This document shows positions 1 through 42,974 of a stretch of 42,974 bases of DNA, piece by piece. The notes under the pieces were generated by a model. That model was not told the DNA's origin and ran no database searches. It saw only the letters and a list, made by a program, of their open reading frames with translations. Position 1 is the stretch's first letter. Every line of letters begins with the position of its first letter. The stretch lies in the NCBI GenBank assembly GCA_017466125.1, contig JAFTUS010000122.1, positions 1-42,974 of the forward strand. Reading direction: 5' to 3'. The translations under genes and the position numbers were made by a program. The DNA comes from Lentisphaeria bacterium (GTDB lineage: Bacteria > Verrucomicrobiota > Lentisphaeria > Victivallales > Victivallaceae).

Positions 1-14
1 AAAAAGAGCGTAGC

Positions 15-80
15 GGCCGAACGTCGGCCTCGGTAGTGGTCGGCTGTCGCCCCGTGCGGGGCTCTCGAGCCTCCGGGGCG
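15..80. repeat. Cluster of GC-rich palindromes next to the left 67-bp repeat
   Basis: Three hairpin-capable palindromes sit side by side: GGCCGA-acg-TCGGCC at 15-29, GCCCCG-tg-CGGGGC at 49-62 and GGCTC-tc-GAGCC at 60-71. In addition CGCCCCG at 48-54 can pair with CGGGGCG at 74-80, so alternative foldings compete. They could form a transcription end or a structured repeat tail. No gene is seen in 1-209. Confidence 0.6.
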
Positions 81-140
81 TTGAGCGGACGAAGCATTCC
101 GAAGCCCCTGTAAAAATCAGTCAACCTTTCGTACACAGCC
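74..140 (-). repeat. 67-bp repeat, left copy (inverted relative to the copy at 42863-42929)
   Basis: Read on the minus strand, this segment matches 42863-42929 at 63 of 67 positions; the core TTGACTGATTTTTACAGGGG is identical in both. It lies 69 bp past the stop codon of the leftward AlbA_2 gene (210-1682) and points in the same direction as that gene, just as the right copy follows the GH16 gene. It ends in CGCCCCG, which can pair with a nearby CGGGGCG. It may be a dispersed 3'-intergenic repeat. Identity is seen directly; the role is inference. Confidence 0.9.
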
Positions 141-209
141 TTACTATTAAAAGATAAAGGTCAGGTGCGGTTTGGTCAAATAACTCGCCTCATCACAAAA
201 TTTGAGACA

Positions 210-1682
210 TTAACTTTCAGTTTTATTTGGTCTGACAATAACCCATTTCCCGTTTTTGTCGGAACCAGTGCGGTCTATCAGCTTGAAATCCTCGCGTAAT
301 TGCTTCAAATACACACGCACCGTTTCTCTGCTTTTTCCTATCTGATCAGCAATTTGCTGATAGGATATATGGGGGTTCGCCTTTAGCAGCTCCAACACCT
401 GAGCCAATCTTACAGGCAGATTTTCTGTGTTTACAGGCAGATTTACAGGCAGATTTACAGGCAGATTTCCTGTATCAACCGCCCTGCGCCATTTGCCGGA
501 TTCCATGAGTTTGGCTTCAAAAACGGTGATACGGTCTATGGTAAAAACAGCCTTGCCGTTACCGTTTATTTCCAACTCCCGCTGAACTTCCGGGATGCCG
601 TGATTAAGCATATTGACATAACCGAGGATTTGCATACCTTCGGCAACTGCAGGATTGCGGTAGTCATTCACTGTCGGGAAGTTTTCCGGTCTGGCTTTGC
701 CATACAACCCGCCGTGATTGATGATTTCGATTCGATCCGGATACTGATAAAACTTGATCGGAGCATTGCCGTTGTAATCCCGGTGCATAATTGCGTTCAT
801 CAGGATTTCACGCAGTGCCCACTTGGGGTAATTGCAAACGATTTCCTCCCGCAACGCTGAAACCGGAATCGGGCGTTTCTGAACGATAGCCATATCAATA
901 AAAGCATCCAGTTGCGGCAGCATTTCACAGAGATTACCCTGAAACATCCGCTGGTTCATTATTGCCGAAGCATTGTCCATACCATCCCATCTGACATACT
1001 GGACATAAGCTCCGGGCATGAAGCGGCGGGGATCTGTACCGAAAAGCAGCAGTGCCGCATTGGTCGGACAATCATAGACCTTGCTGTAAAGCCGCAAAGA
1101 AATCATCCATTCCTTAACAGAACGGTTGTTTTTAGATACGATTCCCGCATCAACGGCTTTGGGCAGATAGTATTTGGTAAACAAATCCTGATCAATATCT
1201 TCCAGCGTTGCCTGACAACAGGGCGTATTATCCATGGTCGGAAAATTGTAACTGCGGCGTTCGGTCAGAATCTCTTCTTCCTCTCTGGTGGCCAAATCTT
1301 TTCTGGGACCGATACGGATGAAAGTTCTCCCCCGATAACGGACGGGCGGCAGATTGGAAGGTGTTACTTCTACAACCAGCACATCGCCATCATCGAAAGA
1401 AAAAACTTCCACGCTCATAACCGGCATCGGCAAAATATTTCCGTCAGAACGGATTGCAGATATTTTCTTCAACAGCTCATCAGTAACTTTCAATCCGGAA
1501 CGTTTGCCATCATCAGTAATGCCAATCAAAAGATACCCGTTCAATTTGCTGTTGGGCATATCATTAGCAAAAGCACAGATCGCCTCACAGAATTTGTCTA
1601 TATTGGTAGTAGAAACGGTCTTTTCAATCCGGAAAGTTTCGACACTTGTTATCAACGCTTCAAGTTCTTCTCTTGTGATCAT
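210..1682 (-). CDS. AlbA_2 (Schlafen-type) putative transcriptional regulator, RecG-like helicase-annotated family
   Basis: This 490-residue protein has the layout of the AlbA_2 / HATPase_c_4 family. The N-terminal AlbA_2 domain (about residues 10-135) contains LNGYLLIGITDDG. A central GHKL-like segment (about 285-370) holds EILMNAIMHRDYNG and IEIINHGGLYG. A winged helix (about 425-485) contains ISYQQIADQIGKSRETVRVYL. Such proteins are often annotated as regulators or, misleadingly, as RecG-like helicases; no helicase motifs are seen. The start has AAAGGAG upstream. The linker at about 405-420 holds a tandem LPVN repeat from a 12-bp DNA repeat. The gene stands alone with its own promoter and a cluster of TTGAA/TTCAA half-sites, suggesting autoregulation. 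The target is unknown; a role in defence or stress is possible but unsupported here. Confidence 0.8.
   Translation of the reverse strand: MITREELEALITSVETFRIEKTVSTTNIDKFCEAICAFANDMPNSKLNGYLLIGITDDGKRSGLKVTDELLKKISAIRSDGNILPMPVMSVEVFSFDDGDVLVVEVTPSNLPPVRYRGRTFIRIGPRKDLATREEEEILTERRSYNFPTMDNTPCCQATLEDIDQDLFTKYYLPKAVDAGIVSKNNRSVKEWMISLRLYSKVYDCPTNAALLLFGTDPRRFMPGAYVQYVRWDGMDNASAIMNQRMFQGNLCEMLPQLDAFIDMAIVQKRPIPVSALREEIVCNYPKWALREILMNAIMHRDYNGNAPIKFYQYPDRIEIINHGGLYGKARPENFPTVNDYRNPAVAEGMQILGYVNMLNHGIPEVQRELEINGNGKAVFTIDRITVFEAKLMESGKWRRAVDTGNLPVNLPVNLPVNTENLPVRLAQVLELLKANPHISYQQIADQIGKSRETVRVYLKQLREDFKLIDRTGSDKNGKWVIVRPNKTES
431..466 (-). repeat. 12-bp tandem repeat inside the AlbA_2 gene (three perfect copies)
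   Basis: TTACAGGCAGAT is repeated three times in tandem (431-442, 443-454, 455-466), with a further separate copy at 410-421. On the coding strand it gives repeated Leu-Pro-Val-Asn in the linker before the winged helix. Twelve bases keep the frame, so copy-number change would lengthen or shorten the linker without breaking the gene. Confidence 0.9.
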
Positions 1683-1766
1683 TTGTCTACTCCTTTCTCC
1701 GACCTTACTCTGAATACAGAATTAAAACTATTCAAACATACGGTATTTGCCGAGGCATCTTTCCGT

Positions 1767-1794
1767 AATATAGCATAAAAATGTACTTTTTCAA
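1767..1794 (-). promoter_or_regulatory. Promoter of the AlbA_2 gene
   Basis: Minus strand: -35 TTGAAA (1789-1794), 16-bp spacer, -10 TATATT (1767-1772). The -10 lies about 85 bp upstream of the start codon. Confidence 0.6.
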
Positions 1795-1834
1795 TCAGAG
1801 ATTGAACCTTTTCTGAAAGTTCAATACCTTGAAC
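1790..1834. promoter_or_regulatory. Operator-like cluster of TTGAA/TTCAA half-sites upstream of the AlbA_2 gene
   Basis: TTCAATC-aga-GATTGAA (1790-1806) is a perfect 7-bp inverted repeat overlapping the -35 box. GTTCAA (1819-1824) and TTGAAC (1803-1808, 1829-1834) extend the series. Position and symmetry suggest binding by a dimeric regulator, perhaps the AlbA_2 protein itself; the binder is inferred. Confidence 0.5.
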
Positions 1835-1895
1835 CTACGGTAGAGCAACACAAAAAAACTCAAGATGAATATGATTACTTTTTTTTGATGTTGAT

Positions 1896-2093
1896 TTATG
1901 GCACAACTGTCCCAAATATAAACTTACCTTGCGGCTGTTGTATTTGCGGAGTACAGATTTCATGAGTACTGTACCGGGAGCTCAGTGCGGCGAATAATGG
2001 TTCTTCAAGAATAAAGTCGGATTTAGAACGTGACGGAAAACTTCCGGTATCGTTCCATGCCGAAAATTCGTGCCCGTATTTGTAACTTTCCGG
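1896..2093 (-). pseudogene. Start-less open frame, possible decayed coding remnant
   Basis: The 484-bp stretch between the TrmB and AlbA_2 genes (1683-2166) holds no complete gene. On the minus strand a 65-codon frame runs open from a TGA-TAA pair to a TAA and contains no Met codon. Its last residues read FGTVVP-stop. A similar ending, FGTVAS-stop, occurs on the minus strand at 39968-39988, where 17 of 21 bases match. This suggests two decayed copies of the same 3' gene end. I do not recognise the family. The opposite strand also has a short open frame here, so the assignment is weak. Confidence 0.25.
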
Positions 2094-2166
2094 TTATCAG
2101 TTGGTTTTTATAAGGCTTGGTTCTGAACGTTGCCTGTTTAGGGGGGGGCGGTTTCGGGGAATTGTG

Positions 2167-2910
2167 TTACGGTTCTTCGGAAATGTCCCAGATATACTGC
2201 CACAGCGTTTGCATGAGTATGAAGAGTTCACGGCTTTCGATGATAATGGTGTAATTCTCCTTCAACGCAGAACAGATGGCGATTTTTTCATCGTAAATGT
2301 AAAGTCCCGATATGTTGTTGCTGATCGGCTTGGGCAGATAACGGACCTTGCGCAGATGCTCGTCTCCCGGTTGAAGATGCGCCCAGGAAACCTCCTTTGA
2401 ACGGTTGCGGATGGAATAGGACCAGATCCCACGTTTCAAACGTTCATCATAATAGGCCTTTTCCTGTTCAAAAGTGGAAAAACAAATCATCTCTCCTATG
2501 GAGCCGAAGTAACAGTATTTCTTCGATTTTACATTCAAAAGTTCATCCCGGATCACCGCTGCTCCCTCCGCTCCGTCAAAACAGTGTACTCGGGTGCGGT
2601 GGTTCCCTCCGGAATAAAGTTCTTTCAAACCGGGCAGAAGTGCGTCAAGGGTTCGCTGACGCTCCTGCTGGAGCTGCTGGAACGTTTCCGGATCTTCCGC
2701 ACAAAAAAGTTTTTTCCCGTTGGATAATGTTTCTGTGACCAATCGTTTTTCTTTGAGGGCATCAAGCACATCGTACACCGTCGGATGTTTGTACTTGGCG
2801 GCTTTGGCAATTTCGATCGCCGTCGCCGAGCCGAGTTGGAGCAAGGTAAGGTAAACCTTTGCCTGTCTGCCGTTCAAACCCAGCATGTTGAGTTGTTCAA
2901 TGATATTCAT
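2167..2910 (-). CDS. TrmB-family (sugar-specific) transcriptional regulator
   Basis: A 247-residue protein with an N-terminal winged helix (about residues 1-65; GRQAKVYLTLLQLGSATAIE, then KYKHPTVYDVLDALKEKRLV) as in TrmB regulators. The C-terminal part (about 100-240) resembles the TrmB effector or phospholipase-D-like region. Residues 60-95 look like the coiled linker typical of the family (LQQERQRTLDALLPGLKEL). TrmB proteins usually bind a sugar or similar metabolite and control transport genes. It is divergent from the DMT transporter at 3028, and repeated AAGCGACAT elements lie between them, so it probably controls that transporter and itself. The ribosome site is poor (AAAGAAA), so translation may be weak. 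Confidence 0.8.
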   Translation of the reverse strand: MNIIEQLNMLGLNGRQAKVYLTLLQLGSATAIEIAKAAKYKHPTVYDVLDALKEKRLVTETLSNGKKLFCAEDPETFQQLQQERQRTLDALLPGLKELYSGGNHRTRVHCFDGAEGAAVIRDELLNVKSKKYCYFGSIGEMICFSTFEQEKAYYDERLKRGIWSYSIRNRSKEVSWAHLQPGDEHLRKVRYLPKPISNNISGLYIYDEKIAICSALKENYTIIIESRELFILMQTLWQYIWDISEEP

Positions 2911-2918
2911 TTTTCTTT

Positions 2919-3004
2919 ATGTCGTAAAAAAGCGACATCCTTTCTTTTGTTTTTTCTGCTTGCGAATTAAAATAACATGCAGTATATTATAAGTAAAGCG
3001 ACAT
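2919..3004. promoter_or_regulatory. Operator-like repeats between the TrmB regulator and DMT transporter
   Basis: ATGTCG (2919-2924) and CGACAT (2933-2938) form an inverted repeat just before the regulator start. The half-site AAGCGACAT occurs at 2930-2938 and again at 2996-3004, where it covers the expected transcription start of the transporter. A likely operator for the TrmB-like protein; its identity as the binder is inferred from position. Confidence 0.55.
2960..2988 (+). promoter_or_regulatory. Promoter of the DMT transporter gene
   Basis: -35 TTGCGA (2960-2965), 17-bp spacer, -10 TATATT (2983-2988), followed by the AAGCGACAT half-site at 2996-3004. Confidence 0.65.
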
Positions 3005-3027
3005 TTTGAAAAAAGAAAGGTTTTTTT

Positions 3028-3924
3028 ATGTCATTTACTGCTTTTGTATTGATTTTTCTTTCAGTCTTTCTCCATGCGGCATGGAATTTTTTGAGTAAAA
3101 AAGGAAATCCGTCCGGCGCATTTTATCTGCTGATGGGGGTTGCGGGGACGGTGATAACTTTTTTCGCCCTGCCGCTCTCTGATTTGTCGTTGAGTGAACT
3201 GCCGGGGAAATTCTGGCTGTTCCTCGCCGGAAGTTTTTTCTTTGAAATGTTCTACAATCTGGGGCTGGCATACGGATACCGCGCGGCTGATATTTCGCTG
3301 ATTTACCCGATGGGGCGCGCCATGCCCGTACTGCTGATCGCCGCAGTCTCTATGCTTCTGGGAATCGGCGAAAGACCCGGCAGCACGGCTCTGGCCGGTA
3401 TGGTGATCATTTTTGCCGGTTGTATTTTAATGCCGCTCAAAGACTTTAAGAGTTTCAGCATAAAAACCTACTGCACCAAAGCCATCTTTTTTGTTTTGCT
3501 GATTGCTGTCGGAACGACCGGTTATACCATTATGGACAGTCAGGCAGAAAAGGTTTTGCAGATGGTTCCACAGGATTCCCGTCTTATGAAATCCATACTC
3601 CATCTGTTTTTTATTGAACTGGGGTTGACGCTGGGATTGGGGGCTTATGTCATGCTTGTTCCATGGGAACGGCAGGAGTTGAAACGCATTATAAAACAGC
3701 CGGGTTATCCGGTGATCGCCGGAATATTCAGTGCTGTTGCTTATGTTCTGGTGCTGGTCGCCATGGGGTTCGTCACCAACGTCAGTTTTGTTCAGGCGTT
3801 CCGCCAGTTGAGTCTGCCGCTGGGGGTGTTCGCCGGGATCGTCTTTTTGAAAGAGTCTCCCGCCAAACCGAAACTGCTCGGCGTAGCCCTTATCGTACTG
3901 GGGTTGATTTTGACGGTCTTGTGA
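3028..3924 (+). CDS. EamA-family (DMT superfamily) transporter
   Basis: A 298-residue, highly hydrophobic protein with about ten transmembrane segments in two repeated EamA halves (about residues 1-137 and 150-298). The first half has the usual LHAAWNFLSKKG segment after TM1; the second ends in the typical FLKESPAKPKLLGVALIVLG. DMT/EamA proteins move small metabolites across the inner membrane; the substrate cannot be read from sequence. AGAAAGG stands 7 bp before the ATG. Its divergent TrmB-like neighbour and shared operator suggest substrate-responsive expression, perhaps to a sugar or sugar acid. It is convergent with a second DMT gene, with one base between the stop codons. Confidence 0.85.
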   Translation: MSFTAFVLIFLSVFLHAAWNFLSKKGNPSGAFYLLMGVAGTVITFFALPLSDLSLSELPGKFWLFLAGSFFFEMFYNLGLAYGYRAADISLIYPMGRAMPVLLIAAVSMLLGIGERPGSTALAGMVIIFAGCILMPLKDFKSFSIKTYCTKAIFFVLLIAVGTTGYTIMDSQAEKVLQMVPQDSRLMKSILHLFFIELGLTLGLGAYVMLVPWERQELKRIIKQPGYPVIAGIFSAVAYVLVLVAMGFVTNVSFVQAFRQLSLPLGVFAGIVFLKESPAKPKLLGVALIVLGLILTVL

Positions 3925-3925
3925 T

Positions 3926-4807
3926 CTACGGGATCAGGCACAGCAGACCGCCGAGGATCAGCAGTTCGGCAATGACGTTTTCGGCGGTTCGTTTTTCCCG
4001 CAGAAACACCAGCGAATATATTCCAAAGAAAACCAGATTGGCCCCTTGCATAAACGGTATGCCGATGCCCCCGGCACCGGCTTTGCCCAAGGCATCCAGC
4101 GTGTGAAAAAATGTTTTTACTGAAACCGTGTGCAGCAGCGTCATGACCAGTGCCATATACAGAATACTTCTGTTGAAATGCAGTTTTTCACGGCGGCAGA
4201 GACTCAGAATTCCCCAGCCGGTAAAGTTGCCCAGACAGACCAGTACCGGGCGCATTGAACCGGGGTCCGTCAACTCTCTGACATGCGACGGCAGCAGATA
4301 GAGACTTTGAAGTACCCCGTAGCAGAAGAGTGCCGCCAGTGCGCTTTTCAGCCAACTGCCGGGCCGGGCAAAACCCTTGCGGCAGGGCAGCACGACTCCG
4401 CCGAAGAGCAGCAGCAATCCGGCGGCATTTATGATACTGAAGTTATTCCCGCAGAAAAACACCCCGCAGAGAAATGGAAAGAGCATCGCTGCCTGTGCCA
4501 TAGCCCATACCGGCGCATAGTGGCCGTCATCCATGGCGCGTTTTACCAGATATTGTGCAAACGCATTCAGGAGTGCTGCGCACAGAATGACGGCGCAGAG
4601 CAGATAAAATCCGCTGTTGAATACCACTTCCCCCGGCACGGCATAGCAGACGAAACACGCCGCTGCCGCCAGTCCGTTTTGCAGCAGACTGTAACCGATG
4701 ACATCCAGTTTCTTTCTGGCGCAGCAACTCAGTACGATGCCGATGGCACACCAGCAAACACCGGTGAGCAGTGCATAACAGATCCCGGCGGACAGCATTG
4801 CGGACAT
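3926..4807 (-). CDS. EamA/RhaT-like DMT transporter, last gene of the etf-lactate dehydrogenase operon
   Basis: A 293-residue integral membrane protein with about ten hydrophobic segments, resembling EamA or rhamnose-transporter-like DMT proteins; homology to the transporter at 3028 is only at superfamily level. Its start overlaps the stop of the FAD-linked dehydrogenase by one base (TGATG), so it is probably translated from the etfB-etfA-dehydrogenase transcript. That position suggests it moves the substrate or product of the dehydrogenase, such as lactate or another 2-hydroxy acid. This is inference: lactate carriers are normally LctP or MCT types. A start at codon 4 is also possible. Confidence 0.75.
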   Translation of the reverse strand: MSAMLSAGICYALLTGVCWCAIGIVLSCCARKKLDVIGYSLLQNGLAAAACFVCYAVPGEVVFNSGFYLLCAVILCAALLNAFAQYLVKRAMDDGHYAPVWAMAQAAMLFPFLCGVFFCGNNFSIINAAGLLLLFGGVVLPCRKGFARPGSWLKSALAALFCYGVLQSLYLLPSHVRELTDPGSMRPVLVCLGNFTGWGILSLCRREKLHFNRSILYMALVMTLLHTVSVKTFFHTLDALGKAGAGGIGIPFMQGANLVFFGIYSLVFLREKRTAENVIAELLILGGLLCLIP

Positions 4808-6210
4808 CAGCCGATGACTTTACCGGGATTGAGCAGATTTTTGGGGTCAAAAGCGGCTTTGATCCCTTTCATCAGCGCAATGGTTTCCGGGGCGAGAGAT
4901 TCTGCGAGGAAGCCTTTTTTGGCGTACCCGATACCATGTTCGCCGGAGACCTGTCCGCCCAGTTCATGCGCCCGTTCATAGAGGTCGGCGAACACCGCTT
5001 CAAGAGCCTTGGGCCATGCTTTTTCATCCAGTTCATCCCGCAGGATATAGATGTGCAGATTGCCGTCCCCGGCGTGACCGAAGGAACGGATGCGCAAGTT
5101 ATGCTTTTTCTGAAGAGATGCGGCATAGGTGACAAATTCTGCAATGTGGATACGGGGAACGACCACATCGCACTCGTCCATTTCAGTCGTGGAGGCTTTG
5201 ATCGCTTCAAGGAAGGCTCCGCGGGCTTTCCAAATGGATTCGTTGCGCTCATCGGTGTCGGAAATAAAGACGTCTTTTGCGCCCAGTTCCAGACAGCGGT
5301 CGGCGACTTTGCGGTAAGCCAGATCGATTTCGGTCTGGCTCATGCCGTCAAAGGTGAGCAGCAGATAGGCATCTGCGCTGTTGTCGGGGAACTTGCGGTT
5401 GAGGAACTCTTCGGCGGCGAGGATCACTTCGCGCTCCATAAACTCCACCGCTGTCGGCGTAGAACCCGCCTTGATGACTTCGGGGACGGCGGAAATTGCG
5501 GAATTCAGATCCGGGAACGGCACGAGCAGACTGATCTTGTTTTTGGGCAGCGGGATCAGCCGCAGAACGATTTTGGTGATCACGCCGAGCGTACCTTCTG
5601 AACCGACAAAAAGTCCTTTCAAATCGTAGCCGGAACTGTTTTTGACGACTTTGCCGCCGACTTCGATCACTTTGCCGTCGGGCAGAACGACTTCCAGACT
5701 GCGGACGTAATCACGGGTGACGCCGTATTTGACCGCACGCATACCGCCGGCATTGGTATTGACATTGCCGCCGATGGTCGCCGTTTTCTCACCCGGATCG
5801 GGGGGGTAGAAGAGGTTGTGCGGTTCTACGTATTTGGCAATATCCATCAGGAGAACGCCCGGTTCGAGCGTCAGGGTCATATTGATTTCGTCCAGTTCCA
5901 GAAAATGGTTCATGGCGGAGAAATCCAGCATGATGCCGCCGTAGAGAGCTACGGAAGCCCCCACCAGCCCTGTTCCGGAACCGCGGGGAGTGACGGGAAT
6001 GTTTTTCTCCCAGGCGTACGCCATGATGCGGGAGACCTCTTCTGTACTCAGCACTCTGACGAGAACTTCGGGCGGATTTTTGACGCCGCCGAGTTCATCG
6101 TGCCAGTAGTCCTCGCTGATATTTTCGCCGTAGAGTACCCGTTCCGCAGTACAGACGGAGCGGAGAAATTCGATATCCTGAAGATCAATTTTCTTGTATG
6201 CGGTATTCAT
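4807..6210 (-). CDS. FAD-linked 2-hydroxyacid (lactate/glycolate) dehydrogenase, GlcD/LctD type
   Basis: A 467-residue flavoprotein. The N-terminal FAD_binding_4 half (about residues 35-220) has [13 protein letters not shown] and [19 protein letters not shown]; the C-terminal FAD-oxidase half has [13 protein letters not shown] and [11 protein letters not shown]. The family includes glycolate oxidase subunit D, D-lactate dehydrogenase and the LctD subunit of electron-confurcating lactate dehydrogenase. The open frame extends upstream to 6333, but AAAAGGGAG precedes the ATG at 6210, which lies 1 bp past the etfA stop, and the extension would overlap etfA. With EtfB and a ferredoxin-domain EtfA in the same operon, lactate oxidation through an LctBCD-like complex is the best reading; glycolate or another 2-hydroxy acid cannot be excluded. 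Confidence 0.88.
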
Positions 6211-6211
6211 A

Positions 6212-7399
6212 TCATGCTCCCTTTTCTGCTTTGATCTTTTCGATAAGTTGGGGGATGATCTCGTAAACATCTCCGACGATCCCCACGTGGGCGATGTTGA
6301 AAATGGGGGCGGAGGCATCGCTGTTGATCGCAACGATCAGTTCACTGCCGTTCATTCCGGCGGCAAACTGCACTGCCCCGGAAACGGCACAGGTGATGAT
6401 CAGTTTGGGTTTTACGGTGCGTCCGCTCAAACCGATTTGCCGTTTGGCATCGATCCAGCCCGCTTCGACCATGGCGCGGGTGGAGCCGAGTTGTCCGCCC
6501 AGCAGATCCGCCAATTCCTGAACCATGGCGATATCTTCGGGTTTCTTGAGACCGCGCCCGGCGACAACGATCACATCGGCATCTTCGATGCCGCGTTCGC
6601 TCTGTTTGCGGCGCATTTCCAGAAATTCGATGCCGGACTGAAGTTTTTCAGCGGCGAGTTCCCGTTTGGTGACGGCTGCATGCGGGGCGCATTTTTCGGG
6701 CATGGCGAAAATTTTATAACGCACAGTGGCAAACTGGGGACGGTGTTTCGGGGTGCGGATATGCGCCATGATATTGCCGCCGTATGCGGGGCGGATCTGG
6801 TCAAGATCGGTATTGGTTTGAATATCCAGCACCGTACAGTCGGCGGTCAGCCCGGAGCGGAAACGTGCCGCTGCGCGGGGGGCGAGCGAGCGGCCGACCG
6901 AGGTTCCGCCGACCAGCACCACCGACGGTTTTGCGAAGTTGATGTAATCTTCGAGTGCGGCGCAGTACGGTTCGATGCGGAAGTGTTTCAAGGCGGCATC
7001 ATCGTAAACGCAGATGTCGTCAATGTCGTACTGTGAAAGTTCGGCGATGCACTTATCCAGTCCGCAGCCGATGAGGATGCAGCTGACTTTCTGATTGGTT
7101 TTGTCTGCCAGTTCCCGTGCTTTGCCGAGCAGTTCCAGCGTTACGGGGTGAACCGTGCCGTCCACGAGTTCGGCAACAACGGCAATGCCCTGCCACAGGG
7201 ATTTATCCACGCCTTTATCTGCCTCATCTTCGGCAAATTCAAAGACGCCGCCGCCTTTTTTACAGCAGATGCGGCACATGCGGCACGCGGCACTGATGGA
7301 GAGTTCGCCGTTGGCGTATTCGATCGCCCCGAAGGGGCAGAGCGACATAAGAGCCTGCGGATCGGCTGCTTTATCCTGATGAATGATGATTTTTGCCAT
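6212..7399 (-). CDS. etfA: Electron-transfer flavoprotein alpha subunit with N-terminal ferredoxin-like domain (LctC/EtfA type)
   Basis: A 395-residue EtfA. The N-terminal 60 residues form a ferredoxin-like extension with C21 (LCPFGAI) and C39, C42, C45 and C46 (CRMCRICC), enough for one [4Fe-4S] cluster. The ETF alpha core follows, with an FAD-binding C-terminal half ([13 protein letters not shown] about 260; [55 protein letters not shown]). Ferredoxin-domain EtfA proteins are known in confurcating lactate dehydrogenase and caffeyl-CoA reductase complexes. It follows etfB by 3 bp and precedes the dehydrogenase by 1 bp. GAGGT precedes the ATG. It probably passes electrons between the dehydrogenase flavin, ferredoxin and NAD in the cytoplasm. 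Confidence 0.92.
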
Positions 7400-7402
7400 A
7401 TT

Positions 7403-8203
7403 TTACCTCAATTCGCCAAGGAAACGTTTTTCTTTCAGAAGTCCGTAGAGTTTGGTGGAGATCTCTTCGGCAGGACCGTTCCAACTCTCTTTTTCGTCTT
7501 TGACTTCCGGCGGGAAGATGCGCTGCACCTGGGTCGGGGAACCGTTCAGTCCGTAGTGTTTCTCATCTTTGTCTTCCAACTCCTGCAGTGAGAGAGTGCG
7601 GATGGGTTTGTCGGCAGTTGCAAGCATCCGGCGGTAGGAGGGCAGACGGGGTTCAAAGATACCCTTTTCGACAGTGAGCAGACAGGGCAGCGTCATACGC
7701 ACATCGACGACGTGGAGCGGGATCTCTGCTTCGACATCCAGTTTGCCTTCTGCCATATCCAGCAGTCTGGTCACGTTGGTCAGATGGGGGATGTTCAGAA
7801 ATTCAGCGAGTTCTGCGCCGACCTGGGCGGTGTCGCCGTCGGTGGTCTGTTTGCCGCAGATGATAAGGTCATATTCCCCGATGTGGCGGATGCCTTGAGA
7901 AATGGTATAACTTGTAGCCAGCACGTCAGCCCCGCCGAATTTGCGGTCAGAGAGCAGAACTGCGTCATCTGCCCCCATCATAAAGGCTTCACGCAGAACC
8001 TTTTCTGCCTGCGGAGGCCCCATGGTCAAAGCGGTGACTTTGCCGCCGAATTTTTCTTTGAGGCGCATGGCACTTTCAAGAGCGAAAAGATCGAAGGGGT
8101 TCATCTTTGCGGCAACGCCGTCCCGTTTCAGGACCCCGGTTTTTTCATCGATCTCCACTTGTGCCGTTCCCGGCACCTGTTTGATACAGACGATAATATT
8201 CAT
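7403..8203 (-). CDS. etfB: Electron-transfer flavoprotein beta subunit
   Basis: A 266-residue EtfB beginning MNIIVCIKQVPGTAQVEID, the typical start of the ETF beta alpha/beta domain. It has AMRLKEKFGGKVTALTMGPP and the nucleotide loop DLIICGKQTTDGDTAQVGAE near residues 115-135. In bifurcating ETFs this subunit carries the NAD(H)-facing FAD. A frame four codons longer starts at 8215, but that ATG is part of the ribosome site: GAGGAAA lies 5-6 bp before the ATG at 8203, so 8203 is preferred. First gene of the etfB-etfA-dehydrogenase-transporter operon, with a promoter at 8240-8268. Confidence 0.92.
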   Translation of the reverse strand: MNIIVCIKQVPGTAQVEIDEKTGVLKRDGVAAKMNPFDLFALESAMRLKEKFGGKVTALTMGPPQAEKVLREAFMMGADDAVLLSDRKFGGADVLATSYTISQGIRHIGEYDLIICGKQTTDGDTAQVGAELAEFLNIPHLTNVTRLLDMAEGKLDVEAEIPLHVVDVRMTLPCLLTVEKGIFEPRLPSYRRMLATADKPIRTLSLQELEDKDEKHYGLNGSPTQVQRIFPPEVKDEKESWNGPAEEISTKLYGLLKEKRFLGELR

Positions 8204-8239
8204 AGATTTCCTCATTGAAGTATGATATACACATTTCTT

Positions 8240-8268
8240 AATATAGCATACCTTGAGGAAAATGCAAA
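8240..8268 (-). promoter_or_regulatory. Promoter of the etfB operon
   Basis: Minus strand: -35 TTGCAT (8262-8267, spacer 16) or TTTGCA (8263-8268, spacer 17), -10 TATATT (8240-8245). The start codon is about 37 bp downstream of the -10. Confidence 0.6.
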
Positions 8269-8285
8269 ATAATTTGTCTGTTTTT

Positions 8286-9707
8286 TCAGAAGCGGAAATC
8301 CCGCTTGCCGTCGTGGAGTTCTTTCAGATATTCCCTGGCGATGGCGCGTGCTTTTTCATTGGGGATGCGCTCCACCTCTGCGGCAATGACCTTTTCGCCT
8401 TTGATTTTGGTGTCTTCGGAGGCATAGTCTTCGAGATACTCTTTCAGGGTCATGAGGGCGTTGGGCTGGCAGCAGTTGGCGATCTGACCGGATTTGACCA
8501 GACGCATGAAACGGTCGCCGGTACGTCCTTCCCGGTAACAGGCGGTGCAGAAACTGGGGATGTACCCCAGCCCCAGCAGCCAATTCACCACTTCATCGAG
8601 GGTGCGGGTGTCGCTGACATCGAACTGGGCAGTTTCATCGTGACGTTCCTCGTGCGTGTAGCCGCCGACGCTGGTACGGGAGCCTCCGCTGATTTGTGAA
8701 ACGCCGACCGCCAGCACTCTTTCGCGTGCCTTGCGGCTTTCGCGGGTGGAGACGATGATACCGGTGTAAGGTACGGCGATGCGCAGTACCGCAACGATTT
8801 TTTCAAACATCTCATCGGAGATGGCATCGGGAAACTCTTTTGTGTCGATATCGTCGGCAGGACGGATGCGGGGAACGCTGATGGTGTGCGGACCGACCCC
8901 TTTTGCCGCTTCAAGATGTTCTGCGTGCATCAACTGTCCGACAAAGTCATAACGGTAAGTGCCGAGGCCGTAGAGAACACCGCAGCCGACATCGTCGATA
9001 CCGGCATCCATGGCGCGGTCCATGGCTTCGGTGTGCCAGGCGTAGTTGTGCTTGGGCCCGGTGGGGTGCAGTTTTTCGTAATTCTCTTTGTGATAGGTTT
9101 CCTGAAAGAGGATATAAGTGCCGATACCGGCTTCTTTGAGTTTCCGGTAATTTTCGACTGTGGTGGCGGCGATATTCACGTTGACCCGGCGGATCGCACC
9201 GTTTTTGTGCTTGATGGAATAGATGGTTTTTATGGAGTCCAGCACATATTCGATGGGGTTGTTGACGGGATCTTCACCGGTTTCGAGGGCGAGACGTTTG
9301 TGGCCCATATCCTGAAGGGCGATCACTTCGGCGGCGATCTCCTCCTGCGTCAGTTTTTTGCGGGGGATGTGTTTGTTTTTGTAGTGATAGGGGCAGTAGA
9401 CACAGCCGTTCACGCAGTAGTTGGAGAGATAGAGCGGCGCAAACATGACGATGCGGTTGCCGTAATTTTTCTGTTTGATCTCCCGTGCCAGAGCAAAGAT
9501 TTTTTCATTGCACTCTTTATCCTGACAATCCAGCAGAAGCAGTGCTTCGCGGTGGTTCAGGCCTTTCCCTTCACGGGCTTTTTCGATAACGGATTCGATC
9601 AAAGGCAGATCATCCCTGTTGGCGGCTGCCCACTCCAGAGTTTCCCGGATTTCGCCGTCGTGGATGAATTCTTCTGCTTTGCTTGACTTTGGATCATATT
9701 TGCACAT
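8286..9707 (-). CDS. hydG: [FeFe]-hydrogenase H-cluster maturase HydG (radical SAM, tyrosine lyase)
   Basis: A radical SAM protein of 473 residues (475 from the alternative ATG at 9713). The cluster motif CVNGCVYC gives Cys at 98, 102 and 105. The C-terminal FCTACYREGRTGDRF followed by IANCCQPNAL matches the second, HydG-specific cluster motif CX2CX22C that separates HydG from ThiH. HydG cleaves tyrosine to make the CO and cyanide ligands of the [FeFe]-hydrogenase active site, implying H2 metabolism. No hydE, hydF or hydA is adjacent, so the other maturation genes lie elsewhere. GAGGT abuts the ATG at 9713 but stands 6 bp before the ATG at 9707, so 9707 is preferred. It has its own promoter. 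Confidence 0.92.
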   Translation of the reverse strand: MCKYDPKSSKAEEFIHDGEIRETLEWAAANRDDLPLIESVIEKAREGKGLNHREALLLLDCQDKECNEKIFALAREIKQKNYGNRIVMFAPLYLSNYCVNGCVYCPYHYKNKHIPRKKLTQEEIAAEVIALQDMGHKRLALETGEDPVNNPIEYVLDSIKTIYSIKHKNGAIRRVNVNIAATTVENYRKLKEAGIGTYILFQETYHKENYEKLHPTGPKHNYAWHTEAMDRAMDAGIDDVGCGVLYGLGTYRYDFVGQLMHAEHLEAAKGVGPHTISVPRIRPADDIDTKEFPDAISDEMFEKIVAVLRIAVPYTGIIVSTRESRKARERVLAVGVSQISGGSRTSVGGYTHEERHDETAQFDVSDTRTLDEVVNWLLGLGYIPSFCTACYREGRTGDRFMRLVKSGQIANCCQPNALMTLKEYLEDYASEDTKIKGEKVIAAEVERIPNEKARAIAREYLKELHDGKRDFRF

Positions 9708-9735
9708 CTTCATACCTCACAAATGACGTTCTATT

Positions 9736-9764
9736 AATATAACACAAGTTCTGCTTGAAATCAA
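9736..9764 (-). promoter_or_regulatory. Promoter of hydG
   Basis: Minus strand: -35 TTGATT (9759-9764), 17-bp spacer, -10 TATATT (9736-9741). Confidence 0.65.
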
Positions 9765-9859
9765 CCTGAAAACGTCTGAATAAATATAAAAATATCTTAA
9801 ACAGAAAAGTTTCGGACGTTTTTTGGGCTTTTTTATCGGCGGGGGGCTGAAAAAGGGGA

Positions 9860-10294
9860 TCAGGAAAGAAATTCGGCGTTGCGGACACCTTCTGAACTGC
9901 GCGCTTCTCTGTAAGCCGTGCGCAAGGTCTCTTTTATTTCTCTCGGGTTATGAACTCCCTCAATCTGAAGAAGCGGAGAGGTCGCATCGGATGAGATGAC
10001 TATGATATTTCCTATCCCGAAAAGCCGCTGGATGATCCCCTGATAAAATTTCACATCTCTGATACGGAAAAGTTCTATCTCCTCTTCGTGTCTTGCAATC
10101 AGCCCGGTCTGTTTGAAAAAGCGTTGATTGGTGATCCGGTATTGCGTTGAAACAATTCTTGCCCATGCAGTCAGCAGCAATATGATCGTAATTGGCAAAC
10201 CGATGACGGTAACGGCACACAGAATTGCCCAGAAGTAAAGTTTTATTTCGCTTGCTTTCGCCGGTTTGAATGACAAGAGTTCCTTTTCGTCCAT
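9860..10294 (-). CDS. Bacterial PH-domain (bPH2 / DUF304) membrane protein
   Basis: A 144-residue protein with two adjoining hydrophobic segments near residues 20-50 (YFWAILCAVTVIGLPITIIL) followed by a bacterial PH domain. TQYRITNQRFFKQTGLIARH and EIELFRIRDVKFYQGIIQRL are typical of the YdbT/DUF304 group. These small inner-membrane proteins have no firmly known function; links to envelope stress have been suggested. The open frame starts at 10315, but GAGGAAAAG lies upstream of the ATG at 10294, making that start more likely. It has its own promoter with a symmetric operator-like site. Confidence 0.8.
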   Translation of the reverse strand: MDEKELLSFKPAKASEIKLYFWAILCAVTVIGLPITIILLLTAWARIVSTQYRITNQRFFKQTGLIARHEEEIELFRIRDVKFYQGIIQRLFGIGNIIVISSDATSPLLQIEGVHNPREIKETLRTAYREARSSEGVRNAEFLS

Positions 10295-10337
10295 TTTCTT
10301 TTCCTCAAATTCCATTCAGCCGGATCCTGTTTCCGGT

Positions 10338-10363
10338 ATGGGTATTACCTTTAATATACCCAT
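10338..10363. promoter_or_regulatory. Operator-like inverted repeat at the PH-domain gene promoter
   Basis: ATGGGTAT (10338-10345) and ATACCCAT (10356-10363) form a perfect 8-bp inverted repeat with a 10-bp spacer that includes part of the -10 box at 10353-10358. A regulator bound here would block transcription; which one is unknown. Confidence 0.5.
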
Positions 10364-10380
10364 TTTTCCGGATTTTACAA
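10353..10380 (-). promoter_or_regulatory. Promoter of the PH-domain gene
   Basis: Minus strand: -35 TTGTAA (10375-10380), 16-bp spacer, -10 TATATT (10353-10358). Confidence 0.6.
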
Positions 10381-10401
10381 GAGAGGCGGTTTCAAAATTC
10401 C

Positions 10402-11718
10402 TCATAAATTTTCGGATGCAGCAGCCGATGGCAGGGTGGTTCCGGTTTTCATCGCCCGCAGAACCAGACGGGCGGCGGCTTCACCGCTCTGGTTCATATT
10501 GACCATGACCCGCAATGCGCCGAAGGCTCCGGCATCGGCGTCGATCATCCGTCCGGCGGTGATCAGATTGTCGAAGCCGACCGGGATCTGACTGCGGATC
10601 GGCCAGGTGAAATATTCCGGCGTCGGCAGCGAGGGATCACGCCAGTAACTTGTCTGCGGCGGAGCATCCGAGGTGAGCAATACCTCCGTTCCGTCCAGAT
10701 AACGGAAACGGGTCCCCGGCGGATTGCGGCGGTGAACGTCGCTGCGGTAAGTGCCTTTGCCCGCTTCATCGGGAAACTGCTTGCCGGAGAGAAGTTCATC
10801 TTCGGTGATACGGTACAAAGAAACGATGTGTCTGCTTTCGCGGACACCGATCAGCGAGGGCACTGCCTCCATGACCGGGCGGGGATAACCGGCATCTTTG
10901 AGAATGTCGGCGATCGCACGCATCTGGCGGCGGCTCTCCATTTCTGCTTCGGTCAGTTCTTTCTGCACCGAAACATCCAGTTTGGGGATATTGGTTCCAG
11001 CCAGCATAAAAGTATCACTGTTGCAGGAGAATTCGCCCCAGATGACTCCGCAGGGCATACGGTACTTTTCTTTTGCGGCGCGGACAAGTTTGCCGATGGT
11101 CTCATCGTGCATCACTTCGCGGGGGAACTTGCTGAATTTGACACAGGCGGTCGAGGTTTGGATCTCTTCATTTTTCCACATTTTCCCGCCCGCAAAACGA
11201 ACCACGTCTCCGTCGCCTGTTGCATCGATGATATAGCGTGCTTTTATGACGGTCAGCCCGTCTTTCCCGGCGATGACCAGACCGCCGATTTTGCCGTTAT
11301 CATTCTGCCAGACACCGGCGACCCTTGTATGAAGGAAAGGGATGATCCCCGCTTCAAGCACCATTTCGTCCAGTTCGCAGCACATCTCTTCGCTGTTGAA
11401 ATTGGCGTACCAGTGCGGATTGGGTTTCTTCCAGTATTCCACCAGATCACGTTTATCCATCCGCTCCAGAATTTCCGGTGTCAGACCGAAAATGATTTGA
11501 CGGGAGTAATCGAAATTCAGCAGACTGTGCCATAAACAGACCTGTCCGGCCGTGGCAGTGCCGCCGAAACGGTTTTGAGATTCAACAATAGCGACAGCAG
11601 CTCCGCCGCGGGCGGCGGTGATCGCAGCAAAAACTCCGGTGCAGCTGCCCCCGGCAACAACAACATCGACTTCGGCGGAAACGGGAAGTTCCTGTGCGGG
11701 AAATAAAATATTCATCAT
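10402..11718 (-). CDS. FAD-dependent oxidoreductase (FAD_oxidored family)
   Basis: A 438-residue flavoprotein beginning with a Rossmann FAD-binding motif, VDVVVAGGSCTGVFAAITAA (about 18-37), then RFGGTATAGQVCLW. ARYIIDATGDGDVVRFAG (about 170) is the second FAD contact, and the C-terminal ITAGRMIDADAGAFGALRVM is the closing FAD motif. This matches the FAD_oxidored group common in Planctomycetes and Lentisphaerota and often found near carbohydrate genes. The substrate is unknown. No signal peptide is seen, so it is probably cytoplasmic. AGGAG precedes two adjacent ATG codons; either may start. It has its own promoter, enclosed by inverted repeats, downstream of the DUF1553/DUF1501/PPC operon. 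Confidence 0.82.
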   Translation of the reverse strand: MMNILFPAQELPVSAEVDVVVAGGSCTGVFAAITAARGGAAVAIVESQNRFGGTATAGQVCLWHSLLNFDYSRQIIFGLTPEILERMDKRDLVEYWKKPNPHWYANFNSEEMCCELDEMVLEAGIIPFLHTRVAGVWQNDNGKIGGLVIAGKDGLTVIKARYIIDATGDGDVVRFAGGKMWKNEEIQTSTACVKFSKFPREVMHDETIGKLVRAAKEKYRMPCGVIWGEFSCNSDTFMLAGTNIPKLDVSVQKELTEAEMESRRQMRAIADILKDAGYPRPVMEAVPSLIGVRESRHIVSLYRITEDELLSGKQFPDEAGKGTYRSDVHRRNPPGTRFRYLDGTEVLLTSDAPPQTSYWRDPSLPTPEYFTWPIRSQIPVGFDNLITAGRMIDADAGAFGALRVMVNMNQSGEAAARLVLRAMKTGTTLPSAAASENL

Positions 11719-11739
11719 CAGTTCTCCTGTATTGCATCT

Positions 11740-11778
11740 CTTGTATTGTACTATACAATATAATAAATAAAATACAAG
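11740..11778 (-). promoter_or_regulatory. Promoter with nested inverted repeats upstream of the FAD oxidoreductase
   Basis: Minus strand: -35 TTGTAT (11772-11777), 16-bp spacer, -10 TATAGT (11750-11755). An outer inverted repeat, CTTGTATT (11740-11747) with AATACAAG (11771-11778), encloses an inner one, TATTGTA-ctа-like spacer-TACAATA (11744-11750 and 11754-11760). The promoter is almost wholly inside the symmetric elements, which suggests repression. Confidence 0.55.
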
Positions 11779-11808
11779 TACGAAACCATGGAAAACTGCG
11801 AAAAACTT

Positions 11809-13866
11809 TTATTTCCCGCCCTCGATGCGGCGGGCAGGCAGAATGACCTCCTGGGTGATACGGCGGATTTTGCCGTTTTTATCCGGCTTGGAGTTGTATT
11901 GCCAGCGCACCTTGAACAGTTGGTTGACCGCTTTGCCCTTGCCCTCTTTTTCTGCGTAGAGCGTGATTTTCAGCGGGTGCGGAACCATTTTGGCTTTGCC
12001 TGTGACGCTTTTCACCTTGCCCGGTTCGGCAATGTGGGCTTTGCCGGGGCGGACTTTCAACCAGGAGGGCGGATCGATCAGCATCAATTCGGCGCGTGCA
12101 TCTTTGGGGTGGTTGCGGGTGTTGATGTTTACGGTCAGCGTGACATCCTTATCCAGTTTTACCGTGCCGGGTTTGCCCTGCCAGTTGAATTTGCTCAGCC
12201 CCGGATTTTTCCACAGAGCCGTCAGGAAGAGGGTTTGGGCGGGGGCTATATGAGTATAGGCGAAGGCCTGCATCATCTCATCGCCGGGGATGACTTTGGT
12301 CGTAAAGCCGCCGCCGGAAGCCTCAAGTGCTGCCTGAAGCGGTTTTTTCAAATCCTTTCCGCTGTAATAGAGTGTGATCGCTGTGCGGTCACAGCCCGGG
12401 GGGATAGTATCGGTTCCGACGATGCGGAAACCGCCGGCGTTTTGCAGACGCAGTTTGATTTCACCGTCAAATCCGTCATAGCGTTCCACCGCAAGCGTAA
12501 CGACTCCCGTGCTGTAACGGCCCACTTCCACGGCGGATGGCAAGGCGTAGACGGCGAAATGCGGGACCGGTTTGCCGATGCGCAGACGATACCGGTAATC
12601 CTTGCCGTATCCACCTGAAATATCCGAAATATTTGCGGTATACTCTCCGTCTTCCGGCGGGGTGAAACGTATCACCGGGTCGGCGGCGAGGTGGAGGATC
12701 GTTCCGGCTTTCAGGCGGGGAACGTCATCGTTGACGGCGAGAACTTTCCCTTTGCTGTCAGTGACTTTGAGCAGACCGTCCAGCGGACTGCCCAGACGTC
12801 TGGCGTAAACTTCCAGCATGACAGGGACGCCTTTTTTTGCCTTGAAGGTATGGTTTTCCCCCGCAGGAGTATTGACCGTACCTGCGATGCCGAAGAGTTT
12901 TAACGGGGCGAGGGGGCGCACTCCGGCTTTGCCGGGGAGGGCGGAGATGCGGTAGACGAAATCCGCCCTGCCGCGGTAGAGGGCATCCCGTACCAGCAGA
13001 GTGTATTTTCCATCGGCGGGAACTTTGAATTCCAGTTCCGGATCGGGGTCGAAGTAACGGTCATCGGCATAAGCAAGGCTTTTGCCTTTATCATCAACTA
13101 TTTCAAGCACCATCTGGAAATGTCCGGGAACACCGTCGCCGATAAAAGGCATCAAATGGCGGGCAAGGGCGGAAAAGGTGATGACTTCGCCTTTTTTTGC
13201 GGTGAAGATGAACTTATCCTGTTCGCCCGGCATGATCTGACCGTTGAGGACGGCGGGAACGGTAAATTCCGGTGGAACAGTTTTGGTGGAGGGCATCGGA
13301 TAGAAAGGCTCCCGGACTTCGGGATTTTTTCCGACAAAGAATTTCAACGGATTGCTGACCCGTCCCCGCCCGATGAGGCGGAGTTCCCGTTCTCCCGGAG
13401 CGGCATCTTGGGCAATGGTCAGTTTTACCAGCACCCGGCTGTTGATCGCGGGGCTGGCTTGCAGAGAATTTTGGCGGACGTACAATGAACGGCAGAGAAT
13501 ATCTTTTTCGCAGTCATCCAGTTCGTTCAGCCGTTCAAACCATGCGTGCATACGCCAGCCTTCGGTCGTCTCCGGAAGTTCGGGTTTTGCCGGATTTCCT
13601 TTGGCGATCCCGGTGAGCCAGCGGGTCAGATACCGCTGCTGCGAACCGCTGACATTGGGGATGCCGGGAACGACTTTTACGGAATCGACCGTGACCCCGC
13701 CGCCGCTGACGATGGCACCGTTGACGCTCCAGAAAGCCTGACCGCCGACGATGATTTCAACCGATGTTCCCTGCCGCCCGCCGGAGGGCATCAGAAAACC
13801 GATGTGTGCGGCGGATGCTCCGCTGCACAGGAGAAAGAGAAGTGCTGTTCGGAAAAAATGTTTCAT
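11809..13866 (-). CDS. Secreted PPC-type (pre-peptidase C-terminal-like) domain protein of the DUF1501/DUF1553 cluster
   Basis: A 685-residue protein with a signal peptide (about residues 1-19, hydrophobic core TALLFLLCSGASA). Several beta-rich segments follow; at least two resemble PPC domains, at about 210-310 (MPGEQDKFIFTAKKGEVITF, ADGKYTLLVRDALYRGRADF) and 330-440 (PEDGEYTANISDISGGYGKD). Proteins of this type accompany DUF1501 and DUF1553 proteins in Planctomycetes; their function is not established, and no protease catalytic triad is visible. Its ATG overlaps the DUF1501 stop (ATGA at 13863-13866), so it is the last gene of the operon. Probable location: cell surface or periplasm. Confidence 0.78.
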   Translation of the reverse strand: MKHFFRTALLFLLCSGASAAHIGFLMPSGGRQGTSVEIIVGGQAFWSVNGAIVSGGGVTVDSVKVVPGIPNVSGSQQRYLTRWLTGIAKGNPAKPELPETTEGWRMHAWFERLNELDDCEKDILCRSLYVRQNSLQASPAINSRVLVKLTIAQDAAPGERELRLIGRGRVSNPLKFFVGKNPEVREPFYPMPSTKTVPPEFTVPAVLNGQIMPGEQDKFIFTAKKGEVITFSALARHLMPFIGDGVPGHFQMVLEIVDDKGKSLAYADDRYFDPDPELEFKVPADGKYTLLVRDALYRGRADFVYRISALPGKAGVRPLAPLKLFGIAGTVNTPAGENHTFKAKKGVPVMLEVYARRLGSPLDGLLKVTDSKGKVLAVNDDVPRLKAGTILHLAADPVIRFTPPEDGEYTANISDISGGYGKDYRYRLRIGKPVPHFAVYALPSAVEVGRYSTGVVTLAVERYDGFDGEIKLRLQNAGGFRIVGTDTIPPGCDRTAITLYYSGKDLKKPLQAALEASGGGFTTKVIPGDEMMQAFAYTHIAPAQTLFLTALWKNPGLSKFNWQGKPGTVKLDKDVTLTVNINTRNHPKDARAELMLIDPPSWLKVRPGKAHIAEPGKVKSVTGKAKMVPHPLKITLYAEKEGKGKAVNQLFKVRWQYNSKPDKNGKIRRITQEVILPARRIEGGK

Positions 13867-15176
13867 GCTTCCTCCTTATACAGTTCCCGGAGTTTGTTTT
13901 TTCCGCCGCCCTGCGGCAGAATGGTGAGGTCGAAGTTCCGGGGATTGGGCAGTTTTGCCGCCGGGTCGATCCCCGCCAGTTCGTAAAGGCTCCACAGCAG
14001 ATCGACCGGGGAGACGGGGCGTTCGACGGGGCGTTCCCCGGTGGCGTTGGATGCGCCGATCACTTTGCCCCCGGCAAAACCGCCGCCCGCAACGACCGTG
14101 CTGAAACAGGAACAGAAGTGATTGCGTCCGCCGTTCCACGGTTCGCCGTAATCCACTTTTGGGGTGCGGCCGAATTCACCGGTACACCAGATCAGGGTAC
14201 TGTCCAGCAATTTTTTTTCGCTCAGGTCTTCCAGCAGGGCGGAGAAGCCCTGATCGAATTCCGGACCGAGTTTCTGCATTGCCTCAAAGTGTTTCTTGTG
14301 CGTATCCCAGCCGGAGGCGTTGATGGTGATGTAAGGTACTCCCAGTTCCACCAGACGGCGGGCGGCAAGACAGCACTGACCGAACTTGTTGCGCCCGTAA
14401 CGGTCACGCATGGCGGGCGTTTCCAGATTGAGGTCAAACGCCTTGGCATCGTCGCCTTCAAGGACTGCGGCGGCGGCACTGCCCGCCTGTTCAAAATCCA
14501 GCAGTTCACGGCAACTGCCCGCCTCCCGGCTGAAACTGTCGAGCATTTCCGCATAGAGCGAACGTTTTTTCAGGTGGTCGTCGCTGATGCCGCCCGGAGC
14601 AACAAAACCATCCACCAGAAATTTGGCGGCATTGGGGTTGGAACCGGTGGCAAGCGGTTTGAAACGGTCACTTAAAAAACCGTTTTCTGAAAAACGTCCT
14701 TTGTTGGAGGTCAGGGCGATGTACGGCGGGAGTTTCCCCTTGTAAGTGGAACTCTTGAGCATGGCGATCACTGCGCCGATCGCAGGGTAGGTGATGCCGT
14801 CTCCGGGCATCCGTCCGGTCTGCATCAGATACGTTGCGGTTTCGTGTCCGTTGGTACGGTGGTTCATGCTGCGGATAATGGAGTATTTATCCGCCATTTG
14901 CGCCAGTTTGGGGAGAAATTCGCTGATGCGGATGCCGGGAACGTTTGTGGCAATGTCCCCGAAGTCGCCGTTGTACGCTTTGCCCGCATTGGGTTTCGGG
15001 TCAAACGTTTCCAGGTGCGACGGCCCGCCCCATACCCAGATCTCAATGATCGATTTTGCCGCCTTGCGCCGTTTCAGCGGAGCAGTTTGTGCGGCGAAGA
15101 GGTTGCCGCCCATACGGTCCATTGCGCCGTAAACGCCGCAGAGGGCCATCATTTTCAAAAATTCACGTCTATCCAT
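13863..15176 (-). CDS. DUF1501 protein (Tat-exported, alkaline-phosphatase-superfamily-like)
   Basis: A 437-residue protein beginning MDRREFLKMMALCG, a twin-arginine signal (R3-R4), so it is probably exported folded. The DUF1501 body shows IIEIWVWGGPSHLETFDPKP, SMNHRTNGHETATYLMQTG, ASGWDTHKKHF and TGEFGRTPKVD. These resemble the metal-binding pattern of the sulfatase/alkaline-phosphatase fold, but no activity is established for the family. It sits between the DUF1549/DUF1553 gene (17-bp gap) and the PPC protein (ATGA overlap), the usual planctomycete-type order. Confidence 0.88.
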   Translation of the reverse strand: MDRREFLKMMALCGVYGAMDRMGGNLFAAQTAPLKRRKAAKSIIEIWVWGGPSHLETFDPKPNAGKAYNGDFGDIATNVPGIRISEFLPKLAQMADKYSIIRSMNHRTNGHETATYLMQTGRMPGDGITYPAIGAVIAMLKSSTYKGKLPPYIALTSNKGRFSENGFLSDRFKPLATGSNPNAAKFLVDGFVAPGGISDDHLKKRSLYAEMLDSFSREAGSCRELLDFEQAGSAAAAVLEGDDAKAFDLNLETPAMRDRYGRNKFGQCCLAARRLVELGVPYITINASGWDTHKKHFEAMQKLGPEFDQGFSALLEDLSEKKLLDSTLIWCTGEFGRTPKVDYGEPWNGGRNHFCSCFSTVVAGGGFAGGKVIGASNATGERPVERPVSPVDLLWSLYELAGIDPAAKLPNPRNFDLTILPQGGGKNKLRELYKEEA

Positions 15177-15193
15177 ATTTCACCTCACATTCC

Positions 15194-16750
15194 TCAATGA
15201 TGAAAGAGAAATTCCTTACTGTTGAAAAGCACCCATGCGGTATCTTCCCAGATCATCCACCGTTCTTTCGGTGCAAGTTGTTTGCGGTAATTCTCAAATG
15301 CCTGCCGTTCACGGAGTGTCGGATAACGGGAAAGAATATCCAGATAGAGCCGGTCGAGCCGCGCATTGTCGGTGCGTCCCTCCCGCTGGATACGGCGGGT
15401 ATAGTTGCGTGTCCGCTGGAAAAGCGATGCCGAATTTTTCAAATAGAGCAGTTGGGAGTCGGTGCTTGCGGTGTTGCGCTCCTGAAGGTTGCCGGAGTCG
15501 CGCGGCGGCCGCCCGAAATTATCCAGTACGCCCGTTGAGATGCTGCCGTCGGCGATCGTCACGGCTCTGGTCTGGGCGGGCAGAAACGTGAAGGGTTCGG
15601 GAATAACGCTCGTGTAGCGGTCGAACTGACGAGTCACACCGGCAAGGGCGTCGATGACCAGTTCGGCTTCCATACGGTGGATGGGGTAGGCAGCGAAATT
15701 CTCCGTCTGACCGGGGGCAGGGGAGACGGAAGAGGCCTGAAACGCCGCCGAATTCATAATGACCCGATAGAGATTTTTCAGCGAATATCCGCCTTTGCAG
15801 AACTCCCGGATAAGGTATTGCTGATACGCCTGTGAAAAAGGTTCATTGCCCTTTCTGCCGTCGGGTTCCAGAGGAAGGTTGTCCGCATCGGGGAAAATCC
15901 CTCTGCCGAAACACCAGTGCCACACCCGGTTGGTCACTGCACGGGCAAAATAGGGATTTTTTTCATCCAGCAGCCAGTCGGCAAAGACCTTCCGCGGATC
16001 GTCTGCGGGGGTATGGAGGGTGATTTTTTTCCCATCGGGGAACATGGCGTTGAGAATGGCGCAGTTGTAGTCGTTGTAGACGATCTCCTCTTTCCATTCG
16101 TAGGTGCTTTTGTAGCGGATGCAGGAGAAAAAGGCGATCATGCCCGCCATCTGTTCCGCATTGAGAGCATCTGTTTCCATTCCCATTGCCGTCAGCAGCA
16201 CCATGCCCGCCAGTCCTTTGGGGGAGCGGTCGGCACTGGCGCGGAAGAAATTGGCGTGCGGCACACGGAAGTTGCTGCCCGAAAGCGTCAGCATATCGCG
16301 GAACATCGCATTGAGCGGGCGGTCGTCACGCAATTCCTGCCAGAGAGTTCTGTGCCACAACTGCACTGCATTGGGCCAGAGGTTTATGGGGAATTCCGCC
16401 TTGATGCGGAGCATGTCGGCGAAACGCATTGCCTGCATATCGGCATAGGCGGGGTCGTTGAGGAACTTTTCCACCAGAGCCGCCCGTTTATCCGGGGCGT
16501 TGTTTGCGAGGAACGACCGTACTTCGGATGCGGTCGGCAGTCTGCCCGCTGCTGTCAGTGCGACCCGCCGCAGAAAAACGGTATCCGAACAGACTGTCGG
16601 GAAGCGGACCTGCTTTTTATTCCAGTGGTCAAAAAGGATTTTGTCGCCGCCTGTTGTGTTGTCAAAGTAAACGGACGCGTTATAGGGGGAGGCCGCCAGT
16701 TGGAACAGCGGCAGCAGGGAAAATATCGTAAAAAGTCTCAAAATATGCAT
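15194..16750 (-). CDS. DUF1549/DUF1553 secreted protein
   Basis: A 518-residue protein with a signal peptide (about residues 1-20, LFTIFSLLPLFQLAAS). It has a DUF1549 region (about 40-240; FLRRVALTAAGRLPTASEVR and RFADMLRIKAEF) and a DUF1553 region (about 255-500; NPYFARAVTNRVWHWCFGRG, YSLKNLYRVIMNSAAFQASS, LYLDILSRYPTLRERQAFE). In Planctomycetes these proteins often carry a cytochrome-c-like PSCyt1 domain before DUF1549; none is visible here (no CXXCH), which fits an anaerobe. It is the first gene of a three-gene operon with DUF1501 and PPC partners. The biochemical role of the triad is not known. Confidence 0.87.
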   Translation of the reverse strand: MHILRLFTIFSLLPLFQLAASPYNASVYFDNTTGGDKILFDHWNKKQVRFPTVCSDTVFLRRVALTAAGRLPTASEVRSFLANNAPDKRAALVEKFLNDPAYADMQAMRFADMLRIKAEFPINLWPNAVQLWHRTLWQELRDDRPLNAMFRDMLTLSGSNFRVPHANFFRASADRSPKGLAGMVLLTAMGMETDALNAEQMAGMIAFFSCIRYKSTYEWKEEIVYNDYNCAILNAMFPDGKKITLHTPADDPRKVFADWLLDEKNPYFARAVTNRVWHWCFGRGIFPDADNLPLEPDGRKGNEPFSQAYQQYLIREFCKGGYSLKNLYRVIMNSAAFQASSVSPAPGQTENFAAYPIHRMEAELVIDALAGVTRQFDRYTSVIPEPFTFLPAQTRAVTIADGSISTGVLDNFGRPPRDSGNLQERNTASTDSQLLYLKNSASLFQRTRNYTRRIQREGRTDNARLDRLYLDILSRYPTLRERQAFENYRKQLAPKERWMIWEDTAWVLFNSKEFLFHH

Positions 16751-16783
16751 CGTGGATACCTCCGGAATTTTCTGTCCGGATTA

Positions 16784-16812
16784 ACCATAGCACAAGTTGA
16801 TTGTTTTTTCAA
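16784..16812 (-). promoter_or_regulatory. Promoter of the DUF1553/DUF1501/PPC operon
   Basis: Minus strand: -35 TTGAAA (16807-16812), 17-bp spacer, -10 TATGGT (16784-16789). Confidence 0.55.
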
Positions 16813-16885
16813 TAAATATTCTTAAAAATTTTCTCTTTTTTGACAATAAAAGGCGGATGTGTCCGAAACTTTGCGCTGCCGATGC

Positions 16886-17797
16886 TTATTTTTGACCGGT
16901 GAGAGCATCGACCTCCCGGAGGATGTCTCCGACGATACGGCTTTCCGGTTCCTCAAAGTGATTGAACGGTGCGGCGAGATAGTCCTGGCAGATCCCTTTC
17001 TGACGGAGAGCGGATTTGACACCTTTTATCAGACTGGACTGGTGGTGACCGATCGAATAAAGTTTACGGTTGGTATAGATGACTTTCTGAAGTTTCTGCA
17101 TGGCGGCGATGTCGCCTTTGCGGGCGGCGTCGTACATGGCGACAAAAACTTCCGGCAGCAGGTTGGCTCCGCCGGAAACACCGCCGTCCGCTCCGTAAAG
17201 GACGGATTCGCCCAGCAGTTCTTCCGGGCCGACAAAGAGGGAGAAATCCTGACGGTCTTTGAGTGCAAGCAGGATTTTATGGAATGCGATCATATTTCCG
17301 GTACTGTCTTTGTAACCGCAGATGTTGGGGATATCGGCAAGTTTGATGACCAGTTCCGGGCTTATGGTGGTTTTGGTCATATCGGGCATGTTGTAGATGA
17401 ATAGCGGCATGGCGATCTCTGCGGCAAGCGTCCGGTAAAAATCTTCCAGTTCCGGTTCGCCCAGTTTGAAGTAACAGGGGGGCGCGGCAACGGCGGCAGA
17501 GACATTGCAGGATTTTGCATATTCCGCCAGTTCTGCGGTGTCCTGCCACGAGGCGGAGGATATTCCGGCGAGAACCGGGATGCGGCCGCGGACGATGCGT
17601 ACTGTTTCGCGGATCATGTCCCGGCGTACCTGTCCGCTCAAAACGGGGCCTTCTCCGGTGGTGCCGAGTACAAAAATGCCGTGTACGCCCCCGGAGATCA
17701 TGTGTTCAACAAGCCGTTCCAAACCGGCGACATCAAGAGTTCTTCCGGCGGTCAGCGGAGTGATCGCCGGTGGGATGATACCGTGAAATTCCTTCAT
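16886..17797 (-). CDS. DapA/NanA-family aldolase (dihydrodipicolinate synthase family protein)
   Basis: A 303-residue class I aldolase TIM barrel. Family landmarks are PAITPL (about 10-15), LGTTGEGPVLS (44-54, with GTTGE), Y135 in FIYNMP and the Schiff-base lysine K163 in CGYKDSTGN. The superfamily includes dihydrodipicolinate synthase, N-acetylneuraminate lyase and sugar-acid aldolases or dehydratases such as KDG aldolase. No lysine genes are adjacent and it is divergent from an AraC regulator, so catabolic sugar-acid or sialic-acid cleavage is more likely than lysine synthesis; the substrate is not determined. AAGGATAAG precedes the ATG. Confidence 0.88.
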   Translation of the reverse strand: MKEFHGIIPPAITPLTAGRTLDVAGLERLVEHMISGGVHGIFVLGTTGEGPVLSGQVRRDMIRETVRIVRGRIPVLAGISSASWQDTAELAEYAKSCNVSAAVAAPPCYFKLGEPELEDFYRTLAAEIAMPLFIYNMPDMTKTTISPELVIKLADIPNICGYKDSTGNMIAFHKILLALKDRQDFSLFVGPEELLGESVLYGADGGVSGGANLLPEVFVAMYDAARKGDIAAMQKLQKVIYTNRKLYSIGHHQSSLIKGVKSALRQKGICQDYLAAPFNHFEEPESRIVGDILREVDALTGQK

Positions 17798-17835
17798 TTT
17801 TTCTTATCCTTATGTTTGATATTGCAATTTGTTAA

Positions 17836-17864
17836 AATATAATCCGGATGGACTTGAAAAACAA
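17836..17864 (-). promoter_or_regulatory. Promoter of the DapA-family gene
   Basis: Minus strand: -35 TTGTTT (17859-17864), 17-bp spacer, -10 TATATT (17836-17841). On the opposite strand a TATATT at 17882-17887 may be the -10 of the divergent AraC gene, though no good -35 stands before it. Confidence 0.6.
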
Positions 17865-17917
17865 GTATGAATGGTGTAAATTATATTGACATTCAGTATA
17901 AAATATGGAAATATGCT

Positions 17918-18796
17918 ATGTATCCTGTGATTGTATTGTTTTCCGACCCTGAACATAAACTGCCGTTGGACGGAACGGTTCAGGTAAAAGTTTTGAGCAG
18001 TCATCTGACTCCGATCGTACCGGGTTTGAAGTTGAGAGAACATGAACACTCCCATTGGGAGATCTCCTTTATTATAGAAGGGGAGATGTTTTCGTTCTGC
18101 GATGATGTAACGGTTCACTGCACGGAAGAGAGCGACAATATATTTGTCATGCCTCCCGGGGTGCTTCACTCCCGTGAGTTCGGGCGGGAAAAGATGAACT
18201 GCAATCTGACGCTGACTTTTCTGTTGGACAAGGATATTTCCGATGATGTTTTTGAACTCTGCCGCAAGAGAAAGTTTTCTTTTGTGCCGAAAGGATTTCT
18301 CGGAACATTGCTCAAGCAGTTGAAGTTGGAGTGCCGGGAACATAAAGACAACGGCGTACTGCCCGCCTTGATCCAGACTTTTCTGCTCTGTTTTGTCCGT
18401 GATTTTTTCAATATCATGCCGAACCGGAAAGAGGAAAAGGAAAATCATCTGTGGAAGTATGCCGACAAAAGTTCCAAAGCGGAAGATATTTTCTACTTTT
18501 TAGGCGACGCTATCGGCAGACCGGATCTGATGCGCCATCTGGAGGAGAATTTTCATCTCTCTTTGCGCCAACTGAACCGCATTTTTTCTGAAAAATACGG
18601 AATTTCGCTGAAAGAGGCGCAAGATAATCTCCGTTTGAACGAGGCATGTCAACTGCTGGTATCCACCACGCTGGACAACGCGGACATATCCCGTATGCTG
18701 GGGTTTGCCAATCCTGCCGGGTTTTACACATTCTTCCGGCGGAAGATGAATATGACTCCGGGCGAGTACCGCTCGCGGCATTTGACCCTGCCGTAA
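17918..18796 (+). CDS. AraC-family transcriptional regulator
   Basis: A 292-residue regulator with an N-terminal cupin-like effector domain (HEHSHWEISFIIEGEMFSF; DNIFVMPPGVLHSREFG) and a C-terminal pair of AraC helix-turn-helices (about 190-290; LRQLNRIFSEKYGISLKEAQ, LDNADISRMLGFANPAGFYT, FRRKMNMTPGEYR). The frame is open back to an ATG at 17867, but that start has no ribosome site and lies before a possible -10 box at 17882, so the ATG at 17918 (GGAAA upstream) is preferred with moderate confidence. It is divergent from the DapA-family aldolase and probably activates it in response to a sugar or sugar acid. Confidence 0.85.
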   Translation: MYPVIVLFSDPEHKLPLDGTVQVKVLSSHLTPIVPGLKLREHEHSHWEISFIIEGEMFSFCDDVTVHCTEESDNIFVMPPGVLHSREFGREKMNCNLTLTFLLDKDISDDVFELCRKRKFSFVPKGFLGTLLKQLKLECREHKDNGVLPALIQTFLLCFVRDFFNIMPNRKEEKENHLWKYADKSSKAEDIFYFLGDAIGRPDLMRHLEENFHLSLRQLNRIFSEKYGISLKEAQDNLRLNEACQLLVSTTLDNADISRMLGFANPAGFYTFFRRKMNMTPGEYRSRHLTLP

Positions 18797-18849
18797 CGTT
18801 CAAAACACCGTGATTTCCGGCAGCCGTTCAGCGGACATTTCCCTCAAAA

Positions 18850-18866
18850 ACAAGTTCTGAACTTGT
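18850..18866. repeat. 17-bp palindrome downstream of the AraC gene
   Basis: ACAAGTTC-t-GAACTTGT is a perfect odd palindrome 54 bp past the AraC stop, followed by a G-rich step and a T-run (18876-18883). It could be a protein-binding site or a weak transcription terminator. The evidence does not decide. Confidence 0.4.
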
Positions 18867-18925
18867 GTCGGGGCTGTTTTTTTGGGAAAAAAACTAAAAA
18901 AAAGTATTTTTTCTGAAAAAACAGT

Positions 18926-18953
18926 TTGACTTTTCTGTTTTTGGTGGTATCTT
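18926..18953 (+). promoter_or_regulatory. Promoter of tRNA-Cys
   Basis: -35 TTGACT (18926-18931), 16-bp spacer, -10 TATCTT (18948-18953), about 18 bp before the mature tRNA 5' end. The -35 is flanked by the inverted repeat AAAAACAG (18917-18924) and CTGTTTTT (18935-18942). Confidence 0.6.
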
Positions 18954-18971
18954 ATGTACTACACAACACGA

Positions 18972-19045
18972 GGCGTGGTAGCCAATCGGTTAGGCAACGG
19001 TCTGCAAAATCGTATAGACCGGTTCGACTCCGGTCCACGCCTCCA
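18972..19045 (+). tRNA. tRNA-Cys (anticodon GCA)
   Basis: The 74-nt sequence folds as a standard cloverleaf. The acceptor stem is GGCGTGG with CCACGCC, the anticodon stem ACGGT with ATCGT around the loop CTGCAAA (anticodon GCA at 19004-19006), and the T arm ACCGG-TTCGACT-CCGGT. The discriminator is T (U73), the known identity base for Cys. CCA is encoded, and a run of eight T follows from 19046, likely ending transcription. It overlaps no real protein gene. Confidence 0.95.
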
Positions 19046-19100
19046 TTTTTTTTGCCTGTAAATACAATATCTCCCCGAAAAGAATGCTTCAGAATTGAGA

Positions 19101-19607
19101 TTATTTGTGCTGTTCCGCTTTGGCGGCCTTGCGGTCGGCGCGGAATTTCCGGTAACGGACCACGGCCTGATAAACCGCAATGTAGGTGATCGGGGTCATG
19201 ATCAGGGCCAGAAGCAGGCCGCCCGCGAAGAATGAAATCAATAAATCGGAGCCGAGTTCAGAGAGGGCTGCCCAACTTTGATCCTGCAAAACGTTTTTCA
19301 TGGCGTTGCGCGCGGCGTCAAGGGTCAGGTCTCCTCCGGTAATTTTGCTGCCGACAAAGCATTGCAGCGGATAAATAAAGAAGATGGAAACCGGATTGGT
19401 GATCAATGTACCGAGAGCGGCACCGATTTTGGATGCTTTCAGCAAAAATGCCAGCGGAATGGAGATCATCAACTGAAAACTCATCGGAATTACACAGCCG
19501 ATAAACATTCCGAGTGCCCAGCCGCGGGCGGCATAAGCCGGAGAACCTCCGGTACGGACCGCTTTATAGTAGAGATAGCTGCCTAAACGTTTCAAATCAA
19601 ACTTCAT
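19101..19607 (-). CDS. DUF2062 membrane protein
   Basis: A 168-residue protein with the DUF2062 pattern: SPAYAARGWALGMFIGCVIP (about 22-41), a hydrophobic helix, LGTLITNPVSIFFIYPLQCF (about 65-84) and a C-terminal membrane segment (FFAGGLLLALIMTPITYIAV). The C-terminus is basic (KFRADRKAAKAEQHK). DUF2062 proteins are small inner-membrane proteins of unknown function, sometimes fused to glycosyltransferases. It is convergent with tRNA-Cys and has its own promoter. Confidence 0.82.
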   Translation of the reverse strand: MKFDLKRLGSYLYYKAVRTGGSPAYAARGWALGMFIGCVIPMSFQLMISIPLAFLLKASKIGAALGTLITNPVSIFFIYPLQCFVGSKITGGDLTLDAARNAMKNVLQDQSWAALSELGSDLLISFFAGGLLLALIMTPITYIAVYQAVVRYRKFRADRKAAKAEQHK

Positions 19608-19638
19608 TAAAAACCTGCAATTTTTTTGTCATCTAATA

Positions 19639-19666
19639 ACAATAACACGTTTTAGCAAAAAGTCAA
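19639..19666 (-). promoter_or_regulatory. Promoter of the DUF2062 gene
   Basis: Minus strand: -35 TTGACT (19661-19666; a second TTGACT overlaps at 19666-19671), 16-bp spacer, -10 TATTGT (19639-19644). Confidence 0.5.
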
Positions 19667-19781
19667 GTCAATAATAATTTCAGTTGCAACTTTTGCGATG
19701 CAATCGGCGGAATGCTGTGAAACCTGTGAATACTATGACGGCAAGGCGTATCTGTAAAATAGATTTTTTTTAAAATTTGTC

Positions 19782-19862
19782 TTGAAAAAACGACAAGTTG
19801 GATGTATATTATATCGTGTAACTGGGTAGGACAGTTTGAATATCGGTAAATATCAACAGTTT
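19782..19862 (+). promoter_or_regulatory. Promoter and operator-like sites of the GntR/sugar-binding regulator operon
   Basis: -35 TTGAAA (19782-19787), 17-bp spacer, -10 TATATT (19805-19810). TTGTC (19777-19781) and GACAA (19792-19796) flank the -35. Downstream, AACTG (19820-19824) and CAGTT (19832-19836) form an inverted pair, and ACAGTTT repeats at 19831-19837 and 19856-19862. These are candidate autoregulatory sites. Confidence 0.55.
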
Positions 19863-19875
19863 ACGGAGGCATCCC

Positions 19876-20949
19876 GTGTCTGAAAACAGATTGGCTGAAA
19901 ATTCTGAATTTGCCCGTTCTGAATGGCTGAAGAATATTCTGCTGAACGAGATCCGCAAAGGCACTTACAAGCCGGGGGAGCGTATCCCGTCGGTTCGCGC
20001 TTTGTGTGAAAAATATGATGTCTGCAAGCAGACCGTTGCGCGGGCGATCTCCAATCTGGATGAACTCCGGGTACTGGAAGTCGCACACGGCAAGGCAACA
20101 CGGGTGCGCCGCTCTCTCTCCGGGGACCGTATTGAGTTGATTTTTTTCGGTTCCGGTGCGATCTCTTCTGATGATTTCTGGGCTGATTTTTACCGCGGTA
20201 TCATGGACGAAGCGCAAAATTGTCCGGGGTACTATTTCCATGTGTCCACCTTTGCGTCAAAAAATCTCCACTATTTTCTGGATGAGTTCCGCAAGGTCAA
20301 ACCTGCCGGAGCGTTGATTTTGAGTACCAGTAATCTGGAGTCGCTTCTCGAACTGAACCGTTATTCGATCCCGATGCTCAGTGTCCATGACCACCACCCC
20401 GCGTCGCCCATTCCTGCTGTCCGGGTGGATATTCTGGAGACGCTTGCCGAAACAGTGGCTTTGCTGAAACAGCACAACCGTTCCCGGATCGCTTATCTCT
20501 ACTCCGGCGAAGCCGAGCAGTTGGAAGTCAGTGACGGTATCAACAGTTACAAATACAAAGTATTCTGCCGTATGCTGCGGGAGGCCGGAATGAGCGTGGA
20601 TTTCCGCTCCGTTTCGCCTTCGGGGGATGCCGGTTACCGCTTGCTGATGCAGTTGGCAAAAGAGCAGAGACTTCCGGATGGAGTGGTGTTGTTTTCGGAC
20701 ACTCTCGCCCCCTCTTTCATGCGTGCGGCATACGAGTTGAAAATCGCTGTCCCGCAGGATATGAGCGTGGTCGGTATGGATAATCTCATGTGCGGAAAAT
20801 TTACGATCCCCTCTCTGACAACGATGGACTTCTGCCGTTATGAACAGGGTAGACTTGCTCTGCGGAATCTTGTCAACGCCTTGCAGAACAATACCTTCCC
20901 GCAGGGGGCTGTTTTGAGATCCTCTCTTGTCAGACGCGAAACGTTATAA
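19876..20949 (+). CDS. GntR-type DNA-binding / LacI-type sugar-binding transcriptional regulator
   Basis: A 357-residue regulator with a GntR winged helix (about residues 15-80; GTYKPGERIPSVRALCEKYD, QTVARAISNLDELRVLEV) fused to a periplasmic-binding-protein-like effector domain (about 90-355; PSFMRAAYELKIAVPQDMSV, VVGMDNLMCGKFTIPSLTTM). This AraR-like layout is typical of sugar-responsive repressors. The start codon is GTG, with GGAGG 6 bp upstream. It is the first gene of a same-strand series reaching 29667 and the next gene begins 15 bp after its stop. It probably represses the carbohydrate locus until a sugar binds. Confidence 0.88.
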   Translation: MSENRLAENSEFARSEWLKNILLNEIRKGTYKPGERIPSVRALCEKYDVCKQTVARAISNLDELRVLEVAHGKATRVRRSLSGDRIELIFFGSGAISSDDFWADFYRGIMDEAQNCPGYYFHVSTFASKNLHYFLDEFRKVKPAGALILSTSNLESLLELNRYSIPMLSVHDHHPASPIPAVRVDILETLAETVALLKQHNRSRIAYLYSGEAEQLEVSDGINSYKYKVFCRMLREAGMSVDFRSVSPSGDAGYRLLMQLAKEQRLPDGVVLFSDTLAPSFMRAAYELKIAVPQDMSVVGMDNLMCGKFTIPSLTTMDFCRYEQGRLALRNLVNALQNNTFPQGAVLRSSLVRRETL

Positions 20950-20964
20950 CTTTAAGGAACATAT

Positions 20965-22293
20965 ATGATCGAACACAACATTACATCGCAAATCCTTGAA
21001 ATATCCGGCAATCTGGAACATTTCATGCTCCACTCCGGAATTACGGATGCCAACGGCAAATTGTACGATTCCTGCTATCCGTAGCGGAAATTCTTCACCC
21101 ATGAGAGTTACGCCGCAAGCCAAAAGTTTCCGCATGAAGGCTGGTATGACCGGGAAAGTGAAGGCGGCAACCCCAACGCCATGAGTTACGGCTTTGCCAT
21201 CGGAGAATATACACGCCTTTTCTGTGAAACCGGCAACGAAAAATGTTTGAAGATCGCAGAGGCTCTTGCCGATCATATTCTGGACTTTCAAATCCTCGAC
21301 AAGAGCCGCCGGGTCTATGGCGGTTTCGGGAAAGGCGAACTGCTCAATGACAGTGCCCACCAACTCCCCTACGCCCTGCTCCGTCTTGCCTCCGCCTCGC
21401 CCAAAGGAGACCTCTACCGGGAACGTGCGCTGCTCTGTCTGGATAACTTCGTTTTGAAGCACCACTTGCAGCGCAATGAAAACGGTGAACTCAACGGCGT
21501 TTTCTTTGATTACTTCAGCGAAGAGCGCGACCGTTTTGAAAGTTGGGGCGAACCGGAACGGTGCGCTCACTCGCCTTTGTGTTTCGGCTTCTCTCTTCTG
21601 GCGGCATACGGCATGACCGGCAAAGTAGAATATCTGCAAGGTGTTACCCGCTGTTATGACTGGCTCATGGATGCCTTCAAGGGCGAACCGCTCTCCTGTG
21701 CCAATGGCATTGCTATTTCACCGGAAGCGGAGGAATTCAAGGTTCTCGGTCTTCACAATGTCCAGACCGTTCCCCGCTACACCGGGTATCTCATCCATAC
21801 GCTGCTGGGAGCGTGGTATTATACCAGTGACGACAGATACATCCATGAAGCACGCCGCTGTGCCGATCTTATTCTGGATGCACAGCGCGAAGACGGCACG
21901 TTCCCGCTGACCAAAGAAATCGAAAAATATTTCCCCAATACCAGCAACGGTGCTTTCGCTTATCTGGGCGGAACGCTGCATCTGCTGGCTCTCGCCACCG
22001 GAGATCAGCAGTACGAAGATGCCGCAAGGCGTGCCGTTTCCGCCCTGAAACAAGATCAGTGCAGTCATCCGGACATGCCTCAATTCGGCGGTATCGTCCG
22101 CCGCGGCGGAGCATCTCTTCTTGAAGGCATGGTGCATCCTTTCGGTTACGGCTGGGTGGTTGACGGCTTCCAGACCCTACTCAACCAACAGGGCGTTTTG
22201 CTCTATCTGGAAAAAGAGAGTTATATCGGTACCCGTGCCGAGCGTGAAGATTTCTTCACTGCTCTCCGCAAAAAAGGAGAAAATCAGGAATGA
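20965..22293 (+). pseudogene. Putative (alpha/alpha)6-type carbohydrate enzyme interrupted by an in-frame TAG at codon 40
   Basis: A 442-codon frame begins at an ATG with AAGGAA upstream, 15 bp after the regulator gene, and is broken once, by TAG at 21082-21084 (context Tyr-Pro-stop-Arg-Lys). The 370-codon frame from the ATG at 21181 is fully open but has no good ribosome site and lacks the first 72 codons. Repeated helices (FAIGEYTRLFCETGNEKCLK, YIHEARRCADLILDAQREDG, YLGGTLHLLALATGDQQYED) suggest a six-hairpin glycosidase or lyase fold; I cannot name the family. Its stop overlaps the start of the epimerase-like gene (ATGA). Either a real nonsense mutation, a base-call error or read-through. 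TAG is an ordinary stop in other genes here (3926, 23534, 29667). Confidence 0.7.
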
Positions 22294-23534
22294 TGCTGTT
22301 GGCGGAAAATCACATTGCCGGTATCGGCAGATTGCTTGAAGACTCCACGCGCTTTCTGTTGGAACGTTTGGATGCCAACGGCAGTGTGTATCCGTTTATC
22401 GACACAAAATTCGATATTCCGACCGGTAAGGATTTTGACGACAGCGAAGATTTCCGCCGTAAAGATCACATCTACGGCTGGATACAGGGGCGCGGTCTGG
22501 AGGCTCTTGCCGGTGCTGCGGAATATTTTGAACGCATCGGAAATATCGCTCTTGCCGCACGCATCGATCAGGTTCTTGCGCCGCTTGCGGAGGCTCTTGA
22601 AAACTTCCGTCTGCGCATCGGGCGGCTCTCGTTTTGCATGGACTTGCAGGGAAGGAGCCGTTTTGCCGCAACCGAAGCATACAACTATACCGATCTCTTT
22701 TATGCCAAAGGACTTCTTGCCGCAGGAATGCGTTTGAAAAATACGGACCTTTCCGGAAAAGGTGAAGTTTTACTGCGCGAAGTCATCAACAGTATTGAAG
22801 AAAGAACTTTCCAGTCGGATCAACACATTTTTGACCCCGCAAACCGGGGCGGGCATACCGCAGGAAAGTATGCGCAGGGACCTCTGATGATCGCTCTGGG
22901 CGGGACGGCTCTTCTCAATGATCGTACCACGGCGATACGGCTGATGGAAACGATCCTGAAAAACCATTTCAACACCGGGAAATTTTCCGGTTTGGAAGAG
23001 TATGATTTTGTTGAAGCCGTCGATGAAGACGGTCAACCGTGGCGGGAAAAAGACGGCGCGATCCTCTGCGACCCCGGTCATGCTCTTGAATTTGTCGGGC
23101 TTGCGTGCAAAAATCTGTTGCAGACGGATGACTTTCCGCAGGAATATCTGCAACAGCTTTTCCGACTTTTCAAGAAGATGTTCGATCTTGGTTTTCAGGA
23201 AAATTCCGGTATTATGAAAGGTTACGATCTCTGCCGCCGTCGTGCGCTGGACACCAATTCCCCCTGGTGGTCTTTGCCGGAGGCGATCCGCGCCGGTGTG
23301 CTTCTCATGAAACTCTATCCGGCTGGCGGGGAAGAACTTTCAATCAGAGTGGATCTTATGTTGAAAAACTTTTTTACTGTGTTCACCGCACAGGGAACCT
23401 ATGGATTTGCGGTTCAAACGTGCGATAAAAACGGCAAAGTCATCCGGGTGATCCCGGCTGTACCCGATGCCGATCCCCTTTATCATACCAATCTTTCCCT
23501 GATCGACGTTATTCAAAATTTACAGAAAGGATAG
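22290..23534 (+). CDS. AGE-family-like (N-acylglucosamine 2-epimerase fold) sugar enzyme
   Basis: A 414-residue protein with helical repeats and motifs resembling the AGE/cellobiose 2-epimerase fold: RKDHIYGWIQGRGLEALAG (about 57-75), AILCDPGHALEFVGLACKNL (about 258-277) and TNSPWWSLPEAIRAGVLLMK (about 320). Such enzymes epimerise or isomerise sugars at C2 through histidines in an (alpha/alpha)6 barrel; H in CDPGH is one plausible catalytic residue. No signal peptide, so probably cytoplasmic. The ATG overlaps the previous stop, implying translational coupling to the interrupted gene, and AAGGAG lies upstream. The substrate is unknown; a glycan-derived sugar from the neighbouring secreted enzymes is a reasonable guess. 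Confidence 0.75.
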   Translation: MMLLAENHIAGIGRLLEDSTRFLLERLDANGSVYPFIDTKFDIPTGKDFDDSEDFRRKDHIYGWIQGRGLEALAGAAEYFERIGNIALAARIDQVLAPLAEALENFRLRIGRLSFCMDLQGRSRFAATEAYNYTDLFYAKGLLAAGMRLKNTDLSGKGEVLLREVINSIEERTFQSDQHIFDPANRGGHTAGKYAQGPLMIALGGTALLNDRTTAIRLMETILKNHFNTGKFSGLEEYDFVEAVDEDGQPWREKDGAILCDPGHALEFVGLACKNLLQTDDFPQEYLQQLFRLFKKMFDLGFQENSGIMKGYDLCRRRALDTNSPWWSLPEAIRAGVLLMKLYPAGGEELSIRVDLMLKNFFTVFTAQGTYGFAVQTCDKNGKVIRVIPAVPDADPLYHTNLSLIDVIQNLQKG

Positions 23535-23606
23535 AAAACAACAACAAAAAAAATCGGATTTCAAACCTAAAAAAAAGAAACAACTTCAAAAACGAAAGGT
23601 AAACAA

Positions 23607-24254
23607 ATGAAACAGAAATTCACACTGATCGAACTCTTGGTCGTAATTGCAATAATTGCAATTCTCGCCGCCATGCTGCTGCCCGCTTTGAACAAAGCCA
23701 GAGAAAAAGCAAACTCTATCAGTTGCGTCAATGTTGTCAAACAGATCGGTCTTGCTCACACCATGTATACGCAGGACAATGACGATTATGTTATCGACGG
23801 CGCAAGAGCCTCTAACTTTCCCTGGACTTCCATTCTGGATCAAGGCGGCTATCTTGTTGTCAACGCCAACAATTACAAAAATGTGCTTTGCCCCTCCGAC
23901 AAATTGAACTCCCGCAGTTATTCTTTGAACCGCGCCCGTTTTTCTTCTTCCGGTCCTTGGTATGGTGTCACCGGTTGTACCACCTGGGGCGAAACAACGA
24001 AAAAAATTTCAACAATCGCTCCAGATACTTTTCTGTTGGTTGAAAGATGGGGAATGACCGGAAGTTTAAATGAGTATTTCTCTGCATCAAAGTGCGTTGT
24101 TGACGGTCGCCCCGATAATATCAATGATCCTCCGGAAACTTATGCCCATGGCAACAGAGCAACGACGCTTGCTATCGACGGCAGCGTGGCTCAGTATTCG
24201 TTTGCTGAACTTCCGACCAACTTCTCTAAACAGTGGACCTATAAAGCGGATTGA
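23607..24254 (+). CDS. Prepilin-type protein with H-X9-DG C-terminal motif
   Basis: A 215-residue type IV pilin-like or pseudopilin protein. The N-terminus is MKQKF then [20 protein letters not shown], the class III prepilin helix with conserved Glu at position 9; the residue before Phe is Lys, not the usual Gly. A soluble domain follows, ending with H181 and D191-G192 ([12 protein letters not shown]), an exact H-X9-DG motif. This pairing marks a family greatly expanded in Lentisphaerota and Planctomycetes, of unknown function. AAAGGT precedes the ATG. It sits between the AGE-like gene and the 1332-residue secreted protein on the same strand, so a role in export or surface display of those proteins is possible but unproven. 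Confidence 0.9.
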
Positions 24255-24334
24255 GCATAACGCATAAACTTATTGTGCCGCCGTCATTCCGGCTTTGAAA
24301 ACAACAGACAAAAAATCTGAAAAACAGGCGTTTT

Positions 24335-27300
24335 ATGAAAAAAGCAGCGATATGCAGTGCCGTTCTCTGCTTGTTGGGGTTTTGTGCCTCCGCAGGGAGT
24401 CCGTTCAATCTGATCAAAATTGGAAATTATCAGAATGGAGAGTTGCTTTCTCCCGCTTCGGGAAGTATCACAATGAAAATGAAAACCGCTTCAAAAAATA
24501 ACTATCTTGTAGCGTATTCCAACGTCAAACAGGAAATTACCGCGCAGAAAAAATTGATGTTCCGCCTCTGCGGAAATCCCGCCCTTGGCGCGGGAGCGCA
24601 TCTGACGCCCGCCATTGCCTACACCGTCCCCGGAGAACGCAAATGGCATCAGGCGATCGGGGCGGGGATCCCGCTTACCAACGGAGAGTTCCGCAGTTTC
24701 ACGCTGGGGTTCGATACGGATTTCAAACTCTCCGACAGCAAATATACGCTGCGGCAAATCAAATTTGTCATCAACGGCGGCAATCTTCCGCCGGGAACGC
24801 CGATGGAAGTGAAGATCACCAATATTCAGGTGGGAGATGCCGCCGACAGCGGTTCTTCAGCACTGACCGTGACTGTTCCGCCGCTGCCGGTATATCCGGA
24901 AAAAGGGACCGTCAAAATCTTTTTTGAACTGGAAAACGATGACCATTCCGCCGGTATCCCCTCCCGTTTTATCAAAAATTATCTGAAAGAGGGCGAACCC
25001 CGTGTCCCCGCCGGATTTTCGGATCTTATTCTGGAAAACACTGCGGGCATCTTCTCTGAAACCGACTCCATAAGCAAAGCCGATGTGATCGTTTACGCCC
25101 GCCTGACGCCGGGAAAAAACGGCAAAGCCATCGCCGATGCCCTGAAAGCGGGCAAAAAACTTATCGCCTCCGGCATGATCCCGGATGCCGAAGTCGCCGC
25201 TCTTTCTCCGCTTGAACTCAAAGAGAATGTTTCAAAAGGTTTCCCGAAACGCTCCGCACTGAAATTCAATGACCCGGAGCTTGAAAAATCACTCTCCCAA
25301 AAGAACAATGCTTTTTTTGCGGAATATTTCACTTCAAAAATACGGCAGGGCGGCAGACTGCTGATCGCCCACTCCGGCGGCACACCCTATCTGGCGGAAC
25401 GCCGGAATTTCTATCATTTCGCCGGGACACTCGGCAACACGGTCGAAAAAAGCGATGTGTTTTTTGATAAACTCCTGCTCCGCCTCTGTGCCGGAAAAGA
25501 AAAACAGCATCTTCTTGATGAGCGGGAAAAAGCCCTTGTTTCCCTCCAGGAGGATATGGAAAAAAGTTTGGTTGCCGCAGCGGTGCAAGAAATCGGCTGT
25601 TCCCCCGATAACTGGAAACTGGGGGCATCCCGGCAGAACTTTTCGCGTTTCGGCTGGCGCATCGGCGTCGGTCTGGGGTGCGGTACTTTGAATAATGACC
25701 TCTCTTTTTCCAACGGCGACCAGAGTTTCAAACTCTCCTCCCTTTCGGCGGATGCCGTACTGCTGGACAAGTGGAAACTCAAACCGCTGGACAGTGCCGT
25801 GATCCTGCCCGCCAAAGCCAATGTGCTTTCTCAATGGTCGGGCGAAGGCCGCACGGAATACACCACAAAAATCATCGTCCCGGAAGCGTGGAAAGGACGT
25901 CAAATCGCCTTTGAGGTCAGTTCCGGCATCGACGATGTGGATGATTTCTATTTCAACGGGGAACTTGCCGGGCAAACTACCGTTGAGGTTCCGGAATACT
26001 GGATGACTCCCCGCAACTACCGCCTTGACCCCGCCAAAATCCGTTTCGGCAAAACCAATACCATCAAAATCGTCGTCCGCAACCTCCGGGGAAATGCGGG
26101 GGTCCTCTCCATGCCCCGTTTGACGGCAAAAATTCCGGGCAGTTCCCCCAGTGTTTCTGTGACTTCCCTCAACTGGAGCGGCAGAGTTTGCAAAATCAGC
26201 GACAAAAACAGCAGTTATGAAGTTCATCAGACGTTGCTTTTGCCTATGCTCCGCCATGTTTTCAACGATGAAAAAGAGGTGGTGCTGCAGTTGGAAAATA
26301 TTGCTGAATTTGCCGCATGGAAAGATGCCTCCGGCAAATTGCGCTCCATCGCCTTGAAAAAATCTCCGGAAGAATTCTACAACAGTAAACGGGACGGCAA
26401 ATTGGGCGCACCCTTTCTGCTGCTCTACCGCTCCGGCACGGGCAAACCGCTGCTGCTGGTCTTTGACCGTCAGATCAACTATGTGAAAAGCGTGATCCGC
26501 AACGGCAGTGTAAGTTCTCTGCGTATCGGTCTGAAAAAAGGCAAAAACAACATCATCGCCGGTTTCCCCTGCGGTGCCGCTGCCGTCTCCGGCAAAGGTC
26601 TGCCGGAAAAAGCAATGCCGCAAATCGACCAACTGGTGACATTCTCGCTGAATTGGCCGACCATTGCAAATGAGTTCTACCGCATCGACCGCGCTGAAAA
26701 CAAAATCCATTTCATCAATCACTTCAATTTGGAATATATCCCGAATGAATGGAAGATCCCGCAGACAAAATACGCATTTCTTCCGCCTCTGACGGCACTC
26801 CTCATCCGGCAGAAATTTTATGCGGAAGCGGCCGGAGAATACACCGATTTCCGGATGCCGACGGTCTGGGGACCCACTTTGGGCGTTACCGGCAAGGCGG
26901 CTGTGCGCTTTGCATCTCCGCTGCCCGGCAGGGCGGATTTCCAGATCCCCGGTATCGTCAGCGAAAAAGAAAATCGGCTGCAAAATGAATTCTTTGCCGA
27001 CGGTGTGCGCTGGTCATGCGGCGGAGCGACTCCCGTTTCCGCATGGAGTCCGAAACGCCCCAACGGAAATATCGCCGGGAAAAACATCGACCTTTTCTCA
27101 TGGAACTTCGGGCTGAATTCCGCTCTGCAAGGGCTTTTCTTCCTGAATGACGCCAACCGGGAAAAATTGACGGAACGTATCTCGGGACGTTTCCTCGAAC
27201 CGGTGGAGAAATACAAGTGGAAATCCGTTTACCGTCACCGTTACGAACCTTTCAGCGGCATCACTTATCCGGTTTTGATCCAAAGTTACCACAAACTGCC

Positions 27301-28333
27301 CACTGCTTTTGCTCCCGGAGCGGCTTCAAGTGTCACCTTTGCCGATGCCAATGAAGCATTGACCGTGGTTCAGTGGCTCGTTCAGCAGTTGGAGGATCTT
27401 GCCGGTCAGCAGGGGTTGGCGGCGGCAAACTGGAACTATCTGCGGTATCTCGCAAGATATGAACTTGCCATCGACGATTATGCCTTCCAGTCCGGAAGCT
27501 GCCGTGATTTCGGCACGGGGGCGTGGATCGATATGCTCAACTGCGAATACGGCGGCATGATGGCATATGCACGCAATGCCGAACTTGCCGGAGATGAAAA
27601 AACGGCAGACGAAGCCCTCTACCGTGCCGCGCGCAGAGCGATCCCGACTCTGGCACGTTTCCGTTTCAGAGAGTACCTGAACAAACTCGAACCGGCACGG
27701 AAAAAAGAGAATATCCAAGTGACCGGTTTCTGGGAAAACGGGGCGAAATATATGCTCTATCCGGCAGGAAACTTCAATTTCCTTTCCGCAATGGATCTCT
27801 ATGATTTTTCGGAGGGTTTCATGGGAACGATGATCCGCCTCTATTGCCGGTATGTCGAAAAAGAGAATAAAGAGCATGTTTTGAAACGCGCCTATCCCTC
27901 TTTGCTGGCGGCACCCTCCCGCAGTTATGCTTATCTGCCGGTGCTTGCCCTCTATCTGGATGAAAAGAGCATGGCGGAATATGCCGCAAAAAGTTGTGCC
28001 GAAAACCGCCGTATGGGCGATTGGCCCGGTATGCGGCGCGCCTTTGAAATCGGTTCTGTCCTCTGGCGGAAACACGGCAGGATCACATTCCGTGATTTCA
28101 GATGCCTTGATGTGCAGAAAGCCCTTTTCGACCCGGCAGCAGCGGAACTTGTTCTTGAATATACCGCAAGGGACGGTGCTGCGCTGAAACTCGAGAGTGA
28201 TTTCAAGGTCAGCGAAGTTCACATTTCCGGCAAAAAAGTTGTGCCGGTGCTGAACGGCAATATTTTGACATTGCCGTCTGCCCCCGGTAAATATTCTGTA
28301 AAAGTGTATTTCAGAAAGGAAAATACAAAATGA
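24335..28333 (+). CDS. Large secreted protein with GH2-type sugar-binding-like domain, function unknown
   Basis: A 1332-residue protein with a signal peptide (about residues 1-20, ICSAVLCLLGFCASAG). Residues about 30-165 look like a beta-sandwich carbohydrate-binding module (MFRLCGN; MEVKITNIQVGDA). About 500-600 resembles the galactose-binding sandwich of GH2-like enzymes (TEYTTKIIVPEAWKGRQIAF; IDDVDDFYFNGELAG; TIKIVVRNLRGNAG). About 1030-1250 is helical and could be an (alpha/alpha) barrel. About 190-380 may be a glutamine-amidotransferase-like segment (GGRLLIAHSGGTPYLAERRN). I cannot assign a CAZy family. Its stop overlaps the start of the GH42-like gene (ATGA), so the two are co-translated. 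A long antisense open frame inside it is a shadow. Likely acts outside the cytoplasm on a glycan. Confidence 0.8.
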   Translation: MKKAAICSAVLCLLGFCASAGSPFNLIKIGNYQNGELLSPASGSITMKMKTASKNNYLVAYSNVKQEITAQKKLMFRLCGNPALGAGAHLTPAIAYTVPGERKWHQAIGAGIPLTNGEFRSFTLGFDTDFKLSDSKYTLRQIKFVINGGNLPPGTPMEVKITNIQVGDAADSGSSALTVTVPPLPVYPEKGTVKIFFELENDDHSAGIPSRFIKNYLKEGEPRVPAGFSDLILENTAGIFSETDSISKADVIVYARLTPGKNGKAIADALKAGKKLIASGMIPDAEVAALSPLELKENVSKGFPKRSALKFNDPELEKSLSQKNNAFFAEYFTSKIRQGGRLLIAHSGGTPYLAERRNFYHFAGTLGNTVEKSDVFFDKLLLRLCAGKEKQHLLDEREKALVSLQEDMEKSLVAAAVQEIGCSPDNWKLGASRQNFSRFGWRIGVGLGCGTLNNDLSFSNGDQSFKLSSLSADAVLLDKWKLKPLDSAVILPAKANVLSQWSGEGRTEYTTKIIVPEAWKGRQIAFEVSSGIDDVDDFYFNGELAGQTTVEVPEYWMTPRNYRLDPAKIRFGKTNTIKIVVRNLRGNAGVLSMPRLTAKIPGSSPSVSVTSLNWSGRVCKISDKNSSYEVHQTLLLPMLRHVFNDEKEVVLQLENIAEFAAWKDASGKLRSIALKKSPEEFYNSKRDGKLGAPFLLLYRSGTGKPLLLVFDRQINYVKSVIRNGSVSSLRIGLKKGKNNIIAGFPCGAAAVSGKGLPEKAMPQIDQLVTFSLNWPTIANEFYRIDRAENKIHFINHFNLEYIPNEWKIPQTKYAFLPPLTALLIRQKFYAEAAGEYTDFRMPTVWGPTLGVTGKAAVRFASPLPGRADFQIPGIVSEKENRLQNEFFADGVRWSCGGATPVSAWSPKRPNGNIAGKNIDLFSWNFGLNSALQGLFFLNDANREKLTERISGRFLEPVEKYKWKSVYRHRYEPFSGITYPVLIQSYHKLPTAFAPGAASSVTFADANEALTVVQWLVQQLEDLAGQQGLAAANWNYLRYLARYELAIDDYAFQSGSCRDFGTGAWIDMLNCEYGGMMAYARNAELAGDEKTADEALYRAARRAIPTLARFRFREYLNKLEPARKKENIQVTGFWENGAKYMLYPAGNFNFLSAMDLYDFSEGFMGTMIRLYCRYVEKENKEHVLKRAYPSLLAAPSRSYAYLPVLALYLDEKSMAEYAAKSCAENRRMGDWPGMRRAFEIGSVLWRKHGRITFRDFRCLDVQKALFDPAAAELVLEYTARDGAALKLESDFKVSEVHISGKKVVPVLNGNILTLPSAPGKYSVKVYFRKENTK

Positions 28334-29667
28334 AATGGAGATTTCTTATGAGTGCAATTCTGGCGGGAGCCGTTTGCGGAAGTGCGGATGCAGAAAAAAT
28401 GCCGCAGGATGAAGATTTTCAGTTTTCCAACAAATGCGAAACGCCGCTGCCGTATCCGCTGCCGCCGCGGGGAGTCCGTGCCGCCACCGTTGACAGCAAG
28501 AGTGTCGCTCTTGCATGGCGTCCGCCCTACGACAGCCGGGATATTGCCGCTTATCACGTTTATCGTGATTTCAAACTCGTTGCCAAATGTTCCCGCAACT
28601 CCAGAGCGTGGCGGGACAGCAAAATCGAACCCGGCAAGACCTACCGCTATTTTGTCCGCAGTGTCAATAAAGCGGGAAAAGAGTCCGCCGTTCCGGGCAT
28701 TTACGCCTACAACGGTTATCAGAGTGCCCACGGCGTGAAAGTTTGGGAAAAAATCATGGCAAAACCCTGGATCTCCGGCGTGACCTTCTCCTTCTTCTGG
28801 AAAGACCTTGAACCGGAAAAAGGAAAATTCAACTGGAAGTATCTGGATGATGCCATCGCTCTCGCCGCCAAACACGGCAAAACCATAGGCCTGTGGCCCT
28901 ATCTGCCTTCGCCGTGGCTGCCGGACTGGATGAAGGGACGCATCAAAACCTACGACCTCAACGCCACCCGCACCAAGAGCAATATCCCTTATATGCTCGA
29001 CCCGGTAATGATAAAGGAGTACAACGAACACCTTGCCGCCATTGCCAAACGGTACAACGGCAATCCCCATGTCCACTATGTTCTGGTCACTCTCTCCGGC
29101 ACCAGCGGGATGCACAACAATGTCAATCCGACCAAAGAACAGTTTGACCTTCTCCGCAAGAAATTCGGCTACACCGTTGATGCCCATATCAAGGCGTGGC
29201 AGGATACTTTTGAATATTATGAAAAAATCTTCCCCGACACCCGCTGGGGTTATGGTTTGCAGTATACCAACGAGGAGATGGGCCCCGGAATGTTCGTCTT
29301 TGACTGGGCTGTGAAAAAATACGGATCAAAAGTCATTCTCTTCAACGAAGGGCTGAACGGACAGCCGTGGATGCGCTTGCAGTGGAAACTCAACGGCTGG
29401 CAGCTCAACAGCGAATATATCGCCGATCAGGTCAACCGCACCACCATCGGTTATCAGATGCTCGGGCAGTCCCGGGGCCCCAAAGGACCCGATACCGGCA
29501 CCAACGGACCGTTGGATAAAGTGCTGGAAAACGCTGATGTCTACGATGCCAATTTCCTTGAGATCTGGACGCACGATATCAATGAACCGGCCTTTGAAGC
29601 CCGGCTGGATGCCGAAGCAAACCGCCTTGGACTGCTCAAAGTGACCATTCCGGACGAAAAACGGTAG
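28330..29667 (+). CDS. Secreted GH42-like (beta-galactosidase-type) TIM-barrel protein with fibronectin III domain
   Basis: A 445-residue protein with a signal peptide (about residues 1-21), a fibronectin type III domain (about 45-128; RAATVDSKSVALAWRPP, AAYHVYRDFKLVAKC, TYRYFVRSVNKAGKESA) and a TIM-barrel region (about 135-440). The barrel contains VTFSFFWKDLEPEKGKFNWK, typical of GH42/GH5-like clans, QYTNEEMGPGM near 315 and ILFNEGLNGQPW near 338, the likely acid/base and nucleophile region. GH42 enzymes usually cleave beta-galactosides; the match here is to the clan, not proven for the family. AAAGGA precedes the ATG, which overlaps the previous stop. A terminator at 29692-29745 ends the operon. 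Confidence 0.78.
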   Translation: MKWRFLMSAILAGAVCGSADAEKMPQDEDFQFSNKCETPLPYPLPPRGVRAATVDSKSVALAWRPPYDSRDIAAYHVYRDFKLVAKCSRNSRAWRDSKIEPGKTYRYFVRSVNKAGKESAVPGIYAYNGYQSAHGVKVWEKIMAKPWISGVTFSFFWKDLEPEKGKFNWKYLDDAIALAAKHGKTIGLWPYLPSPWLPDWMKGRIKTYDLNATRTKSNIPYMLDPVMIKEYNEHLAAIAKRYNGNPHVHYVLVTLSGTSGMHNNVNPTKEQFDLLRKKFGYTVDAHIKAWQDTFEYYEKIFPDTRWGYGLQYTNEEMGPGMFVFDWAVKKYGSKVILFNEGLNGQPWMRLQWKLNGWQLNSEYIADQVNRTTIGYQMLGQSRGPKGPDTGTNGPLDKVLENADVYDANFLEIWTHDINEPAFEARLDAEANRLGLLKVTIPDEKR

Positions 29668-29691
29668 GCTGCGCACTGAATACAGACTGAC

Positions 29692-29745
29692 AAAAAATCC
29701 CCGGGAACTGCGCGTATTGCAATACGCCGGTTCTGGGGATTTTTT
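29692..29745. terminator. Bidirectional terminator between the GH42-like gene and the SDR gene
   Basis: AAAAAATCCCC (29692-29702) and GGGGATTTTTT (29735-29745) are perfect complements at the base of a bulged hairpin. The top is a perfect 16-bp palindrome (29712-29727). With A-runs and T-runs on both sides it can end transcription of the convergent genes from either direction. Confidence 0.9.
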
Positions 29746-29750
29746 GTATT

Positions 29751-30482
29751 TCAGAGTGTGGTCGTGCGGGGGCCGAGAGTACGACCGCCGTCCACCGGCA
29801 GGTCGGTTCCCGTAATATAGCCCGTGTTGTCGGCAGCGAGAAAAACGATCGCGTTGGCGACTTCATCGCCCGTTCCGCTGCGGCCGAGCCAGGTGCCGGG
29901 GGTGGGGCTTGCCGTATCCGAGATCATGCCGGGAGAGACGCAGTTGACGGTTACGCCGCATTTGGCAAGTTCCATCGCCATGGTTTTTGTGAGCATGATC
30001 ACTCCGGCTTTGGCAACGGAATAGGCGCACATTTCCGGCAGTCCGGCTTCGCCTGCGATCGAACCGAGGTTGACAATGCGCCCGTAATTCTGCTCTTTCA
30101 TCTTCTGACCGAAAATTTTGGAGAGGCGGAAAACGCTGTTCAAATTGAGGTTGATGGTTTTCTGCCAGGCGTCATCACTGCTTTCCAGAGCCGTTGCGCG
30201 GGGCCAGACTCCGGCGTTGTTGACGAGAATATCCACTCTGGCGGCATCCTGTAAAATGGTTTCGGCGGCGGTGGTGATCGAGGTCAGATCACAGACATCC
30301 ATAAAAACGGAATGGACATCGGCTCCCGTTGAACGGAGTTCTGCTGCGAAAGCATCGAGCCGTTCCATATCAATATCGGCAAGATAGAGTTTGACGCCGT
30401 ACTGTGCGAACTTGCGGGCAGTTCCCTGACCGATACGTCCGGCGGCTCCGGTAACGACTGCTGTGCGGTGATCGAAAATCAT
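29751..30482 (-). CDS. Short-chain dehydrogenase/reductase (SDR, FabG-like)
   Basis: A 243-residue classical SDR with the cofactor motif VVTGAAGRIGQG (9-20), NNAG (88-91), catalytic S141 (NLGSIAG), Y154 and K158 (YSVAK), and CVSPGMI near 190. It reduces or oxidises an alcohol/ketone with NAD(P); the substrate is not determined. The frame extends to 30551, but AGGAGGG stands just before the ATG at 30482 and the extension lacks a ribosome site. It is divergent from an AraC regulator, so it is probably induced by a sugar or polyol. Confidence 0.9.
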   Translation of the reverse strand: MIFDHRTAVVTGAAGRIGQGTARKFAQYGVKLYLADIDMERLDAFAAELRSTGADVHSVFMDVCDLTSITTAAETILQDAARVDILVNNAGVWPRATALESSDDAWQKTINLNLNSVFRLSKIFGQKMKEQNYGRIVNLGSIAGEAGLPEMCAYSVAKAGVIMLTKTMAMELAKCGVTVNCVSPGMISDTASPTPGTWLGRSGTGDEVANAIVFLAADNTGYITGTDLPVDGGRTLGPRTTTL

Positions 30483-30588
30483 ATTTCCCTCCTGTAATTG
30501 AGTGTGTTTCTGATATAATATGCCATTGAAACAGAAAAATAACAAACGCATAAAACAACGGAATTATTGTACTTTTCAACTGTTTTGT

Positions 30589-30617
30589 TTGTATTTCTTG
30601 CGAGAATGAGTTATATT
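30589..30617 (+). promoter_or_regulatory. Promoter of the AraC gene at 30644
   Basis: -35 TTGTAT (30589-30594), 17-bp spacer, -10 TATATT (30612-30617). Confidence 0.6.
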
Positions 30618-30643
30618 ATTCTTATGCAACGGAGAAATCAAAT

Positions 30644-31468
30644 ATGGCTGCATCGTTTCATCTTACACTATCTTCGCCCTTTTTATGGTATGAACAGCAG
30701 AACTATTCTGCCCCGTACAGTTCTGCTCTGCACTCTCATCCGGCATGGCAGTTGACCGTTTCGGTAAAGGGAACATTCTTTTTTGAACACCAGCAGAAAA
30801 AGACCTGTATCCGCCCCGGTGAATGGGTTTTGTTTTCTCCGGAACTGCCCCATACTGCGGGCAGTGAAAGTGCGTCATCAGAAGCGGTTCAAATTTTCTT
30901 CCGCCACTTTCCGCCGGAGATGCTGCCGGAACTTTCACGTTATTTCAATTTCCGCAGGAATTTCAGCCTGACCGGGAGTTTTGCCAGGGGGAAACTTGCT
31001 CCGGTCACGGAGGGATTTCAGGCGGTTTCTGAAGGCGGAAGCCCATTGCCGTATACGTTGAAAAACCTGCTGCCGCTGAATTTTCTTATAGGGGCATTGG
31101 AACAGACGCCGCTGACGGCTCCGCCGGAAAAAGAACTGCCGCGAAAACTCCTGCGGGTGCTGGAATATATGGAAAGTCACTTCGCCGAACCGATCGGCGT
31201 GCCGGATTTTGCTGAACAATCAGGGCTTTCCGTAAGCCGTTTCAACGATCTTTTCCGTAAAGTCACCGGGCTGCCGCCGATGCGGTATTTCAACGAAATA
31301 CGCCTCAGCCGCGCTCAAATGGCACTGCTCGCCGGAGACAGCGTGGAAGAGGCCGCCGAATATGCCGGTTTTTCCTCCGCAAGTTACTTTTGCCGCCGTT
31401 TCAAGAATTATACCGGCAGAACTCCCGGAGAATTCCGTTTGGAAGTAACGGGAAACAACCAGCTGTAA
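30644..31468 (+). CDS. AraC-family transcriptional regulator
   Basis: A 274-residue protein with an N-terminal cupin-like sensor (about residues 20-90; ALHSHPAWQLTVSVKGTFFF, RPGEWVLFSPELPH) and a C-terminal AraC DNA-binding domain (about 165-270). The helices are seen in VPDFAEQSGLSVSRFNDLFR, EEAAEYAGFSSASYFCRRFK and the final TGRTPGEFR. GGAG lies 9 bp before the ATG. Divergent from the SDR gene, which it probably controls. It is convergent with miaA, 23 bp apart. Confidence 0.9.
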   Translation: MAASFHLTLSSPFLWYEQQNYSAPYSSALHSHPAWQLTVSVKGTFFFEHQQKKTCIRPGEWVLFSPELPHTAGSESASSEAVQIFFRHFPPEMLPELSRYFNFRRNFSLTGSFARGKLAPVTEGFQAVSEGGSPLPYTLKNLLPLNFLIGALEQTPLTAPPEKELPRKLLRVLEYMESHFAEPIGVPDFAEQSGLSVSRFNDLFRKVTGLPPMRYFNEIRLSRAQMALLAGDSVEEAAEYAGFSSASYFCRRFKNYTGRTPGEFRLEVTGNNQL

Positions 31469-31491
31469 CGTTCAGGGAAGGCACAGCCGTT

Positions 31492-32367
31492 TTACAGCTT
31501 TTTCGCTGGAAAGAAAGGAAGCTGGTGACGGAACCAGGTTCTCTGACGGCGTGCGAGCTGCCACGTGGCAGTGGCAATGCGGTCGATGAGCGTGTCGTGA
31601 TCGAATTCTCCGGCAAGGTGTTGGGCAATGAGCTTGTAGCCCAGCACCTGATGTGCTGTGGGGGATTGAAAAAGACCGTTGGCGATCGCGGTTTCGGCTT
31701 CGCCGATCCAGCCGTCTTTGAGCATTTGGATCGTGCGGCGGCGGATGCGGTCTTTGAGAACACCGGAGTCCAGTTCGATTTTGCACCCTTTGGCGTTATA
31801 GCGGAGCGTGTCACCGGAATTCTGTTGAAGTTCGGTAATGGATTTTCCGGTGAGGAGTTTGACTTCCAGCGCGCGGATGAGTCTGCGGCGGCACTGTTTC
31901 CAGCGTTCGTAAGCGGCGGGGTCGAGCTGTGCCATACGTTCGAGCAGTGCGGGCATGGCTTCGTCGGAGTCGTATTGTTCATCAAGCTGCGTGCGCAGTT
32001 CCCGGTCGGCGGGGAGGTCATCGACGCCGCAGAGCAGTCCGCGCAGATACAGACCGGTTCCTCCGGCGAGGATCGGCGTTTTTCCACGGGAAACGATATC
32101 GGCGATGGCGGCATCGGCGAGTTTGATGAATTCAAAGAGATCGACCCGCTGTTGAAAATCGAAACAACCGACAAGGTGGTGCGGGATGCGGGCTTTTTCT
32201 TCGGCGGTGGGCTGAGCGGTGCCGATTTCAAGCCCCCTATAAAGCTGCATGGAGTCAACAGAGACGATCTCACCGTTGAATTTTTCAGCCCATTCGAGGG
32301 CAAGGGCACTTTTTCCTGAAGCGGTCGGCCCCATGATAACGAGAATTTCATTGGGCAGAATAAACAT
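31492..32367 (-). CDS. miaA: tRNA dimethylallyltransferase MiaA
   Basis: A 291-residue protein with the MiaA P-loop GPTASGKS (13-20), the substrate region VSVDSMQLYRGLEIGTAQPT, AGGTGLYLRGLL (about 104-115) and the tail RQRTWFRHQ. It adds the isopentenyl group to A37 of tRNAs that read UNN codons. The open frame extends to 32457, but GGGAG precedes the ATG at 32367 and the conserved protein begins there. It overlaps the end of the GT39-like gene by 20 bp, so the two are probably translationally coupled. Confidence 0.95.
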   Translation of the reverse strand: MFILPNEILVIMGPTASGKSALALEWAEKFNGEIVSVDSMQLYRGLEIGTAQPTAEEKARIPHHLVGCFDFQQRVDLFEFIKLADAAIADIVSRGKTPILAGGTGLYLRGLLCGVDDLPADRELRTQLDEQYDSDEAMPALLERMAQLDPAAYERWKQCRRRLIRALEVKLLTGKSITELQQNSGDTLRYNAKGCKIELDSGVLKDRIRRRTIQMLKDGWIGEAETAIANGLFQSPTAHQVLGYKLIAQHLAGEFDHDTLIDRIATATWQLARRQRTWFRHQLPFFPAKKL

Positions 32368-33709
32368 GATTTCTCCCGATTTGTACAACTGGAACAAGCG
32401 TGCGGTTGAAGCGTTCCGCAAGGGGTTGTGGGGATTCATCGGAACGCAGAATAACATAACTTCCGGCGGGGAGTTGCTGAACTTTTCCCCACGGGCCGTC
32501 GAAGAGAGTTTGTGCGGGATAGCCGCTGAATTTGGAGTAGAACATAAGAGGCCACGGGTCGGCTCCGAAACTCATATAAACAGCGGGGGCCCCATGCAAT
32601 TCAGCCCTGCGGATCGTATCAATGACCCGCGCGGGAGCGTGGGAGGCTCGGAGGTAGTAACCGTAAAAATAGTCATCGTCCTGCGCGCCGCCCCCGACCT
32701 TTTCAGAGAGAAATTCCCGGAGTGCCGTGGTTTGCATCAGAGCGCCCCAGAGAAAAACGGCAAGACCGATATAGTGGAGTTTCCGTTCATTACAGGCGGC
32801 AAGCCCTTCTGCGGCAAGGAGGGCGAAGAGCGGGAAAAAGGGCAGGAAGACCCGGGGGAAGGGGGGCGTTGGTGAAGTGAGCGCAAAGACGACCGGAAGC
32901 AGTACGATCAGATAACGGTATATGTTTTCTCTTTTGAATTTCTGAAACGGCAGCAGCGGCAGAAATACCGCGGCAAGTGCGGCAAGAAAAGCCAGCAGAA
33001 CCAGCCCGCGGGAGTGCCAGCCTTCGCCCAGTTTCAGAACGTTGAAAAACTGTTTTGCAATGGGCAGATAGAAAAGAATAAACATGATATTCGGCAGAAG
33101 AGCCAGCAGCAGAAAACGGCGGTCGAGCCAGAATTTTTTCTTCAGAAGCGGCATCGTGTAAAGCACCACCCCCGCCAGCGCGGGCAGATTTGCGGGGATC
33201 GTGCCGACGCAGAGCAGGGAAAAAAGCGCGTAGAGAACGGCATCTTTTCCCCTGGAGTCTGCGGCGTAATTCAAGGCATAATGGAGCGCAAGCGTTACCC
33301 AGAGCATGGAGAGCGCGTAGCCGCGGACGGCGGTGGAATAAATCAGAAACGGTGAACTTACTGCCAGCGCAAAGAGAGCAAGAAAAAGGGGCAGGGGGGC
33401 GATCCGTTTCCGGAAAAGGTAATAGAGAGCCGCCAGTGTTCCCCCTCCGGCAAGAACAGATAAGAGCCTGCACCAGAAGTCAAGCGGCAGAAAACCGGGG
33501 GCAAGTTTCAGCCACCAGTGGAGAAGCACGGTATAGACGATATGGTTGTTCGGGATCACATAATTTGTGTAGATCCGGGCGGGAGAGTCCAGCAGCGCAA
33601 AATTGAGAATGGTCAACGCTTCATCGAACCATAGATCGCGCCAGAGATACGAACTTAAAAAAGCGAGAAAAGCCCCGAGTAAAAGAGCGTCAAGATGATA
33701 TTTTTTCAC
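32348..33709 (-). CDS. GT39/PMT-like integral membrane glycosyltransferase
   Basis: A 453-residue protein with about ten to twelve transmembrane segments over residues 1-340 and a soluble C-terminal domain (about 350-453). The first loop has RDLWFDEALT with an acidic pair, as in dolichyl-phosphate-mannose and ArnT-like GT39 enzymes. Such proteins move a sugar from a polyprenyl phosphate to protein or lipid outside the membrane; donor and acceptor are unknown. It starts with GTG, with AGGA upstream. Downstream it overlaps miaA. Upstream, the ferredoxin terminator at 33727-33757 separates it from that gene; no promoter of its own was identified with confidence. Confidence 0.78.
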   Translation of the reverse strand: MKKYHLDALLLGAFLAFLSSYLWRDLWFDEALTILNFALLDSPARIYTNYVIPNNHIVYTVLLHWWLKLAPGFLPLDFWCRLLSVLAGGGTLAALYYLFRKRIAPLPLFLALFALAVSSPFLIYSTAVRGYALSMLWVTLALHYALNYAADSRGKDAVLYALFSLLCVGTIPANLPALAGVVLYTMPLLKKKFWLDRRFLLLALLPNIMFILFYLPIAKQFFNVLKLGEGWHSRGLVLLAFLAALAAVFLPLLPFQKFKRENIYRYLIVLLPVVFALTSPTPPFPRVFLPFFPLFALLAAEGLAACNERKLHYIGLAVFLWGALMQTTALREFLSEKVGGGAQDDDYFYGYYLRASHAPARVIDTIRRAELHGAPAVYMSFGADPWPLMFYSKFSGYPAQTLFDGPWGKVQQLPAGSYVILRSDESPQPLAERFNRTLVPVVQIGRNHVYSAQ

Positions 33710-33726
33710 AACAGTTCTTCCTGTAC

Positions 33727-33757
33727 AAAAAAAGCCGGAAGTCCAACTTCCGGCTTT
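33727..33757 (-). terminator. Rho-independent terminator of the ferredoxin gene
   Basis: AAAGCCGGAAGT (33731-33742) and ACTTCCGGCTTT (33746-33757) form a perfect 12-bp stem with a 3-nt loop. On the minus strand a run of seven T follows (complement of 33727-33733). Confidence 0.95.
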
Positions 33758-33769
33758 CTGGCGATATCT

Positions 33770-33940
33770 TTAGAGAGAGATCGCTTCGCAGGGGCATTCA
33801 CCGACGCAAGCACCGCATTCGATGCAGTCTGCTTCTTTGATTTCAGCCTGACCGTTGACCATTTCGATGGCTCCGACGGGGCAGGCACCCACGCAAGTTT
33901 CGCAACCGCTGCAAGCATCTTTATTGACTTTTGCTGCCAT
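33770..33940 (-). CDS. 2[4Fe-4S] ferredoxin
   Basis: A 56-residue protein starting MAAKVNKDACSGCETC. It has two clostridial-type cluster motifs: C10, C13, C16 with C20-Pro (ACSGCETCVGACP) and C39, C42, C45 with C49-Pro (DCIECGACVGECP). It is a low-potential cytoplasmic electron carrier, a natural partner for hydrogenase, pyruvate:ferredoxin oxidoreductase or the confurcating lactate dehydrogenase at 4807-8203. AGGAG precedes the ATG. It is a single-gene unit with its own strong promoter and terminator, which fits high expression. Confidence 0.95.
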   Translation of the reverse strand: MAAKVNKDACSGCETCVGACPVGAIEMVNGQAEIKEADCIECGACVGECPCEAISL

Positions 33941-33983
33941 TTTTCATTCTCCTGAGTTGTTAGTTAATAGGGAACTATCTGTT

Positions 33984-34011
33984 AATATAAGACAGTTTTG
34001 CAAAAAGTCAA
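33984..34011 (-). promoter_or_regulatory. Promoter of the ferredoxin gene
   Basis: Minus strand: -35 TTGACT (34006-34011), 16-bp spacer, -10 TATATT (33984-33989). Confidence 0.7.
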
Positions 34012-34068
34012 GGGTTTTGCAAGCATATTCCGTTTTTTTTTACAGTTTTGCCGCTTTTCTCCTGTAAT

Positions 34069-34097
34069 TTGACAAAAGAGAGAAACGATGCTATATT
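34069..34097 (+). promoter_or_regulatory. Promoter of the SGNH hydrolase gene
   Basis: -35 TTGACA (34069-34074, full consensus), 17-bp spacer, -10 TATATT (34092-34097). Confidence 0.7.
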
Positions 34098-34123
34098 TAT
34101 ATTTACAGAAATGAGGTTCTTTT

Positions 34124-34975
34124 ATGGATGTGAATGATTTTTTTGTACAGGAGCCGTGTAATGCGGTACAGTGTGTGGAGCAGTTGCTCGGGGAAAAACT
34201 CCCTGATGCCGGATACTGCGGGGAAAGTGACGATTGCGGTGCATTGAAAGCCGCTCTTGCCGCCCTGCCGGATGAAACATCCCGGGCGGCTCTGAAGCAC
34301 GAATTTATCAAACTTGCCGGAACTTGCCGCTGCGGGACGCTGAAATCTCCCGCCTGCGCCAGTTGGGTGAAGACTGCGGCGGAACTTGTCCGCAAATACA
34401 GTCGCAGGGAGGCGGGCGGCAAGCCGAAAGTTTTCCTGCTGGGGGACTCCATCCGCATCAATTATCAGATGAAAGTCACCGAATTGCTGGCAGAAGAATG
34501 TGAAATCTTCTATCCCGCAGAAAACTGCCGTTTTGCCAAATATGCACTCAATGAACTGGATCGCTGGTTCGGTAAGGATGCCTTCTATGATGTGATCCAC
34601 TGGAACGTCGGCTTGTGGGATTCTGCGGTCGTCTGCAAAGAGGACGGTATGTTCACCTCTCCGCAGGAGTATTTTCGCTATATGAAACTGCTGCACCGCG
34701 AGTTGTCCAAGCGGGCGAAACACGTTATTTTTGCCACGACCACCGCCGTTCGCGACGGAAGTCTGAACCAGCATATCGAATACGTCAGAGAACTGAACGG
34801 GGTCATCGTTCCATATATGCGTTCTTTGAATGTTCCAGTCAATGATTTGTTTGAACTTACTTTCAATAATATGGAGCGTTACCTCGGGCCGGACTGCATC
34901 CACTTGAGCGAAGAGGGCATCAACGCCCTCGGCGAAGCGGTCGCCGGTATTATCAGGCGAACGCTGTTTGGCTGA
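34124..34975 (+). CDS. SGNH/GDSL-type hydrolase with cysteine-rich N-terminal region
   Basis: A 283-residue protein. Residues about 100-283 form an SGNH domain: KVFLLGDSIRINY with the likely nucleophile S109, IHWNVGLWD (block III-like Asn) and DCIHLSEEG with D257 and H260. Family members are esterases acting on acyl or acetyl groups, often on polysaccharides. The first 95 residues are a separate, mostly helical region with seven cysteines (C12, C17, C32, C38, C68, C70, C78) that I do not recognise. No signal peptide, so probably cytoplasmic. GAGG lies 7 bp before the ATG. It is convergent with the AraC gene, with a 17-bp gap. Confidence 0.82.
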   Translation: MDVNDFFVQEPCNAVQCVEQLLGEKLPDAGYCGESDDCGALKAALAALPDETSRAALKHEFIKLAGTCRCGTLKSPACASWVKTAAELVRKYSRREAGGKPKVFLLGDSIRINYQMKVTELLAEECEIFYPAENCRFAKYALNELDRWFGKDAFYDVIHWNVGLWDSAVVCKEDGMFTSPQEYFRYMKLLHRELSKRAKHVIFATTTAVRDGSLNQHIEYVRELNGVIVPYMRSLNVPVNDLFELTFNNMERYLGPDCIHLSEEGINALGEAVAGIIRRTLFG

Positions 34976-34992
34976 CGTAAACGTTCCCGGCT

Positions 34993-35817
34993 TCAGCCGG
35001 TGATCTCGCGGCGGTAACGCTGGGGGGAAATTTGAAATTTCTGGCGGAACTGCCGGGAAAAGTAGTATTCATCTTCCCAACCGCTGAGATAGGCGATCTC
35101 TTTTATGGAAAGCCGGGTGGATCTCAGCAGTTCTGCCGCCTTGTTCAGCCGGGCGCGGAGCAGAAACTGCTGCGGCGAAACTCCGGCATATTCTTTGAAG
35201 ATACGGCGGAAATGGATCATTGTTACGCCGCACTCTGCGGCACATGCTTGAAAATCAACGTTTTTTCCAGGATCGGCTGAAATATTTCCGGCAAGACTTT
35301 TCAAATAAGCAAGATGGTTGCCGGAACTGTACTTTATACTCATGCGGTTTTCGTAAATTTGCAGCAGCAGATCTTCAAAAATCAGAACCGCCCGCGGCGG
35401 CATCGGTGTCGGTTTGCGGGAGTAATCCACCAACTGAGTGATGCCGTGCAGAAAACGGTCGCCGTTGGCAATGGGGACGAGCGGATTTTCCGGTTCCATA
35501 AAGAAGAGGCCGCTTCGGATATAATCATTGATGCGTTCCCCGCATGTACAGATGTGGCAATGATAGCGGTGTCCGCCGGGAGTGTCTGTGCCGTAGAGAA
35601 AATGTTCTCCCGGATAGGTCAGAAAGGCAACCGGTCCGGAAGCATACAATTTTTTTCTCTCTCCGACCTGAAGAAAAAAACTTCCGCTGTAATTGAATTG
35701 GATACTGTAATATTTCGGAGTATTTTCAAATACCCCCGGATGGCGTGGGGAACAGCCGGTTATGGGTATTTGCAATCCGTCAAAATAATTCATGCTGGCC
35801 ATATTTTTTTTACACAT
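34993..35817 (-). CDS. AraC-family transcriptional regulator
   Basis: About 274 residues: an N-terminal cupin-like sensor (YYSIQFNYSGSFFLQVGERK, FLTYPGEHFLYGTD) and a C-terminal AraC domain (about 175-275; VTMIHFRRIFKEYAGVSPQQ, LSIKEIAYLSGWEDEYYFSR, FQISPQRYRREITG). The start is uncertain: TTG 35820, ATG 35817, 35802 and 35793 are all in frame and none has a good ribosome site. It is divergent from the isomerase/ThuA/Gfo operon and probably controls it; ATTTGCAAAT at 35836-35845, over the operon's -35 box, is a candidate site. Confidence 0.87.
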   Translation of the reverse strand: MCKKNMASMNYFDGLQIPITGCSPRHPGVFENTPKYYSIQFNYSGSFFLQVGERKKLYASGPVAFLTYPGEHFLYGTDTPGGHRYHCHICTCGERINDYIRSGLFFMEPENPLVPIANGDRFLHGITQLVDYSRKPTPMPPRAVLIFEDLLLQIYENRMSIKYSSGNHLAYLKSLAGNISADPGKNVDFQACAAECGVTMIHFRRIFKEYAGVSPQQFLLRARLNKAAELLRSTRLSIKEIAYLSGWEDEYYFSRQFRQKFQISPQRYRREITG

Positions 35818-35836
35818 CAAATGTTTGTTTTATCCA

Positions 35837-35864
35837 TTTGCAAATTGATTTCAGGTGATATATT
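35837..35864 (+). promoter_or_regulatory. Promoter of the isomerase/ThuA/Gfo operon
   Basis: -35 TTTGCA (35837-35842), 16-bp spacer, -10 TATATT (35859-35864). The 10-bp palindrome ATTTGCAAAT (35836-35845) covers the -35. Confidence 0.5.
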
Positions 35865-35910
35865 ATGTTATATACTATAATTGAATTATCCTGAAAAACA
35901 AGGTGAAATG

Positions 35911-36681
35911 ATGAAAGAAACACAAATTTCTGCACAACTTTACTCTTTCCGGGAGTTTATAAAAACTCCGGCAGGAGTCATCGACACGCTGAAGCGTCTG
36001 CGAAACATCGGCTACCGCTCTATCCAACTTACCTCCGCTCTGCCTGCGGAACTTCAGGTCGCCGAACTTGCCGCCATTCTTGCTGAAAGCGGAATGGAAG
36101 CAATTTCATCACACGAACCCAGCAGCGATTTTTTCAACGAACCCGACAGGGTGATCGACAAACTGAAGACTTTGAATATCACTCATACCGCCTATCCCTG
36201 GCCGCACATTCCCCCCACCGGCATCGGCGAAGCGGTCGCATTTGCGCACAAACTCAATGAACTTGCCCTGAAATTCAAAAAGCAGGGCATTACGCTGGCG
36301 TACCATAATCACGCAACGGAGTTCAAGAAACTTCAAGGGAAACTCATGTTGGAACTGATTTACGAAAATGCCCCGGATCTTGCCGCAGAAATCGATACAT
36401 TCTGGGTCCAAAAAGGCGGCGGCGATCCTGTTGCATGGATCAAACGCACTGCCGGGCGTATGGAATATCTGCACATCAAAGATTACGGCATAGATTTCCA
36501 TTCCGGAAATCCGGTTATGGCTCCGATCGGCAGCGGTAATTTGAACTGGCATGAAATTATCAGTACTGCAGAAAAATGCGGTGTGAAATATTTTATCGTC
36601 GAGCATGACGGAGATGTTTCTGACCCCTTTGGATCTTTTGAAACAAGTTTCAATTATCTGAAAAAAAATTTTGTGGAGTAA
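35911..36681 (+). CDS. Sugar phosphate isomerase/epimerase (xylose-isomerase-like TIM barrel)
   Basis: A 256-residue TIM-barrel protein of the AP_endonuc_2 type: GYRSIQLTSALP, GITLAYHNHATEFKK with metal-ligand histidines, LAAEIDTFWVQKGGGDPVAW, MEYLHIKDYG and KYFIVEHDGDV. These residues fit the divalent-metal site of IolE/IolI/hydroxypyruvate-isomerase relatives. It probably isomerises, epimerises or dehydrates a keto-sugar. The open frame begins at a TTG (35881), but AAGGTG precedes two adjacent ATG codons (35908, 35911); the second has better spacing. First gene of a three-gene operon with ThuA-like and Gfo/Idh/MocA proteins. Confidence 0.88.
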   Translation: MKETQISAQLYSFREFIKTPAGVIDTLKRLRNIGYRSIQLTSALPAELQVAELAAILAESGMEAISSHEPSSDFFNEPDRVIDKLKTLNITHTAYPWPHIPPTGIGEAVAFAHKLNELALKFKKQGITLAYHNHATEFKKLQGKLMLELIYENAPDLAAEIDTFWVQKGGGDPVAWIKRTAGRMEYLHIKDYGIDFHSGNPVMAPIGSGNLNWHEIISTAEKCGVKYFIVEHDGDVSDPFGSFETSFNYLKKNFVE

Positions 36682-36684
36682 ACC

Positions 36685-37467
36685 ATGAAAAAGTTGAAAG
36701 TGACCATCTGGAACGAGTTTGTCCATGAACAGGAACAGAATGCGGTCGGGGAGTATATCCGCAGCATTTACCCGGAGGGCATCCACCGTTATCTGGCGCA
36801 AGCCCTTGCCGCTGAAGATGTGGAAATAAAGCCTGTATCTCTGGATATGCCGGAACAGGGCTTGCCCGATGAACTTCTCAACAGCACCGACGTACTTCTC
36901 TGGTGGGGACATTGCGCCCATGCCAAAGTCGATGATGCGCTGGTCGATAAGATCCGGAAACGGGTGCTTTCGGGCATGGGGCTGATCGTTTTGCACTCCG
37001 GACACCTCTCTAAAATTTTCTGCCGCATGATGGGGACCGCCTGCCGTCTACGCTGGCGGGAGGTCGGCGAAAAGGAACGGGTCTGGGTGGTGTCGCCCTC
37101 CCACCCGATCGCACAGGGATTGCCTGAAACATTCGTCATTCCGCATCAGGAGATGTACGGCGAACCTTTCGACATTCCCGATGACGGCAAGATCGTCTTC
37201 ATGTCATGGTTTGAGGGAGGGAATGTTTTCCGCAGCGGCGTGACATTTCAGCGTGACCGGGGAAAGATCTTCTACTTTTCTCCCGGCCATGAAACTTATC
37301 CGGTCTATCACGATGTCAATGTGCAGAAAGTTCTTGGCAACGCCATTCGCTGGTGCGCTCCCGCTGAAATCGTTCCAGACCGCATTACCCCCCAGCCGGA
37401 ACCGTTGGAAAAAATCACCACGGAAAATCCGCTTGCTTCACTCGATACAACCGAACTTCATAAATAA
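36685..37467 (+). CDS. ThuA-like (trehalose-utilisation family) protein
   Basis: A 260-residue protein with a class I glutamine-amidotransferase-like fold of the ThuA family: KVTIWNEFVHEQEQNAVGEY, STDVLLWWGHCAHAKVDD, GMGLIVLHSGHLSKIF, SPSHPIAQGLP and FSPGHETYPVYHDVNVQKVL. In Sinorhizobium, ThuA works with the Gfo/Idh/MocA protein ThuB on trehalose and related disaccharides through 3-keto sugars; this is knowledge of the family. The Gfo/Idh/MocA gene follows 12 bp later. GGAG lies upstream of the ATG, which is 3 bp after the isomerase stop. Confidence 0.88.
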   Translation: MKKLKVTIWNEFVHEQEQNAVGEYIRSIYPEGIHRYLAQALAAEDVEIKPVSLDMPEQGLPDELLNSTDVLLWWGHCAHAKVDDALVDKIRKRVLSGMGLIVLHSGHLSKIFCRMMGTACRLRWREVGEKERVWVVSPSHPIAQGLPETFVIPHQEMYGEPFDIPDDGKIVFMSWFEGGNVFRSGVTFQRDRGKIFYFSPGHETYPVYHDVNVQKVLGNAIRWCAPAEIVPDRITPQPEPLEKITTENPLASLDTTELHK

Positions 37468-37479
37468 GGAACTTCAAAG

Positions 37480-38550
37480 ATGAAAAAAATCAAAGTCGGC
37501 ATCGTTGGTATGGGGCGCATCAGCCGTTACGGACATTGCGTCGAAATCTCTTCATTGTCAGACAAATTTGAAATCGTCGCCGTGGCGGATCATGCTCCGG
37601 AACGTCTGGAAAATCTGCCCGACTGTCTGGGAGAGGTGCAAAAATATCCCTCGCTTGATGAAATGCTCAAAAACGATGAAATCGAAATGATCACGATCGC
37701 CGTGCGGCACCCCGAACATGTGCCGATGGCACTGAAGATCCTTGCGGCTGGAAAAATCGCCGTTGTGGAAAAGCCCGTTGCCACATCACTTGCCGAAATG
37801 GATATGCTGCTTGAGGCGGCAAAGGCGCATCCGGGCAAACTCTTTTTCCGCCACAACCGCCGTTTTGAACCGGCGTTCATCAAGGTAAAAGAGTTGATTG
37901 ACAGCGGACATATCGGCGAAGTCCAGTATGTGAAACTCTACCGCAGTGTCGGTTTCTGCCGCCGCAACGACTGGATGACCATGACGGAATTTTACGGCGG
38001 ACTGCTCTCCAACTGGGGACCGCATCTGATCGATCAGGCGTTGCAGTTTCTGGATGCTCCGGTCGTTGACCTCTGGGCGGATGTCCGCAATGTGGTTTCC
38101 ATCGGGGACGGCGATGACCTTTTCAAAATTCTGCTCAAAGCGGAAAACGGCAGAGTTGCCGACGTGGAAGTCACCGGAGCCAACACCATGCCCGGCAGAG
38201 AAATGGAGATCATCGGCAATCGCGGTACGATCGTTTACAACGGCAAAGGCATCATCGACGTCCGCCGCATCGACCCCGCTGTGGAATTGAAAGAGTTGAA
38301 GCCGCACCCGGAAAACCCGCCGCTGGAATACGGCAACTTCGACGAAAAACTTTACTTTGTTGAAGAGAAATTCCAGGTGCCGGAAGTTCCGGGCAATATC
38401 CTCTGGCAGAAACTCTGGGAAAACGTTGTCGAAAACAAACCTTTTCCCATTACTTTTGAACAGGCAAGAGCCGTCGTTCAAATCACGGAAGAAACATTCA
38501 AAAAGAGCGGCTTTGAGCCGATCAGAAAATTCAAATCAAGCCTGTTGTAA
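37480..38550 (+). CDS. Gfo/Idh/MocA-family oxidoreductase
   Basis: A 356-residue NAD(P)-dependent sugar oxidoreductase. The N-terminal Rossmann motif is VGIVGMGRIS (6-15), with VAVADHAPERL and the EKP motif VVEKPVA (95-101). The C-terminal domain holds NWGPHLIDQALQFL, where His and Asp fit the family's catalytic pattern. It probably oxidises or reduces a sugar at C3 or a similar position, partnering ThuA (36685) and the TIM-barrel isomerase (35911). AAGGAA precedes the ATG. A strong terminator follows at 38566-38609. Confidence 0.9.
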   Translation: MKKIKVGIVGMGRISRYGHCVEISSLSDKFEIVAVADHAPERLENLPDCLGEVQKYPSLDEMLKNDEIEMITIAVRHPEHVPMALKILAAGKIAVVEKPVATSLAEMDMLLEAAKAHPGKLFFRHNRRFEPAFIKVKELIDSGHIGEVQYVKLYRSVGFCRRNDWMTMTEFYGGLLSNWGPHLIDQALQFLDAPVVDLWADVRNVVSIGDGDDLFKILLKAENGRVADVEVTGANTMPGREMEIIGNRGTIVYNGKGIIDVRRIDPAVELKELKPHPENPPLEYGNFDEKLYFVEEKFQVPEVPGNILWQKLWENVVENKPFPITFEQARAVVQITEETFKKSGFEPIRKFKSSLL

Positions 38551-38565
38551 AAAACAGAACTCCGC

Positions 38566-38609
38566 AAACGGACTTGGTCGAACAACGTATCCGGTCAAGT
38601 CCGTTTTTT
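38566..38609 (+). terminator. Rho-independent terminator of the isomerase/ThuA/Gfo operon
   Basis: AAACGGACTTG (38566-38576) and CAAGTCCGTTT (38596-38606) form an 11-bp perfect stem with a 19-nt loop, followed by a T-run (38604-38609), 16 bp after the Gfo stop. Confidence 0.93.
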
Positions 38610-38629
38610 ATTTTGTATACGCTCCGGTA

Positions 38630-39700
38630 TCATTTTTGATATTTTTCGGGGAATGCTTTTTCCAATGTGTTATCAATACTCAATTTCAATGCGGGATTAT
38701 GTTCCAGAGCAATTTGCTTCCATTTCAATGCTTTTTCATAATTTTTTTCGGTCTTCGCAAAAGTATTTTGGTAACGCAAACATGCGGCATATACATCACA
38801 CAGCGTTTTAGCGATATATCCAATAAAATCCTTTTCCAAATTGGAATTTATATATTTTTCTGCAGTATATTCCATTTTGTCATATTTCCCTTGCAGGGCA
38901 TAGCATTCAAGCAGAGGAATGATATATGAAAAAAAACGCACGTCTTCAACGGTTTTTTCCAGATAATATTCGGCTTTTTTCCAATCGCAGGGAAAATCTG
39001 CAAAAACGTTATTGTAGTAAAATAAACCCAAAGCTCCGGTCAGCCCCGGACGCATACCTTCTTTGCTTATTCTATTCACCATATATTGTTCATATTCCCG
39101 TAATAAAGCGTGGTCTTGGGCGGTATATTTATTCAGGCGATACTTTATATTCACGTAACGGAGAATATAACCTTTATCAAGTTTTATCAATTTCTCACCC
39201 TCCGGAGATATCCCACCTGAAATATCTCCCCGGTATTTTAGATAGATTTTTCGTGCTAATACAGGAGCTGTTTCTTTACAATCGTTCAAAATTGCAAGCC
39301 CTCTGTCAAAATAGCGATCTCTTTCATTGCTGTTTTTAGACCGTATGCCCAACAATTTGCATGCATCCGCCCGTTGAAGAGGAGTTCCTGCATAAGATGC
39401 ATATAGCACCAGTACTTGAGGTGTTTTTGCAATATTTTTATGAATAATTCCCGGTAATATAAAAAAGAAAAAGACAAGCAGTATTGCTGATATTGCAACG
39501 AATATTACTAACTTTATATGTTTTTTACAAAAAGTTTTTGTTCCTTGAAAAAGATTTTGAGTTGAAGATTTTTTTTCTGTTTGATCAACAGAAACAGTAA
39601 AAACAGTTTGGCAGTTTGAGCATTGCAGGCGGACTCCAAGCAGATTTTCTGTAATCTGAAATTTTGCACCGCATTGAGGACAAGAATATATATTTTTCAT
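38630..39700 (-). CDS. Zinc-ribbon, single-TM protein with TPR/Sel1-like C-terminal region
   Basis: A 356-residue protein. An N-terminal zinc ribbon (C7, C10, C27, C30; YSCPQCGAKFQI and LQCSNCQTVFTV) resembles the MJ0042-type finger. One membrane helix lies at about 62-85, and a helical region follows (about 100-350) with Sel1/TPR-like repeats (CDWKKAEYYLEKTVED, ALQGKYDKMEYTAEKYI). The longer frame from 39751 is rejected: the promoter -10 at 39736 lies inside it, and GAGGTG precedes the ATG at 39700. The role is unknown. Zinc-finger/TM/TPR proteins are common in PVC bacteria, and a second zinc-ribbon TM protein is encoded at 40186. Confidence 0.72.
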   Translation of the reverse strand: MKNIYSCPQCGAKFQITENLLGVRLQCSNCQTVFTVSVDQTEKKSSTQNLFQGTKTFCKKHIKLVIFVAISAILLVFFFFILPGIIHKNIAKTPQVLVLYASYAGTPLQRADACKLLGIRSKNSNERDRYFDRGLAILNDCKETAPVLARKIYLKYRGDISGGISPEGEKLIKLDKGYILRYVNIKYRLNKYTAQDHALLREYEQYMVNRISKEGMRPGLTGALGLFYYNNVFADFPCDWKKAEYYLEKTVEDVRFFSYIIPLLECYALQGKYDKMEYTAEKYINSNLEKDFIGYIAKTLCDVYAACLRYQNTFAKTEKNYEKALKWKQIALEHNPALKLSIDNTLEKAFPEKYQK

Positions 39701-39735
39701 AAATATCACCTCGGTTTTGTCGAAATTATGCGTAT

Positions 39736-39764
39736 AATATAATTTCTTCAAAATCTAAAGTCAA
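39736..39764 (-). promoter_or_regulatory. Promoter of the zinc-ribbon TPR gene
   Basis: Minus strand: -35 TTGACT (39759-39764), 17-bp spacer, -10 TATATT (39736-39741). It fixes the start of the gene at 39700. Confidence 0.7.
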
Positions 39765-40127
39765 GAGATGATTGTAAAAATTATTCAAAATAAAGATATT
39801 AGGTAAAATAACAGCCTGGAAAAATATCGTTTCAGAAGACTGCTTGCCGGAGTAACCACCTAAAATACATTGGGGATAAGACAGTATCTGATATGAGCGA
39901 TTTTTCAGGGATTTATTTCGTTCTCAAACTCTTCGCTGGCTTGAAAATACGGTCATTGCGGTGTAGGTTATGAGGCAACTGTTCCAAACTCCTGCTTGAG
40001 GCGGCGGTTACCGCTGTCCATAAAGTCCATTATCGTCCAGCCCCGGCCATTTTTACTTCAAAGCCGGCTGCATATTTTTGCTCTCAAAACTTTTACTGAA
40101 AAATATTCTATTTTTTTCTTTTTTTAT
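39765..40127. other. Intergenic stretch without a complete gene; possible short decayed coding remnant
   Basis: No complete gene is seen between the two divergent zinc-ribbon genes. On the minus strand a short open frame ending FGTVAS-stop (TAA at 39968-39970) resembles the tail of the remnant at 1896-2093 (17 of 21 bases at the stop). GCGG-tta-CCGC at 40003-40013 is a small palindrome. The rest is AT-rich. It may hold a degraded mobile or repeated gene. Confidence 0.3.
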
Positions 40128-40155
40128 TTGTATTTTTTATTATACGGATTATATT
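40128..40155 (+). promoter_or_regulatory. Promoter of the zinc-binding coiled-coil gene
   Basis: -35 TTGTAT (40128-40133), 16-bp spacer, -10 TATATT (40150-40155). It implies translation from the ATG at 40186, not from the longer frame start at 40078. Confidence 0.6.
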
Positions 40156-40185
40156 TTGCCCCATGTCAAAAAAAGGTGCGATATA

Positions 40186-40890
40186 ATGAAACACAATTAT
40201 AAAAAATGTCCCCGGTGCGGAGTGAAACTTGCCGAGGAAAGCAAGTTGAACGATAAGTATGTCACCGCCGGGATCATAATGATCTTTCTGCTGGTTGCTG
40301 CGCTGGCTGTGATGCTGTTGAGCTGTTACTTTATGCTCCGGCTCAAAAAAGAGAATACCATTCTGCAGGAAAAACAGGAAAAACACTCCGTTGTCCTTGA
40401 AGAATTGCAGGACAGACTCGATAGAACCAAGAGTCTCTACTACCGGGAAATTCTGCACGATATCAACTATATCGTTATGAGCCATACAAATTCATCCGAT
40501 TTGGAATATGAACTGAAAAATCTGCTTCAGTGCAACCGTCTGCTGGTCGCCTTTGATGAAAAGAGCAAACTGCCGCGCATGATTGAAAAGTATGTCCTTC
40601 TGACCGCACTGTTGAATGCCGATAAAAACCTGAGGTCCGTAAAGTTGTCCGAAAAAGATTATCAGGTGCTTTCGCCCGAATTTGTGGAAAAATGCACAAA
40701 ATGCCGCAACGGTATGGAAATATGTGCCGACTGCAAAGGGGTCGCCTCCTGTGAGAAGTGTCAGATCATAAAGAAATGCACCAACTGTTCTGCAAGCGGC
40801 TTTATCGTTCACATCCGGCAGGCGGAAAAGGCTTTGAAGAAAACCCGTTCCCGTATCCACCGTTTTGTGGAAGTTGAGACCGGCAGATGA
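40186..40890 (+). CDS. Membrane-anchored coiled-coil protein with DnaJ-like CXXC cluster
   Basis: A 234-residue protein. It has an N-terminal half zinc knuckle (C8, C11), one membrane helix (about 27-51; AGIIMIFLLVAALAVMLLSC), a coiled coil (about 52-90; KKENTILQEKQEKHSVVLEE) and a C-terminal cluster of four CXXC pairs (C170-C173, C180-C183, C189-C192, C198-C201), as in the zinc-binding part of DnaJ. The function is unknown; the cysteines may bind two zinc ions. AAAGGTG lies upstream of the ATG, and the promoter at 40128-40155 supports this start. It is convergent with the frameshifted AraC gene, 6 bp apart. Confidence 0.7.
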   Translation: MKHNYKKCPRCGVKLAEESKLNDKYVTAGIIMIFLLVAALAVMLLSCYFMLRLKKENTILQEKQEKHSVVLEELQDRLDRTKSLYYREILHDINYIVMSHTNSSDLEYELKNLLQCNRLLVAFDEKSKLPRMIEKYVLLTALLNADKNLRSVKLSEKDYQVLSPEFVEKCTKCRNGMEICADCKGVASCEKCQIIKKCTNCSASGFIVHIRQAEKALKKTRSRIHRFVEVETGR

Positions 40891-40896
40891 CGTTCC

Positions 40897-41812
40897 TTAT
40901 ACACTTACATTATTCAGAGCCGACCGGTACTGCCGCGGGGAGACTTTGTGGCAGCGGCGGAATTCTCCGGAAAAATACAGCGGGTCGGTATAGCCGACCG
41001 CAAACGCTATTTCATTGATACGCAGCTCACTGTTCCCCAGCAGGACTGCCGCACGCGCCATGCGGCGTTGTATCAGATAGCGGTTCGGGGTCAAATTCAG
41101 ATGTTTCCGGAAGAGGGCAAGCAGTTGAACACTGCTTAAACCGAATTTTGCCGCAAGTTGAGGCAGACGGATTTTCCGGTCAAGATTGTCCTCCAGATAA
41201 CGGCGGATCTCTTTCAGCAGCGGCGGTTCGGCATGAAGTGCCGGATTTTGGGCGGCAATGGACAGAAATTCAAAGATCACACCGCTTAACTCCTCTTCGG
41301 TCGCAGAACCGCCGAGCGAAACGGTCTTTTGCCAGAGACGATCGAAAAGGGTATGTATTTTTTTCATTGCCGCCAAAAGAGAGACAGCGGAAATCATGCA
41401 GTCCGAGCAGTTCCCGCAAACTGCCGTACAATCTGCCGTCCGGAATAAAACCGTATTTTTCACATGTTCCGTATTCGGGCAGATAGAGCAGAGTATTGTC
41501 TTCGCCCTGCGGAAGAAAAACGACATCTCCCGCTTCCGCACAGATCATTTCATTGCCGCTTTTGAAAAAGAATTTTCCGGAAACGATGTATTCAAACGAG
41601 TCAAAATCCTGTTTGATACGGCTCTGAAAATAGCGTTTCTCCTCAAGAATGGAGTGGCTCAAGAGTTTGCCGCCGAGCGGAGCGGTCACGTTGTGATAAA
41701 TTCTTCCGGTGTTGCGTACACAGCCGGACTCATAGACTTTGCAATCGCCGTTTGTCCGGCATAAAACGGCTGTACGATCCTGAAAAACAGTCGCGTTATC
41801 CCAGCGGAACAT
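40897..41812 (-). pseudogene. AraC-family regulator, frameshifted at an A7 tract
   Basis: Two overlapping frames together make one AraC regulator. Frame one (41812 down to about 41270) gives the cupin-like sensor (SFEYIVSGKFFFKSGN, AEAGDVVFLPQGEDN). Frame two (to 40897) gives the DNA-binding domain (IRLPQLAAKFGLSSVQLLAL, LRINEIAFAVGYTDPLYFSG, HKVSPRQYR). The coding strand has seven A in a row (T7 at 41358-41364). With six, the reading is continuous (GNEK-IHTLFDRLW) and the protein would have about 304 residues, normal for the family. GAGG precedes the ATG at 41812. It is divergent from the GH16 gene, its likely target. Cause: indel error, slippage-based switch or true pseudogene. Confidence 0.85.
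41358..41364 (-). repeat. Seven-base homopolymer at the AraC frameshift
   Basis: T7 on the plus strand (A7 in the coding direction) is where the two AraC frames meet. Removing one base restores a single open frame from 41812 to 40897. Confidence 0.85.
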
Positions 41813-41849
41813 AAAAAATCCTCATGTTTTTTATTTTTTTCTCTATAAT

Positions 41850-41878
41850 AATATACTGTTGGAATATTGTTTTTTCAA
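41850..41878 (-). promoter_or_regulatory. Promoter of the frameshifted AraC gene
   Basis: Minus strand: -35 TTGAAA (41873-41878), 17-bp spacer, -10 TATATT (41850-41855). Its -35 box abuts that of the divergent GH16 promoter. Confidence 0.65.
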
Positions 41879-41894
41879 ATATTTCCGGTATATT
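41867..41894 (+). promoter_or_regulatory. Promoter of the GH16 gene
   Basis: -35 TTGTTT (41867-41872), 16-bp spacer, -10 TATATT (41889-41894). The -35 lies back to back with the AraC promoter, so one bound regulator could act on both. Confidence 0.6.
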
Positions 41895-41922
41895 AAAATC
41901 AGGTTCAAAAAAGGAGACCGGT

Positions 41923-42861
41923 ATGAAAAAATTTACACTTGAAGATCACGCAGACAGTTTTCTGCCCGAGGGCAAGGAGTGGAAACTGGTCTGGCACGAT
42001 GAGTTTGACGGTACTGAACTGGACGAAACCAAATGGGGTTTCCGGCTGAATTTCTGGGGACAGCGGCTCAAAACGTTTACGACCGAAGGCGTGGAACTCG
42101 ACGGCAACAGTCATGTCAGACTTCACATGATCAAAAAGGGTGAAGATTACTATTCGCCGCACCTGCAAACCGGTTCTCTGACCTATGATATTCCGAAGGA
42201 CGGCAACGGCTTCTGGCCTTTCGGTGAATATGAGAAGCCGAAATTCATGCACCGCTACGGCTATTACGAGATCCGCTGCCGCCTGCCCAAAAACAAAGGG
42301 TGGCACGCCGCATTCTGGCTTCAGGCTCCCGGCGTCGGTTCACATCCCGACGCCCGTTTTGCGGGGGTGGAATGCGACATTATGGAAAATTACCGTCAGC
42401 ATATCGACGGCAAAATGATGGGCGGCAATATCTGGGGCGGTTACGGCAAAAACTTTGATGTTTCCGGACACTTTCTCTGGGATCACGAAGAGACCGCTGA
42501 CGGCTGGCACTATTACGGCGTGGACTGGTCTCCCGCAGGATATGTTTTTTACGCTGACGGCAAAGAGATCGGCAGAGTTCTGCCCCCTGAACGTGAAGCG
42601 GAGAAAAATATCATCCGGGAAAAACCGGATTCAAAAATCTGGATTTTGCCGGGAAGTACCGCCATCGGACCGGTTTCAGAGGTGGAGCAGTTCATTCTGG
42701 TCTCCACGGAGTGCCACGGTTACCGCGGACCGGGATTTTTGAGCGCGCCTGCCGGACACCCCGCCGGAACTCCTGCACCGGTTCTGAAAGAAGCGGTACT
42801 GCCGGACTATTTTGAAGTCGATCACGTCCGCGTATTCGATCAAATCGAAACAGAAAAATAA
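41923..42861 (+). CDS. GH16-family glycoside hydrolase
   Basis: A 312-residue GH16 enzyme. The jelly-roll start KLVWHDEFDGTELDETKW (21-38) is typical. HRYGYYEIRCRLPKNKGWHA leads to the catalytic motif E150-x-D152-x-x-E155 (VECDIMEN), with E150 the expected nucleophile and E155 the acid/base. The C-terminal YFEVDHVRVFD is the usual last strand. GH16 enzymes cut beta-1,3/1,4-glucans or galactans such as agar or carrageenan; the exact substrate is unclear. The frame is open back to 41824, but AAGGAG precedes the ATG at 41923, and that start gives no signal peptide. So the enzyme may be cytoplasmic or exported otherwise, unusual for GH16. Confidence 0.93.
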   Translation: MKKFTLEDHADSFLPEGKEWKLVWHDEFDGTELDETKWGFRLNFWGQRLKTFTTEGVELDGNSHVRLHMIKKGEDYYSPHLQTGSLTYDIPKDGNGFWPFGEYEKPKFMHRYGYYEIRCRLPKNKGWHAAFWLQAPGVGSHPDARFAGVECDIMENYRQHIDGKMMGGNIWGGYGKNFDVSGHFLWDHEETADGWHYYGVDWSPAGYVFYADGKEIGRVLPPEREAEKNIIREKPDSKIWILPGSTAIGPVSEVEQFILVSTECHGYRGPGFLSAPAGHPAGTPAPVLKEAVLPDYFEVDHVRVFDQIETEK

Positions 42862-42862
42862 C

Positions 42863-42929
42863 GGCTCTGTACGAAACGTTGACTGATTTTTACAGGGGCT
42901 TCAGAATGCTCCGTCCGCTCAACGCCCCG
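42863..42929 (+). repeat. 67-bp repeat, right copy (inverted relative to 74-140)
   Basis: It begins 1 bp after the GH16 stop codon and matches the reverse complement of 74-140 at 63 of 67 bases. Both copies lie just 3' of a gene and run in its direction of transcription. The end of the repeat (CGCCCCG) is also the first arm of the hairpin at 42924-42959. Confidence 0.9.
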
Positions 42930-42959
42930 ATAAAATACGCTGTGCTTTTTTATCGGGGC
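42924..42959 (+). terminator. Terminator-like hairpin after GH16
   Basis: GCCCCGATAAAA (42924-42935) and TTTTATCGGGGC (42948-42959) form a perfect 12-bp stem with a 12-nt loop. No T-run follows, so it may be a structured repeat tail rather than an intrinsic terminator. Confidence 0.6.
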
Positions 42960-42974
42960 ATCGCTCCCGGCGAG

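Follow-up and report, generated by a model that had tools for sequence, protein, structure and literature searches.

The stretch of DNA that we analysed (the window, 42,974 nt) is an entire contig, C101 (positions 1-42974), of a 3.83-Mb genome assembled in 224 contigs. A 67-bp sequence is present at both of its ends in opposite orientation. When 74-140 is reverse-complemented, it agrees with 42863-42929 at 63 of the 67 bases, and this pair (94%) is the top-ranking inverted repeat of the window. Each copy lies downstream of a gene: the right copy begins at 42863, one base past the stop codon of an ORF with a GH16 domain, and the left copy, on the minus strand, begins at 140, 69 nt past the stop codon of a Schlafen/AlbA_2 ORF (Table 1). 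Beyond the shared 67 bp the two copies are unlike, and both are rich in hairpins. The repeat, its place after the two genes and the differing hairpins had been described in a first-pass annotation made from the sequence alone, which had also raised the possibility that the window is a whole contig, and our analysis bears this out. The sole Rfam match within the window is a tRNA gene at 18972-19042. The 77 nt adjoining the left copy (141-217) share 96% identity with sequence flanking another copy (C99:12918); either site and flank could have been duplicated together, or the site itself could be repeated.

Table 1. Features at the two ends of the window, with the basis for each
Feature	Position	Strand	Basis
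Right copy of the probable MITE, first 112 nt; the contig end cuts off the rest	42863..42974	+	sequence, genome search
5' terminal inverted repeat of right copy, GGCTCTGTACGAAACGTTGACTGAT	42863..42887	+	end-pattern search
Presumed 8-bp target site AAAATAAC; includes the stop codon of the GH16 ORF	42855..42862	+	inferred from sequence and duplication length
Hairpin H1 (GCCCCGATAAAA...TTTTTTATCGGGGC), first hairpin of the conserved interior	42924..42959	+	self-inverted match; covarying helix
Left copy of the probable MITE (L070), first 140 nt, read from 140 down to 1; the contig start cuts off the rest	1..140	-	
5' terminal inverted repeat of left copy, GGCTGTGTACGAAAGGTTGACTGAT	116..140	-	end-pattern search
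Alternative interior of left copy, module 2 (GAGGCTCGAGAGCCCCGCACGGGGCGACAGCCGACC...GGCCGACGTTCGGCCGC)	1..73	-	also within other copies and a composite element of another genus
GH16-domain ORF (PF00722), upstream of right copy; flank, outside the element	41824..42861	+	
Schlafen/AlbA_2-domain ORF (PF04326), upstream of left copy; flank, outside the element	210..1682	-	

The two window copies belong to a large family. When the right copy was used as a query against the genome, much as the first-pass annotation had proposed, 130 candidates were returned, 40 of which were scored; these match the query over nearly its full length at 89-100% identity. Judged from copies that lie inside contigs, the element starts with GGCTCTGTACGAAAGGTTGACTGAT and ends with ATCAGTCTATGTTTAGTACACAGCC. 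The terminal inverted repeats are imperfect and about 25 bp long, and the ends of the element are GGCTNTGTACNAAANNTNGACTGAT. With at most one mismatch, the end pattern GTACNAAANNTNGACTGAT has 53 + 54 = 107 matches in the 3.83-Mb genome, and the reversed control has 0 + 0. There are 61 distinct 5' ends, and a core hairpin module (described below) is found in 81 copies at E ≤ 0.001. Copies at contig ends are collapsed, and the true number of insertions is uncertain because an insertion split by a contig break can be counted twice; it is above 60 and probably below 100. Complete copies range from 57 to 472 bp, mostly 275-295 bp, and contain no transposase ORF. Some are deletion derivatives. For example, one of 57 bp (L115) retains little beyond the two ends, and one of 98 bp (L258/L369) has an exact target duplication.

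The sequences that flank the element are duplicated. Among 50 distinct complete elements from several genomes (loci of one MAG under two handles were merged by sequence, and some residual double counting is possible in this number), 21 have an exact 8-bp repeat at both sides and 27 match at seven or more of the eight positions. When the right flanks were permuted, the means were 0.67 (maximum 4) for exact repeats and 1.6 (maximum 7) for seven or more. Exact flank repeats of 5-12 bp peak sharply at 8 bp (n = 21), with no more than 4 at each other length, and the exact duplications are 92% A+T. In this genome alone, an exact duplication flanks only 7 of the 17 complete elements, which counts against the transposon reading; we take the others as older or rearranged copies. 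The second copy of the duplication at the right end of the window would presumably be outside the contig. A search with joined flanks in 40 relatives showed no empty orthologous site; none could be demonstrated because the congeners are too divergent and synteny is lost. A duplication of this fixed length is characteristic of a transposase whose staggered cut spans 8 bp. The terminal inverted repeats, the AT-rich 8-bp duplications, the absence of a transposase ORF, the dozens of intergenic copies in both orientations, the deletion derivatives as short as 57 bp and the contig breaks together lead us to conclude that the 67-bp repeat is very probably the 5' end of a MITE family, a transposon with a structured and exchangeable interior. 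We infer that a DDE-type transposase acting in trans would move the MITE, cutting AT-rich intergenic DNA with an 8-bp stagger. One copy (L061, C88:23298-23606) lies within the T-tract that immediately follows the terminator-like hairpin of a gene, and TTTATTTT is duplicated there. T-tracts that follow such hairpins may be favoured targets.

The interior of the element comes as alternative hairpin modules, and this is why the two window copies are alike over the first 67 bp only. The right copy goes on into H1, which begins the commonest interior, and the left copy goes on into a different hairpin-rich module (GAGGCTCGAGAGCCCCGCACGGGGCGACAGCC...GGCCGACGTTCGGCCGC). Some other copies join both modules, or bear extra hairpins within hairpins B or C. 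The common interior is about 190 nt long and consists of five hairpins (H1, H2, A, B and C) and an outer stem, P1; in this genome it also has a terminator-like GC hairpin with a T-run. Its core is formed by three hairpins: A (TTTCGNN...NNCGA), B (CCAGCG-TTCCGC-CGCTGG) and, after the linker ACCRCG, C (CCGGG...CCCGG). In the core alignment (A1), 93.0% of cells pair and both sides have changed at 10 of 18 pairs. The covariation score of the core is 0.261, versus 0.067 in shuffled and at most 0.072 in slid alignments, the slid control being partly biased because the core structure was read from the aligned sequences themselves. Seventeen interiors from this genus, g2 and g15 were also aligned over their full length; the sequences of both alignments were selected by similarity to the core. 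The full-length alignment supports P1, H1, H2, A, B and C, with 89.3% of cells paired, 59 cells changed on both sides (19.4 when shuffled), and a score of 0.265 versus 0.116 shuffled and 0.025-0.109 slid. Its weakest helix is P1 (77%), which in g2 lies in a shifted register. For one whole element the folding energy is -130 kcal/mol (z = -5.5). Conservation is strong in the core stems and in some of the loops and linkers. The alignments indicate that the fold of the interior is kept by compensatory change across genera.

Searches against Rfam 15, at the gathering thresholds and at E ≤ 1, found only tRNAs, and the interior has no matching family there. Acido-Lenti-1 (RF01687), an RNA named in Lentisphaerae (PMC2864571), is an Rfam family and gave no match, and we reject it as the identity of the element. 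Near the 3' end of the element there is a terminator-like hairpin with a T-run (a scan found 2 sites versus 1.2 in shuffles, which is not clearly above chance), and in other genera T-rich tracts are seen by inspection after the last hairpin. These features suggest that the interior could serve as a one-way transcription terminator or an RNA-stabilising tail. As a folded transcript or as folded DNA, the interior would most likely make insertions tolerable, for instance in one of these two ways, and so help the element to persist. We offer this last proposal with modest confidence, at less than an even chance.

Ends and interiors are distributed differently among relatives. When 60 relatives were searched, the full-length element turned up in no genome but this one, whereas many others had a short interior segment, mostly of 30-60 nt. 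Of 289 genomes sampled across the phylum, 26 have a match to the core model (R1): 25 belong to families f1, f2 and f4 of this order, and the single match outside it is borderline (E = 4.7e-5). Within the genus the core is patchy: it is present in this genome and in G007 and missing from G001-G003, G005, G006 and G008. In two genomes of genus g15 (G194 and G081) the ends are the same and enclose an interior of the same type, and several copies have 8-bp duplications. Genera g9 (G016) and g18 (G331 and G332) have the same ends around other interiors, the homology of very different interiors being judged by eye. The same ends occur with target duplications in other Lentisphaeria genomes, and a public scan for the end sequence gave at least four Lentisphaeria MAGs among the matches listed, from sheep colon and roe deer cecum. 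A search for the terminal repeat in viral contigs gave no match. In family f4 (G046 and G131) the core is a compact A-B-C-D unit of about 95 nt with unrelated flanks, and the end pattern has no match in either genome. Thus, ends and interiors have had separate histories, at least in part. At three loci of G131 (L332, L337 and L338), complete modules are preceded by a few tandem repeats of AAGATTTCGTGCTTCGCA, which is the 5' half of hairpin A, as if the unit had grown by repetition of its 5' end. In G016 (L175, C77), of a different genus, a composite element of about 860 bp has the same terminal repeat at its start and several internal repeats, and likely includes, as judged by eye, a homologue of module 2 of the left copy.

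These distributions raise the question of which part of the element is the real unit. It could be the interior, a REP-like DNA or a non-coding RNA with its own spread in the order, captured by a transposon with terminal inverted repeats in part of f1. The presence of the core in three families, the free-standing unit in f4, the strong conservation of stems, loops and linkers, and the exchanged interiors of g9 and g18 all favor this explanation. However, no mobiliser of such a unit was found, Y1/RAYT genes are missing from several genomes rich in the module, and no empty site was found at which insertion without terminal repeats would be seen directly. We consider it a tentative and rather unlikely alternative. 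Similarly, we can only speculate, with no greater confidence, that there is an order-wide structured family, a chain of three to five hairpins with conserved loops and linkers that is not in Rfam, whose fold is under selection and which moves both inside transposons that duplicate 8 bp and without them, while the transposon ends swap interiors between genera.

Most copies lie between genes, and they occur in both orientations. As scored with a simple and crude ORF caller, 52 of 83 scorable flanks (62.7%) face the 3' end of a gene and 31 face a 5' end (p = 0.03). Because this bias is similar whichever end of the element is considered (33:23 and 16:8), the element does not track gene direction. 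The first-pass annotation had suggested mapping the copies relative to gene ends and had considered a structured tail pointing in the direction of each gene. The mapping confirmed the intergenic placement and revealed only this weak 3' bias, and orientation with the gene is not a rule. The agreement seen in the window is a coincidence combined with the weak bias. A structured 3'-UTR RNA or terminator belonging to each host gene would account for the 3' bias and for the T-run and its terminator-like hairpin close to the element's 3' end, but element and gene show no consistent agreement in direction, positions upstream of start codons are common among the copies, and the target duplications mark insertion. 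We regard this explanation as improbable.

A transposase with the ends of the MITE was not found in the fetched loci or among the ISL3, IS6, IS1595 and Y1 families of this fragmented assembly. The genome has a single ISL3 transposase gene (L121, C176, 1048-2259), downstream of an apparent tRNA gene, with matching ends GGTTCTTCGACGGTTTATGACAG in its flanks; these are unlike the MITE ends, and we reject ISL3 as the source. IS6 and IS1595 genes were not detected. ORFs adjoining terminal repeats were listed as candidates for an autonomous element, and two loci (L175 and L236) were examined in full. The first is a composite of repeats in which no transposase was recognised, and the ORF of the second resembles, by eye, a phosphoesterase. 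The ORF at L222 was taken as a flanking gene on position only. At another locus (L105, C4, 1511-2751), an IS110-family element (PF01548/PF02371) is apparently inserted about 34 nt inside a MITE copy.

REP-type repeats moved by a RAYT (Y1) transposase are a further alternative. REP/RAYT systems have GC-rich hairpins between genes at high copy number; the element is like them in its intergenic GC-rich hairpins, and one Y1-domain gene is present in this genome. The first-pass annotation had thought of a dispersed REP-like 3' element. Dispersed and structured it is, with 40 scored copies and 107 ends, but it has the terminal inverted repeats of a transposon instead. Y1 genes are present in some carriers and were not found in G007, G131, G139, G194 and G033, all rich in the module, and are thus inconsistent as mobilisers. 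REP/RAYT systems are not known for terminal inverted repeats or for target duplications of 8 bp, and the duplications largely refute this very improbable reading.

The first-pass annotation had asked whether the copies, inverted with respect to each other at the two window ends, bound a single large mobile or strain-variable region of 42 kb. This is almost certainly wrong: the window ends are contig ends, and these copies are two of more than 60, at dozens of other places that are often contig ends themselves. A composite transposon that uses two such copies is conceivable. Both window ends lie inside copies and the assembly therefore broke there, as had been suspected. Among 86 listed zero-mismatch ends, 40 have a contig end within 360 nt (5 of the 86 were outside the assessment). 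Lentisphaeria MAGs break at such copies, and in this one at least 40 copy ends run off contigs, which should serve as a warning.

No paper on this element emerged from literature searches that covered MITEs and structured RNA of Lentisphaerae and repeats of Victivallis. As a MITE, the element is of an ordinary type. What is unusual is its well-conserved, structured and exchangeable interior, a chain of hairpins. MITE interiors are usually viewed as leftover transposon sequence. The compensatory changes across genera and the swapped interiors suggest selection on a fold in a bacterial mobile element, and the interior variants are a natural series for tests.

The element resembles several known systems. 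The insertion sequences ISL3, IS6 and IS1595 make 8-bp duplications and have ends beginning with GG. The MITE has the same duplication length and GG... tips, which by analogy suggests a DDE enzyme of the ISL3/IS6/IS1595 sort, although the ends of the ISL3 copy in this genome differ. The BOX elements of pneumococcus are built of modular, exchangeable internal units with strong secondary structure; we liken the element to them in modularity and structure, and claim no relation in sequence. Some bacterial MITEs contain RNA secondary-structure motifs (review, PMC2229807). Like Correia/NEMIS, RUP of pneumococcus, ERIC, YPAL/RU-2 and CIR, the element described here is short and non-autonomous, has terminal inverted repeats and is present in many copies; it differs from those MITEs in its 8-bp target duplication and in a multi-hairpin interior of about 190 nt that covaries between genera.
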